From Nannochloropsis salina CCMP1776 (taxonomy: Eukaryota; Sar; Eustigmatophyceae; Eustigmatales; Monodopsidaceae): a stretch of 64,000 nucleotides of DNA. The stretch lies in contig SDOX01000049.1 of NCBI GenBank assembly GCA_004565275.1, positions 43,944 to 107,943 of the forward strand, written 5' to 3'. Below are positions 1 through 64,000 of the stretch, in pieces (position 1 is the first letter of the stretch; every line of letters starts with the position of its first letter). The notes beneath the pieces are model-generated. The model saw only the letters and a list, made by a program, of their open reading frames with translations, was not told where the DNA came from and made no database searches. The position numbers were made by a program, and so were the translations under genes.

Positions 1-3000
1 GGGGGCGGTTGACAGGCGGCTTCCAGGGCCGAGACGCTGAACGGGACAAAAGAGAGGGAGGACGCGGCGGAGGTCAAGGGGGGCGAGGAAGGGGGGGTAC
101 CCGCGCTGTGGAGATGGGCGTGGGCGAGGGCAGCCAGGGATTGGTGCGGCCCATGCGCACCTTCCCCCGGGGTCGGGGCGACAAAGACGAGGTTTGTCTG
201 GCTTCGGTGGAGGTAGGTCTCTTTCATCACGCCGGGCGGCGCCGACAGTGGTGTTTGTCGTGCCGCGGAGGGCAGGGACCAAGGGGCCTCGAGTGCAGGC
301 AAGGCGGGCAGGGTGGAGGGAGGGAAGGAGGGAGGGAGGACGAGGGCCTTGACGAGGGAGTCGAAGGTGAGGAGGAAGGACGGCGGGAGGGAGGCCGCGG
401 TGAGGCCGCGACGGATGGAGAGGAGGAGGGGCGGGGTGCGGAGGCGAAGGAGGGCCAGCACGTGGAGGAGGCAGCTCGCCCCCAGCCTCTGCCGTTCTCT
501 TCCAGCCTGTCGGCTGTCCCACCCGTCACTCTCCGCAGCCAAACTGCCCCTCCCACTGCCCTCGGAGCCCCCGTCCCTGGAGGGAGAGCAGGCAAGCAGG
601 GACAAGAGCGCATTCACGATGGAGGGGACGTGCTGATGAAGGATCTGATCGACCTCCCACCCTCCCCCCTTGCCCCCGCGGTGCTTCCCTTGTCCACTCT
701 GTGCCCCTCCTCCCATGCCTGCAAAGTGAGTGAGCAAGAGGGCAGCCAAACGCTGCATGGCGGGGTCGCCTTCCCTCCCTCCCTCCCTCCCTCCCTCCCT
801 CCCTCCCTCCCGAACCAAGGCCAGCACCTGCGGCAAAACGATTGAGAGCCCGTAGCTTCCAAGATCATCGGCCCCCCAGGTCCCCAGGCACCTTAGGACT
901 TCCCGCGCGCGCCAGCTGACGTCTGCCTCCCCGTCGTCCCGCCACTCCTCCGCCTCGTCCACACCCTCCCCCTCGTCCTCCTTCCCTCCCCCCTTCTCTT
1001 CCTGCTTCCCGCCTTCCCCCAGGTCAGTGCAAGAGCGACTCCGACTCCGCGACCGCTGCCGGCTCAGGGCCGCACCAGTACTCGGGGGGGCATCCCAGTC
1101 TCCGTCCCCTCCCTCCCTCCCTCCCTCCCTCCTGTCCTCCCTCCGCCCCTGCCGCAAGGTCCCCACCAGCCAGGGCACAACCTCCATCACGACCAACCGG
1201 TGCACTTCACTGGCCTCCCCGCCCTCCCGCGCGCCCTCCCACTCGACCAGAAGGGAGACCAAGCGGAGACAGGCACGAAAGTCCCGCCGGCGGGGGCTGG
1301 AACGGTAATGCCGGTTCAAAAATGGCAGCCAAAAGGAGAGCAAGGGATACAAGCGCTGCCCGCGAGACATGGGGGGGCTCCCCCGGGAACCGCCCATCCA
1401 TTCCAAGAGGAGGCCCAAATTTTCCAAAATCCAGGTCCGAAGACGTGGGGAGATATCGCCCCGATCCGCCGTCTTCCCCAGGGTAGAGAGCAAGAGTTTG
1501 GTCATGAGGGGGCGGGAGGGAGGGGGGGAGGGGCGGAGTCGGTCGTCGCGGCCCATGACAAGGGGGGCAGGCGGGGCAAAGAGCCCTTGGGACACCGTCA
1601 TGAGAGTGTAGAGGATGGATGGGTAGTGAGGGGAGGAGCCCGGGTCGCGCAACAGGCGAAAAAGTGCGCGAATCGCCATTTCGGGGTACAGTTCCTCCGC
1701 GGGAAGGAAGACGGCGCGCTCCCCCTCCTCCCCTTCCTCCTCCCCTTCCTCCTCTTCTTCCTCCTCCAGCCACACCACGCGGGGCCCTTCCCCCGTTCGT
1801 TTCTCAGCTCCGCCCTGCCCGTACGTGATTCCAGCCGACCACGCTGATGGGCGCTGCCCCCCCTTCGCCGCCACCTTAAGTTCACCACCGGCAGTGGCAG
1901 CCATTAGAGCGGGTGCAGCGGGCGTCGGCGCCGAGGGTGGTGCGACGACGGCGTTGTAATAATCCGGCGCCAGTGCCCCCAAAGTGCCAAGCACACGGAG
2001 CACTTCTTCTCGGACTACCACCATCTCTTCCTCCCCCCCACCCTTCTGTCCACCTTGCGGCTGTGCCTGCTGCTGCTGCTGGAGGATGCTGGTGAGGGCG
2101 GGAAGGAGGGCGGGGTACAGGAGGTAGACGTTGTCGACCACTCCCGTGGATCCACAGAGCTGTGCCAAAGCCCGTAAGGTCAAGCTCCTCGGTCCCAGCA
2201 CCCCCAATTCCGGGAAAGGGAGGGAAGCACGGTGCTCTTTCTCGGCCCCGCTGTCGGTGGGAGGGCTGCCCGCCGGAAGCACCGCTGGGTTCCTCTCCCC
2301 TTCGGGACTGCGGCTGGAGGCCGGGCGGTGTCGGGGGGAGATCATCCTTGCCTGGAGCAAGAGTGGAACGAGGCGGGGAAGGAGGGCGTGCGCGTAGGGG
2401 CGGAGGTCGGAGGGGGACAAACAGGCAAGCTCCCCGACCACGGCCAGGGCCACGAGCAAGCCTTCCCCTGTCAACGGTCGCCCTTTTCCCGCCAATTTTG
2501 GGGCGCCAGGCCCCGTGTGATTCCCGGCGTTCTCCTCCGAGAGGATGCTTCCTGTGCCCTTCCTCGGGAACGCCCTCCCTCCCTGTCCCCCCTCTATCAG
2601 CACCACCAAGGGGACCGCGATCTGCGGAATGTAAGGTTTCAAACCCTCGTGGACTTCGGTAGGCAGGGCTCGCACGAGGGCATACAAGAGCCACAGGCTT
2701 TCCTCCGCCTTGCCCTCCCCCCCCTCCCTTCCCCCCATCCTCCACCAGGTGGCCCCAGCCCTGCGCAGTCCAAAGGGAGTTTAGGAGGGTGGACCAGACA
2801 CCTCGGAGGGCGGGAAGGAGGGCAGGGAAGTCGAGGGGGAGGAGCCGACTTAAGGTGGCGAGGGCTTGCGACCGGAGGTGGAGGGGTTCGGGGGCCAGGG
2901 TGAGGAGGAGGAGGAGGGAGAGGGAGGGGGGGCGCGACAGGCCCAAGGCGAGGGCGGAGGTAGTAGAGAACGGCGCGAGGAGACGAGAGAGGACGGAGGC

Positions 3001-6000
3001 GCGGACCCACGCGTCTGGTTCTGTTAAGGTGGCTTCAAGGAGCTGTTTAGACAGGGAGGTAGGGAGGGAAGGAGGGAGGGAAGGAGGGAGGGCGTGCAGA
3101 AAGCTCACCACGGCGCGCCCAGCCTGTTGGCGGAGGAAGGGCTTGTCTTCCAAAAGGAGGTGTCGAGCCACCAGCCCTTCCAGCACCTCGGCAGCCTCCT
3201 GCCCCACCCCTTCCTCCCTCCCTGCCTCCCCCCCCTTCCTGCCCCCCGCCAACACCCCAGTCCAAGTTCCCCAATGCCTTGAGAGCAAGAAGCACAGTGG
3301 TCAAGTCCATCCGCCCGCCTCCCTTCCGCCGGATCCGCTCCCCTTCCCTCGTGTCCCACCCGCCTTCGTCCCTCCCTTTCCCCCCTCCGCGTTCTCCCGA
3401 CCCAGCGAGCCGCGTCGACAGGGAGGCGACCATGGCCTTGGCCCCGGAGAGGGAGGGGGAGAGGGCGGACTTGCTCGACGGGCTCGACAGTGCGGGAGGC
3501 GCTTGGCGAGGGAGGGCGGAGAGGAGGGACAAGGACCGTTTCACTGAAGGTGTCGCGCGCGCTGAGGGCACAGGGGAGCGTCTTGGAGTGCCCGGGTGGG
3601 AGGGAGGGGCCGAGGGAGGGGTGGGGTCGGTAGGGAGGGGTAGGGCCAGAGGGGGGGGAAGGAGGCTTTGGAAGCTGAGGCGTCGGAGGCCCGGTGACGA
3701 GGAAGGGAGGGAGGGAGGGAGGGAGGGAGGGGTCGAGGTCGAGGTTGAGGGACGGGTGGGCTTGGTGGTTCTCTCTGTGGGTGTTCCAGAGGCCAAAGAT
3801 CGACGAAGCGGATGCCACGCTCGATCAGCGTCCCCCCTCCTTCCCTCCCTCTCTCCTTCCCTCCCTCCCTCCCTGCCGTAGGACTCGCCACGCACACGGG
3901 GAGGGCAGCCCCCGTCGTGCTCGGATTGACTGAGTGTGGAGCGTCGACGAGGAGGGAGGGAGGGAAATGCCGGCACAGGGGGAGGGCAGGGGGGCAGGGA
4001 AGGGGCGGCAGGGGAGGAGGACGTGAGGGAGGAGGAGAGCAGCGGAGAAGCCGCATCTCGTCTCCCACCCAAGAAGGTAGAAAGGGACCAAGAGAGGCCT
4101 GTGACGGAGGCCTCGCTCCCTGCCCGGCTCGGTGAGAGGGAGGAGGAAATGGAGGAAGAGTAGAGGCGGCGGATGGCGACATGCACACGGAGGCCCAGCC
4201 TTCCTCGCAGGCGCCCGCCCTCCGTCCCGCCCTCCTTCCCGCCCTCCCCCCCGTCCTCACCCCCGCCCACATCTTCTTCCCGGCCCATATTTTGCCGCTT
4301 CCGCTCCGAATACAGCTGATGCTCTTGCTGGCGTTGGCATCGACGCAGGCGCCGTGCGAGGGCGGGAGGGAGGGGGGGCAGCAGTCGGTCGGGCCGTTGT
4401 TGTCGCAGGTATTGGGCAAGGACGTAGTAAATTTCCAGCAGAAGGAGCTCTCGGAGGTGCCGGCGGAGGGATGGGGAGAGGAGGGGTAACAGGGCTTGAA
4501 CGGTCTGTAGGAGCAGAGGGGAGAGGACTGTCGACGATGGGGAGGGAGGGGGGGAGGGAGGGAAGGAGGAAGGGGTGCCAGGAAAGTCACCCCACCCTGC
4601 CTCCCTCCCTGCCCCCGGCCGTCCCTTTCCCCTCCCTTTCTTCTTCTGTGCCCTCTTGTTTTTGCTGACGTTGCCGCCGTTCATGTCCTGCTCGGTGAGT
4701 GCCTCCACATGACCGAGGGGGAGCATAAAGAGGGCTGGCAAGAGAGCAGCCCACGCCTCCTCACCCTCATGGCGCGCCTCCTCCCTGTCCGGGAATCCGG
4801 CGAGGAGGAGGCGAAGGAGGCAGCAAAGAAGGGCCGGTCGAATGGCGGGGGTGGCCGTGAGAAGCCCCTTCGAAATCGCCGTCGTCAAGGTCATGAAATC
4901 AAAGACAGCTGGTGCTTCCTCCCCCCCCTCCTCCTCTTCCCCCTCCTCCTCCTCGCCTTCTTCCCCCTCCTGCGGCCGCGGGGAGGAGGAAAGGGTTGCC
5001 TTCCCTTGGACCCCGCCTCCATTCTCCCATTCCCCCCCTTCCAAGAGAGTATCTGCCTCACATTTTACCCCTCTTGCCCCGGAATTTCCGACGGGAGAGC
5101 AAGACCGCCGCCAGGGTGAAGGCGGTGGGGAGGACGCGAGGGAGGGCACGCCCGCGCCCATGCTCGTACTGCTCTTGCCTTGGGTGAGGCACGAAGAGGG
5201 AGAGAACGACGAGGAGGGAGACAAATCGCCGCTACGACATTGTTCGCTGCCACGGACCTTGGCTGAAAGTCTGGGGCGCTTTTTCCCTCCCTCCCTCCCT
5301 CCCTCTTTCCCTCCCTCCTTCCTTCCTTCCTTCCCGCTTTCTACGAACAATGCAGGGCCCAAGACCAAGGCCAATTCCCCCAGGCTCTCCACCATCGCCG
5401 CCCGCACCTCCCTCCCTCCCTCTCTCCCTCCCTCCTTCCCTTCCTCTGCGAGGGCAGAGAGGAAGAGGGGTGCCAGGCGCGCCGAGTGACGTTGCCAGAA
5501 CGCGGCGGGGGGTGAGGCGGCGGCCGTGAGGGAGGGTAGGAGGGCCCAGGCCGCGGAGGAAAGAAGAGGGGGAGGAAGGGAGGGAGGAAGGGCAGAGAGA
5601 AGATCGACGATCCGTAGGGAGAGGCTGTGATAATCGTCCAAGGAGGGGAAATGAGACAGGCACCTGGCTGTCCTCCCCTGCCCCTCCCAAGTGGCCCCTC
5701 CCTCCCCTCCTTCCTCCCCCGCCACCGAAAACCCTCCCTCCCCGCGGCTATCGCCCTCCTTGTTCCATGCTAGCGAGGCTGTGGGGGAGGCGGACGTGCC
5801 CGTCCTCAGGAAATTTCGGAGCACGAGCATCGCGGCTCGAGCTTCGGCATGGGCCGGGGGGGGAGGGAGGGAGGAGGAAAGGGTGCGCGTCCGGAGGGAG
5901 AAGCCTGGAATGCGCCGCTCCGGCGTCGGGTAGGAGGGGCTGTGGAAGAGGGAAGGGAAGGCGGAAGGCTGGAAGGAGGGAGAGAGGAGGACGCGCACTG

Positions 6001-7681
6001 CCTGTTGGCAGAAACGCCCGACCAGGGCCTCTCTGCCTCCTACCCATCCGGCGGCGTCTCCCCCGCGCCCCCCCCCTCCCCCTCCTTCTTCCTCTCTTCC
6101 ACGGCGCCCCTTAGAGGCCACGAAAACACTGAGGGCCTCTCTGGCCGCTGCCTGCACCCAGGGGTCGTCGTCGTACAACCAACCTCCTCCTCCCTCCCTT
6201 CCTTCCCCTCCCCCCCGCCCTTCTCCTCGCTCTCCCTCCGAGGTCCTTCCTCTTCCACTGGTCTCCTCACCCGCGGAGGTCGGTGATGGTCCCTTCGTAT
6301 CGAATAGCCGCCAGAGCAGCTCCTCCTCCCCGCCCTCCTCCCCTTCCTCCTCCCCTTTCTCTGCGCGGCTTGGGATCTCCCCTTCCTTACCCCCCAGGAC
6401 CCTCCCCTCCGACAACAAGCAGGACGTCGACTGAAGGAGAGACGGGGCCTTTTCCACCAACGTGGAAAGAAGACGCAAGGCTGCACATACCTTAACTCGG
6501 CGCTCTTCCGGATCCCAGCCCGGTTTCAATCCGTGGCTGGTCGAGGTCGAGGAACGACGCCGGCTCCGAGAGCCCGTCAAGGTGGAGGACAGCGAGGAGG
6601 AGCGGACGGACGAGAAGCGCATGGCTGCCATGGATGGAGGGGCTGTCGCCGGAGCAAGCGCGGTGACGGCGAGGGCGCTGGAATGTTCCCTAACACAGGG
6701 CGACCGGCCCTCCCTCAGCCAACCGAGGCACAATGCCCCAAGGAAACGGGACTTGAGGATCTCCCACACCTCCTGACGGCCAGTATTCGCTCTTTTTTCC
6801 TTGGCTGCTTGCTCCAGAATGCGGCCCAGGCATTCCAAATGAACCGAAAAGGCACATGCCATGACTTCGAGAGGCGCCGCCCCCTCCCCCAACTTCCTCC
6901 CTCTCCCCTCCTGGTCCTCCACCTCCTCAGCGTCCCCTTCTCCCCATTTACCTTCCACAAATTTTAGTAAAAAGGACTCGATCTCTTCCAGCATCAAAAT
7001 AGCTGCGGACAGGCATGGCAAGGGGGGCTGCTTTCGCTCTGTTCTCTCGTCCTGCTCCTGTCCCTGCGCTTGACCCGAAAAAGACGACGGCCTACCCCCC
7101 GTGGAGCCGCGTTCTGTCACGGTGGGTGGCAGGGAAAGCTGCAGGTGTACGGCTAGCATGTTTACTCCTCCTCTTGAGCCATCGCTGCAGTGCCCGCCCT
7201 CTAAGGCCTGAGCAGATGCCAGCACTTCCAGCACCCGCAAGCGTGCTACCCCGCTGCGGAGCGCCAGCGTCCCGCGTAACCACCCTTCCCACAAGTACTG
7301 CTGCTCTAAAAGCTGTTGTTGAGGGTGATCATGGTCATGCTCCTGTTGGTGCTGACGTTGAAGAGCACGAACGTGCGCTTGGAGCTGGGCTTGTGCGTCG
7401 ATGGCCCGATCATGGGCTGCGTCGGCAGGTTGGACGCAGGCGAGGGCAGGAATCAGGTAGGTAGGAGGAAAGACAGGGGAACACATGATGGAGACGATCA
7501 ATTTGTCAAGCTTTCCATATGCATTGTTTGGACGCGCGATCTGTGGTATGAAAAGGGTTTTGAGGGAGACAAGGAGGGAACAGAGATAATGCGAGGCGAG
7601 CTTTTTTACGTTTGGCACGGCACCCTCAAATTGAACGTTGATGGGAAAAGGCCCATTCCTACAACGACAAAACGATATCAC
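1..7681 (-). CDS. TOR: Target of rapamycin (TOR) kinase, N-terminal HEAT-repeat half; gene continues past the left edge
   Basis: TOR is the PI3K-like kinase that couples nutrients to growth. Only the N-terminal alpha-solenoid is here; FAT, FRB and kinase regions would lie left of base 1. Recognition rests on several TOR-specific segments in the correct order: LLALKALGNLDW near 3270-3310 (metazoan 'LALRTLGSFEF'), LYPALLPAL and RVLGTLGALAPDYYN near 1950-2090 (human 'RVLGLLGALDPYKH'), and YPEMAIRALFRLLRDP near 1640-1690 (human 'ALMRIFRDQSL' region). The reading frame changes twice, at about 3227-3236 and 2727-2736. Both sites are runs of eight G (coding strand), and each offset fits one extra base. 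Long (CCCT)n tracts encode low-complexity inserts between helices, so the protein is much longer here than usual TOR. The first ATG of the open frame is at 7681, but the true start or a 5' intron near 7450 is uncertain. No second-strand gene competes convincingly. Confidence 0.82.
771..813. repeat. (CCCT)n / (GGGA)n tracts inside TOR
   Basis: A near-perfect CCCT tetranucleotide run lies here. Further runs are near 1107-1132, 3061-3090 (as GGGA), 3699-3731, 3837-3872, 5284-5332 and 5408-5440. In the TOR coding frame they give REGGREGG- or PPSLPPSL-type linkers. They sit between conserved helices, so they look like tolerated expansions in loops. The G-rich strand could form quadruplexes. Confidence 0.8.
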
Positions 7682-8588
7682 AGCGTGATTAAGGATCTAC
7701 ATGATGCAATACACCCACAGACTTTAACATGTCACTTATGCAGAGACGGGCTGGTAGCACACCTGTATGGGCCACGGGCTCGTTGGCGATCAAGGAGGCT
7801 GCGGTCGCTCTGTCAAGCTCCCGCCTTTGACAACACCGAGTTTTTCACATGTCAAGATTTTCGCAATCTCAACAGCTTCAAAGATACAAAGCTTGTAAAC
7901 GAGGGGAGTTTAAAAAAATAACTAAGAAAATGTTTCTGAGAACAAAACGTCACGAATGCAATTAGGAAGGCACCAACACTCAATTGAGTTTGCAAGCTTA
8001 TCATCTGAAGCGTGAGAAAATTGCTTCCTAGCATCTCTGCACACTTGCCATCGCTGCCATTGAATGCTGAAACCGATCATATGACAAAAATATGATTTAT
8101 GGAATAAATCTTAGGATTTGGGGGAGCTAGCGAAGAAGAGAGATGTGAAACTTCGTGATGCGCGTTCTTTTCAACGTTAAGCCGTCGGGCGATGAGGAGG
8201 AAAAGAGGCTTGTATTGAAAGCGCCTGAACGATTGTTGTGCACCAGAAACGCCAAGTAAGCATTCCTAAACTCTGCGTAGACAAGACTCTGAATAAAATT
8301 GAGCTGAACGCACGAAAAGGTGATAGTTACACGCGAAAATTTACAGCACTTGAGATCAAGTGAGGGCGTTGACTTTTCTTATCTCCTCTACGCTGTACCT
8401 CCCCGCCGTTACCGGAAAACTCACCCGAACTCTGTAGCAATGTCTTTTCACATTTGTTTCACGGAAGGAAATCAAACAGCAAATTAAGCTTCAAAAGACT
8501 TGAAAAGACCTCTTGCAGGAAAGGAAAGCGGTTCAAACCGTGTATTGGATCCTGGAAAAGACATGATTTAGAAAAATAACTGCCAAGA
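7682..8588. other. Intergenic, divergent 5' regions of TOR and the arrestin gene
   Basis: About 0.9 kb, more AT-rich than TOR. No ORF here shows conservation. It should hold both promoters, but no specific motif could be assigned. Confidence 0.5.
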
Positions 8589-11022
8589 ATGGCCGTTGAA
8601 GCGAAAAACGTTTCTATAACCTTTACTTATACCTCTGTACCACACACTTTAAGCGCTCACTTAGCTGCAGTATACTCAATCAATATGTATCAAAGTACTT
8701 CGTACGCAACGCCTGTTGGAGTGTCGGATCCTGAAGGTCAAGACGGAGGATCTCGTTATGCTACGCCAGCATCTTCCCATACGACTTTCCAAGGCCCCGT
8801 CACCAAAGCTGCTGTTTCTTACAATATGCCAATAGCGCACGCTGTTGCGGCTTCTGCTCCCCCCTTTTCGATTCAACAAACGCATCTTGATGATTTCGCT
8901 TTGGTAAGGTCGAAAATCTAGCTTATTTATCGTGTCTCTAGGACTTGCAACGGAAATCATCTGATTCTTCCACTGCTTATTTTCTGCCTCTTTACAGAGA
9001 AAAGTTGCATTTACGAAAAGTGGCATCTCTCTTTGGCTCCCCAAAACTGATTTTTATCCCGGGGAGACCGTAATTGGAAAGATGAAGGCCAAACTCACCT
9101 CAAAGAAGACAATCAGGGCAGTCAAGGCAAAGGTAAGTGCCGGTAGAAAGCGACATGCCATGGTCTATTGATCCAAAATTCATCGCATTGAATATCTTAT
9201 GCAAAATCACCTTTTTCCTTCGTTTCTTCAAAAGCTGAAGAGCGAAGCTGTGGCGAGTTGGACCGAATCGAGTGGCGAGCATTCAAGCACGTATTACGCC
9301 GCTCTAGAGCTCGCACCCACGGTCGAGCTAATCTTGCAGGAAGGTACCCCTTCGGGAAGCACTTTCGTCTTGGAGCGTCGTCGAGAGTATGAATGGGTGG
9401 TAAGAAAAAAATGTGCGAGGAAAATGTACATGTGCCGATGACATGTAGAATATACCGAGTCGGAATTCATGGACCTGACCGTCCCCCAGGTGCAATTCGT
9501 GCTTCCTCCTTCTTTGCCTTCGTCTTTTCGCTTTAAGAAAGGCACTTACAAGCACAAAAGCGGTTCCCACATCGCGCATATGCTGATATTGTCGTTGGAT
9601 ATTCCATATTGGCCGGATTGTAAGCTCGAATATTTTTTAAGGGTGCACTGCACGCCTGAAGCTATCACTCCGGTAGGTAACAGACATGGTGACAGAGGGC
9701 ATACAAGGGCGAAATGCTAGTAAAGCACCATTGAGGGATATGGTGTGTCTTTTGGGACGTCGGCTGTTGATCCGTGCCTCGTCTACATCAACTAGTGGAC
9801 TTCTGATATGTAGCCGGTGCTGAGAAGGAAGGTGTGCGAAGGCTCTTACCCATTTTTCCCGCTCTCATTGTGTTCATATTATTACGCAGGCTATGCAACG
9901 CCCTGTTGAGCTCCGCGAGTCTCGCCCCATCAGTTCTTGCTGTTGCTTTTTCAGAAAGGTATTGAAACTTTGAGAAATAGGAGGGCCTTTAAATGTACAT
10001 AAATATTTATTTTTTTTATTTTTTTCCAGACGAGTGGTGCACGGGTACATTCGAATACAAAGCTTCCCCATAAATTACATAGATACACATTACACATCAT
10101 TTTGAGAAGGAGAATATGTGCAGTGCTCATTTTCTTCTTCGTGTAACTCATTCGGCGGGCCTGTCTACATTACTGCATTTTCACCACATCTCTCGCACAG
10201 GGGGAGGCTAATCTCCAGCTTGCTGTGCCTATCACTATCCTGCCTTTCTCGGATGGAAGCTCTGTCACTCCTACTGATTTCTCCATTTCTGTCGGCGTGG
10301 AAAACGTGAGCAAACGGACGCTTACGGATGTGCGCTTGGCTCTGGTGGGAGGTACGAAATGAATGAGGGGCGGGCAGTTCATAGGATAATTTAAACCAAC
10401 TGACGCATTCCTCTCTCTTCTATTTGGTTCCTTGGCCACAGAGATCGTTCTGACGGGCGGCCAAGCCTTCTCCACCCATGAGGCCACTCGATCCGATCCA
10501 TTCACGGTCGCCGAGCATTTGGTGGCCTCTAAAGTCCTCCCGGGCACCAGCCTCGCCCTCCACGCCGTCACAACCTTCCCCACCTTGCTCATGCAGTGGA
10601 ATCCCGATTTCGACATCGCTCTCTGCCGTTCCAGAAAGCCCAAGAAACTAAACATCGTACAAATGCCCTCGTTTGTCGCAGGGAACGTCTTTCAGGTATT
10701 TCCATCTCTGGGACTGGGCAAATGGAGGGATTTTTTTTCGATATTGATGCTCTTGCGCATGTTCGCAGCTTCGAAAGCACGGTCAGACCCTTGACGGTAT
10801 TTCTTGCGTTGTGAACGCCAAAGCCATGTGATTAACATTTCAATCGCAAGACCTTTCAAACGAATTGATGAATGCGTTTTTCTCTTTTCGTATACTCTAT
10901 TGTTGCAGATCAAGTACCATTTGGAACTCACCGCCAAAAGTGCCTGCAGCTATATTCCGGACCTTTCTGTGCCCATTACCTTTGTTCCTTCGCATCCGCC
11001 CTCCCATTCGTCTGGTGTGTAA
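8589..11022 (+). CDS. Arrestin-domain-containing protein (8 exons, about 461 aa)
   Basis: Alpha-arrestin-like trafficking adaptor, expected to act on membrane cargo. Exons: 8589-8903, 8998-9132, 9235-9399, 9490-9672, 9890-9958, 10201-10351, 10442-10695, 10909-11022; all GT-AG, and phases join without a break. The arrestin N-domain begins in exon 2 with the typical YPGETVIGK strand, followed by alternating beta strands in exons 3-4. Exon 5 encodes a cysteine-rich linker (SSCCCFFRK) as often seen between the two lobes. Exons 6-8 carry the arrestin C-domain (DFSISVGVENVSKRTLTDV, IKYHLELTA). The first 105 residues are Ser/Thr-rich and unconserved. ATG at 8589 is the first in-frame start. No PPxY motif was noticed in the tail, which ends soon after the C-domain. 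The family call is firm; cargo and partners are unknown. Confidence 0.87.
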
Positions 11023-11491
11023 CCATTCAATGAACTGCCAAGGTGTATAATGTGAGAGGATCAATCCGAGGGACTACGAAGAAAGAATTTTGGGAAGAAT
11101 TTGTCTGCAGAAATATTTCAGGGTGGTCAGTTGTGTGCATTGATGTAGAATTCTGAGAAATCAGCTCTCTATCGTTGGCAACGCAGCCTTTCCTAATACA
11201 ACATGAGCGCCAGAGATGGCTGTAACAATAAGGAGTAAGGAATCATGAATGTGTAGGAAAATCAGATTTGAGCGTGCGAAACAAGCCAACATTACATGTC
11301 ACCAAAACGAGTACTCGATGATGTCGCGGAAAGTAACAAAAGAGTAATCACTGTCAAAACGCGACTTTCCCGCATTTTTTGTTTCCAGTTATGTCATTCT
11401 CAGTCCTCCTTAGCTTCTTTACTCATGTCAGACATCTTTTTTAAAGAGGGCAAGTCCAAAGCAGGTCCGAGACGGAAAGCACGATCCAGTA
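11023..11491. other. Intergenic, convergent 3' ends
   Basis: Spacer between the arrestin gene (+) and fucose mutarotase (-). Nothing further recognised. Confidence 0.5.
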
Positions 11492-12622
11492 TCATTCGCC
11501 GGTGCTACCAATGACACCCTTCTTGAGAATCAGGTTGCCATAAAGCGCTGTTTCCCTGTATCGTAGAGCAAACACAGGAGATGAGGACATGGAGGAAAAG
11601 ATGAGCTGTGAATCGAGCTCATGGCCTCTCGCCATGCGTCGCTCACCCAGTCGCGATGACGGCATAGGCTTGCTTGCTCCTGGCGTAGAATTCAAATCTC
11701 TCGACCGTTGTCAACGCAACGTTGCGTCCTTCCCCTTCGCTGACGATTTCCTTGTACGTGTCCCATATTTGAGTTTTCCACCCAAGGGCTTGATGGGCAG
11801 GCATCTGTGTAGTCAATGCTTTTTATGAGAATCTGATAAAGAATGCCTCAAGTCATGTCAAATCAATGCGAGCTTTGACTATGCTCACGTGACAAAGCAA
11901 GTTTATACCTTAAAAGAGGATAACAAAACCTCACTCATATGACTTGAGCTAAATAATGTTGCCACTCGACTATAGGTTGATAGTGTCTTCGCGGGATACA
12001 GGAACGGGGGAACAATCGATACACTCACCATCTCCATGACTATAGCAGGCGGTGCGGTCTCGTCCAAGGGCAACAGCTGCATGATTGCCGTCAGTAACGT
12101 AGGAATGTCATTTCCTTTGGGAAACGTGGGAGCCAATATGTAAAAGGAGTGGTGGAAATGAACCTGAATGTACAAGAGTTGTCCATATCGTGAAACGCAA
12201 TCACTCGACACCGCACCATCTGAATTGACGAGTCCACCGGGTGTATGAGAAGCAATCGAGGCTGCGGGGAAGTTGGCATCTGCAGTATTACAGGGAATGA
12301 TTTAATTAAATAAAATACATTTTTTCCTTATGATATAACCAGGCCGTGCGTAAGTCGCAAGAAATTATGCAAGCAAGATTCATATAGCAACATAATGCAG
12401 ATATATTTATTTTTTTAAAGGAAAACATCTATGTCTAAGATAGTTGAGTTTGGATCCCGCATTCTTCTTCCTTGTCAAGCAATCTTTTGTTCACACGACA
12501 TCAGAATTCTCTATCGCTCCGGACGCACCTGCAAGGACGATTTCATCACCGTGACCCATGCTTGCCAGCACGTGTAGCAGACGGGGGCTTAAGACCTTGG
12601 GTATGCGCTTGAGCACGGTCAT
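11492..12622 (-). CDS. FUOM: Fucose mutarotase, RbsD/FucU family (5 exons, about 154 aa)
   Basis: Interconverts alpha and beta anomers of L-fucose (or a related sugar) in the cytosol. Exons in gene order: 12622-12529, 12279-12217, 12114-12029, 11804-11647, 11555-11492. The coding total is 465 nt, exactly 155 codons. Family landmarks appear in order: LKRIPKVLSPRLLHVLASMGHGDEI at the N-terminus, with the catalytic His in MGHGDE, then DANFPA, the NDIPTLLTAIMQLLPLD helix, WDTYKEIV, the RFEFYARSKQAYAVIATGE segment, and the C-terminal YGNLILKKGVI strand. The length matches the usual 145-155 residues. Start ATG at 12622 gives MTVLKRIP, the normal family N-terminus. Exon 1 could extend upstream, since an AG precedes it. 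No oddities. Confidence 0.93.
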
Positions 12623-13615
12623 CTTTTGAGTCCCCTGAAGTGCACTCAGCTGTGTGTTTCACAGACAGTGAGTATGAAAAAAAGCATAGAGGTCTCCTGC
12701 AGTCAAACATATATATAGGCGACCGAAAGAAAGTTCTATGTAGTTAGCTCTCAAACCGAAGCGTTTCCCGTTGACAAGCGAGACGCAATTTTACGCCAAT
12801 CAACGCCGCGTGATGAGATATGCAAATAAAGATCAAGATATCATCCTTGGTGACTGTCCAAATCAGCGTGATGGCACAAAGGGCAGGCTTTGCACCACGT
12901 AAAGGTAGGAATTCTTTTCAGCATGGTTAGACAAGAGCAGAAGGCAGCAACAAGAACAAGACTCACAAGTGCACACGTGTTGAGGCGGTTGGTATCAAGG
13001 GCACTGTCGTGATCATTCATGCAAGTGTCGTTCTATTCAAAAGTTCCTCGTAAGTGACGCGTCGTAAGAGACAACTTGAAAATACCCAAGCCTGAAAATT
13101 AACCTCCCCACGGCTTGGGAGCGACGGAGTGACGTTGCTTTAGCGAGTGCCTCCAAACTGCGGCTTACACAATTAGAATAAAACGACCTCTGGCGTGATT
13201 TCAAATAGCTAATTGTAGGCAGGTATTAAGACACGACATGTGAATGGAGCACACTTGAGAAGGACTCGTCAGTAGGTCGGGGTAATAACTTTATTAATCT
13301 CCCCAGAGCCCGAAACAAATCTTGTGGCGGCTTTGTACTTCTCCACAATCGGGCAGGAATTCGATATTAAAAGGGCAATATTGTTCCGCGCTTCCATATT
13401 TCCACTCGTTTATGCAATTTATGTCATCTCTAGTTGCGTACTGCATCTACTCGAAATCCTTGCCGGTATGAATGCATATTCTTACAACTTCAGAATGACA
13501 CCTGTCACTTCAAACGCAGATAAAATCATCGAGTCGCAGCTCACTTACTTACCCAGAAAAGACGAGTTTTATCGACATACAACCAGACTGCTGATCTTGG
13601 GTAAACACTCCAAAG
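12623..13615. other. Intergenic, divergent
   Basis: About 1 kb between the fucose mutarotase start and the small membrane-protein gene. An open frame at 13324-13623 has no recognisable family and is probably chance. No RNA gene seen. Confidence 0.45.
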
Positions 13616-14091
13616 ATGGATGATGTAAGTTACTTGTGTCAGGGGTGTGCTTGTACGGGGATTTCATAGGCACCGAAAATAAAGGCCTATTAGTAGTCAT
13701 GAATAAATTTTAATTATTTATTTTTCGCCTTCTCCGCGCGTTTTGCTATTGGTAGACCAAAATGGACATAAATATCGGGCTGCACGAGGATCTGCTCTCC
13801 CAGTACGACATTTTGAGCAGAGAGCTCTCGCCGCGCCTCCGACGGGGATTGAATGATGTTTATGAGGGGCTCGAGTGGATGATTACGCTAGGCGCTTTAG
13901 GTGTAGGCTTCTATACAGCTTCTCGCCTCCTCTATGCTACGTACTGGGTTTTGGACTGTCGTTCCAGGAAGTCGACGCGCTGGCGGAAGCAAGTACTTGC
14001 TCTGAGCTTCGGATCAGTTATGGTAGGTTGTGCATGCACTGCGGGAGTCACAATTGCTCGAACAGGTATGATTCGAAGACGTGGAGCTTAA
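13616..14091 (+). CDS. Small hypothetical protein with two predicted membrane segments (about 114 aa)
   Basis: Main exon 13756-14091. A 9-nt first coding exon is likely at 13616-13624 (ATG GAT GAT), followed by a consensus GTAAGT donor and joining in phase to ACC AAA ATG. Otherwise translation would start at ATG 13762. The protein has an amphipathic N-terminus (HEDLLSQYDILSRELSPRL), then two hydrophobic stretches at about residues 42-66 and 80-100, separated by a basic loop (RSRKSTRWRKQ). That hairpin topology suits an organelle or ER membrane protein. I do not recognise a family. Confidence 0.5.
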
Positions 14092-14783
14092 CAGCTTACA
14101 ATAGAGATTTGGACCGTGATAGTACCTGAAAGAAACACAAATCAGAGATTGAATACATTTTTATCAGCTTTTTTGCAACGAATTCTCTGTCAGGGCTCTT
14201 ATAGTCTCATTACACGTAACAAAAGTCTTTTCGCTTTGCGTGACATGTAGTTCGAAGCAGACTTGAGTTCTGGTCACATTGAGTGAATGCCCGTTCTCTC
14301 TACCACTTGCAGTCTTGTTGATACCTCGGTAGCCATTGCCGATACAAACTCGGAGGATGCGACATTCCGACTCGTCTGCTTGTGACCTTGGCTGTAGGAA
14401 GAAAGGGATGCACGCCCTCTTTGGGTTGTAATCCATTCTTCCTGGCAAATATATTTTAATTGCTAGTATGCAATACGTAACGCTAATTAAGCACAGACAT
14501 TCTTTTATTCTTTTCACGTCATCCTCACGTCCCGTCAACGGACCTATTACCTCTTTTTCTTCCCACTCCCGGTCAATCTTGCTTCACGCGAATCTCAAAA
14601 TCATCCTTTTCAGAAGACAGGTCCCTTGTCTTTGTCTTTTCCTTTCCGTATCTTGCCTCCGTGCATACCAAATTTGCTCACCGACCACAATGTGTTTGCG
14701 ATAGGACTACCGACATTTTCCAACGTTCGCCCTCCCAATCCCTTTCTCCTCCCACCCTACAAACTGAAAAACGTCTAGGACGC
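14092..14783. other. Intergenic, convergent 3' ends
   Basis: About 0.7 kb with only short, unconserved ORFs on both strands. Confidence 0.5.
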
Positions 14784-16598
14784 TTAGCCATGAGGGCTCT
14801 GACGAACCAGAGGGACGTACCGCACCCCCAACAGCTCCTGTTTAAAAAATAAAAGAGAACGTAAGAATAATCCACAGGGACGCTTGCATGCCGGGAAAGT
14901 CAATGTGTAATCTACTTCGAGGAAGATCTACTCCCAAAAGAAAAAATCTGAAAAGAAGCGTCGCCGTTTGGGCTCATGTCTTCACCAATTTCACCGGAGA
15001 ACTGCTGAATCTTTGTCACACTTGAAGCCGAAAGCTTGTCTTAGAGTTCAGTCGGCCACAAATTTTACAACCCGACGCATTTTTGCTCATACCCTGGAGC
15101 AGTTTTGCTTACATGGCTTCCCCCCTGAGAATAATGCCACCCGGAACCTACCTGTGCTACGAATGTCTCCTCGATAGGACCTTGATCCTTGATCTGTAGA
15201 GAGAGAGAAGAACGTGTAAAGGCGACAGAAAATTAAGGGATGACTGCGAGGGGAGAGAGGGAAATATCTCTGACACGGATGGCCGAGAGGACACCACATG
15301 ATGCGAATTGGAGCAAAATACTCACCTTTTGCACCCGGCAGAGTACCTGATTCCCACCTTCAGGCCCTACCGGAATAATCATGATGCCGCCAACCTAAAT
15401 TTCAGGGAGGGGGAAGAAGGGGGAGATTAAGGATATACGGGAGTGAGATAATTCTGGTGCAGCTATAAGTCAGCATTGTCAGTAGTGTTCAAAGCAGGGT
15501 TGGGAGGCGAACTTAATAGATTTTTTTCCCGGAAGGACTGGCGATAAAGGACCAAAGACAAGAGATTGCGGGCTACATCCACTAGTGGAATGCGAAACGA
15601 ACCTTCAGCTGTTCGACAAGCGAGCGGGGCACTGAGGAAGCAGCAGCGCCGACGTGAATCGCGTCGTATGGACCCTTCTCCTTGTCGCCTTCCCACCCCG
15701 TCTTGCATTCCAGCGTGACCACGCCTAACAAAACAAGAAGAAGATGGACCAAAAAAGATTTGAATGCGCGACAGGGCACAGGAGTCCAATGGGGGAGATG
15801 GTCACCGGGTAAAGCATAATATAGGGAAAGGCCAATCAACCAGGAAACAGGAAATTTCCCACCCGAGCCCTTGGGACACGTTCACCCCGAAAGGTAGCGG
15901 CCACCAGGCTTCCAGGACGCACCTTTCGTCAGCAAGTCATCATCTGCCTTCTCTATGTTGCTCTTTGCCAGGCTAACGAGTGGCTTGACGATGTCGATGC
16001 CAACCACTCTCCCCTTCGGCTCCACCATACGGGCCATGGCCGCCGTCAAATACCCTGAGCCACAGCCCACATCCAACACCTGAGAACACGAAAGACGACA
16101 TAAAATGAGAGTGAAAAGGGCAAAAGGGCACTCGTCAAGTCATCCACGGGCACTATAGTCCCCTCGCCCTAGGTCGTTGCTCCGTAAATGCAGGACTTTC
16201 ACTCACCGTCGCTCCAGGCACCAGTCTTTCTTTTAATAGCTCCAGTGCATGAGCGTGCATATGTGGGGCAGAGATTGTTTGCTCGTAACCAAGATATTGC
16301 GGGGAATCGTCGTAGGCAAAATTTGGCGCGTAATTTCCCCGGTCAAGACGAAGCATAACCTGAGCCCCCAAAAGAAAGCAAGTGTATCTTTGTATCACAA
16401 GATGGTACACGCTTGCCCTACACATAGAGCCATCAAAAAAAAAAATCCTGACTTCTCCCTAGACTCTCCTCCCTATGTCTTGACTTTTCACCTCACTGCG
16501 CGTACCTCTTTGACACGCTCGCTGGTTATCACATTGGAGGCACGTAGACGGTGCACCAGCTCTGTATTACTGCGACCGGAACAAAACCATGCACACAT
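14784..16598 (-). CDS. PCMT: Protein-L-isoaspartate(D-aspartate) O-methyltransferase (7 exons, 229 aa)
   Basis: Repairs aged proteins by SAM-dependent methylation of L-isoaspartyl residues, usually in the cytosol. Exons in gene order: 16598-16506, 16359-16207, 16079-15923, 15724-15603, 15394-15326, 15193-15152, 14837-14784. The summed length is in frame and gives 229 aa, against about 227 in the animal enzyme. Conserved segments: CSGRSNTELVHRLR at the N-terminus, QTISAPHMHAHALELL (substrate loop), LDVGCGSGYLTA (SAM motif I), PYDAIHVGAAASSVP (post I), IIPVGPEGGNQ and the C-terminal GVRYVPL strand. ATG 16598 gives the usual MxAWxCSGRSN start, although the frame is open further upstream. No missing motif. 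Confidence 0.95.
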
Positions 16599-18668
16599 CA
16601 CAACAGAAGCTCGAACAAACAGAGGAAATGAGAACACGGTAGCGCGACGGCCTTGGCGTATGTTAAAACGGTAATTGTCTCTGGGAAAGGCAATAGATGA
16701 CAGTGAAAAGCCTGCGACCATCCAGGGCTTTCCCAAATGCGATTGCTGCATGTGGTACGGCAGAATATGTGTAAGTATGACTCTGAATATTTTTTGCTGT
16801 ATAGCGTTCATTAAAGGAGTGAGAAAGATAAAACGTTACATTTCCGACGCTGTAGCTATTTGCTATGACCTCCTAACCCACGTGTCTCAGACTATACTTT
16901 AGACGCCAGGAATCGCGTCCTCAAGAAGTAGATATACATAAATGTACAGTGAAGTCGATAGTTTTCTTCTTCTAAATTGGCTTACATCCATGTATGACTT
17001 TATCTCAAGAGTAAGGTCACATGTTTTGATAGGAAAAAAGCCACGAGCAGACGTTCAACATGTTCTTTCAGGGGGGGGTTCTGTCCGCGTGCCAGTATGG
17101 AGGACAAGACAAACAAAAAAATTCCTTCATTACACATTCAACCCCAGACTCAACAGAATCCGATCAATTCACTCCCGTAAGCGAGGGTGGACACATTCTA
17201 TCGCATTGTTTGCCATGTCTGTAGAAGCAAACCGGCAGGCGGCTGGGACTTGACTTGCAACAAGCAGAATTTGGCGACGGCCGGGGGACGTTGCCACATG
17301 AACCAAGCCCCGGGTTATTGGGCCAAGGGATGCCGTGTAGACGAAGACAGGAAGTGAAATTGATTCTTGTGTGAAGTTGAGTGTAGTTGAATCAGCCTGT
17401 AGCAGAGCGGGATGGTTTTCTAGGTCTTGTGCTATCCTGCGCTGCATGTCTTCTTTTTTTGGTTCCCGCAACAACACACTTGCACCTACTGCACGCGTAA
17501 CACACGGAACCTTGCGTGCAGAAATTATTGCCGGAGAAGTCAGCAATTCAAGTGCAACAAATATTCGTATGAGCAACAATCGCCGTGGTATAAGTTTTCC
17601 TCCGGTCCATCGAGCTGGTTGTACGGAGCCTCCTACCCTTATTCAATCGTTTCCCTCCTCGGGCCATATTTCATCCTAGGTGCAACGACACCGCCCTCAT
17701 CGCACTGCATGCCGTCCATCTCGCCCTGCTTTTTTCTCGCTCCTCTTTTCGCGGATCCTCTCAAGTTTTCTCAGCTCCTGGAGGACTTGATGAAATTGAT
17801 TCAAGGGCGGGAAGGCACTTGGAAACCGGCCCCGGAGTCAGAAGTTGAGCCAGAGCGAGACTCCTTCACACCGTCATCCGCACTCGGTGCGGGAGGGAAC
17901 ACTCAGGGCAAAATTACCCATCTAATAGCGGTGGAAGAAGAGAGCCATTCGGCCACGGAAAGCAGCGCCCGGCTCGCAGAGGCCCTTGCAACCAAATTGA
18001 CGGTCGGCTACTCCACAATGGGACTCCCACCGCCTTGTTCCTCCCAAATCCCCACCTTCAATCCTCCCGCGCCCGCTCCTCCAGGTGCTAAACATGATGT
18101 GCTCTTGTGTGTAGCCTGGATAGGGGAGGGGAATGGGCTTTTGATAATGAGGGCGGCAGAGGCCCTGCAGAGACTCGACAACAGGTACGAGATACCAGGG
18201 GGTGAGAGGGCGAAACGCGTGGCAACCAATGTTGAGGAAAGCTTATCAAGAAGGAAAAGTACCGCTGCTTTGTAAAGCGGCCGAATGCACTCTTCTTCCC
18301 AGCGATCGAGACGGGTCCCGGCATAGGAATGCTAAAGCTTGAGACCTCCCACTCATTCTCCGCCCTCCCTTCCACCCCCCTAATGACAGGGTGCAAGGGC
18401 TGGTCACGCTGCGCTTCGAACAAAACGAAGCTACTCAAGCCTTACAAAACAACTTTCCCATCTTTGCCAAGAGTTGGGCGAGAGGTACGATACGGGGGTA
18501 GGAGGCGATGGAATGAGTATGTTGTAAATCCCTGCAAGCGAGAAAGCAAGAAGTCCTCAGTCAAAGTTTCAACAATGGAGGAAATCGCGACACGTCTGAT
18601 TTTTCAACGACGAAAAGAGGAAAAAGGCATTCATTCGTTCTCCCTCCTCGTCCTCAACTGCACGGTCC
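16599..18668 (+). other. Region with a probable unresolved spliced gene (about 17430-18490)
   Basis: A plus-strand open frame spans 17427-18275 (for example KFSQLLEDLMKLIQG, then an acidic stretch HLIAVEEESHSATES). A second frame has coding character at 18214-18300 (LRKAYQEGKVPLLCKAAE). A plausible intron with donor near 18317 and acceptor near 18389 leads to QGLVTLRFEQNEATQALQ before another donor near 18479. I could not assemble one continuous protein or name a family. A minus ORF at 17169-17579 begins with a signal-peptide-like stretch and is an alternative. Bases 16599-17400 show nothing else. Confidence 0.35.
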
Positions 18669-21600
18669 ATGGATAAAACAGGAAGCGGGCCTCGCCCCCT
18701 CTCTCCCGACACCTGCAATGCTCCAGTCAGTAACTACTCGGGCAGAAACAGCACCAGCAGCGGCAAAAAAAGCAGGAAGAGCGACAGTCCAGACCGAGGC
18801 GCTCAAGGCCCACCTTCTCCACCTTGCTCGACCACCACCACCCCGCCCTCCACCTCGAGTTCCCTGTCTCCTTCCTGTCTAGGCGGGGCACCCGGAAGCG
18901 CAGAAAAAGCGAAGACAAGCATTACCGCACATAGAACGAGTACCACTCGGCCAGTTGAAAACGCTGTGATAGTAGCAACACTGGCAGCATCGAGTTCAAC
19001 CACAGCAGTTTTAGAAACCGCCAGAATTCCACCAAAATGTGCCAGACCCGCCTTGGGCGGCGATTGCTTCTCCCCTACCCTCAGCACCCCTGGATGCATA
19101 GGGGCGGAAGACGAGAGGAGTCAGGGCTGTGGTGAAGGGCGACAAGAGGAGGAATCGGAAAAACGCCCGGGCGAAGGGGGAGCGATGGAGGCGCAGGGAG
19201 AAAGAGACGGTCCAAGCGAGGCGAAGAGAAAACGACCAGACCTGTCAGGAGTTCAAAGGGAAGAGGGGCAGGCAGAAGAAGCGTTACGCGTCTCAGGTTC
19301 ACAGGGCGCAAGCATGATGCAGCAGAAAATGGAGCAGGCTCCCAAGGATAAGTGTTGGACGAGCTTTTGCCAACCGAGCCAAAGGGATGCTATGTCTTCC
19401 CCACCGACCGTTCCCCTCCTAGATGGCTTTCTACCGGCCACCACTCAGGGCCTCGCGGCGCCGACCCCTCCGTCCTGTCCTCCCTCCCTACCTGCTTTGT
19501 TCCTGTCCCATTCTACCGCTGTGGTCGAGAGCAATGATCCGGGCGAAGACCGCCACGCTTCCCATCCTCCCGCCCTCCCTCCCGCCCTTTCCCTGACCCT
19601 CCACGGCCATTCCTCTGGCGGTGCTCCCATTCTCCCCGGCGAGGTAGCGGCATGCGCAATCCCTGCGCCTGCTTCCAATCGCACCATCTCCTCCTCTACG
19701 TCGTCCCTCTCCCTCCATGCGCCCTCTTCCTCGCCGGTGGCCTCTCCTCCCTCCTCTTGTCTCCCGCCTTTTCCTGCGCCCACCCCGCTGGCCCTTGAGA
19801 CAGTCCGAGGAGAGAGGGGCGGAGCAAGGGCAGGAGATGGGAAGGGGTTGAGGACGGACGTGGGCGTATATCTCGTCCTGGATGGGCACGGGGGAAGCCG
19901 TGCGAGCCAGTACATGTCCGAGGTGCGGAGAACGACGAAGGACAGACAAGGGGAGATTGAGAAAAGGAAGGGAACGGCGCGTCGTCGGATTCTTACTTAT
20001 ACATCATTGGTCCTGCTCTCCTTCTCCGTCATTCCACAGCATTTAATTCCCGCCGTCCTCGAACGCTTGGGCCCGTGTCTATCCCCCAGCGCCTCGTCCT
20101 CCTTGACGCCGTCTGCGGAGGAGGAGGAGAAGGTGAAAACGGCCTTGAATGATGCTTTTTTCGCCGTGGACCGTGCGTTCTTGACGTCCTTGTCCGCAAA
20201 CCTGACGCCGGTAAAGAAGTCTTCCAGGGGATGGGGGTACAAGGAGCGAGGGAGCAACCATCACATTAGCATCAGTCAGGCCACGTGGAGGGGAGATATT
20301 CATGACTGTCGGCAGTTATAACACCCTCCGCATGATATGGCTGTCAATATTCTTCTCTCGTTAAAATCGCTCTCTTCTTCTCTGCCCCTCCTACTGCCAG
20401 GAACAAGCGAAGGGATACTGGAATGCTGGCAGCTGTGCCGTGCTGGCCCTTGTCGTTGGCCGGATGCTGTACGTGGCCCACGTGGGCGATTGCCGCGCGG
20501 TGCTGGGACAACGGTAATGGGGAAAAGGATACAAATGGCCGGGGGGATGGGTAAATATGGCTGGTAAATGCGGTGGTTGGCAAAAGGATGTCAAGCGTGT
20601 CTCATTTTTGCACTCGTATCTGTCTCCGTTGCTGCGCGCGCGCCAGTGTGCTTCCCCCAACCCCATCGCCATCGAGTCCCCCCCAGGCATCTAGCACGGC
20701 TGGCGCGGTGGCCTTGACCAGCAGAGCGGTCAGTGGCGCGAAAGCCGGCGAAGAAGGGAGGGCAGACAAAGGGGACGACGAAAATATCGCGCGGGTCCCC
20801 CTCCCCTCTCCTTCATCCCCCCGCTCATCCAATGTAAGACTCAAGCGACGAGACCGTACAAAAGAGCTACACAACAAAACTGCGTTACTTCAGTCATCCA
20901 CAACCCTCTTTGTCCCATCATGGTGAATCCTACAGCGAAGGAGCGCGTCTACGTCGCCTGTACCCCCCTCCACGCTTCCTCTCTCGGCACCTTGGCCTCC
21001 GCAACCACCTCTTCCGTCCCGCTCTTCTCCCCGTCGCACTTGTGCCTTACACCGTTTGTATCCTCCCCCATCCCCTGTCACGGCCCTGGTTCTCACCAGA
21101 GACCATAACTGTCAAAATGCCAGCGAGGTGGGTTCTATTTCTCGAAACGTTCTTCTTCACTCTTTTGGTTCTGAGTTGCATGCTTATGTACGCCTCCCGT
21201 CTCAAACGAACCTCAGGTCAAGTTGGTAAAGCAACGCAGCACTGATAAGCATGCTATTCGAAAAAGTGCCAAGGACGCGCGCTCCGCTCACTATGCCTCA
21301 GGTGTAGGCGGCATCGACAGGGTGGCAGGTAAGCGGTGTTATACTCGCAAAAACACATGTTCCTGACTTTGAACCTTGAAACTTGCGATTTTTTCTCACT
21401 CTTTCCTCTTGGTTCTATCCCTCTCCCCCTCTCTATACGCCACCTCCCTTGCCGCTTTCTTCTTTCTTCCACGTCATTTTAATAGGATCCCTGGCCGTCA
21501 CGCGCGCTCTTGGCAACGGTTACCTGAAATGGCCCTCTCTCTCCTTCCCGCCATACCTGTAAGTTTTCGGTTTAAAGGTGTAAAGAAATGTGCGAGGGAG

Positions 21601-22077
21601 AATCCCTCCTGTCTATTTCTTTCCAGTGTTTAAGTTCGAAGTTTGCCTCAAGGTTTCACACATAATCTCCTCTCTTCATCATTAAGGCAACATCTTCCCT
21701 ACATAACTGGCGAGCCCGTCATCACCGCCTACGAACTCTCCCCGACGCGCGACCTCTTTCTCCTTCTCGCATCCGATGGGCTTTGGGAATCCCTTTCGAG
21801 TAAGGACGCGGTCCAGACCGTACAAGCCTGGTTGCACCGAGAAACATTACAAGGCCAGTCCCACCGTCCTCCTAGCTCCTCAACTGCCTACACTTCTCAA
21901 CACCCTTGCACACCGGCTGCTGCCTTAGCGGAAGAAATGATGGTGCGGGTGGCTAGGTCATACCATATGGGATTGAACACACTGAAGCGTTTGCCTCGAG
22001 GTGGACAACGTAGACAGATACATGATGATTTGTGTGTCACGGTCGTGCAGTTCCAGTGGGAAAAGAATGCGGTCTAA
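18669..22077 (+). CDS. PP2C-family (PPM) Ser/Thr phosphatase with long disordered N-terminus (8 exons, about 830 aa)
   Basis: Metal-dependent protein phosphatase. Exons: 18669-19922, 20040-20210, 20401-20513, 20647-20833, 20936-21127, 21217-21328, 21486-21558, 21687-22077; phases are continuous throughout. Residues 1-395 are Ser/Pro/Glu-rich low complexity. The catalytic core starts at VYLVLDGHGG (Asp405/Gly406), continues with NAGSCAVLALV, YVAHVGDCRAVLGQR, LTRDH, GSLAVTRALGN (about 677-687), LLLASDGLWESL (Asp731) and ends with DDLCVTVVQF (Asp815). An insert of about 110 residues, also low complexity, lies between GDCRAVL and the LTRDH strand. The Asp usual in RA(L/F)GD is Asn here, which may lower metal binding. 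Other metal ligands are intact. Substrate and localisation are not evident. Confidence 0.88.
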
Positions 22078-22264
22078 TTTTTTACAGCATGTACTTTACG
22101 GGGCAGGCACTAAAGAACAACTTAATACAGTTGAAACTTGGTACAGCTTGATATCGCGAAATATTTTGATAGGCGGCTTTACAACAAAGTCTTAGCGGGA
22201 TCAGGTTTTTGTGTCTTGCACAGCTTTCCGCATCATCTACAATTTTCTCGGCTGGTACTTCCAT

Positions 22265-22789
22265 CTATTCCTCCAACTTTTGAGCCAAGCTCTCCATATT
22301 TGTTAGTATCGGGTCTTCCTCTATGTTGGAATTTTTTTTCAAAATGTCCCCACCTTTGACATCTTCTTCTCCCCGTTTCTCTCCTTCGTTTCTGTCTCCT
22401 CCTTCCCCATTTCCTTCTTCGTTGCCTTTGTCTTCGTCGTTATGACCATCTTCCTCGTCATTGCTGACCTCGTCGTAGTTGTAATCTTTTTCAAGATCTT
22501 CCAACATTGCTTCACTTTTCTTGTTATCTGGCATATCACCTCTTCTTTTTTTAAAATCCTCTTCTTTACGCTCTACAATTTCCTTGATATCTTTTTCGAA
22601 TGAAGTCAATTCTTCAATCAATGCTTGATTTGCCATCTTTAGCAAGCTAATTTGAGTTTCGAAATTTCCAATCTTTACTTCTTGTGACAATATTTTGATC
22701 CTCTGATGAGCTACTTCAGTCTGCCATTTCATTGCTGTAGCATGTCCGCGAGAAATGTCAACCTTCCGCGAACCTTTTTCCATCCTCAC
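22265..22789 (-). CDS. Acidic coiled-coil ORF, hypothetical (174 aa)
   Basis: Unrecognised. The first half is a charged helix likely to form a coiled coil (RIKILSQEVKIGNFETQ through EELTSFEKDIKEIVERKEE). The second half is Asp/Glu/Asn/Gly low complexity (SNDEEDGHNDEDKGNEEG). Base composition is clearly more AT-rich than neighbouring genes. The frame immediately upstream on the same strand (23097-22786) ends in a GTGAGG donor-like site and could be an earlier exon (contains MHPKEIYKLVMGNEG), but I could not join the two in phase. The start codon is uncertain. This may be a fast-evolving or foreign segment. Confidence 0.4.
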   Translation of the reverse strand: MRMEKGSRKVDISRGHATAMKWQTEVAHQRIKILSQEVKIGNFETQISLLKMANQALIEELTSFEKDIKEIVERKEEDFKKRRGDMPDNKKSEAMLEDLEKDYNYDEVSNDEEDGHNDEDKGNEEGNGEGGDRNEGEKRGEEDVKGGDILKKNSNIEEDPILTNMESLAQKLEE

Positions 22790-23832
22790 CTGATCCCGAA
22801 GACGTGTAATTTCCCCAGTTTTAGCATCATTGCAATAATGTGGAGCCGATCTTTGTTGCCTTCATTACCCATCACTAGCTTGTAAATCTCCTTAGGGTGC
22901 ATGCTTTCAATTTCCTTGAAGAGCGGGAGGCCACTAGGACCGATTGAAGTGTTACGAGCCAGTTTTGGAAAGGGTCTGGTGCGTTGAGCAGTTGACAATG
23001 GCATTTGTGATAAAAAAGCCATGTTTAGCATTTTTGAAGGTAGACATACTGAAAAGGTCACTAATGGCATAAGGAATTGAAAGTGTCGGTGGCGCATCTG
23101 TCATGGTTTTTAGCGTCACAAGAGTTGATCATGAGAATCATTAACTGGCTATTAGTTTCATGTCATGATGGTCTATGCACCTCAATGTCGATTATATTTA
23201 AATAAACGATTTGTAAGATCCGGAATCCTTTATTTCGATGTATTGCAATCTGTGGCACACGACCTTTCGGAGTCTTCCCCGGGATGTCGAACCTCCTCAC
23301 GAAAGGGCCTCCAGTTTCGCGGAATTCAAATTCAAATTTTGATAGCCGTCAGCAACGGTCGTCGGTTGCACGGGGTTGGACACAAGACATGGTGGTCGGG
23401 GGCTTTCGGGCCCTCCCACCATGGAATTCAAAAGATCGCATCGTTTATGAGTGGAACGCCACAGACAGAAATTTCGATGTAGTACCGTGACCCTCGTTAC
23501 AGCACGTAGGCTCTTGACGCATTCACATTTCCACAGGGTTTCTGTCTTCGACTGTGGTTATGGCCCATGTCTCTTTGAACGCTCGTGTACAACAATTGTT
23601 CTATGTGTCACGATACTTTTTCTGCGTTCGCTTTAAAACATGCATTGAAACAATCTTTGCTATTTTCATTTGCTTTTAATTTTGCATAAGAGACCAATGG
23701 TGTACATGCTCTGTAAGCAAACACAATACAAAGGTGAAGCCGGACTAATTACTTAATACTCATTACTTCTTACCTTTCAGGAACACAATTCCATACAAGT
23801 CCGGCTTCACACGACTTTACGTAAACTAATCA
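22790..23832. other. AT-rich intergenic stretch upstream of the cellulase gene
   Basis: Holds the possible upstream exon of the coiled-coil ORF (22786-23097, minus), an imperfect hairpin around 23390-23425 (arms CATGGTGG / CCACCATG), and a perfect 13-bp inverted repeat (see separate entry). No conserved gene seen. Confidence 0.45.
23734..23810. repeat. 13-bp perfect inverted repeat just upstream of the GH5 start
   Basis: GTGAAGCCGGACT at 23734-23746 and its exact reverse complement at 23798-23810 flank 51 bases that include a TTTCAG acceptor-like site. It ends 22 bases before the ATG at 23833. It could be a 5' UTR hairpin, a protein-binding site or a remnant of a small inverted-repeat element. 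Confidence 0.7.
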
Positions 23833-25596
23833 ATGGCAACTATCTCTAACCTTTTGCGTTTGGCTACCCAAGGCGTTTTAGCCTTACTCCCAACGTCATC
23901 TCCCGAGGGAAGCATCACTGACGCATCACTCGCGAGCGCTACAAATAGCGTCACGCCGTTGCTTCGGGGTCTTGCAAACCCATCCTTTACTAAAGCTATG
24001 CATGGTCCAATTGATCTGGGAAAAGAAGAGCTGACATGGACAGGAACCAATAAGGAGTTGCGTGTGAATGGCAAAACATTTCATCTAAAAGGTTTAAGCT
24101 GGTTTGGCCTCGAGGTAAGCGTGCGTTGACCGAGATGCAATGCTTAATGAGAAGTTCACTCTTTTTTTGCTGGTTTATTTATTCTATCTATCCTACGCAT
24201 CATAACTTGTCGCCGCTCACCCTGATGGCTAAACCCACCTTATCTCTTTTCTGCCCAGGTCGGGGACTCAAACATGCTACTTGGCCTTAACAACAGAGGC
24301 TTAGACGAGATCCTTCAATTTCTGGTTGATAACAATTTTAATGCTATCCGTGTGCCTTTCTCAACAAAATGGGCGTCGGATTACGATACCGGTGTCAGGG
24401 GTTATTTCCGTGACGGAGACATTAATCAGCTTTCTCGTCGACAGTTTTTGAACAAATTTATCGAGCGAGCCGCAGACTTTAAAATTTTAGTCATGCTTGA
24501 TAGTCATCGTTTAAATGATCAAGAAATTCCGGAGCTGTGGTACTCTCAGGAATATACACAAGAGGATATGCTGGCGGCCTGGGATATCCTTCTGGGGGAT
24601 CTGAAGCACCATTGGAACCTGTTTGCCATCGGTAAGCGATAGATATCACTGTTCGAAAAGGGCCAATTGACTTGATGAGCATACCCGATTGCTGTAGGAC
24701 TCTACATTGACTTGTCTATTTGTATTCTAAATATGTCACGATGGGGGTAGAGATCGTGCTCTAGTCGAAAGCTCATTCGTATAACTTGGCCTCGGCTACT
24801 ACGAGTAGCACACGAAGGTCACTTCAGCATGTGTTTTTTTGGTCATTGAAATACCTTGTCGAGAATCTCTACCTGTTCGGAAATTTAAAATAATTTTCGC
24901 TTCTTATCCTCTCTTCCCGCACATCTAGACCTCAAGAATGAACCGCATGGCGCTGCAACATGGGGTTCAGGGAACGCTGCCACCGATTGGAACACGGCAG
25001 CCGAGAAAATCGGCAAACATTTGTTGACGAAGCACCCAGAGTTCAAAGGACTGGTCTTTGTCGAGGGCTTGGGGTATTCTATCGAGTTCGAGAAGATTAA
25101 GACCCACCCCATTGATTTCGGGAAGCCCGAGTTCAACGAGCGCCTCGTCTATTCCCCCCACCAATATGGGCCGTCGGTAACGGGAGACCTGCATTTTGCC
25201 GGGTATGTGAACTTTCCTGCTTCGCAATTGAGCGAATGGGAACGCTGCTGGGGTTTCATTGAGGAGAAAACGGGCCATGCATGTGTGCTAGGGGAGTGGG
25301 GAGGGAAGTATGATAGTTATCACAACGATAAGGACATGGTTTGGCAGGACCGTTTTGCCAAGTACCTGGTTGAAAAGTGCATGTCGGATCAGTTCGTATG
25401 GGACCTGAACCCGGAGAGCGGGGACACTGGGGGGGTCCTCAAGGCCAATTGGTGGGACGCGGAGGAGAAGAAACTCGCCCTCTACGATACTGTCCAGCCC
25501 CATCCGTCCTGGCTATGGAAGGAGGGAGATACTTTCTATTTGGAACCTGGCGAGTACGCGAACCCGAAGTGCGACCCTTACAACAAGAAGCACTGA
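23833..25596 (+). CDS. Glycoside hydrolase family 5 (cellulase-like) enzyme (3 exons, 440 aa)
   Basis: Predicted beta-glycan hydrolase of the GH5 TIM-barrel clan. Exons: 23833-24114, 24259-24631, 24929-25596. Landmarks: GLSWFGLE (barrel strand 1), NAIRVPFS, MLDSHRL, the acid/base Glu in DLKNEPHG (about E223), SPHQYGP with its His/Tyr pair, the nucleophile Glu in VLGEWGG (about E341), and the substrate-stacking Trp in VWDLNPES and NWW. Length suits a single catalytic domain with no carbohydrate-binding module. The N-terminus has a modest hydrophobic stretch (LLRLATQGVLALLP), so secretion is uncertain. The closing residues are charged. An alga with a cellulase may use it for wall remodelling; substrate is inferred, not shown. 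Confidence 0.9.
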
Positions 25597-26080
25597 GGAC
25601 GTAGGGTAAAGGAGGACCGGGGGGATGTCAATTTGCGTGTAAATTGACATGATAGGGCACGTCCTGCCTTTTCTCGACTGTGATTGAGGACACTATGAGC
25701 TACTGGAGAAACGGGCAGCATTGGGGATGTATGTCTGTGTGTATGGAGAAGCAGAAAAAGATTCAGGAGCATTTTTAGACCCAAAGACTTAATGTATCCT
25801 TTTCTGTTCTTGGAACTTCAATATTGGCGCTTTGAAAGCGCTTGTTAGGACAGCACGAGCTTGAAATTGAGACTAATTCCACATTAAAGTACATGACCGA
25901 CGTGAAAGTGAAACGTTTGTCTAAAGACAGAGAAGTAAATGCAATGTCACTCGCAGAATAAGGCACACCTTTTTCATGTGTCTACCTTATTTTTTTCCTT
26001 CCGATATTTTGCAACAGAGTCTAAACACACAGCAGCAGATTTCAATGTATAGGCGTTTCCATTTTCAGGCTGACTCCTTC
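25597..26080. other. Intergenic, convergent 3' ends
   Basis: About 0.5 kb between the GH5 gene (+) and the quinone reductase (-). Nothing recognised. Confidence 0.5.
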
Positions 26081-27152
26081 CTAGAACTCTCTCATGTAAG
26101 CTTTCACCTCCGCCAAAAATTCCTCTCTCTTCGCCTGCGAGGCAGTGTCACAACTATACATCCCAAGCCATAGCAAAGTACACTGCGCGTCGAACAAAGG
26201 TCGAAGTCCCCGCGCGATAATCCGTCGTCCTGGGTCGCCCACGTAGCGAATCACTTGGTAGGAGGAGCCATACGTGGTCACGACCCCTACTTTCTTGATG
26301 TTTTTCAAGCATGGAACCAGACCCACCACGGAAGGTGGAGGAGACGTAGGTGTGGGGAGGGTGAAGGCACTGTGAGGCAGGAAGGTCCGATCGATCCACC
26401 CTTTCAGGATGGCGGGCTAGGCGGGTGCATGGAAAAGGACAAGCAAGAGGAGGAAGCATACGTAAGGGAAAAGTGACTTGGTGCTGTATGGGCACTGATG
26501 TGACAATGTTAAGGACGGTCCCTCAAGTGGAATAAATGGTTCGAAAATTTGGCTTGTGGTGCTGTCTTTGTACCGCTACCATTTCTCTTGTGCTTCCTCC
26601 TTGCAACATCCTTTTTTCTATGGTAATTTTCGTATTGCCTTGCCTCCGACTTACCATGGCATACCACCACGTTGGATATACAAAAATTAAGGCGTCACAC
26701 CACTTAAGGAGGTCGATATATCGGAGGAGAGCCGCTTTATCGGGTGTGCCCTCATCGTGCCGGTCTGAGAGGGGCTTCATATACTCCCTTATGTCACTTG
26801 CTTGCATACATGGCTGAAAACCTTCCTCGTAGAGAGATAGAGTCTGTACTTCGTGTCCGGCTTCTTGAAGCGACCGATGAGTTGTTTCAAAGCAGGCGCC
26901 ATTGAAAGAAGCAGTACCCATGGGATGCGCGTGGAGGAGAAGGACGCGTCGAGGAGGGTCGGACGGGTGGCGGGGCGGGGGGGGTATGAATGACGTCCAT
27001 CGATTGGCAGCTGAGGCCAAAAACCGTGACAGAGGGTCCCAGAGGAAAAGAGATAATTCTTTATTACCACGTGGCATCCTGTTGCTGTTGTACGCGCGTA
27101 CTAGTATCAGATCAAGTCGTTGGAAAAGGCAACAAAACCCAGGCATAAGCAT
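26081..27152 (-). CDS. Flavodoxin-fold NAD(P)H:quinone oxidoreductase-like protein (2 exons, about 277 aa)
   Basis: Member of the Flavodoxin_2 (NQO/KefF-like) family, FMN- or FAD-dependent two-electron quinone reduction. Exons in gene order: 27152-26655 and 26416-26081. The splice restores the diagnostic segment: ...YPTWWYAM joined to PAILKGWIDRTFLP, equivalent to the WWYGMPAMLKGWFDR motif of the family. The flavin phosphate-binding start is VLLLHAHPMGTASFN (residues about 70-84). GVVTTYGSS and a C-terminal helix follow. About 65 residues precede the domain (basic, with a hydrophobic start); they could be an organelle-targeting leader. An internal Met at about residue 26 is an alternative start. 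Confidence 0.88.
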
Positions 27153-27765
27153 TTACCGGGGAGGTTCAAGCATCGAGGTGTCTCTGAGACATACGAGCCT
27201 TTGCGTTCCCGGGCGCATGCCACACAAAATAGGTACCAAGAGAAGGCGAAAGTATAAGGGTGTCACACTGATGGACAGCGGTAACAACAGTTATACTTCT
27301 CCTTCATTAGCTCACAGCACTCGTTTTTTCCCAGCTTGGACTACTCTTCCTCAAAAAGCAAGTAAACAGCAAGGACAACGTGGAAGTTGACGCCTTTGAA
27401 GTATATAGATAGCACTCTTGTGGGTTTTCTGGGCACAATAAAGGTCTATCTCTAGAAATGACACTATAGGGAAGTGGATAATTGGTTTCAGGGGAAAAAG
27501 AGAGGCCGGTACAAAGTTAAGTAAACCCTCGAGTTGCCCCTCATTGAGCAAGACAATGTTTTTCCCGAAAGTAAAAGAGCGTTCAGAAAATCCCCCCATC
27601 CACTTTTTCTTTCTTCGCAATTACCGTAGAGGTTCATGGCTCTTTTCGAAAATAACGCAACGTGACCATATCCGTGTCCCTCCCCCTTTCTTCGCTCCAC
27701 CCAGCAAAAAGGATTGCTTGCAGACAGCGTTGAGAACCCAATTCCTCGTCAAGTACCGATCGAAC
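27153..27765. other. Intergenic between two minus-strand genes
   Basis: About 0.6 kb; should include the quinone reductase promoter and the RPS20 3' end. No feature seen. Confidence 0.5.
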
Positions 27766-28681
27766 TCAGTTGTTGATGGTAATTTCGACTTCGACCCCGG
27801 GCTCAATCACGATGTTCGTGATGCTCTTCACAGCATCCGAAGACGTGTGCAGGTCAATAATACGCTTGTGGATCCGCATCTGCATAATGTGGCAAGACAG
27901 CACCGGAAAAACTAGGTATAAGAATGACGCGCAGGGCGATGCACCTTGCAAAGCCGAGAAGGGAGAAGACCACTCCAATTGAAAGCATAGCCCCCCGGAT
28001 AAAAGAGTGTCAGCGCCTCTCGCCAACTTCCACCCCTACGACCGACCCCTTTAGCTCCGCCCTGCACGTACCTGGAACCGATCCCACGTGTTGGTTCCCT
28101 CGCCGTTGGGAGATTTGCGGGTCGTGATCTTCAGCGTCTTAGTCGGAAGTCTACGTGCCGAGAAAATTCGTCAGCTTCAACTTTGAACACGTCTTTCACG
28201 ATTATGATTTCGCGTGACTCCCCTCTTAAGTATGAGAACCGCTACTTCCTCCTTTCCAATTTCCTTCAGCCTCTTTCTTTCTTCCCTCCTCCCCTCCTGT
28301 CCCTCCCCCTCCCTCCCCTCCTACCGAACAGGCCCAGCAACCTTCAAGTGCTTGCTATGATTCACAGCTCGAGTCTTCAATGCCTCGCAAACCTTTTCCA
28401 GGTCCTTCACGTTCAGCGAGGTGAGCGTGATGCGGATGCGGTGGATCTGACGACAATGAAGGGAGGCAGAAAAAATTCGATGCGATAATCATACGGACAT
28501 GAGTACCAGCGTGTCACAATCTACCGTATGTAAACATTTTGTGTCCCGACACGTCCTACCACGCAAATGCATGCACACATAAGAATTCCTCTCGAAGGCA
28601 ACCTTGACTACCCATTCTCATCCCGGTTCTGACCTGCTCCTCCTCCTCGGCGAGGACTTTGGGCTTGACAATATCGGCCAT
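27766..28681 (-). CDS. RPS20: 40S ribosomal protein S20 (uS10) (4 exons, 120 aa)
   Basis: Component of the head of the cytosolic small ribosomal subunit. Exons in gene order: 28681-28634, 28446-28325, 28150-28072, 27879-27766. The coding total is in frame and gives 120 aa, against about 119 in animals. Sequence matches uS10 throughout: MADIVKPK start, [71 protein letters not shown] and the terminal [12 protein letters not shown]. Introns occupy the first two thirds of the gene, typical of intron-rich ribosomal protein genes. Certain identification. Confidence 0.98.
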
Positions 28682-30166
28682 GTTTGGATTGTAGGGTGTG
28701 AAAATTAAAGTTGCTGGAAGAGGCGCTGTAGAAAGTGGAAGGAAAAGAGGTTGAGTCCATGAGTAAACAAGTCAATGGACGATATAAAGGCATAGAGCCA
28801 TGCGCCGCAACCCTAGGAAGCTGACAGAGACCTCATCGACACAGGAAGTAGTTAGAAGTCCGCACAAGAAGCAGAACGCTCCTCTGAGACCGGCGACGAT
28901 CTGCCTTGAACTAATGCTTTTAATCCTAGGTCGTCTGGACAAACAGCATTCGCTCTCCAACCCCGTGCTCCCATACATCATCCCCCTAATTGTTCCCTCC
29001 TCGAGCTGGGCTTTGCAAAATGCTCCCTCCCTCCTACGCTTACTCCATCTACAGAGGAGACTTTGCCTACCTGAAGCGAGAAAGCACCAGCGGTAACCTG
29101 AAGATGGTCAGAAAATGGGTGGAGGTAGGGTGGGAGGATTAGACATCAGCACACGGGCCTCTTTACTTATACCAAAGCCCAAGCCTCAATCATTCTAATG
29201 AGTCCCTCACCTGATCCGGCGGGGCTATAAGTAGCGGAGATATTTAATTAGGGCGTGCGTGTATCAAAGAGGGTTCGAAAAGAAGGATGACAAGAAAGAA
29301 TTATGGTATGGTTCCGAGGGCCTGTGGCAGCCGTTGGTTTTTATTCATCGGGAAAAAACAACATCACGACGGATGAGCAGCGCCCATATCCATTGCAACT
29401 CTCTACCAGGTAAGAGAGGCTTTGACATGCATTGGCACGTTTAGGTGGCCTTGATCGCATGTCCCATGTGCAATTATGCGTGGCCTGGTGGAAACAAGGA
29501 AGAGTGGAGGAGGGAGACAGGTTTGTCCACACAGACTGTGGTCGAGAGAGGGAGGGAGGGAGGGAGGGAGGGCGGGAGGGAGGGAGGGCGGGAGGTAGGG
29601 AGGTAGCGGCAAAATGAGTTCCTCAATGTCGTGTTCAGACGAGACGGAATCGAAGGTGCCGCGTCCCCTTCAATCAGCCGTCTTCCTCTTGCTGTGGCAC
29701 ATGTGTTCGTATGCTTGTATAAGTCTTTTCGGCAGTGAAAATCATCGTACCTTGCTTGCAGATCACAACCGTGCGCTTGCCTCGTTGATGCTCTGTACGT
29801 GCCAACACGGACCCCTGTCCACTTTACCAACTACTTTTTGTGTTACGCCGTTCCACTCGTTCTAGTCTTCTGCATAACGACTCGCATTCTTCCATTATCT
29901 CGCTTTGTGTACTCTTGCGCTCAAGCGGAATTTTCATTAAACGCGCCAGACCTTCGACCCAGCTTTTCTTCCCTTACCTCCTCTTCCATTATCCTTCTAG
30001 CAAGCTTACAGTTATCTCGTCTCGTCGATATTGACCAAGGGGCACAAGGCACAATCCCAGCCATTATATACTCATGTACTTACAGCAACCTCGGCAACGC
30101 TATTCTCGCGGAGCCAGCAACATCAGGCATCACGTTGGTAGCGGTCGTAGGGTCAACAGTGGTGAC
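28682..30166. other. Intergenic, divergent promoters of RPS20 and the YTH gene
   Basis: About 1.5 kb. Contains a GGGA-type purine tract at 29549-29597 and only short unconserved ORFs. The YTH start may lie upstream of 30167, because its frame is open back to an ATG at 30074. Confidence 0.5.
29549..29597. repeat. (GGGA)n purine tract
   Basis: Run of GGGAGGGAGGGAGGG with two GGGC interruptions, between divergent genes. It is the same tetranucleotide seen in TOR exons, here non-coding. Confidence 0.85.
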
Positions 30167-33100
30167 ATGAGCGACGCACGCAATGGAGTGCAAAACGTCA
30201 GAGAAGGTGCCATCACCCAGCATCTAATCTACAATGGACATCCGAGGCTCAACCAGGTAAGCTTTTGAACATCAAATAGCAGCGTCTCGATGACAAAAAC
30301 TTCTTTCGGTTAAATTTGAAATCCTATCTAATATCATCGTTGCATCTTTATTTCTTCACCTTTTCGCTTCTTCCGGATATCCTTGCTGAGCAGGCGCCTC
30401 TTCCCGTACCAGGACCTTCCCCTAATACGCCTGCAGGATACGACTACCATTTCCCTTCTTTTCCTTCGGTCCACACACAAGCAGGACCTTGCAAACCATC
30501 TCACGGAGCACCACCGGGCTCAAGTTCTCCGTCCCCTTCCCCCTTGCCCTCTGCGCCCTCCTCCCGATCTTCCTCCTCCACTTCTTCCTTCATATCCAAC
30601 ACTTCCTCGTCCTCAGTACCCACGGAAGAGCACCCTCCACAGTCGCAGCACCAGAAACCGGGCCACCGCGGAACGCGAGGCTACCGTCCTTCTACCTCCT
30701 CCCACCCCTCTCATGCCTCCTCCCCCAGCCCAGCTTGGGACTCGTCTTGGAAAGACACTGCCGCAACAGACCAAAACGGGGAAGCAGGAGGCGGTTATTC
30801 GTACTCCTCTGCCGGGCGCCGGACCTCCTTTTCCCTGCCGACGGCGCCGCACCCGTACCCCCCGCTGTCGACGGAGGGAGGGAAGGAGGAAGGGGGGCAG
30901 CTCTCGGACGTGCCGTTGGAACAAGAGGGAGGTACGCTCTCCTACATGTGGGAGCATATGTCCTTAGATGAGAGCGGTCAGCCAGGTGGGTGGGATTGGG
31001 AAGACGTGGAAGGGCGGATCGGGCGCAGGGGCAAAGGGGCGGACGAAGGGAGAGAGAGCCGAGACGCCCCTCGTGCATGGTCCCTTCATTGGCAAGACCT
31101 TATAATCTTCCATAAATTCCCCGTTCCATTCGTTTCATATCTTCGTCCCTCTTGATCCCGTCACCCTCCTTGGTCCCCCCTTCCCTCTCCTCGTCTCGTG
31201 CTCTCCCCCTTGCGCCTTACCCCCCACGCGTTCCCCACCTTTCCCCCCCCCCTCTCCTCCCCGGCCCAGGCCCTTCCCCGTACACAGGGTACGAGCATGG
31301 CATCTACCCTCCCACCTTCCCTCCCTCCCTCCCTCCCGCGGGTCCACCCCCCCCCGCTGGCTACTTGTACTACTACGACTCGCCCTCGCCAGGGGGGTAT
31401 GGGGGGGTGCCAATGGTAAGAACGAGACAGAGAGGAAAGAGCCAGGGTGGCGCGTTGGCGCCATTGTGACGCAGAATGTGGCCCTTGGCGTCTCTGGGAC
31501 TCTCGCCTCCCCACTGTCGGCGCTTTCTGCTTTTCGTGGCGGACGAGCGTCGCGACACTACCTTCCTGTCCCTGTTCCATCTGCCTTGCTCTTCCACCTA
31601 TAACCCTAACCCTACCCCCCCAAATTACACATTTATTCCTAATCCGCCCTATTCACCTCATATCTACTCTCAATTTTTATACTTTCTACTTTATCCCAGA
31701 TGTACGGTCCTGACACCTTCTCCCCGTATCAGGACGGCTACTACTACCTCCCTCCCTCCCTCCTTCCCTCCCTCCCGCCCTCGACGCTCTCTCCTTCCTA
31801 CCCTCCCTCCAGCTTTCCCGCCTACACCCCTGCCGCTGCCTCTTCGCTACCTGCCTCTCCTTCGCCAGCCGGTGACCGTGGCTATAAAGGTGCGTGGGGA
31901 GAGGACGCCTGAGAGCAAATTACAAGGTAGCGGGTTGTGGGGCCAAAGGAATGGCCTGCATGGGGAAAGGAGCAGCTTGGGAGAAAAGGGTTGGGAATGC
32001 AGGTTCCGGGCTTTTGTGTTGCTGTAAGTGGCGTGCTTTTTCCGAACTGCCACCAACCTTCCAGGACCCTACCCAGGTCGACGGGCAGAGGGGAGAGGGA
32101 GGGAAGGCGGAGGACGGCGCGGAGGGCGGGGCCGAGGTCGGCATGGGCCAGGGCGAGGCTATGTCGCCGTCTCGTCTTCGATGCCTCCCTCAGTGCCTGC
32201 TCCACGCCAAGATAAGGGTGAAAGAGAAGGAGAAGGAGGAATGGAGGAGGTTGGGAGGGACAAAGGAGAGGCAGAGGACGTGCACTCCGAAGGTAAAGGA
32301 GGGCGGAGGGAGGGGAGGGAGGAAGTAGCGAAAGGCCACTATTCACGTGGCAGTCCGATGTGATGGAATGAGTCGGTGCAATTATTCGACCTTCCCTTGG
32401 GTTTCCCCCGCATTTATTGTCTGGGTAGGCGCAGCTGCGATGGGGAAAGAATCCATCCCAGCGACGGCAGGCAAGGAGGCAGAAGAGGAGGTGATGGAGG
32501 CGAGGATTGAAACAGGCGTCGTTCAGATCAGCCAGAAGGATTCAAAGGAGGAAGAGCCGCAAGGGGGAGTAGGTTTCGAGAGGAAAGATGGGGAGGGAGA
32601 CGAAGAGGAAGAGGAGAACCGGGAGCAGGAGCAGGAGGGGCCGCACGACGAGGAGCCCGGGAAGGAGGAGGAGGCGTGGAAAACGCCGCCGCAGGTGTTG
32701 CCAACGGGGGATCCGGTGCAGGTAGAGGAATGAGGACGGGGAAGGGAAGAAAGGTGGGGGTCGAAAGGATTCAGGAGATAAAGAGGGGAATGGGGTGGGA
32801 GGAGACGAGACGGTCTGGGGGGGCGGGGAGGAAGACATGGAAAGTCACTCATCCTCGGATCATGTGTACCTACGCGTTGCATGCCTTCCCCTGGAACTCC
32901 GTTCCCATCTGTCTCTCCCCCCTCAGGCTCGATTTTTCGTCATCAAGTCCTTCTCCCCAACCGATGTGGTCCAGTCCGTCCACCATTCCCTGTGGGCCTC
33001 CACGGAACCCGGAAATGCTCGCCTAGACCGGTAATGAACCCAAAACTCTTTCCAACACCCTTGTGTGTGCTCCTTTTTTGCAATTTTCTTCAGGCCCGGT

Positions 33101-35399
33101 CGATCTCTTCAGACAGCGCAACTTCAACTTTTACTGGAGATTCCCAACATTGTAACCCGTCTCCTTTTTCCGTTTTAAATAGCGCCTACCGCGAGGCTGC
33201 CGTGCAGGGCATCCCTGTCTACCTCTTCTTTTCAGTCAATGAATCGCGGGTGAGTGTTGGGAAGTAGGAGTGTAAAATTGAGCAAAGTATTTGAAAAAGC
33301 ATAAGTATGGTAGAAGATAGCGAAGCTGTCATCTCAATACTAACTTTTACATAGCAATTTGTTTCTAAACACAAACCACTTGCACTCGTCACTTTACGGC
33401 GGCTCATCAATCATTTCCCTCCTATTATAACAGCGATTCTGTGGGGTAGCCCTCATGTCTTCGCCCGTGGACTTTAACACTTCCTTTCCCGCGTGGATGA
33501 AGGTGGGGTGGAGGGGAATCTTTGTAAAGATATGGAGGGAAGAAGCAAGTTCAGATTTGGTAGAAATGTTTTATATCCTCTTCTCAAAGCTCCATAACAC
33601 CGTCATTGACTCGAATGCAGACTGAGACACATCGGTGGCGGGGAGTCTTCAATGTTAGGGTGAGTGAAAATGTAGAGAGATCTGGGGTCCGTGAAAGGAC
33701 CGCGCGTTCTGGATTGCAAAGTATCCCTATCTTAATATTCCTTTTCCTTCTCCTCAAAGAAGGACTTGTGGCTACTTACCTACTCAGTCCTGCATTCATC
33801 ATGGTAGTGTTCCCGAAAGCACTGTGCCATAGGCTTTCATACAATATAGATCGTGATTTTGTGTTACCTCGCTCCTCCTCATACATTTTCCTTCCTGCCA
33901 CATTTTCGCGCCTGTCCTCGCCCAATACAGTGGCTCTTGGTGAAAGATGTGCCAAATGCTGCTTTGCGGCACATTACCCTGGCCAACAATCAGAATAGAC
34001 CCTTTTCCCGCTCCCGCGATACACAAGAGGTGCCATTCAATGAGGTAAAGTAATAAAGCGAGGGGTATTTTGAGTTCTGTTTCCATCATATATAATGCAG
34101 AAGAGAGAATATGAAGCCTCTGCACGCTCGGTGATGCCAAAATTTCTTGTTGAAATCAGTTCAAACAAGCACAAGCTACGCGCATGCTCTGTGCATAGCT
34201 TTTCGTGACTTGCTGACGAGCCTCTCCCGCTTGCGAATCATGTCACGTGTGTTCCTCTCCTGCCTTTTCTTCTCTCCAGGGCAATGAGGCTCTGCAGATT
34301 ATGAAGGGACACGCCTACCATTCGTCTATACTCGACGGACAAGACATCCTACCTGCCTCTTTTCAGGATCCCTCCTCGACCATTTCACCCGCAGGCGCTC
34401 CTTTTTATGCGTTTGCAGCAGCACCTCACGAGGCGCATTATTCATCCTTTCCCGGCCAATCTTTTGAAGTCATACCACCTCAACCTATTGCCTCCGCTTT
34501 CCATCCACCTCCCACGCATGGCACTTCAACTGTCAACGGCAACGGATATTTCCCTACAGAGTACTCTAGCTACCAGTATGGAACCGGCTTTTCTCCCCGC
34601 CATGCGATCGTCACAGGGGAAAATCATCAACCCTGGTCAAGTCAGTTTTCAAAACAGCAGGACCGTGCCGGCAGATATGAAGAGAGAGGGGAAGGTAGAG
34701 GGCGGGGAATGGGACATCGCGGAAACGGAGGCACCCACTCAAACGTGGGGGCTCGATCACGGTAGGTGTCACATACGGAAATGCAACAGGATATACGAGA
34801 CGAGAAAGGCGATGCTCAATTCAGACTATTCATTTTATATGAATGAAGACGGAGGTTTCTTCTCTTGAAAAGCTGAACGACTAGTTTAAAGTGTGAGCAA
34901 TAGAAAACTTTGCCTTTGAAACTTAGGCCTATGATATTGTCCCTTCTTCTGCTTTAGCAAGGCGGCCCCCCTTCCCTTTAGCAGCTTTCTCTTGAATCGT
35001 TCTAAGTGGATTTATGTTCTCCTTTACGATCGTAGACGCGGAAGTGTTTATCGGCCCGGGCGAGGCGCTCAATCGAAAGTTGGGGAGGCTCACATGACAA
35101 AGGAGGCAAGGAGGAAGGGAGTGAAGGAAGCACCGCACGTAACCTTGACAAGAACCAAGTCAAACGATCGGGCAGCAGCACAGGACGGACAAGGATTGGA
35201 GCCAAGGAGGGAGAGGACGGGTGAAAGCGTGGACAGGGGAGGGTACCAGGCGATCGGTAAGGGCAAAGATGAGGAGCAGGTTGTGGTCGTGATAAGAAAA
35301 GCGGATGATGCGGTGGAAGAAGTCGAGAAGAATGGCGATGAACATTCTGGACAGGCTCCTTTATTGCCAGCCGTGGCTCCCACGGCGCTAGTAGTGTAG
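30167..35399 (+). CDS. YTH-domain N6-methyladenosine reader, YTHDF-like (13 exons, about 925 aa)
   Basis: RNA-binding reader of m6A, probably cytoplasmic. Exons: 30167-30256, 30394-30985, 31270-31415, 31700-31889, 32065-32292, 32429-32721, 32927-33030, 33183-33249, 33434-33502, 33621-33659, 33931-34044, 34280-34761, 35036-35399; total 2778 nt, exactly 926 codons. The YTH domain (residues about 514-675) reads [59 protein letters not shown]...HRW and [15 protein letters not shown]. The three Trp positions of the m6A cage are all present. The N-terminal half is Ser/Pro/Tyr-rich, like YTHDF prion-like tails, with an Arg/Gly-rich block (exon 5) and a Glu-rich block (exon 6). The last exon is less certain: a stop at 34765 is the alternative, but phase fits. 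Confidence 0.9.
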
Positions 35400-36452
35400 A
35401 GCGTTCGACGCTTGAATAGAAAGAGGAGTAAGACGCGCATAAGTAGCGTAACATGTGAAAAAGGAGACAAAGTGAAATTATGGGAGCTGGTTTTCTGCGT
35501 CGATTGAGTCCCAGAAGTAAAATCAGAGGAAGGACATGTTCCTTCTTCGGGGCTCCGAGGAGACAGCATAAGTAAAAGTACCTTTTCACTTCAAGACGCA
35601 TGTCTTCGTTTAATCTTAGTGACATGAAGAGCTGGTTTTGAAAGGACATATTACGAAAGTATCAAGATCTGTCTATTAGATTTTTGGTGAGCATGGGACC
35701 TCATCCGGCGAGAGTTTACAAATAAGAGTGATACATTTTGCAAAAGACCTCTGCTACAGCAAAATCCATAATAGAAACTACAAGGGAAAATTTGCTCGAT
35801 GACGATGGATAGTGTACAAGCCTTGGAATATATAATGAGAAAATATAAAGACGAACACGAAGATCAACGAGAGAATAAGGGTAGTGTTGTCGAGCATCCC
35901 AGAGGTTGGATTGGAAAGTAGTCAGTGTTGACAAAAGGTTGCTAGACGTTTGAGCGCAATTTTCGTATCAAAATCAAAGAAAGAAAGACATGCTTAATCA
36001 AGGCCTTTCTATAAATGACCAATTTAAAAAAGTGGTATTCCGAGTCGACTTTGAAGAGTCTTGTAACCTATTTCTGATAGTGACATTGAATGTTGATGCT
36101 TTCCCAAAATGATTTCTGTTACAAATACATGCCCCTGAAATTTCCTGCAAATCGAAGGGAAAGTCCAAGTCGGAAAAATGGACCAGACAGATTTGATACA
36201 ATTATTTTCCCTGCAGACAAAAAAAGGTCAACTTATGCTTGTCTATGTCGAGGCGTGCAGTGTCCTGAATCGCGCGAAGGTATGCCGTTAGCGTGTGAAA
36301 CGGCCGTAGCAGTCGCTTAGAAGAATGTCCTTACCTAATTGTGCAGGTAGACGGAATGTAAATGACAGACGCATGAGTAATTACCAGCTGTATGGCATAA
36401 GAAGTTGTGTGTTACGACCACAGAGGAATCCTTGGCTGGCATGTGCTCGCAT
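35400..36452. other. Intergenic, convergent 3' ends
   Basis: About 1 kb, AT-rich from 35650 onward; no conserved ORF or RNA seen. Confidence 0.5.
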
Positions 36453-38269
36453 TCAGCATGTCATCTTACCCCAATATTTCAAAACAGTGCACTCTAAAAT
36501 ATAGGCGCGACCAATGGACATGAATCCCAAAGACATGACCGTGAGCTCCGCCTTGGCCCTCGTGTAAAAAAACGTAGGCCCACCGGTCAACACGGCTTCG
36601 GCTAGAAGTGGACCACCCTGTGAGGGATGCGAGAGATAGGAGAAGTGGACGTCAACCTGACGACCTTCCCCATCGATGCTTTGAAAGGACAAACCGAAGG
36701 ATTTCTCGTTTGACAGTAATGTCTTCGTTAAACTTATAATCTCTGACTTCCACATACGCAGTGATTCCCCTCCCGGATTGACTTGCGGATAGCGAGGGCG
36801 GTCGAGAAGGACATATCTTGCACAAAAGCGCATGAATGGACTCAATAAAAAGAGGACACACGCATCAAAAAGATTTGAAAAGAAAATGGCCGGACTTGAC
36901 ACACCTCAATCGAGCCCAGGTCGCGCACGACAAAGACAGACTCCGTAGTGTGGGCGCCCTCGCGGGCGTGCAGAAGATGCTCTGGAATGGTCGAAACGCC
37001 CAGCAAAGACCCGGGGGAGCGGGTTGGGTGGGAGTAAATACTAATGTCTGTGGGATGCACCTGTCCGGATAGTGGGAAAGGAAGCCGAACACGTGGCGCG
37101 AGCGTACGGCGGAAACGGGTTAGTTGAGAGAGCGTCCCCGACCCCAGGTTGCGAGCTGGTGAGTGCTACCGGACAAGTCTATCCGTGAGAATCTTTCCTC
37201 CCCTACTGAACTAGGAGGAACAGGATGAGTGGCCATAAAATACCTTACCAAAATTGAAAAGCGGTTGGGGTTGTTGACGCGCATGAGAGAGCGGACAGGG
37301 AGCGAGCCTTCTGGAGGGAGGGGCAAGACCACATCTACCGCCACTACCTGCAATAGCAAATGGGAACGAGTCAAGCAAATCCGGTGTATGTGTCAGGAGG
37401 AGAGGGAACGTCGTATGGTAGGCAAGGGGGTTAAAAAAGGAATTTTGAAGGTCATGTTCTCACAGCAATACCTCAATGTGCGGTAGGCTCATACCGAAAC
37501 CGTAGACGACTGAAACGAAGAGGAGAAGCAGGAAGGAGATGAGCAGGACTACAATAGAAGATACCATCAAGCGATACTTCCACTTAGGCATCTGTGGGTA
37601 TGTAGCGGTTTATTATAAAACCAAGTACGCTCGCAAAATACTAGGTCCCCTCTGCATCCTTTTCCATTCAATGTGCAACCTGCCTTCCTCTTGCCATACC
37701 TGATACAAGTGGTTACCAATCTGTCCGACGATGCTCCGCACACTTGAGTGCAAGGAGGACAGGAGGGAGATCGAAGGGGAAACACTCTGTGGTTCCTCAG
37801 TCCCCCTTTTCTCCTCCACGTCTGCCCTCTCACCCTCTCCTCTTCTCTGGTACAGATTTTCTGACAGAGCTTTTTCCTTTTGATCCTTTGATAGCATCCC
37901 GGGCCATGAATGAGCTTTGAGTCTACCCCACAGCCTGAAGCGACGGCAGGTTGGAGTCGACGGTGAGACACATGAAGTGCCTTTCTCTGTTAGATTATGC
38001 ATTTTCGCATCTTCTTTGCTATCTTTTCTGTCCTCCCCTTTCTCCAAGTCCTCCTGCTGTACATCTTTATGTTTCTTCTCAGTTTTTTTTCTACCTCCTT
38101 TGTTTTTACTGTCTTCATTGACCGGGAGCCCTTCATTACTAGCGCCCTCCCCCTCAAAAACCTTGCTCTCACTCATGTCAGCATTGATTTCGCTATCTGT
38201 GAGGGACGACGACGGAGGAAGAATACTGTCCCGCGAACGCATAAAATTGCCTGTGTGTGGAGGATACAT
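36453..38269 (-). CDS. LEA-2-like (NDR1/HIN1-type) single-pass membrane protein, copy A (5 exons, 369 aa)
   Basis: Exons in gene order: 38269-37700, 37591-37472, 37347-37249, 37060-36905, 36617-36453; phases all zero and in frame. Layout: a 190-residue charged cytosolic N-terminus ending in an SLHSSVRSIVGQ helix, MPKWKYRL then a transmembrane helix (about 199-222), then a beta-sandwich-like domain with the LEA-2 hallmark RVNNPNRFSI and DLGSIEGG, ending LECTVLKYWG. Plant relatives of this fold (NHL/LEA14) sit in plasma or organelle membranes and respond to stress; function here is inferred only from fold. It is a paralogue of the next minus-strand gene, with the same exon plan except that copy B lacks the intron between A exons 3 and 4. 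The fold assignment is by motif and is moderate. Confidence 0.75.
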
Positions 38270-39200
38270 GTCCAGGAGAAGAGACCGGTCACGAGAGCCG
38301 AGAACTCCACCGTGCGGCGGCCTATAAGCGGGACGACTTTGCCATGAAGCCCGTCCGCCGGGATATCAAAAGTATCAAAGGCAATGACTTCAGCGAGCTG
38401 ATTGTGCTTCAGATCACAAAGGCCGCGTGCCTATCAGGATTTTGAGTCTCGGAGACGAGACAACAGCTGCGCCCCAGAAGCGGTACGACGACAGCGAGAT
38501 AGGATTTTAAACCTTGGAGATATGATGCCAGCTGGGCGATCGGGCGTTTACGTTCCTGGGGGTGGAAAAAAAGGTCGGAAAGGGGCAAGGACAGGCACCG
38601 GCAAAGACCAGCTCGCCGCTTGTCACTTTTTGGCGGACGACTTGTGCATGGTGTTAGGCATTTTGTTGCGCGTGACTATTTAATCGGATGTGGGGAAAGT
38701 CCGACAGTCCCGGGGAGAGGTTAAGTGGACCCGGTGTCAAAGCTGAAGAAACATGCTTCGAGCGCTGATTTACACACGTCTTGGGGGAAAAGCATGAACA
38801 TAGCATATCTTTCATGAATATCTTGGGCGCAGACATTGTAACAAGTGACAGCGACTAGAATGGATTGGTAATTATACATTATAGTAAAATCAAACGCAAA
38901 ACCACGTGACGTGTACCACATGCAATTACGCAAAGATTATTCTTTTCTCAACGACACATGTCGGAAAATTTTGTTAATTTCGCAAATTTCGGTGGCTTTT
39001 CCGGGCCTACACGTGCCGGCTGAAGTCCCTCCTATACACGAGAGCCTCCTCGGAGCACAACTCAAAACTTGTCGTCGTCGACCGCCCTCCGCCTCCCTTC
39101 CTGACAACCCTCCCGGTTACCATTTCAAAAGTTCCAACTTGCTTTAATTTATAGCCTCACTACTCGATCCAGACCATTTCCTAGCCCCTTCGAACCTGGA
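38270..39200. other. Spacer between the tandem LEA-2-like genes
   Basis: About 0.9 kb. Should contain the promoter of copy A. Nothing else recognised. Confidence 0.5.
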
Positions 39201-40663
39201 CTATCCCTTGAAAAAGCGCCCATAGCAATCGCTGAGGGTCAGCGGGTTCTCGCCCCACTTTCTAAGCACCGTGCATTCCACCTTGAAATTGCGGCTAGTA
39301 GGAATGAGTCCCAAGCCCTTCACGGTGATTTTACTGGTACTTGTCGTGTAGAGCAGACAATTCTGGCCCTGTGGACGAAAAAAAGGCGAAAGACACATGA
39401 ACAGGGATCCGGCGCTTTCCGCCCCCGATTTCCCACACACGCATGCATCTCCAGCCTCGACCCTAAGCCTACCTCTAGCCTTAAGCCCTTCCGACATTCC
39501 TTACTCACCTCCAAGACCGCTGCGACCGTGGCGTTCCCCCCATCGATGCTCCCCACGTCCTTCAAGGTGAAGTTCACATCGAAAGAATAGCCTTCCTCGT
39601 GCCCGGCCAGTCGGATGGTCCGAGGCGCGGTGAGGGCCAGCAGGCTCTCGGGGGAGCGGGAGGGGAGGGCGTAGATGCGTATAGGCGAGAGGCTGGAGGT
39701 GGTGAAGAAGGAGTTGGGATTGGAGAAGAGGATGGTAGAGACGATGGGAATGTGGCCGGCAGAGTCCACGTGGGGGGGGGGAGGGCGAGACGGACATTCG
39801 TCTGGGGGGATGGGAGAAAGAGAGAAGAAGTGCTGGTCTGTCATCTCATTTTTCTGGAATGTCCTCTCTGCGAATGAGCATTTTCCCCAGGGCGGTAAGT
39901 TTGGTGCCCTATCCCTCCCTTTTCCCTCCCATAACGCCCTCATCTTTACCACTCGTATGTGTGGCAGGGCCATGTTGAAGCCGTAGAGCACCGAGACGGT
40001 CAAGACCAGGACAAGGGAGACAAAAAGGATGATGACAGTGCATAAAAGCAGGCGGTATTGCCACTTGGGCCTGTGGGAGGAGGAACAGACAAGGAAAAAG
40101 GTGAGAGCTCTGGAAAAGATGGGCGTGACGGCCGGCATGACATGGCACTCCGCAGAAAACAAATGCGAGGTCCGCTCATATGGTAAAACTACTATCCCAA
40201 GAAACACGTGATTGCAACCCAAAAACAAAGCGCCGGCACGTAACTCTGGGAAGTGATGAGGGATAAAGACATCTATCGAAAATTCCCGCCTTTTTCTCAA
40301 ACAGTCTGCTTACATGTGATGGAGATAGTCTTGAACATGGTGAACAACATTCACCACCTGAGAATGCATGGAGGACATAAGATGTATTTGTGATGGTGTC
40401 CCCGGTGGCTTCAGGTCCTCCCCGTCGTGGCTGGATACAGCGGAGTGCCATTCTGAATTACATCGTCGAGTAGAATTACTGGAAGATATGCTCGTGTTAC
40501 TTGTACTTAATTTGTCGTTCTTGCGAATCTCAGCCAAACTACGGGGAACGCTGGCGTCCTTCGAGTCGGGAATATTAATCTCTCCCAGCTCGGCATCCCC
40601 TGTGTCCTGCGTGTCGTGACTGTCTGATCGAGGACGAAAATCTCGAGGCGACGGCGGAGGCAT
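39201..40663 (-). CDS. LEA-2-like single-pass membrane protein, copy B (4 exons, about 310 aa)
   Basis: Paralogue of the gene at 36453-38269. Exons in gene order: 40663-40314, 40070-39950, 39801-39509, 39368-39201. Shared marks: a HLMSSMHSQV helix before the membrane, MPKWQYRL preceding the transmembrane helix (LLLCTVIILFVSLVLVL), FSNPNSFFTT (LEA-2 NPN), LKDVGSIDGGNATVAAVLE, and the ending FKVECTVLRKWGENPL. Exon 3 is 293 nt, one short of a codon multiple, although both borders are phase 0. The frame changes within a run of ten C (coding strand) at 39772-39781, where the TNVRLALPPP strand must pass into HVDSAGHIPIV. One missing base in that run would explain it. Function unknown; membrane-anchored, stress-type fold. 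Confidence 0.72.
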
Positions 40664-41149
40664 GACCTCTCAATGAAAAGCCACCAAAAAATCCCAAACA
40701 ACGATTGCCTCTGTGAATAAGGATATGTAGGGCGTATTGTGAGATATTTTCCATCTTCGCTCAAAATTGCACCAGCAAGCAGGGTTTTGACCGGCAAGTC
40801 GTGTGGCGGGGAAACGAGCCTCCCTCCTGGTCCCGGGATCTTTCCCTGACCGGTCCCCTGCGTGCACATAAGTAACATTACCAAGTCACCCCTTCTTTCC
40901 TACACGTTCCAAAGCACGCCCACGAAAGCCATCGTCGTCCCCGCCTTTGTCGCAGGACATGTCGCGAAAGTGAGCCGTCACCGCGGGCGGGTCACCCCAG
41001 TCGGGAGGCTCATGCCGTGTGGACCGAGAGCTTAAAGGCAAAGACGTCAACACTTGAATATTGCTCAGCGACTAGGCGATCCCCCTGCCAGGCTTGAATT
41101 TCCATGTCCCTCACACGCGCACCTTCTTTTTCTCCGGCGCAGACGCCTT
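40664..41149. other. Intergenic, divergent promoters
   Basis: About 0.5 kb between LEA-2-like copy B and the UBLCP1-type gene. The frame of the latter is open back to an ATG at 41054, so its start may lie here. Confidence 0.5.
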
Positions 41150-44100
41150 ATGGAAGAAGGGGAAGTGCCTGCCGACGAAAGAGGTGTGGCGACTATGGAT
41201 GGAATAGCAACTGCGGACGGCCCAGTTTCCTCTTTGTCCTCAACTTCCTCCTTCTCACAAAATTCTGCTGTGGCCTTCGGTAAGTAATCGATCGGTATTG
41301 AGGAGATCATGGAATCACTCTACCCTCATCCTGGTAGCATAAGCTGAGGGTACCAGTGTTGCATAGCCAAAAACAATAGAGTGCACCACTTACCAGGCTC
41401 ATGAATCCTCATCCTTTTTCCTTTGGGCAATAAGAGATGGACGACAATCTGCTCCTTGAAGAAGCTCGCGTGCCCGAAGCACACGTCCAGTCTCAAAGAT
41501 CGCTGGAATTGGTGGCCAAGTGGCGGGGGAAGGAGATCAATTTGGGGTCAATCCCTGACGGGTAAGGGGAAGGAAAGGAGCTGTCAAGTGTGGTTCTCGA
41601 AGCCCCTCAGGCTGCAGGGATAGGTCCGGCTTATTCTCTCGCGAGACGTGATCATGCACAAAAACGGACAACATGAATATTTTTTTCTCTTTGTGTACAT
41701 TCTTGGATGCTTCCATGCCCTTATATCCTCATTCTTGGCTCCTCCGCCCCTTTTCCCCCCTATCAGCTGTACTATTGCCAACTTGAAGATTATCCTTGAA
41801 GCCAAAACTCGGGTCCTACCCGAAAAACAGAAAATCATCGGCCTCACTATCCAAGGCGGTAAAGTGGCCAAGAACGAGCACACGCTCGACCAGCTGGTGG
41901 TGAAGGATAAGAGGGGCCCTGTGAGGTTCATGCTCATCGGCACTCCTGAGGTGAGACGACGGCTGACCAGCATGAAATACGCTGTACGGGACGAAGAAGC
42001 CCAGTCTGATGCATGTAGTGCAAAGGCGAGGCCTAGGGCGGCTGAGGGGCGGCGATTGATTGCGACGACGAGTTTAAAACCTCCCCATGATGTGTCAAGA
42101 GAGGGAGAGAGATGTAGGCATAGGATGCGACGCATTCAAAGTTCCCACAGGGGAGCCCGTATGCTTGATTAGATCTGTCGCCGTTGCCACTTCCTGTGGT
42201 ATTCATTGGAAGACCCTGCTTGCTTTCTTCCCTCCATTCTCCTTTGCTGCCCCTACAGGCAGAAGTATTTGTGGACCCGCACGAGAAGGAGAGCCTCCCC
42301 GAGGTCTTTGACGACTTTGACCTCGATGTTACGGCGCTTTCCGAGGGATGGAGGCGCTCCGTACAAAACAGTGAAAACCTTCGCAAGTGAGTTGATGCCA
42401 CACTGCATCCCCTTCTCATCCATTCGTCCTCATCATCCTCCCCTCTTCCTCGTCCCCCTCCCTTGCCCCTTGGCTTTCTCCTCCCCATTCCACGCCCCGC
42501 CCCTTGGATCTCATTGACTGGCCACGTCCCTTCAATTTTATCACAGATTTACAGCGAAGACTCAAGTGCATCTGATCAACCCACCAAGGGATGGAAAAAG
42601 GCTGCTGGTACGGAGCCATGTGGACTGTGTGCGGACTGGGCAAGAGACATGCGTGAAGAGTGTGCGACCAAATGCGGATCCTCTTTGATGTATCGTGGCT
42701 CGTCCTCGCGCACTCATACATTGATTTCTATGTTTCAACCCTTGTGACGTCCAGGTGCTTGATTTGGATCATACTCTGTTGGATTTCAGCTCCCGGGAGG
42801 ATGTGATCGACAGGTGAGGAATTCGCTGATTTTGTTTTTGCATTTCTTGTCCTTATCCTTTTGAGAAAAAAAAGGTGGGCAAAAGGGAAATGAGATGTGA
42901 TGAAGAAAAGACTTCTCCGGGTATCGAGTCGTTGCCGTGAAGCGATGCAGCTAACCTTTCCCTTTACGCATTCCAGACTACCCATGGCAGAAGCCGCAAG
43001 TGTCATGAAACGCCCTCACCTGGACGCTTTCCTCGCGGCAGTTTACCCCTACTACGACCTAGTGGTGAGATAAAGGGAGGTGATAGTTCTTTGTCGTGGC
43101 GGCTTGCATGGTATACACTGATGCATCGGTATCCCTGCGTGCATTGTCCCTCCCCATAGGCGTGGAGTCAAACCTCCTGGCGATGGCTCGAGATCAAAAT
43201 GGTAGGTGCCAGGGAAGCGGAGGATACGTAAGGAGAGCGTAGGGTGACGTGGGAAGGCCCTCCGCTCTATTTTGCTAGGCGGTCCGTCCTTGCTCTCACT
43301 TCCTGTACGCCTTGCCATGTTTTTTCCAGGTGGAGCTCGGTCTGCTCACCCATCCTGCCTACCGCTTCTGTTTTGTCCTCGATAAAACGAGCATGTTTCA
43401 CGTCGAATCCACCAAGGGGGACGGGAGCCTGTTCAAGCACCAGGTGGGTGGCTGGGGGGGGCATGCGGAGTAGAGGACGAGAAGGAAAACCAGGCAGATC
43501 TGTCATAAGAGTTGTCCAGGAAGGGCTAACCTAACCCTACCACATTCGCGACTTTTTACGATGTTTTGCGCCACCTTTTTCCCTCTTTCAAATATGCCTC
43601 GTCTTGATCGACGAATGTTTTCCCTTCCTCCAGGTCAAGCCTCTGCAGCTCATCTGGACCAAATTTCCGCAATGGGACGAAAACAACTCGATCCACGTCG
43701 ATGACCTCTCCCGGAATTTCGCTCTGAACACGGGTACGGGGGTGGAAGACACATAATAGGGGTGGAGTTTTAATGACACGCTTTGAGCGCGAGGGTGCCT
43801 GTGGTAATGCGGTAAATTTCATATGGTAATGCGATAATTTTATACCCTAATGCGAAATGCTCCACCCCATCTCCTGAATACAGGTAACGGTCTGAAAATC
43901 AAGGCTTACTACCGCAATGCCGAACGAGCGAGTGAAGATCGGGAGCTTCTGTATTTGGGACGCTACCTTGTCAATATTGCCACACGACCTGTAGCACCCG
44001 CTTCCGGTGGAGGAGGGACACCGGGGGGGGCTGGAAGCGATGCTGGGTCTGGCGGCGGTGGTGGGTCAGGAAGCATGGGCGGGGGATGGAGGGGAGGGCT

Positions 44101-44197
44101 AGGGGAAGGAGGACAAGGAAGAAGTAGAACGAATCAAGGCCTGCGCGGCCATAAGAATTGGCGTGACGAAGCCAAGGGGGGGGAGAGGAGGAGGTAA
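41150..44197 (+). CDS. UBLCP1: Ubiquitin-like-domain CTD-type phosphatase, UBLCP1 homologue (11 exons, about 448 aa)
   Basis: In animals UBLCP1 is a nuclear proteasome phosphatase of the HAD superfamily. Exons: 41150-41279, 41435-41561, 41767-41950, 42259-42386, 42547-42607, 42755-42813, 42977-43064, 43160-43201, 43330-43443, 43634-43733, 43884-44197; total 1347 nt, exactly 449 codons. N-terminal ubiquitin-like domain: LELVAKWRGKEINLGS, TRVLPEKQKIIGL, RFMLIGTPE. Then LINPPRDGKRLL and the catalytic VLDLDHTLLDF (DxDxT nucleophile), MKRPHLDAFLAAVYPYYDLVVWSQTS, IHVDDLSRNF, and the C-terminal helix LGRYLVNIA. Past the family's usual end it adds about 70 Gly/Ser/Arg-rich residues, and about 40 unconserved residues precede the ubiquitin fold. 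The start could also be at 41054 if exon 1 is longer. Confidence 0.93.
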
Positions 44198-44612
44198 TGG
44201 GGGGTGGAGGGAGGGGTAGGAGAGCAGTAGGTAGTTCAAATCTTGCGCGTGTAAATATGTTAAAATGAAAGAGGATCTCGTACGGAGGAGGCTAGTGTGA
44301 CATACGTGGGGAAATGTACAAAGGTAAAGGGACCCCTGATTACACATCAAAGTGTGAACATTGTTGACTGTTATGTGTTGTGAATTATTTGAACCAATGG
44401 TCTTCTTGCCGGGATAAACTTTCCTTTGCTCTCCTGTTATATTTACATTCAAGAATATTCGTTCTGTCTCAACGATTCTGACATCATCTCTCCAAAACTT
44501 CATTTCTATTCTTGCTCCATGATGTCTGCCTGCAGATATGTCTTTATGCTGGAGAACCAGAATGTGAAAACCTCATGACCTGATCTGCGCAGTCTCCAAG
44601 ACCATGCCCGCG
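44198..44612. other. Intergenic, convergent 3' ends
   Basis: About 0.4 kb between the UBLCP1-type gene and the JmjC gene; nothing recognised. Confidence 0.5.
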
Positions 44613-46094
44613 CTACCCAACAAGGCGCTCCGCACAGTTTTCGAGCTGCTGTACCTCCGCTGCAAGCCATTCTACAGTTTGTGATGGCGAGTTTGCTTGT
44701 AACGGCAGACGTAGAGGTCCCTGACCCTCTACAGATGGCTCTTCATGAAACCGTGACGGGAACAAGAAATTCATAAATCTTTCCGAGCGTTGCACTTCTC
44801 GTAAGACTTTCAGGATCGCCAAAAGGTCAAGCCTCGCGTCTGTTCCGACAGTGTCTTTCTGTCTCCGCCGCAAGTCCCGTGCTTTCCACAGGAGCAAGTC
44901 CACCCACTCTGTCAAATTGATCGAGCTATTCGCCCGCATAACAACCTCGCATTGCCGCTCCCATCCACACAGGCTCGCATCGAACGTCTCGCGCAGGTCA
45001 TACAACCGCTCCTGCACAGCATTTGCCTCTTCTTTAACGAATGTCCAAACCCTGTCCAGGCAGCTACGGTTGAACCAATTATGATTGATGGAGAGGCATC
45101 CTGTCACATTGCGCACCCGATGAAACCACCCAGAAGGGACAAAGATCATCTCTCCCGGGCCCTGACGCACTCTTACAGCCGCGCCCGACCAGTCCACCAA
45201 CCCAAATGGTACCGTGGATTGCAGTGGCAGATTTTCGACAAGATTGCCCTTCTGATCAGGATGGATGAGCGTCCAATCCTTGGTGCCTGCAAGGTTGGCT
45301 GACCAGGAGTAGGAGCATAACACGTCGTGATGGAGGCCTGTTTGCGTACCAGCTGGTCCGAGATACAAGAAACGGTAGTCGTCTTCCCGAGCTGGATGCC
45401 CAGCTTCGCTTGCCGGGGCGTCCCACCAGGCGTTTAGCCAATCATCGGTTAGGGGGAAAGGTACGGCGAACAGGGCAGACGGTCCAGTGGGCCTTGCGGG
45501 TGGGACCTCTGCGCGGCACGCACCGACTAGTTCTTCGTGTCCTTTCTCATGAACGCCCTGTTTTCCAGGAGCCAGGACATCGCAAAGCTCGTCTCCGTCT
45601 TTGACACCTGCCTTAACCTCCTCTCGCATGTCCTGCTTGTCATGCTTCCCATCAAGGCCCTTCAACGCCTTGACGATGTGCCAGTCTTTGAGATACAAGC
45701 CCCGAGCTTCAGCCTCTCCAGTTCGCCACAGTCTTGCATACTCAGTAAAGTGCATCTCTGTTCGTAGCTCTGTCCCGTAAGAATTGCTCTGGTCTTGGCA
45801 CGAGTTACTCGTGTGTGACTGATGCCCTTCCACGTTTTCATGTTTATCATCGTCTCCGGGACACTCTACAACTGGAACCAGTGTCTCCTCCGCAACTTCA
45901 CCGCGATTATGTCCACAAATGAAGTTCTCAAACAAATCAAGAGTCTGGAAATTTTCTTCCTCGCCTGGAACCACCCAGGCGCGTGTCGCCTCCCACCGAG
46001 ATGCTAGATCGGTGATCAAAAAAGGCGCATTGCTGTCAAGGAAATGACGCAAAAGCGCGGGTGAAGCCGAAGCCGAGTCAATACGAGGGATCAT
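44613..46094 (-). CDS. JMJD4: JmjC-domain 2-oxoglutarate oxygenase, JMJD4-type (single exon, 493 aa)
   Basis: Animal JMJD4 hydroxylates a lysine of translation release factor eRF1. The order and wording match that subfamily: YLGPAGTQTGLHHDVLCSYSWS, with the Fe(II)-binding HxD (about H255, D257), GTKDWTLIHP (2-oxoglutarate Lys region), GEMIFVPSGWFHRVRN (distal His about H325), SINHNWFN, then the JMJD4-specific tail VWTFVKEEANAVQERL and CEVVMRANSSINLTEW. An acidic insert of about 125 residues (70-195) interrupts the N-terminal part relative to animal proteins. It is intronless, unlike its neighbours. ATG 46094 gives a sensible N-terminus with the usual FLDSNAPFLITD strand. The substrate assignment is by homology. 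Confidence 0.92.
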   Translation of the reverse strand: MIPRIDSASASPALLRHFLDSNAPFLITDLASRWEATRAWVVPGEEENFQTLDLFENFICGHNRGEVAEETLVPVVECPGDDDKHENVEGHQSHTSNSCQDQSNSYGTELRTEMHFTEYARLWRTGEAEARGLYLKDWHIVKALKGLDGKHDKQDMREEVKAGVKDGDELCDVLAPGKQGVHEKGHEELVGACRAEVPPARPTGPSALFAVPFPLTDDWLNAWWDAPASEAGHPAREDDYRFLYLGPAGTQTGLHHDVLCSYSWSANLAGTKDWTLIHPDQKGNLVENLPLQSTVPFGLVDWSGAAVRVRQGPGEMIFVPSGWFHRVRNVTGCLSINHNWFNRSCLDRVWTFVKEEANAVQERLYDLRETFDASLCGWERQCEVVMRANSSINLTEWVDLLLWKARDLRRRQKDTVGTDARLDLLAILKVLREVQRSERFMNFLFPSRFHEEPSVEGQGPLRLPLQANSPSQTVEWLAAEVQQLENCAERLVG

Positions 46095-46492
46095 GAGAAA
46101 GATCTATCATTCAGAGACTCCATGGATCCTGTGTAAGGGAAAATGGGAGAGTTTATGTGCGAGAGCACAGGGGAGGTTGAAACGTATTGTTAGAATAACC
46201 AGTTTGATCACGCGGAGATCAGGCCCTGTCTGCATTAGGGTTGTTAAATAGCTCACATGCCTCTTGCTACCTCATTCTTTGAATTGATGGCTACAATTAA
46301 TTTTTCCTGCATTAATCGTTGAAGACTTGTGTGCGCGGCAGCTCATATCTAGGCGAGGACGACAGGAGCAGCCAGAGAGAACGCGGCGGGAGAAAGCCTT
46401 CGCAAAATTATATAATCTCAAGAAATAGTTCTTTCTTTCATCGATCGGTAGAAGATTCCGCTCTCTCCTGGTTATTCTGGCACTGTTCTCCA
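46095..46492. other. Intergenic, divergent promoters
   Basis: About 0.4 kb between the JMJD4-type gene and the small membrane-protein gene. Nothing specific seen. Confidence 0.5.
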
Positions 46493-47170
46493 ATGGGTGA
46501 GTCATTTTGCCCCGGTTTTGAATGTTCTTTTTCCCAATGATTCCGTCCTTCCCTTGCCTCACCTGCCGTTTCGCCCGACATGATTTATACACTTTAAGTC
46601 TTAATAATTAATGGAGAGGTCGTTTCAGACTCAGATCCACGTGCTATCAAGGCCCGGGGAGGCGCAACACCATCCTCTTCATCACACTCAGCGGCGCCAG
46701 GTATAAATCAACGCCGACAGCCTGCTACCATCCACAACAGGGGGGAGCGGGAAGAGCCGAATGCCTCCAAGGGCACCAGCCAGGGTGAAGGCCGGAGCTT
46801 TTTCCACGGAAAAGCCTACACTACAAGTGAAGGGGCTGTGAAGGACCCCCCTCGTCCACTCTCAACATCTTTAGTTTCCGAGAGCACGTACTACCCATCG
46901 CCTCCCTTTTTGCAGCAGGCAGCTGAGGCTTTGGGCACTCAAGGGCGCTTTGTGACCATCCCTGCCGTGCCCCTCTTGGGCCTATCGGCGAGTACCTTCG
47001 ACCTTCTTCCTTGTTTGTGTGCCGCGTTGGGTACGCTCTACTTTGGCTGGAGAGGGGTGGGGGCCCTCGTGTTTTTTTACGTGGTAGTCAAGAAAAACCA
47101 AGGCGTACGGCACGGTAACGCTGACGGCGTCGGGCAACCTCGAAGTGACAACCACTCACGGGCACGCTAG
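46493..47170 (+). CDS. Hypothetical membrane protein with 4-nt first coding exon (about 181 aa)
   Basis: The open frame 46629-47170 follows a TTTCAG acceptor and lacks its own early ATG. The nearest upstream ATG, at 46493, is followed one base later by a GTGAGT donor; joining ATGG to AC TCA GAT restores a clean MDSDPRAIKARGG start in phase. Residues 1-110 are Ser/Pro/Arg-rich and probably disordered. The C-terminal part has one long or two short hydrophobic segments (about residues 128-160, containing LLPCLCAALGTLYF and GVGALVFFYVVV), followed by a short basic tail. This looks like a C-terminally anchored membrane protein. Family not recognised. Confidence 0.55.
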
Positions 47171-47517
47171 GAAAGGTCGAGAATTACGGTGGAGAATCTG
47201 CGTATAATCCAATGGGGAGGCAGTTAAACTCTATGTACAGAGATAAAAATTGCACCAAATACGCACCAAAAATGAAAGAAATTACATCGTATGCTGCGTT
47301 GTACATTCTATGCCACACAATCTTTTGCCGATAGCGTGCACAGAGGTGACGCGTGCGGGTGCATGCAGCCATTATCTTCCTGCCAAATTTCCCGCATCAC
47401 ATCCTCCTCCTTCCCTTTCGATGTCACATCCCTAATACCTCGTGGCACCCTCAGCGTGTAGCCACAACACCGCCCACCTTGTCGCAAGTATCAACGTACC
47501 TGTTCGTCCGGCCAAAG
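47171..47517. other. Intergenic, convergent 3' ends
   Basis: About 0.35 kb. Nothing recognised. Confidence 0.5.
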
Positions 47518-50500
47518 CTAGGCCGATTCCTCCAACCACTGAGTGACTCCGGAGCTCACTCGATAGGAGACCACTGTCGTCGGCAACACCTTCAGAAGCA
47601 CCACGGGGTACCCCCGGTATAACCCTCTGAGCCCTCCTCCTTCCCGTACCGCCATCTTCACCTGGCCCCCCAGGCTGGAAAGACAGGTGAAAATGCCCTT
47701 CCTCTCCATTTTCGAGCCTTCCCCCCATCCAAGTTGCATCCGACGTCTCAGAAGGTCAAAGGGGTAGGCGATGGATTGAGCCACTGCTCCCGCCGCTAGC
47801 ACGCTCAAGATGGCGGACGAAGGAGGAGGAGAGGAGGGGGCAGACAGGGGGTCAGTAGGGCGCGCAAAGGGGAGGGAGGAATGTTGGTGGCGGTGGAGGG
47901 CGAGGGGGGCAAGGAAAGCCAGGCACGTGTAGTTGATCCCGATGTAGAGGAAGGCCCAGACCGCGCAAGGGGTCGCCCCCCGCCAAAAGGCTCGGGGTCC
48001 TTCTTGCTTCCAAATATGAAGCGTGGCCTGCCAGGCACCCTCGGGGTAGGGTCGGGAGGACGCTGTTTGGGCGGTGATGCGTGCGCGGAGGGTGTCGAGG
48101 GGGTGGAAGAGCAGGTTGGCGGCCACCCCCGCCAAGCCCCCCGCGAGCATGTGCTTGGTTTCCAGAGGGAGGGGTCCGGGTGGGAGGTTGGTGGAATGAG
48201 GGGGGGGGGGCATGCTGGCGCCCAGGTTCAGCGCCCAGGTGGTAGTGCGTGCGTCGGTCGGGCCGCTGCCGGTGGCGGCGGAGGGAGAGGAAGAGGGGGA
48301 GGTGGGGGAGAAAGGGAAGGCAGGCGCCAGGGGGCGCAGGGCATGATCACGTAGGTACTGGTACAGGAAGACTTGGACTGCGAGGACAGGTAGGATTCGG
48401 AGCATATTGAGACCGTTGCCGACGAACAGTCCCCGCGTATGCCGATACAGCATCCCCCCCCAGGGCGGTTGGGTGTAACGGGGGTCCAGGATGAGGCGCA
48501 GCGCCCCTCGAAAGCGTAGGGGGGGGCGAGAGGCAGGGTACGTTTGGATCAAGATCTTGGCACGCTCGAGCGGTGCGACGGCCAGGCGGGCAACGGCCCC
48601 TCCGACACCCGCAGCGAGGACCATCCTCCACACGTCCGGCGACGCGACCTGCAGGGAGGAGGAAGACGGCAAAGCCTCAGACGCCGTCTCAGAAGCAGGA
48701 CGGGAAGGGCTTCCTCCGGCGCCGGGAGGAGCGTGGCTTATCCCTTCACGGAACGCTTCCCCGCCTGGTCTAGCGCCCACGGCCAGGACCGTCCCAGCTC
48801 GCCGCAGGGACCGCTGTGCCCTGTCGCCCGTTGCAGTCACCATCTCCTCCCACCCCCGTCGTAAGCCCACCACCTCCCTATGGATTGATTCTAAAAAGCG
48901 ACGCACACGCTGCGGGCAGTCGGGCGAGGCCAGGGCCTCCACGAAGGACGAGTAGGAGGCGGTGCTCGAGGAGAGGGACAGAGACGCCTCCTGCAGGTCA
49001 TGGTCCCAAAAGCTCGCCGGGGCCTCCTTCCTCCCCCACCACGGCCTCTTCCGCCCTCGCTTGCCAAAGACCCGGGCTATGAATCGCCGCTCTTCCTCTT
49101 CCTCCAGCGCGTCCTCTGAGTCTCTACCCCGTTCCTCCCTCTCATCCTCCCGTCGTGCCGCCTCTCGCAGGGCCGCCCAGTCCCCTAAAGTCACCTGTTG
49201 GAAGCCAGCGTCCCTCTGAGAGAGCCGCATGGCCACCTGCACGTGGGGGGAAGGGCTGTGCATCCATATGTCCAGATGCACGAGTTCCGAGAAGGAAACC
49301 AGGCCCGAATCGGTCCAGTCCAGGGCTTTGAGGAGAAGCCGAGGGACTGGGACAGGAGGGGAGGAGGAGGAAGACGAGGAAGGAGGCGCAGAGGGCGGGG
49401 AGAAGAAGGCGGAAAGGAAGTCGGCGTGAGTCATGTACCTCTCTTCCTCCCGACCTTCCCCCCCCCGCTCTGACGTGACTACGACCGAGGCATGGTGGAG
49501 GAAGAAATCCAGCAAGCTTGGAGACCCCCCCTTGCCTGTCAGTTGCATGAAATCGAGGCGCCCAAGCGCCCACAGCCGACAGTCCTCCTCCGCCACGACA
49601 GAGGCCCCTCGACGGGAATTGAAAAGGGCGGCGGCTTCCCCGAAGAAAGCTCCGGGGCCGGCCGACGCCACGAGAAAAGAGGAGGGGGTTGAGGGGGTAA
49701 CGATCAAGTTGGAGATTGTTTCCGATTTGCCACGCTCGCCCCCATCCCTCCCGACGCCAGTAAGAGTTTTCTTTTCCTCGATTGGATTGAGGGGGCTAGC
49801 AAGCGCACGGGGCCTTGCTTTTTCCCGGACAATCCGCGCCTGCCCCTTGTCCAGCACGTAAAAGCATTCGCCTCTGTCTCCCTGCTTGACAATGTTCTCC
49901 CCCTTCTTCACCCGCAATTGGAAAAATCGCTCCATGGCCCTCTCTTTCTCCTTCTTTCCACGACCACCCAGGGCGGCGAAGTAGGGATGGCTGTCGAGGA
50001 CCGAGCCCAAGCGCTCCTTCTCCGAAGGTGTTCGGGGCCGCCCAGGGGGCTCTCGGCCCCGCAGCAAGGTCGATATGTCCTTGCCATGGACGCGCCAGAG
50101 GCGGACATGGTCTCCCCGGGCAATGGCCAGCAGGGAGGAAGGTGAGAGGGAGGGAGGGAGGGACGACGGAGGGCATCCCGGCCCTCCGAATGCCATGCCT
50201 GGACCGAGAGTGGCCAAAAGCCGCTTCTCACGTCGACACCTCGGCTGGGAGGGAGGGAGTCGATGGTCAGGGGGGGGTACAAGGGGGGTCGCGGAGGCCG
50301 ATGTCGAGTCTGCACAAACGGGTAAGGAGGTTGAATTCCTCTTCCCTCCTCTTCGATCTGCATTAGTTGTTGCGCATTCGGGCCTTGGCGCGCCAAATCC
50401 CCCCCCCTCCTCCTCTTCCAGCCGCTCTTCGAAGAGATCTACCTCACCCTCTGCGACCACGTAGAGGGAGGGTGGCTGTCCTCCCTCAGAGAACACGTGG

Positions 50501-51639
50501 ATCATCTCCGCGTCATCAGGGACCACCTCCTGAAAGAGACCGAGCAACTCTGCAGGCACGCAATCATCACTTCCGTTCCCATCCCCTTCTTCCACTGTTC
50601 CACTCGTGACTGCAAGCTTTTTCAAGGCCCGGGCTAGCCAGTAGGAATCGGGTCCTGCTGCCCCCTCATTCCCTGTAGCGCCGCCACTCTCTTTCCCGGG
50701 CAGCAGCAAACCTGCGTCAACGTCTTTTCCTTCCCATCTCACGGGTATTTCCTCCCCTAAACATGCCCCCTGAAGAAGATTCAGACTTTCCCTCCGGAGA
50801 GAGGCTACTCCACGGCCCAGAACACTGACGGGCTTGGCCGACGCAAAGTCGGTGGGGATGTAGGTATTGCTGGCTGGGTAGGCAGACAGGAGCCCCAGAC
50901 GCTGATAGGCCGCGGCGACTAGCTCTGAGCAGAAGAGGCCGCTGCCCATGTCCTCCTTGTTCTCGAACACGGACACCTCGGCGCCCTCCAACGCCCTCAG
51001 GGCGAGCAATCGCTGCCTTCGCGCCTCCTCCAACGCCTTGTCCAGGGCCCTTCTTTCCAAGGATGTGAAAGGCTGGCTTCCACCAAGCTCCCTCTTGAGC
51101 CCTTGCACCCGCTCCTCCCACTGACGAACTTCAAGGTAGAGCATCTCTCGACGCCACTGTGCCGGCGTCACCAGCCCTGATGCCACCATTTGAAGTATGG
51201 ATTGCTTGTATTGGTAGCCTCGCACCTCCTCAACATACGCACGCATTGCCTCGCGCAGAGCAGGAGTACGGGTGAAATGGTGCAGGCGTCGCACGGCAAT
51301 GTCATGAGATTTGCTGCGCCTTACTCTCTCCTTTAGGTCGACGTACTGCACGCCATTAAAACCTGCGTCAATGAGCATCAATCGCCCCCCCTCCGCCTCG
51401 TCCTCCCTCACCACAACCCCCAAGTGATCATAACGTCCGTAGAGTTTGGCAGCTAGGCATACTGCGGCCCCCACGGGTCCCATCGTGCCACATCGACGAT
51501 TGAAGAGGACTAGATCCCCCGTGTCCAGATGGGGAAGGAGGGCCTCGAGCGCTGAAGTTGTCGAGGCCGACGGGTCCGTCCAGCTGCCATGGCTAGAGGA
51601 CGACGGTGGACTAGTATCGGGGGGGATTGCTTGGGACAT
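47518..51639 (-). CDS. Fusion protein: papain-like domain, cyclic-nucleotide-binding modules, EF-hand and mitochondrial carrier (single ORF, 1373 aa)
   Basis: One uninterrupted frame. Residues 38-290: permuted NlpC/P60-type papain-like fold (YiiX/DUF830-like), with GDLVLFN, the His of YDHLGVVV (H72) and the Cys of LFCSELVAAAYQ (C237). Residues about 360-530: degenerate cNMP-binding-like region (SLYVVAEGEVDLFEE). Residues about 575-705: clearer cNMP-binding domain (ENIVKQGDRGECFYVLDKG, GAFFGEAALFN-like loop). Residues about 735-830: EF-hand part resembling the aralar/citrin regulatory domain, one loop DWTDSGLVSFSE (774-785). Residues 1000-1373: three solute-carrier repeats with signatures PLERAK, PLDTLRAR and PFDLLRRR. 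The C-terminus therefore should sit in the mitochondrial (or related) inner membrane, with possible Ca2+ and cyclic-nucleotide control. The role of the papain-like domain is unknown. It could be hydrolytic or membrane-lipid related. Confidence 0.85.
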   Translation of the reverse strand: MSQAIPPDTSPPSSSSHGSWTDPSASTTSALEALLPHLDTGDLVLFNRRCGTMGPVGAAVCLAAKLYGRYDHLGVVVREDEAEGGRLMLIDAGFNGVQYVDLKERVRRSKSHDIAVRRLHHFTRTPALREAMRAYVEEVRGYQYKQSILQMVASGLVTPAQWRREMLYLEVRQWEERVQGLKRELGGSQPFTSLERRALDKALEEARRQRLLALRALEGAEVSVFENKEDMGSGLFCSELVAAAYQRLGLLSAYPASNTYIPTDFASAKPVSVLGRGVASLRRESLNLLQGACLGEEIPVRWEGKDVDAGLLLPGKESGGATGNEGAAGPDSYWLARALKKLAVTSGTVEEGDGNGSDDCVPAELLGLFQEVVPDDAEMIHVFSEGGQPPSLYVVAEGEVDLFEERLEEEEGGGFGAPRPECATTNADRRGGKRNSTSLPVCADSTSASATPLVPPPDHRLPPSQPRCRREKRLLATLGPGMAFGGPGCPPSSLPPSLSPSSLLAIARGDHVRLWRVHGKDISTLLRGREPPGRPRTPSEKERLGSVLDSHPYFAALGGRGKKEKERAMERFFQLRVKKGENIVKQGDRGECFYVLDKGQARIVREKARPRALASPLNPIEEKKTLTGVGRDGGERGKSETISNLIVTPSTPSSFLVASAGPGAFFGEAAALFNSRRGASVVAEEDCRLWALGRLDFMQLTGKGGSPSLLDFFLHHASVVVTSERGGEGREEERYMTHADFLSAFFSPPSAPPSSSSSSSPPVPVPRLLLKALDWTDSGLVSFSELVHLDIWMHSPSPHVQVAMRLSQRDAGFQQVTLGDWAALREAARREDEREERGRDSEDALEEEEERRFIARVFGKRGRKRPWWGRKEAPASFWDHDLQEASLSLSSSTASYSSFVEALASPDCPQRVRRFLESIHREVVGLRRGWEEMVTATGDRAQRSLRRAGTVLAVGARPGGEAFREGISHAPPGAGGSPSRPASETASEALPSSSSLQVASPDVWRMVLAAGVGGAVARLAVAPLERAKILIQTYPASRPPLRFRGALRLILDPRYTQPPWGGMLYRHTRGLFVGNGLNMLRILPVLAVQVFLYQYLRDHALRPLAPAFPFSPTSPSSSPSAATGSGPTDARTTTWALNLGASMPPPPHSTNLPPGPLPLETKHMLAGGLAGVAANLLFHPLDTLRARITAQTASSRPYPEGAWQATLHIWKQEGPRAFWRGATPCAVWAFLYIGINYTCLAFLAPLALHRHQHSSLPFARPTDPLSAPSSPPPSSAILSVLAAGAVAQSIAYPFDLLRRRMQLGWGEGSKMERKGIFTCLSSLGGQVKMAVREGGGLRGLYRGYPVVLLKVLPTTVVSYRVSSGVTQWLEESA

Positions 51640-51889
51640 GCCTGATGTATAGGATCGATTGCTGGGGGTTAGATGGGTCGTAGGAGAGCACTGTGGTCCA
51701 TCCCAGACCGGTCAGGGGAAATGGCGATATCGCTGGAAAATATTCCCGCACGAATGTATGTACGTATGTATACAACGCGATGTAAGAACGGCATCGCTTG
51801 TATCATGGTACGCAGCAATGTCATATCGAAGCAGTTGCATTGTTATTTTTACATCAAAGTCGAATATAATTACTATCATGAGTACGCTT
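51640..51889. other. Short intergenic spacer
   Basis: Promoter side of the fusion gene and 3' end of the F-box gene; nothing recognised. Confidence 0.5.
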
Positions 51890-54361
51890 TCAATTTTCCA
51901 GGCCCATGAATGGCGATCCCCCCTCCGCCGTAACCTCAAGCATTCTGCTGGTGGTTGAGGTGATCTCTTTTGTCCCGTTCTCGCAAAGATCGTCCTCACG
52001 CCGACGCTGATAAGTCACCAGGAGTGCCCGGATCCGAGCCAAAGTGCCAGGCGGTAAGTAACCTCCCGTGCCTCTTGCATCCTGCCCCTCCACGTTTGTC
52101 CCACGCGTTGCCTCCACACCAAAAACCAGGCGCCTTAATGCTGGGGCTTTGTCTGGATGTATGAAAGTCTGTACAACAGAAAGCACATCATTTTGGGCCA
52201 AGAAAATGTCGCTTGTTTCCCATAGACGCACTCTTCGGAGTTCCAATGTCTCCAGGCGTCGCAAACACGCCTTTGCAGCGTTTGGAGAGCTCAGGAACGA
52301 CTGACTCCAAGCTAGCACACCCTGGATACCTCCTAGAGGGTTTCCATCAAGACGTAATCTTTCCAGGACACACGTCGGTGACAGTGCCGCAAAATTTAGA
52401 AGTGCTTTAAACCCTGCTGCCTCCAACCTGTTGTACGCTAGGTCCAGAACCCTCATCGTCCTCGCACATGAAGCTCCTTTACGTAATGGATAGGCGTTTG
52501 CAGCTTCGGAAGGGTCGCCATTGCTCCTAGATGCATTATACTCAAGAAGCTGGCCGCTTGATGAGACAATGGCGGATGCAGCGCCATGTGGATCCCCCGC
52601 CTCTAAAACCGATGCCAGAGTCAAGGCAAAGCGGTCGTCCAGGCGGCAGTGGACGAGAATGAGCTCTTCAAGGCCAGGAGCGGCGCCAGCAGCCAAAGCA
52701 GCAGGAAGAGCAAAAAGTAGTGCGTCACTCCGGTGAAAATTGAGACAGAGCACTCGCAAGTCCTGCAAGTGGCTGGGAGACAAGCCTAGAGAGGGAGGGA
52801 CGACGGGTTCAGAGGAAGGGACTCCGAGAAGCTTACACATGTCCCCGTAGTTCAAGCCGGCAGCCCATAGGCGCAGGCTAGCCATAGGCGCAGGAAAGCC
52901 ATGGAGGGGAGCAGAAGCAGAAAAGGATGTGGGGTCGGGGGCATCTTGGACATTTGGGGAGGTGTCGCATGGAAAGGAAGAGGCAGGTGCGTTGGGAGAA
53001 GCTGGGTAATTGCAGATACGCCGAGAAATGAGCGCCTCTGCCGCCTTGGCACCGAACGGAAGGAATGCTGTCTCCAAAATTCGAAGCCGAGGGGCCACAT
53101 TGGGAAGGGCTAAAGCCTCGGCGACAGGATCGGCCCAAGCGAGTTGGCCCTCGGAGCGATGTAACGTGAGGGTCTCCAGCCGCAGAGCCGAGCTCTCCGT
53201 CAAGAAACGCTGTATCGCCGCGGTGCTTAAACAGTTCACGTGGCGGAGGGTTAGGTGGTGAAGAGAGTGGAAGGGGCCCGAGAGTAGGAAGCGGGACAGT
53301 GGGCGGCCTCGTCCGGCGCGCGGCGCGTCTAACACCAGGGCAGCTAGCTGCTGCAGCGGTCGAAGTGAGTCTTCAGAGGATTCAATCCGAGGTTTGCAGG
53401 CCATCAAAGGCGGCGACAAATAAGGGCTAAGATGGCAGCTAGAGTAATCGGGGCAGCCTTTCTTTTCCTTTCGTCCTTGCATTTCAAATTCTCTAGTTAA
53501 AAAGTCTAGACCATCATCATCAAGCAGATCTCTCGTATGCAGGCGTAGTGTGCGGAGGCTGGGCGTCCGACAGGGTCCTCCACGCGCATTCAGAAAACAG
53601 CCTAGGATATGAGCAGTGATAATTTTAGCGAGCGAAGGCGAAGAAGTGGAGGGAGAAAACAATGGAGCAGAGGAAAATGGGTCCCCTGAAAATGGTTCTG
53701 ACGTTTCCCATAATGCAGTGGGTGGTGCGGGCTCGACGTGTAGACTTGATAGCTTTGGAAGCACGGGGATGGAAAGTTTTTCCAGATTCGAGCGGAGAAC
53801 AGAAATTACGTCTAACGGTGGCTGGTGGATCATTTGTGCAATTTTGTTCATACTGTCCTCGTCCGGGATACAGCTTCCGGCCATGACCGTGTGGGTAACA
53901 TGGCCCGAAATGTTTGAAAATGGTATTTCCGAAGGAAGATTCTGTTCAATTCGAAATACAAGTTTCTCAAGGGAACGCTGTCGACGTAGTAGTGACACAA
54001 ACGAATTGAGAACTAGCTTGTCGTCGCCGCTATCTACACGTCGAGATTGCCGCCATGTCACTGTCAGGTTTTTCCTATCGAGGCGATTTTCCTGCCAAAT
54101 TGTAGGAGCCGTTCGACATTAGAATGTACCCACAACTCAATGAGCATTGCGGTGCATCTCAAAGAATGTGCCAAATCATCGTCACAGTTATTCTCCGCAA
54201 CGTCTCAACCAAATCCTTTCCAAATTGAAGTTGCCCATTGCACTCACCGTTAAGAACAAAGAGCTGCAAAGACTAAATGCTAGAATGTCATTTAGCATCA
54301 GAAAAGATGTTATATTTTCCGAAGCATCGCTTGGGAGGAATGATAAATAGCATCTGGGCAT
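51890..54361 (-). CDS. F-box and leucine-rich-repeat protein (2 exons, about 771 aa)
   Basis: Probable substrate receptor of an SCF ubiquitin ligase. Exons in gene order: 54361-54248 and 54091-51890, joined in phase 0. Exon 1 encodes an F-box-like stretch (SFLPSDASENITSFLMLNDILAFSLC). Exon 2 carries irregular leucine-rich repeats of the ribonuclease-inhibitor kind (LRTLRLHTRDLLDDDGL, LHHLTLRHVNCLSTAAI, LETLTLHRSEGQLAW, LEELILVHCRLDD, MRVLDLAYNRLEAAGF, LERLRLDGNPLGG, LETLELRRVRLWE). Two Ser/Pro-rich loops interrupt the array. The frame is open upstream of 54361 to 54604, so a longer N-terminus is possible. The LRR call is firm; the F-box call rests on one exon. Confidence 0.78.
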
Positions 54362-55161
54362 TGTATCATAACCTGGCCATGATGAGGAGATCGATATGAC
54401 GAAAGTCAGCACAAAATCCTTAATACATGAGCCCTGATAATCCGAGCAATTACATCCTTTAACATGTCTTAAAAATACTTTGAAGTGCTTCTGTTGCACT
54501 GATGACATCATACATCGCAAACTGCAAAGTGTTGACAATAGATGGAAACCGTTAGGCACGTCCTCAGCCGTTAAAACAGGATAACGGCCAGGGGGCTTTA
54601 CCATGGGGCTTTGAAGATACTGGTATTTTCCCCTAAAAGTTCCATATCATGTAAAGTAAGGGATGAAATATGAAATATAAATTCATCGATTCTGCACCAA
54701 GATTAACATAGTTTTGATTTGGCATGAATTATGCTCTTAAAATCCATATTGCGGAAGGTTTGTCAGTCTCTCAATTTCTGTTTCCATTTAATACAGATAT
54801 TCTGGACGCATCACCTGCTTCAGTACAACGTGTCAGAAACATCATTTCCAACCTACAAATATTAACTATTTTCTTTCGTTTTACTTTCTTCTCCAAGTGT
54901 AACGCGGGAGGCACCATATGAGTCATCCACGATCTTCTAAAGATTGCAAGGAATATATTCGCGTTTCCTTTGTTAACACGTTTTTCCTTATTACGTGACA
55001 TCAATATAAACTTTTTCTGTGGTATTCACTCTCGCTTTTCTCACCTTCTCCCAAAAAAGTCATCCTTGTGCTTGTGGGATAAGAATAAAAACGCCTCGCG
55101 CTTAGCAGGCTCTCGAGCTTCTCAATCGTGCAAGCACAAAAAGCTGGCGCCAGTCGCTACG
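54362..55161. other. Spacer between two minus-strand genes
   Basis: About 0.8 kb, AT-rich. Possible upstream coding extension of the F-box gene to 54604, otherwise nothing recognised. Confidence 0.45.
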
Positions 55162-56712
55162 CTACTTCCCGCTTCGGCGTTGAAACGAAAGCTCCGTGGA
55201 CAATGGTCCTTGTTGTGCTCGCCTGAGACGTCGATCGGCTCGGGAGGCCCTATGGCATTCTCTACCTTGTCTCTCTCTCGTCACCCTCCCTAGCCTCGCA
55301 TCGGCCCTCGCACTGTCTACCGCCTGGTGCTTATCCATTGCTGCTTGTGCAAGTCGCTCAAGATGAGTGCGAACGTTTTCTACATTGCTGTTTCCCTTCT
55401 CGCACGCCTTCTGAAAAAGCGGTGCTTCCTTCGAATCTGGAAGCCCTCCTTTTCCTCCTCCCCATCCCGGGGGAGTACCCACCAGTACGATGTTCTTCTC
55501 ACTGCATGTCAAGGGCGTCAGATGCGTAAGATACACGCAATACCCGGGCACCTCTTCGCGCGCAGCCTGCTGTCGGTCCACCTCCAATAAATGCTTGGTT
55601 ATCCTATCCTCAGCGTGATAATCACTCTGATGGTCTGCCGCCGAAGCCAGAATGGCGTAAGAGGACATGAAGACATCAGACCTGGGGGCAGGGCAGTCAA
55701 TAGCGGCGCTGTCTCCCTGATTGCTATTGTCGGCGGCCAATTCGGGATATCTGCCATCCGAAGCACATATTGTCGTCGTCTTTCCATGTTTTTCTTCCAT
55801 CTGCGTACCAAAGGCATCTCCGTTTCTCCATGCGCCTGCTCCTTCTTCTTTCCTCTCTGATTGCGCCCCTGTGCAATTACGTTTCACAGCGCTTGGAAGA
55901 GAACATTCATTTCTGTCATCCAAGTCATTCACAACTCCTCCACTGGTGATCAAACCGGTCGTTGCACGCCTCAGACGCCGCCTCATCCAGACCGAACGCG
56001 GATACTGAACGTTGCCGGGTCTACTCACAATCTTTCCCAGACAGCACGGAACTAGGATATATGCGGCCTTTTGCACTAAGCACTGGATCTGTATGCGATC
56101 AGTGAGGCTTCCGCAGCAATGTAGACCCAAGCCCAGATTGAAGGGGCCGTTCCAGGCCCCAACGTCCCCGACGAAGAAGGAGACGTTCGTAAGACCTGCT
56201 TTCATGACCCGCTGCTTCGCCAAAGCGATGGCCACCGGTTTTTCGTCAAGAAGGGTAAAGTGACAGGCAGGAAGGAGTGCAGCCAGGGCTAGCGACGAGT
56301 TGCCGCTCCCGCAACCGAAATCCACGACGTGCGGCGAGGGATAGGTTGGCAAAAGGTCAGAGAGAAGTGTGTAGAGCGACTCGAGCTGCTGCCGTTTGTG
56401 ATAGCCCCGAGGTGTGCGGTGGAGCTGCCCTCCGTAGAGCGGATCCAACGACTGATCTATATTCAGCCATTCTATGCTAGCTGACAGTGATGAGTCTATC
56501 GTCGTCTTGTTGTGAGATCCAGCGTTTACTATAGACAGAGAGTCGAGGGGAGAGTCCCGGTCTTCATCACAGTCAATGTCGGAATAGAGCAGACTTTGTG
56601 TTATGGCAATGCGATGTATAGCCAGAGCCTTGCGACGCCGTACTAGCTGGCGCGCTTTATGTTCTTTATGGATCTGCTTGAGTTCTAGGCTGGCGCTCAG
56701 TTGGGAAAGCAT
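55162..56712 (-). CDS. SAM-dependent methyltransferase, Methyltransf_32/GSTCD-like (516 aa, 5' end uncertain)
   Basis: Rossmann-type methyltransferase resembling the C-terminal domain of animal GSTCD. The core (residues about 125-230) has VVDFGCGSGNSSLALA (motif I), FTLLDEKPVAI (acidic end of strand 2), and the subfamily marks NLGLGLHCCGSLTD and ILVPCCLGKI, equivalent to 'ALHACG' and 'PCCYG'. Near the C-terminus KNIVLVGTPP matches the conserved end. Between these lies a long unconserved insert (about 265-345). The ATG at 56712 is in frame, but an upstream exon is likely: an open minus frame at about 57000-56884 ends with a consensus GTGAGT donor and could join in phase at 56676. Substrate unknown in all relatives. 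Confidence 0.78.
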   Translation of the reverse strand: MLSQLSASLELKQIHKEHKARQLVRRRKALAIHRIAITQSLLYSDIDCDEDRDSPLDSLSIVNAGSHNKTTIDSSLSASIEWLNIDQSLDPLYGGQLHRTPRGYHKRQQLESLYTLLSDLLPTYPSPHVVDFGCGSGNSSLALAALLPACHFTLLDEKPVAIALAKQRVMKAGLTNVSFFVGDVGAWNGPFNLGLGLHCCGSLTDRIQIQCLVQKAAYILVPCCLGKIVSRPGNVQYPRSVWMRRRLRRATTGLITSGGVVNDLDDRNECSLPSAVKRNCTGAQSERKEEGAGAWRNGDAFGTQMEEKHGKTTTICASDGRYPELAADNSNQGDSAAIDCPAPRSDVFMSSYAILASAADHQSDYHAEDRITKHLLEVDRQQAAREEVPGYCVYLTHLTPLTCSEKNIVLVGTPPGWGGGKGGLPDSKEAPLFQKACEKGNSNVENVRTHLERLAQAAMDKHQAVDSARADARLGRVTRERQGRECHRASRADRRLRRAQQGPLSTELSFQRRSGK

Positions 56713-59700
56713 AGCTTCTTAAAGCAAGTGCGCACATCTGGATGATTAAGTATGCAATCAGAAGAAGCGAAAAAAGACAATGGTGAGATATTTTTTTGAA
56801 TATCATGCCAGAGAGCAGCCTTCAGTCTACGATAATAACTGCGTCTCACAAATAAAGGCAAGAAAAAGAAAAAAGTCACTCACTCCTTGGAGGTGGACGG
56901 GTGGGTCTTCCGTAGGCAGAAGAGTACCGAATAAAGACCACCGGGCCCTGTCAGAGGAGAAAAAGGAGGTCGACTTTGATAAGTTGATTATTCTTGGAAA
57001 GCGCCTTACATTTATTGCGTTGCAGATATCTGTCATGCTCACCCCGGAGGCCTCGAAGTCACTCCCGAGGGAGATGGCAAAAGTGCGCGAGATGCTTTGG
57101 TAAAAAAGGCAGCAGCGAAAAGTTAAAGTATGTGAGGGCTCACGGTGAAGCGTTGAATGTCTAAGAAAGGGTATTGACATATGATAGCCTACGGCACATA
57201 GAATATACAGACACATAGAGCCACCTATTTTCTACGCCTTTGCACCCCGAGCTCCCGACAACGCCGAAGCTGGTTCCCCGGAAAGTATGGCTGACTCGGG
57301 AGATCAAGAGCCTATCGATTTAAGTGGAACGCGTATATATATATATGCCACTGTTGTACCAATGGTCAAAGACGATTCGTTGGGGGCCCGACGTACTTTT
57401 AAATTACCCACAAATTGATTGGACTTGACGCACGAATATCTCATCGTTTGATTTATGAGCGCAACCTCCTCATCATTGGCTACTACCTTGCTGAGAGGGT
57501 TATTGATGATGAAGACGCAGCACGAGAAGTAGAAGATACGGTGAAAGTCCTGACCAAGTATTCCCTGATAGTCATTTGCTTTGTTCTCTTATGAAAGCTC
57601 CGTCCACTTGGATGCTGCAATGAAGTTGGTTACAGGGATTTCGATGGGCCTATACTGCTTCCAGCACTTAACTCACGGCAGATGTATACTCCGAAACAAA
57701 TTTCAAGAAAATTGTGTACAATTTAATACACAACTATTTTTGAAGGCCACTTCTATGGCCTCACTCTTGTATACTGAACCTCATAGCTGGCGAACACTTA
57801 AAACTTTCCTCCTCTTAAAGCTGTCTGGACACCGACTCAGAGCAACACCATATTGCTCTTTAAAATGAAAATAGTAAAAACTTCATGAAAACCTCAAATG
57901 TATTCTATTTCCACAACCGCGATATCATGCACTGGCGTCTCTTTTCCCATGAAGGTACAGCAAGAAAGAGATTGGCCAGCGTTTAGCAATAAGATGGAAT
58001 GGGAAAGTGGGCACAATGTTCGTGATGGATACCAGTCAAGGATCCCTCGAATTCCAATTTACTCCTCACACCCTCCCAAAGATCCTAGTTTTTATGGAAA
58101 GTTCGAATCATCACCAACAAAATTCGTGAGGAGAATAGTGCGATCAGATTCATCGAGGGGACCCTCAGATGTACGTGCCCTCGGAAAAATGCATATACAC
58201 CTCTATCATTTTGAGCTTCCGCTTTCGTAGATCATTTCCGGGTGTAGAGTGAGTGTGAGGGTATATGTATGCAAGTGAAGTTCAGGGCCGCCGTAAGGTT
58301 AAAACTAAATCTAGCATACAGAAGGAGCAAAAATATGCCCAGTAGAGATAAATTTCACATACTCGAGAGCAACACCACGTGGTAAGTCATCCTCCTTTCT
58401 TAAAAAAATTGTCGAATATGTACTTATATTATCTGTTTTTCGCCCTCAATTCTTGGGTTCTCCTCCCTCGGGGTCCCTCCTCTTTGTTCCTTGCTTCTCT
58501 TCTTCTCCATGTGCAATCCTCAAAGACTTATCCCTCCAAAAGACCGGATAGTGACGCCAGAAAACGACCTTCGTGCGTGAGGCGCTCAGCTCTAGCCTAA
58601 TCCCTTCCCACGCACTCCTTCCATCTTTCCGCCCCTCCGTCGCTTTCATTTGTTCACTACTCGCTTCAGTCGCATTAAAAATATTACATTTCGTAATGTT
58701 TTCGTTCTCTTTATGGTACTAATTGGATAATCCTGGAAGGACTGGCAGGTTTACGCCGAAAGGGCTTAGCGGCTGAGTTGCTGTGGCTACACCAGTTTTA
58801 CGCCCTCAACGGTCTGCACCAAGGCAATCTCAATCGCAATTTCATGTCCTCAGAAACTCATCTTAGAAAGACCGCACTGAAGTGTGCCTTAAGATGATCA
58901 TATTGATTACTTGTCGGCATTATGCCTGTGGGTCTCACGCCGAGCAAGCTATCTCTGTTCTTCTTGGTGCTAAAAATGTCATGTCGCGCTATAAGTGAGT
59001 GACGGGTGTTTCTCGATGTGTAGACAGAATAGTGCATTTTGGGTCGCGGTCCGGCCGAGTTAAGCCGCAATACCGCCCTGCGGGAGGCACCCAGGCGAGT
59101 ATAGACTTTCCCTCGGAGAGGAAGGTGCGATCGTAGTTTTAGCTATTTGGTATTTCTCTGCGCCTTTCTTCTCCCTGTGGGTACCATGGAATCATGTGGT
59201 TATTACCATATCTATGGGACGGATTGGCAGGAGAGCGTGGGACTCCTACCAACGGGTCTGTGAAACCCGGATCTGTTTGTGAAACACGCGCTGCGTGCTC
59301 GTAGTTATTGCTCATGTCGAGATGGGTCGACTTCACAGACTCGATGTCGACACTCGACATCTCGAGTGTTAACCCTGTAGCAGAGCAGAATTTTTCTCTC
59401 ACGAGAGACCGAGGAGAGGAGAAGATTGATGCACTGGGAAAAGTAGGCGTCTTATTCTATTCTTACTCAGAAGTCATTCAGTAACAATCAGCGTAAGAAC
59501 TCTTTTCCATGCCATAGACTGATTTAACCCTGTTTGTTTTTTTTAACTTGTACTTTCACTTTCTCCGGAGCGCTCGTTTAGAAAAGCTTTTGACAAGATC
59601 TTCCAGTAGACCGCGTATGCGTCACTGGAGTGCTCTCGATCCTCTGAATAGATCGGCCCGTTTGAAGACTGATTTGATCGCAGAAACACATGGCTTTCCG

Positions 59701-60457
59701 TGATAAGCAAGGATTGTTTTCCTACTGAGTGTTCAAACTTGACTTCACATTTTGGTCTCGAGCGGCTGGAATTCAAAGAAGCCTATGACACGATCCTCAA
59801 GTACACCGCGTATGCGTTTTCGAGTACACCGCGTATGCGTCGCTGGAGTGCACTCGATCCTCTGAATAGATCAGCCCGTTTGAAAACTGATTTGATCGCA
59901 TGAACATATGGTTTTCCGTGATAAGCAAGCAATGTTTTCGACTGAGAGTTTGAAATTGACTTTTCGTTTTATTCAAAGCAGATGTCCTTCAAAGAAGCCT
60001 ATGACAAGATCCTCAAGTACACCGCGTATGCGTGCACCGCGTATGCGTCGGTGATTACTTGGAGTACTCTCGACCCTCTGTATATATCAACCTGCTTGAG
60101 TACTTATTTGGTCTCGTAGAAATATGGCGTTCCCTGATGCACAAGCATTGTTCTTGTGTCCAAGCTTGGCTTTCCGGATTTGTCCCGAGCGATCGTCATT
60201 CATAAAATCGTATGACAACATCTTCGGTAACACCGCGCTTTGAATCCGACCAAAGTGCGTGTGGAGATCTCCCGGACGAACATCGCGTGCGCATCGACAA
60301 TTTCTGAGAGTGTCAAATGCTCTCGACATTCTATATATTAGCCCGCTACAATGTCGACTTGCTTGATCGAAAATACTTCGCTATCTATTAATTATCTACG
60401 ATTCATGTCATCCTCAAGTTACACTTTTGTGGAAGAAATACATACAGCAACCAGAAC
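56713..60457. other. Gene-poor subtelomeric region
   Basis: About 3.7 kb. Contains the candidate upstream exon of the methyltransferase gene (56884-57216, minus), an (AT)n run near 57340, and the diverged tandem repeat at about 59600-60250. No conserved ORF was found; short ORFs near 57581, 57898 and 58379 look like chance. Confidence 0.5.
59600..60250. repeat. Subtelomeric diverged tandem repeat (about 190-230 bp unit) with ACCGCGTATGCGT boxes
   Basis: Units share blocks such as TCGATCCTCTGAATAGATC, GTGATAAGCAAG and CAAAGAAGCCTATGACA. The 13-mer ACCGCGTATGCGT occurs at 59610, 59805, 59828, 60021 and 60036; a decayed form is near 60232. Successive units lie near 59600, 59790, 60010 and 60220. 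They immediately precede the secreted PT-repeat gene. Confidence 0.8.
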
Positions 60458-63400
60458 ATGTATCTCCCGCTGAGCTACTGCTGCCTCTTGTTGATGGCAG
60501 TCTGTACCATCTTGAGCGCAGCTTCACAAGAATGTCCACGCTTGACAAGGAAAGCCAAACTTCGTCCGAACGCCAAACGTGGGATCTTGGCCGGTTTTGG
60601 AAATATCAAGATCTCCGTCACACTTCGTGCCAAAAATCCTGTGGATGGTTTGGTATTGAAGCTGCTGCTGCCACGGGGGATGTCCTTGCAACGCACAGCG
60701 ATTCGTCCGCGCTTGATACCATACACGCCTCCCGAGATTATCAAGAATTTCGATGGGACTACAGCGATATACTGGCTCCAAATTAACCTAGAGAGACCAA
60801 GAAAGCGTCGCTTTATCGCTAAGGTCCAGGTTGATAAGTGTGCTTCCGAGACTCTAGCCCTGAATGCGATTACTTATGTTGTGAATGCAACAAGCATCTC
60901 ATGCACGTCGTCCCTGCCAAGTTTGCCTTTTGTACTTGTGCGTTATCCAAAACTCAAGCGATCAGGCACATGCGCTCCGACACCAGCCCCCTCTATCAAT
61001 CCGAGAGAGCCATTTGTTCTGGTTGGCGAAGGACAAAGATTCTCTCGAAATGACCGGCTGGCGCCCCTTATCAGCTCGCTAGAGCATTGCTTCGAATACT
61101 GCTCACTAAACGGGGCGCAAACTGTACCTTTTTTATTTAGCTGGAGCAACGCAGCTCGCGAGTGCTATTGCTGTCTGAGTGTTTGCACCCCTTTCGTGTT
61201 CGCTCCTGGGTTCGATATATACGAAGGGATTATACCTGTTACCTCTGCACCTACGATAGCTCCCTCAGGTCCTCTGCTCTCACCAACGTCCAATCCCAGC
61301 GCTTCTCCTACCATATCTTCCAATTCGACCCAGTCTCCTACGCTTCCTCCAACCCCAACCTCATCTACGAAACCTCCAAGTACACATCCCACTGCAACTC
61401 CGACCATGATGCCCACAATGCAGCCGACAGGAGCTCCGACCATGACACCTACAATGCAGCCGACGGGAGCTCCAACCATGACGCCCACAATGCAGCCGAC
61501 GGCAGCTCCGACCATGACGCCCACAATGCAGCCGACGGGAGCTCCGACCATGACGCCCACAACGCAGCCGACGGGAGCTCCGACCATGACGCCCACAATG
61601 CAGCCGACGGGAGCTCCGACCATGACACCCACAATGCAGCCGACGGGAGCTCCGACCATGACGCCCACAACGCAGCCGACGGGAGCTCCGACCATGACGC
61701 CCACAATGCAGCCAACGGGAGCTCCGACCATGACGCCCACAATGCAGCCGACGGGAGCTCCGACCATGACACCTACACTGGAGCCGACGGGAGCTCCAAC
61801 CATGACGCCCACAATGCAGCCGACGGGAGCTCCGACCATGACGCCCACAATGCAGCCGACGGGAGCTCCGACCATGACGCCCACAATGCAGCCAACGGGA
61901 GCTCCGACTATGACGCCCACAATGCAGCCGACGGGAGCTCCGACCATGACGCCCACAATGCAGCCGACGGGAGCTCCGACCATGACACCCACAACGCAGC
62001 CGAGCGTACTTCCGATAGTGAATCCTACGATGCAGCCGACGGGAGCTCCGAGCATGACACCAACGGCACTAGCTCGTATAGGGAGTCTGATACTCAATTT
62101 CGGTGAAGAGCAGTTAGACACAGCAGTTGTTAGCGACGAATTTGCGTACTTTGGGTAAGTAAAAGCATAGAACAAGTTTACAGTGCCCTAGGACTTGACT
62201 CGCCCTCTGTTGCTACCCTGCTTGGCTTTACCTTCTGCACAGGACTAACACTGTTCAAGGCAAGGTCGTGAAGGTGAATCTAACCGACTTTACTCGAGTT
62301 GGCAGCTTAGCTCTCAACTCTGGACAAGTACGTACGTCAGTTCTGAGCGGGGACTATGCCTATTTCGGGTAAGTAAATGCTCACTTTCAATGCACAGCGC
62401 CTGAATATCTGAAGTCTCTTATCAGGTTGACTAAACCCATTACGCAGGACTTTCAGTTCTCCCGGCATAGTGGTGAAGGTGAACCTGACTGACTTTACTC
62501 TAGTCTCAAGCCTCACGTTTCGAGTTGGTGAGAGATACCTAATATCATCCGTTCTGAAGGGAAACTATGCATACTTCGGGTAAGCAAGTTCATCACAAAA
62601 GCATACAAAGCCACAGGAATACATGCTGTCGACTGTGCTAATAGGTGTAACTACATCCCTCACACAGGACGGAAACTAATGGAGGAATAGTAGTAAAAGT
62701 GAATCTCACAGACTTCACTCGTGTGGACAGCCTAGCTCTCGATGAGGCTCAGGGCGAGAAAGATCTATCCACAGCGGTTTCAAGCGGGGACTACGCGTAT
62801 TTCGGGTGAGTAATAGTAAACAGAGGATGCACGCTGGCATGGCCCTTCATCCTTGCCATCTTCCTCATAAACTTGACCATGCTCTAAATAAGGGACATTT
62901 ACTGATCCGGAAAAAGTCGTGAATGTAAATTTGACCGACATATTCCTTATAAACATGACCATGCTCTTAATCAAGGACATTTACTGCTCCGGGAATAGTC
63001 GTAAAGGTTAATTTGACCGACTTTACTCGTACTACCAACCTGATTCTCGATCCGGGTGAGAATTACCTCTATTCATCTGTTGTGAGCGCGGACTTTGCCT
63101 ATCTCGGGTAAGGAATAAGTTGGAAGAAATCTACAGTATTCTACGACTCCACAGCGCCCTCCTTACCAACCAAATTTGCTTCCCCTCGAAAGAACTGAGA
63201 CTAATAGGGTGGTCAAAGTGAATTTAGCGAGCTTTACTCGTGTTGCCAGCTTGACTATGGTCTTGAGTGGTTTGGGAGTACACACCTCGGTTGTGAGCGG
63301 CAAGTTCGCCTATTTTGGGTAAGCAGAACCCAAAAACAAAACCAGAGTCCGCTAGGACTTAATGCTCTCTGTATGGCTGACTGATTCGACCATATCCCAT

Positions 63401-63681
63401 AACTAGGACTTACACCCAGCCAGGCCAAGTCGTCAAAGTGAGTCTCACCGACTTCATTATAGTGGACCGGCTGTTTCTCGAGGCCCTTGACGATGACGCT
63501 GAAGATGCCTTAGTCTCCTCGGTTCTGAGCGGAGCTTTTGCGTATTTTGGGTACGTAGATGCTAGAAAAAAACGCCCAGAGCCGTACCACTTTATCCTCT
63601 TTCGAGAACTTATGATCTTTGACATAATCTCCCCACAGAACTGATACCTTCCCTGGCATAGTCGTAAAGGTGGCTATCTAG
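60458..63681 (+). CDS. Secreted PT-repeat protein with exon-per-blade propeller-like C-terminus (8 exons)
   Basis: Exons: 60458-62154, 62243-62368, 62448-62579, 62668-62805, 62976-63107, 63193-63318, 63407-63550, 63639-63681. Residues 1-24 form a signal peptide (LSYCCLLLMAVCTILSAAS). A beta-rich ectodomain follows, then a Cys-rich WSC/PAN-like patch (CFEYCSLNG, ECYCCLSVC). Next are about 18 copies of a 12-residue PTMQPTGAPTMT unit. Each of exons 2-7 (126-144 nt, all multiples of 3, all phase 2 at both ends) encodes one unit of the form GTxTxPGxVVKVNLTDFTRV...SVVSGDFAYFG, resembling NHL/Kelch-like propeller blades. The final exon stops after 13 codons, leaving a partial blade. Likely cell-wall or surface protein. 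Sugar or partner unknown. Confidence 0.85.
61385..62067. repeat. 36-bp coding minisatellite (PTMQPTGAPTMT)n
   Basis: About 18 tandem units of 36 bp, nearly identical, differing mainly at single codons (GCA/GGA, ATG/ACG). All in frame with the secreted protein. Because the unit has no stops in other frames, long shadow ORFs appear on both strands. Confidence 0.93.
62861..62942 (+). pseudogene. Partial, apparently unused duplicate of propeller exon 5
   Basis: The 82 bp here repeat, with substitutions, the intron end and exon start found at 62943 onward (TTCCTCATAAACTTGACCATGCTC versus TTCCTTATAAACATGACCATGCTC, shown only in outline), including a GACATTTACTG exon start and a VNVNLTD-coding segment. 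It breaks off after the LTD motif. Here the intron end has become AATAAGG rather than a clean acceptor, and no donor follows. Confidence 0.7.
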
Positions 63682-63875
63682 TCCTCATGTTCGGAGGTCC
63701 CCACTTCATACAAGTGCCAGCTACCTCGCGATGACAAACAGATTGGAGAATTTGATGTAGGTCCCCAGGAACAGCAAGAGGCCGTGACAAGTCGATCTGT
63801 CATTGTAGAAGAATTAAAAATATGGACGACTGGTCTCTCTTGCGAGTAATGTTTACGTTTCCTCGCCAATTAGTT
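63682..63875. other. Subtelomeric junction
   Basis: About 190 bp between the last gene and the telomere. No feature seen. Confidence 0.5.
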
Positions 63876-64000
63876 TTAGGGTTAGGGTTATCTCTCTGTT
63901 AGGGTTAGGTTTAGGGTTAGGGTTAGGTTAGGGTTAGGGTTAGGGTTAGGGTTAGGGTTAGGGTTAGGGTTAGGGTTAGGGTTAGGGTTAGGGTTAGGGT
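63876..64000 (+). repeat. Telomere, (TTAGGG)n
   Basis: TTAGGG hexamers run to the window end, G-rich strand towards the right, as expected for a right chromosome end. The proximal part has interruptions (a TATCTCTCTG spacer and TTAGG / TTAGGT variants); the distal part is uniform. Confidence 0.98.

Follow-up and report, generated by a model that had tools for sequence, protein, structure and literature searches.

Calcium is a direct regulator of mitochondrial carriers, acting through EF-hands that are fused to them. In aralar (AGC1) and citrin (AGC2), an N-terminal EF-hand lobe with an EF2-type calcium loop is fused to the carrier, and the relevant passages of PMC4250520 describe EF-hand 2 as the sole Ca2+ site of the human AGCs. 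The SCaMC/APC (ATP-Mg/Pi) carriers join an EF-hand regulator to an ADP/ATP-like carrier; this regulator is calmodulin-like and has four Ca sites, and the matched passages of PMC6283063 mention neither a cNMP nor a C92 domain. Tandem cNMP-binding domains, the second with an intact cassette, are found in the regulatory chains of PKA and PKG. Cyclic-nucleotide control of mitochondrial exchange is usually argued via kinases and matrix cyclases.

We analysed a 64,000-nucleotide stretch of Nannochloropsis salina CCMP1776 DNA (the window) that contains a gene related to these systems. As the initial annotation had described, it is one uninterrupted frame of 1373 codons; it lies on the minus strand, with an ATG start and no internal stop. 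From N to C terminus, the product consists of a YiiX-like C92 domain, a degenerate and an intact cNMP-binding domain, an EF1-EF3 lobe and a three-repeat carrier (Table 1). The surrounding open frame spans 1397 codons, whereas none of 300 first-order Markov copies of the region had a stop-free run beyond 418 codons; a chance ORF is rejected on this basis. The whole protein matches Pfam Mito_carr in three stretches (E 7.8e-39) and cNMP_binding (E 9.9e-19). Of the domains that the initial annotation expected profile searches of the segments to recover, these two were found; Peptidase_C92 stayed below its cut-off and EF-hand gave no match. The sequence thus supports a multi-domain architecture. 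The initial annotation knew of no such architecture, and no cNMP-carrier or C92-carrier fusion was found among the titles and abstract openings of the papers listed, a survey that also took in term-matched passages of PMC8550323, PMC3142127, PMC7554720, PMC4250520, PMC12410006 and PMC6283063. A scan of viral contigs for short exact peptides, which detects close relatives only, found no relatives of the protein or its paralog. Three plasmid matches to the N-terminal part (E 3 to 4) were discarded.

Table 1. Features of the reading frame, with positions in the window
Feature	Residues	Window positions	Strand	Basis
Whole ORF, 1373 aa plus stop		47518..51639	-	no in-frame stop
Permuted papain-like C92 (YiiX-like) domain; GD motif G41-D42, H72, D91, Y144, C237	36-290	50770..51534	-	
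Insert separating Tyr144 from Cys237, predicted helical	148-230	50950..51198	-	
cNMP-binding domain 1, degenerate (FGGPGC instead of FGE..., without the Arg)	365-530 (about)	50050..50547	-	cNMP_binding E 0.01 in segment; alignment with domain 2
cNMP-binding domain 2, loop insert of ~50 aa (606-655)	540-705	49525..50022	-	E 1.3e-17 in segment
Phosphate-binding cassette of domain 2, FGEAAALFNSRRGASV (E668, R677)	666-681	49597..49644	-	
Aralar/citrin-type EF1-EF3 lobe	706-830	49150..49524	-	PDB matches, Smith-Waterman score
EF-hand loop DWTDSGLVSFSE, aligned with AGC EF-hand 2 (DQTKDGLISYQE)	774-785	49285..49320	-	relaxed pattern
Three-repeat mitochondrial carrier domain	1000-1370	47530..48642	-	Mito_carr E 1.9e-41, 3 stretches
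Repeat 1 motif PLERAK	1023-1028	48556..48573	-	
Repeat 2 motif PLDTLRAR	1180-1187	48079..48102	-	
Repeat 3 motif PFDLLRRR	1293-1300	47740..47763	-	

The top PDB match of the carrier domain is the ADP/ATP carrier (1okc). The SLC25 signature PX[DE]XX[KR] follows all three odd helices (PLERAK, PLDTLR, PFDLLR). The initial annotation had called these signatures complete; all three motifs are present, but in repeat 1 PLERAKIL ends without the basic residue that closes the long form, a lack shared by PIERVKLL in the genome's ADP/ATP-type carrier. Long Pro/Ser-rich stretches lie between the repeats. We compared the query with carriers from 20 fetched regions. Two of these had no usable frame, and a further four were not used for the tree; since the set covers only part of the genome's 145 Mito_carr matches, few intron-containing carriers are represented. 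In the tree, the query groups with L115 (AAC-type), L132 (CoA-type) and L118 with support 0.977, apart from the AGC-type carrier L017, which is listed 13th of 20 by score, level with L123. An AGC identity for the carrier is therefore rejected.

The even helices of SLC25 carriers bear a charged network, [FY][DE]XX[KR], that is weak in some true carriers. Here the corresponding segments are YQYLR, LAFLA and SSGVT, against KDTFK, YDTAK and YDEIK in L115; a single charge out of six survives, and the other five on the cytoplasmic side are gone. Where L115 and L132 have Gly-Ile, the query has Trp1228-Ala1229. With these two atypical features the carrier is a putative transporter, whose activity may be altered or lost. 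Divergent members of the carrier family are known to act as receptors or scaffolds, and the fusion could be real while its carrier part no longer transports, serving instead as a membrane anchor, in mitochondria or another organelle, for the regulatory domains and C92. The five lost charges, the Trp-Ala at the substrate contact, a branch that is the longest in its four-member clade (1.99 versus 1.06 to 1.27) and the Pro/Ser-rich separation of the repeats all fit such an anchor, but no odd-helix motif has been lost, repeat 2 still has EGPRAFWRG, and the Mito_carr match is strong over three stretches. We consider a non-transporting protein unlikely, and we retain the reading of a regulated carrier.

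A second gene in the same 26.5-Mb genome bears on this reading. It encodes 847 aa (L017:2673-5216) and, like the window's ORF, places a cNMP domain, EF-hands and a carrier in one frame (Pfam cNMP_binding E 6.2e-14, EF-hand_7 E 3.1e-16, Mito_carr E 9.8e-69). It differs in that it starts with a single cNMP domain, has more EF-hands, lacks C92 and has carrier motifs that we take to be AGC-type. In a single BLASTP comparison, the two proteins gave one alignment (24% identity, E 9e-7), which passes without a break out of the cNMP domain and into the EF region. The cNMP-carrier link is therefore not a one-off. Two cyclase-domain matches (PF00211) and an ORF at C93 with three cNMP matches make it likely that cyclic-nucleotide signalling is present in this genome. 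The search for phosphodiesterases was uninformative, as it matched neither the genome nor the controls.

The initial annotation had seen a permuted papain-like His...Cys pair, H72 and C237, near the N terminus, and the residues do fall where C92 enzymes have theirs, the cysteine less firmly than the histidine. Peptidase_C92 scores 18.5 bits in the whole protein and 23.8 in the segment, below the gathering cut-off of 27. A custom profile was built from 29 bacterial C92 loci (one per 75%-identity cluster, at least 140 aa), drawn from the best 80 of 282 relatives, and five further loci of plasmids and E. coli K-12. H72, D91 and Y144 align with C92 enzymes both by MAFFT and by this profile, with H72 at the catalytic His position. 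C237 aligns with the catalytic Cys by the profile only, and the Cys part is weak alone (4.5 bits); MAFFT misplaces this residue because of the insert that precedes it. The Cys, His, acidic residue and Tyr of C92 enzymes are thus all present in permuted order. The C92 (YaeF-YiiX) proteins YiiX (2if6) and BcPPNE (3kw0) share the GD motif and these four residues, as described in passages of PMC3142127. Plasmodium PF3D7_1121500 is a further C92 protein from a eukaryote and, according to a passage of PMC8550323, has retained three of these residues. Unlike YiiX and BcPPNE, the window's domain has Asp instead of Glu, an insert of ~80 aa before the Cys, and a fusion to sensors and a carrier. The Tyr144-Cys237 spacing is 93 residues, against 13 in 28 of 28 bacterial C92 proteins examined (28 of the 29 loci, the truncated L045 being left out).

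A predicted model, for which relatives were supplied only for the part up to Tyr144 and L045 was excluded from the alignment, has the C92 fold, a match that is partly circular because C92 relatives went into the model. No C92 structure is among the 50 of 129 Foldseek matches listed for this model; a second look at it did list one. The assignment lies below the Pfam cut-off, yet it is supported by the custom profile, the catalytic residues and the predicted model. A PF05708 search of the genome returned no matches and missed even the window's own domain, making it an insensitive search; a protein search for further C92 copies matched the window alone, and YiiX matched nothing in the viral contigs. 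The C92 domain might instead belong to another transcript or isoform, through an alternative start or splicing, leaving the cNMP domain, EF lobe and carrier as one protein and no enzyme-transporter fusion. The junction between C92 and the cNMP unit is the sole one not echoed by L017, which begins at its cNMP domain, and directly downstream of C92, at nt 898 of the ORF, there is a donor-like GTGAG. However, no stop codon interrupts the path from C92 to the cNMP domains, and a stop-free frame of this length far exceeds the Markov maximum; we regard a separate C92 product as improbable.

Between this domain and the carrier lie the putative sensors. The initial annotation had seen at least one good cNMP-binding domain (about 575-705), which was borne out; a degenerate domain lies upstream of it. 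The top four PDB matches of domain 2 are PKA/PKG chains, and both the Glu and the Arg of the phosphate-binding cassette are kept there and absent from domain 1. Domain 2 thus has the residues expected for cNMP binding, which is predicted on these grounds. In contrast to PKA and PKG, no kinase part was found, the first domain is degenerate and the pair is fused to a carrier. Structure prediction from one sequence was useless for this middle part (mean pLDDT 36.7).

The initial annotation's comparison with aralar and citrin is apt for the EF lobe, and gains from a genome in which an AGC-type carrier likewise has a cNMP domain. The top two PDB matches of the lobe are aralar 4p5x (E 0.054) and citrin 4p5w (E 0.28). 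Residues 705-850 score 80 against aralar by Smith-Waterman, which 0 of 2000 shuffles reached (shuffle maximum 44); the EF stretch alone scores against L017 at a level reached by 46 of 2000 shuffles. A SCaMC-type lobe is not supported: no SCaMC chain is among the five matches listed, and the ORF has an AGC-like lobe with one loop rather than a calmodulin-like domain with four Ca sites. The annotated loop held up in its alignment with AGC EF-hand 2, but among some three hands it is the single loop; a relaxed pattern detects it, a strict one does not, and Pfam matches no EF-hand in the whole protein or the segment. It has the residues expected for Ca2+ binding and is a predicted site. About 145 residues (851-995) leave space for only part of EF4-EF8, and the best paralog match there covers ten residues and was reached by 250 of 2000 shuffles. 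The AGC C-terminal amphipathic-helix domain is absent; the ORF stops directly after the last carrier helix. With an AGC-type lobe on a carrier that groups with ADP/ATP- and CoA-type carriers, the predicted protein is a chimera. It is hard to credit that the lobe is vestigial, a mere linker in a carrier controlled by cyclic nucleotide alone: Pfam sees no EF-hand, one loop survives, and L017 has no such loop at the place aligned to EF2 (its Pfam EF-hands lie further on), but the retained loop is the one that AGCs use to bind calcium, and like aralar it has Thr at position 3.

We tentatively favour, at somewhat less than even confidence, a regulated mitochondrial carrier in which an aralar-type lobe and an ADP/ATP- or CoA-like carrier form a chimera, with a tandem cNMP unit and C92 added N-terminally. 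The sequence itself gives the domains and the order in which they come, the key residues, the second gene and the chimeric make-up. In the location and topology that we infer, the carrier would sit in the inner membrane and the N-terminal part in the intermembrane space, like those of AGC and SCaMC carriers, where it could sense cytosolic messengers because the outer membrane passes small solutes. As to ligand binding and gating, cAMP on domain 2 and Ca2+ on the EF2-like loop would shift the lobe against the mouth of the carrier, opening or closing the carrier to its putative substrate in a manner akin to the motion of the EF1-EF2 unit in AGCs. The initial annotation's gating by two second messengers is, on the residues present, plausible. 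Its tie to an enzymatic activity is inference, though the residues for C92 chemistry are there. As to catalysis, the C92 domain might act close to the membrane on an acyl or amide group, either hydrolysing or transferring it, by analogy with its relative YiiX, which binds fatty acid next to the Cys-His-acid-Tyr site.

We read the protein as a novel variant among calcium-regulated carriers. A fused cNMP domain would bring direct cyclic-nucleotide control to metabolite exchange, and the presence of two such genes in one compact genome makes the idea testable. The chimera shows that an AGC-type sensor is able to sit on another kind of carrier, in parallel to the calmodulin-like sensor in SCaMCs. 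It is conceivable, if rather doubtful, that this lineage wired cyclic-nucleotide signalling into mitochondrial carriers at least twice, once in an AGC-type carrier and once in the chimera, such that metabolite exchange would be gated by cAMP and Ca2+ together, with no kinase involved, the chimera also carrying an acyl- or amide-directed thiol enzyme. If true, signal, transport and lipid chemistry would be united in one molecule.

All modules of the ORF very probably lie within one frame, and we consider it likely that they form one polypeptide, including the N-terminal C92 domain (permuted papain-like, YiiX-like). The initial annotation had described an uninterrupted fusion of a papain-like domain, cyclic-nucleotide-binding (cNMP) modules, an EF-hand and a mitochondrial carrier, and the single frame holds: 1373 codons run from ATG to stop within a stop-free extent of 1397 codons, against a maximum of 418 across 300 copies of this region generated by a first-order Markov model. 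G+C at third positions is 0.69 overall and at least 0.50 in each 60-codon block, which is weak coding support because first-position G+C is already 0.66. In-frame introns may occur within the long Pro/Ser/Gly-rich loops, which would then be shorter, with the protein still unsplit. Catalysis by the putative C92 enzyme domain we hold to be evenly balanced.

Coordinates of the ORFs discussed, in the window and in other contigs of the same genome
ORF	Position	Strand	Length	Content
Fusion ORF	window 47518-51639	minus	1373 aa	C92, two cNMP domains, EF lobe, carrier
L017	L017:2673-5216; contig C2, about 662172-664715		847 aa	first listed start, GTG
L018	L018:3383-6505 (contig C70)		1040 aa	unusual carrier; repeats preceded at a long distance by a weak EF-hand match, E 0.011
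L019	L019:1340-5491 (contig C55)		1383 aa	cNMP domains and patatin phospholipase, neuropathy target esterase type
C93 frame	C93:480390-485090		2822 codons	two cNMP-binding matches in one open frame
Window ORF	window 3047-7681	minus	1544 aa	no Pfam match at E 0.01
Near fusion ORF	window 44613-46094			JmjC/cupin-like protein, ordinary
Near fusion ORF	window 55162-56712			methyltransferase, ordinary

The good cNMP domain also claimed for this ORF was recovered by profile search as domain 2 (residues 540-705, E 1.3e-17), whose top four PDB matches are PKA and PKG chains. Its cassette, FGEAAALFNSRRGASV, keeps Glu and Arg (E668 and R677), which we take to be the residues that hold the cyclic nucleotide, and the predicted binding has a good chance of being real. 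Gly678 occupies the place where cGMP-type sites usually have Thr, which weakly suggests cAMP as the likelier ligand. Domain 1 (residues 365-530) gives a weak profile match (E 0.01) and has lost both cassette residues. Elsewhere in the genome (26.5 Mb, 103 contigs), two Guanylate_cyc domain matches and a 399-codon frame on contig C93 with three cNMP matches suggest that the cell probably makes and reads cyclic nucleotides. Within the window, G+C by 2-kb block is 0.58-0.68 at 1-8000 and 0.43-0.64 in the remainder.

The EF-hand loop proposed at residues 774-785 was recovered with a relaxed pattern, which finds DWTDSGLVSFSE as the sole loop; the Pfam search of the ORF gave no EF-hand match. A search of 177,635 PDB sequences with residues 698-856 ranks aralar first (4p5x, E 0.054) and citrin second (4p5w, E 0.28), neither of them significant by itself. 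Residues 705-850 score 80 against the aralar stretch by Smith-Waterman (2000 shuffles: mean 25, maximum 44), a test not fully independent since that stretch is the PDB search's top match; the loop aligns with DQTKDGLISYQE, aralar EF-hand 2. Calcium binding by the predicted lobe is marginally favoured.

The carrier first described shows three Mito_carr stretches (E 1.9e-41); Mito_carr matches number 145 genome-wide, by which the genome is judged eukaryotic. Among 20 carriers of this genome, the best score is that of L115 (150), by its motifs presumably ADP/ATP-type, followed by L118, L116 and L132, the last of which we take from motifs to be CoA-type. In a 17-sequence tree the ORF groups with L115, L132 and L118 (support 0.977), its exact sister within that group having support of only 0.152. 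At the alignment positions of the substrate contacts described in the literature, the ORF carries Arg1081, Trp1228-Ala1229 and Lys1350; L115 has Arg, Gly-Ile and Arg, and L132 has Arg, Gly-Ile and Lys. With L115 as reference, one of six charged even-helix positions is kept, because YQYLR, LAFLA and SSGVT replace KDTFK, YDTAK and YDEIK. The odd-helix side looks like that of a working carrier and the opposite side does not; we lean towards transport by this predicted carrier.

Residues 1-990 are probably soluble, as they contain no hydrophobic segment above 1.41 (19-residue scale). No basic N-terminal presequence was found in the ORF: its first 40 residues are devoid of Lys and Arg, and four of them are acidic; carriers usually lack such a presequence. 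The regulatory domains of aspartate/glutamate carriers (AGCs; aralar, citrin) and ATP-Mg/Pi carriers (SCaMCs) face the intermembrane space, which small cytosolic solutes reach. For AGCs, calcium is reported to shift the EF1-EF2 unit and open a vestibule (PMC4250520). If the N-terminal part of the ORF likewise lay in the intermembrane space, cytosolic cAMP and calcium would act directly on the carrier; joint gating by the two is, in our judgement, doubtful.

One of the 20 cNMP matches found genome-wide shares an 862-codon frame with three carrier repeats (L017, a paralog). This ORF contains one N-terminal cNMP domain, EF-hands and a carrier whose motifs (PLDLVKTRMQ, PLEIVKIRLQ, PADVIKTRLQ) we take to be AGC-type; its EF region matches citrin (4p5w, E 1e-19). 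In its cNMP cassette, FGDGSMIFHRRRSATV, Asp replaces Glu. Among the 20 carriers it ranks 13th against the fusion ORF (score 87), tied with L123. In a BLASTP comparison, the two proteins align without a break from the cNMP domain into the EF region (24% identity, E 9e-7); the EF stretch alone is a weak link, its score being reached by 46 of 2000 shuffles, so the cNMP part supplies most of the score. Common ancestry of the cNMP-EF link is likely though not proven, and the L017 fusion is arguably as interesting as the 1373-residue ORF itself.
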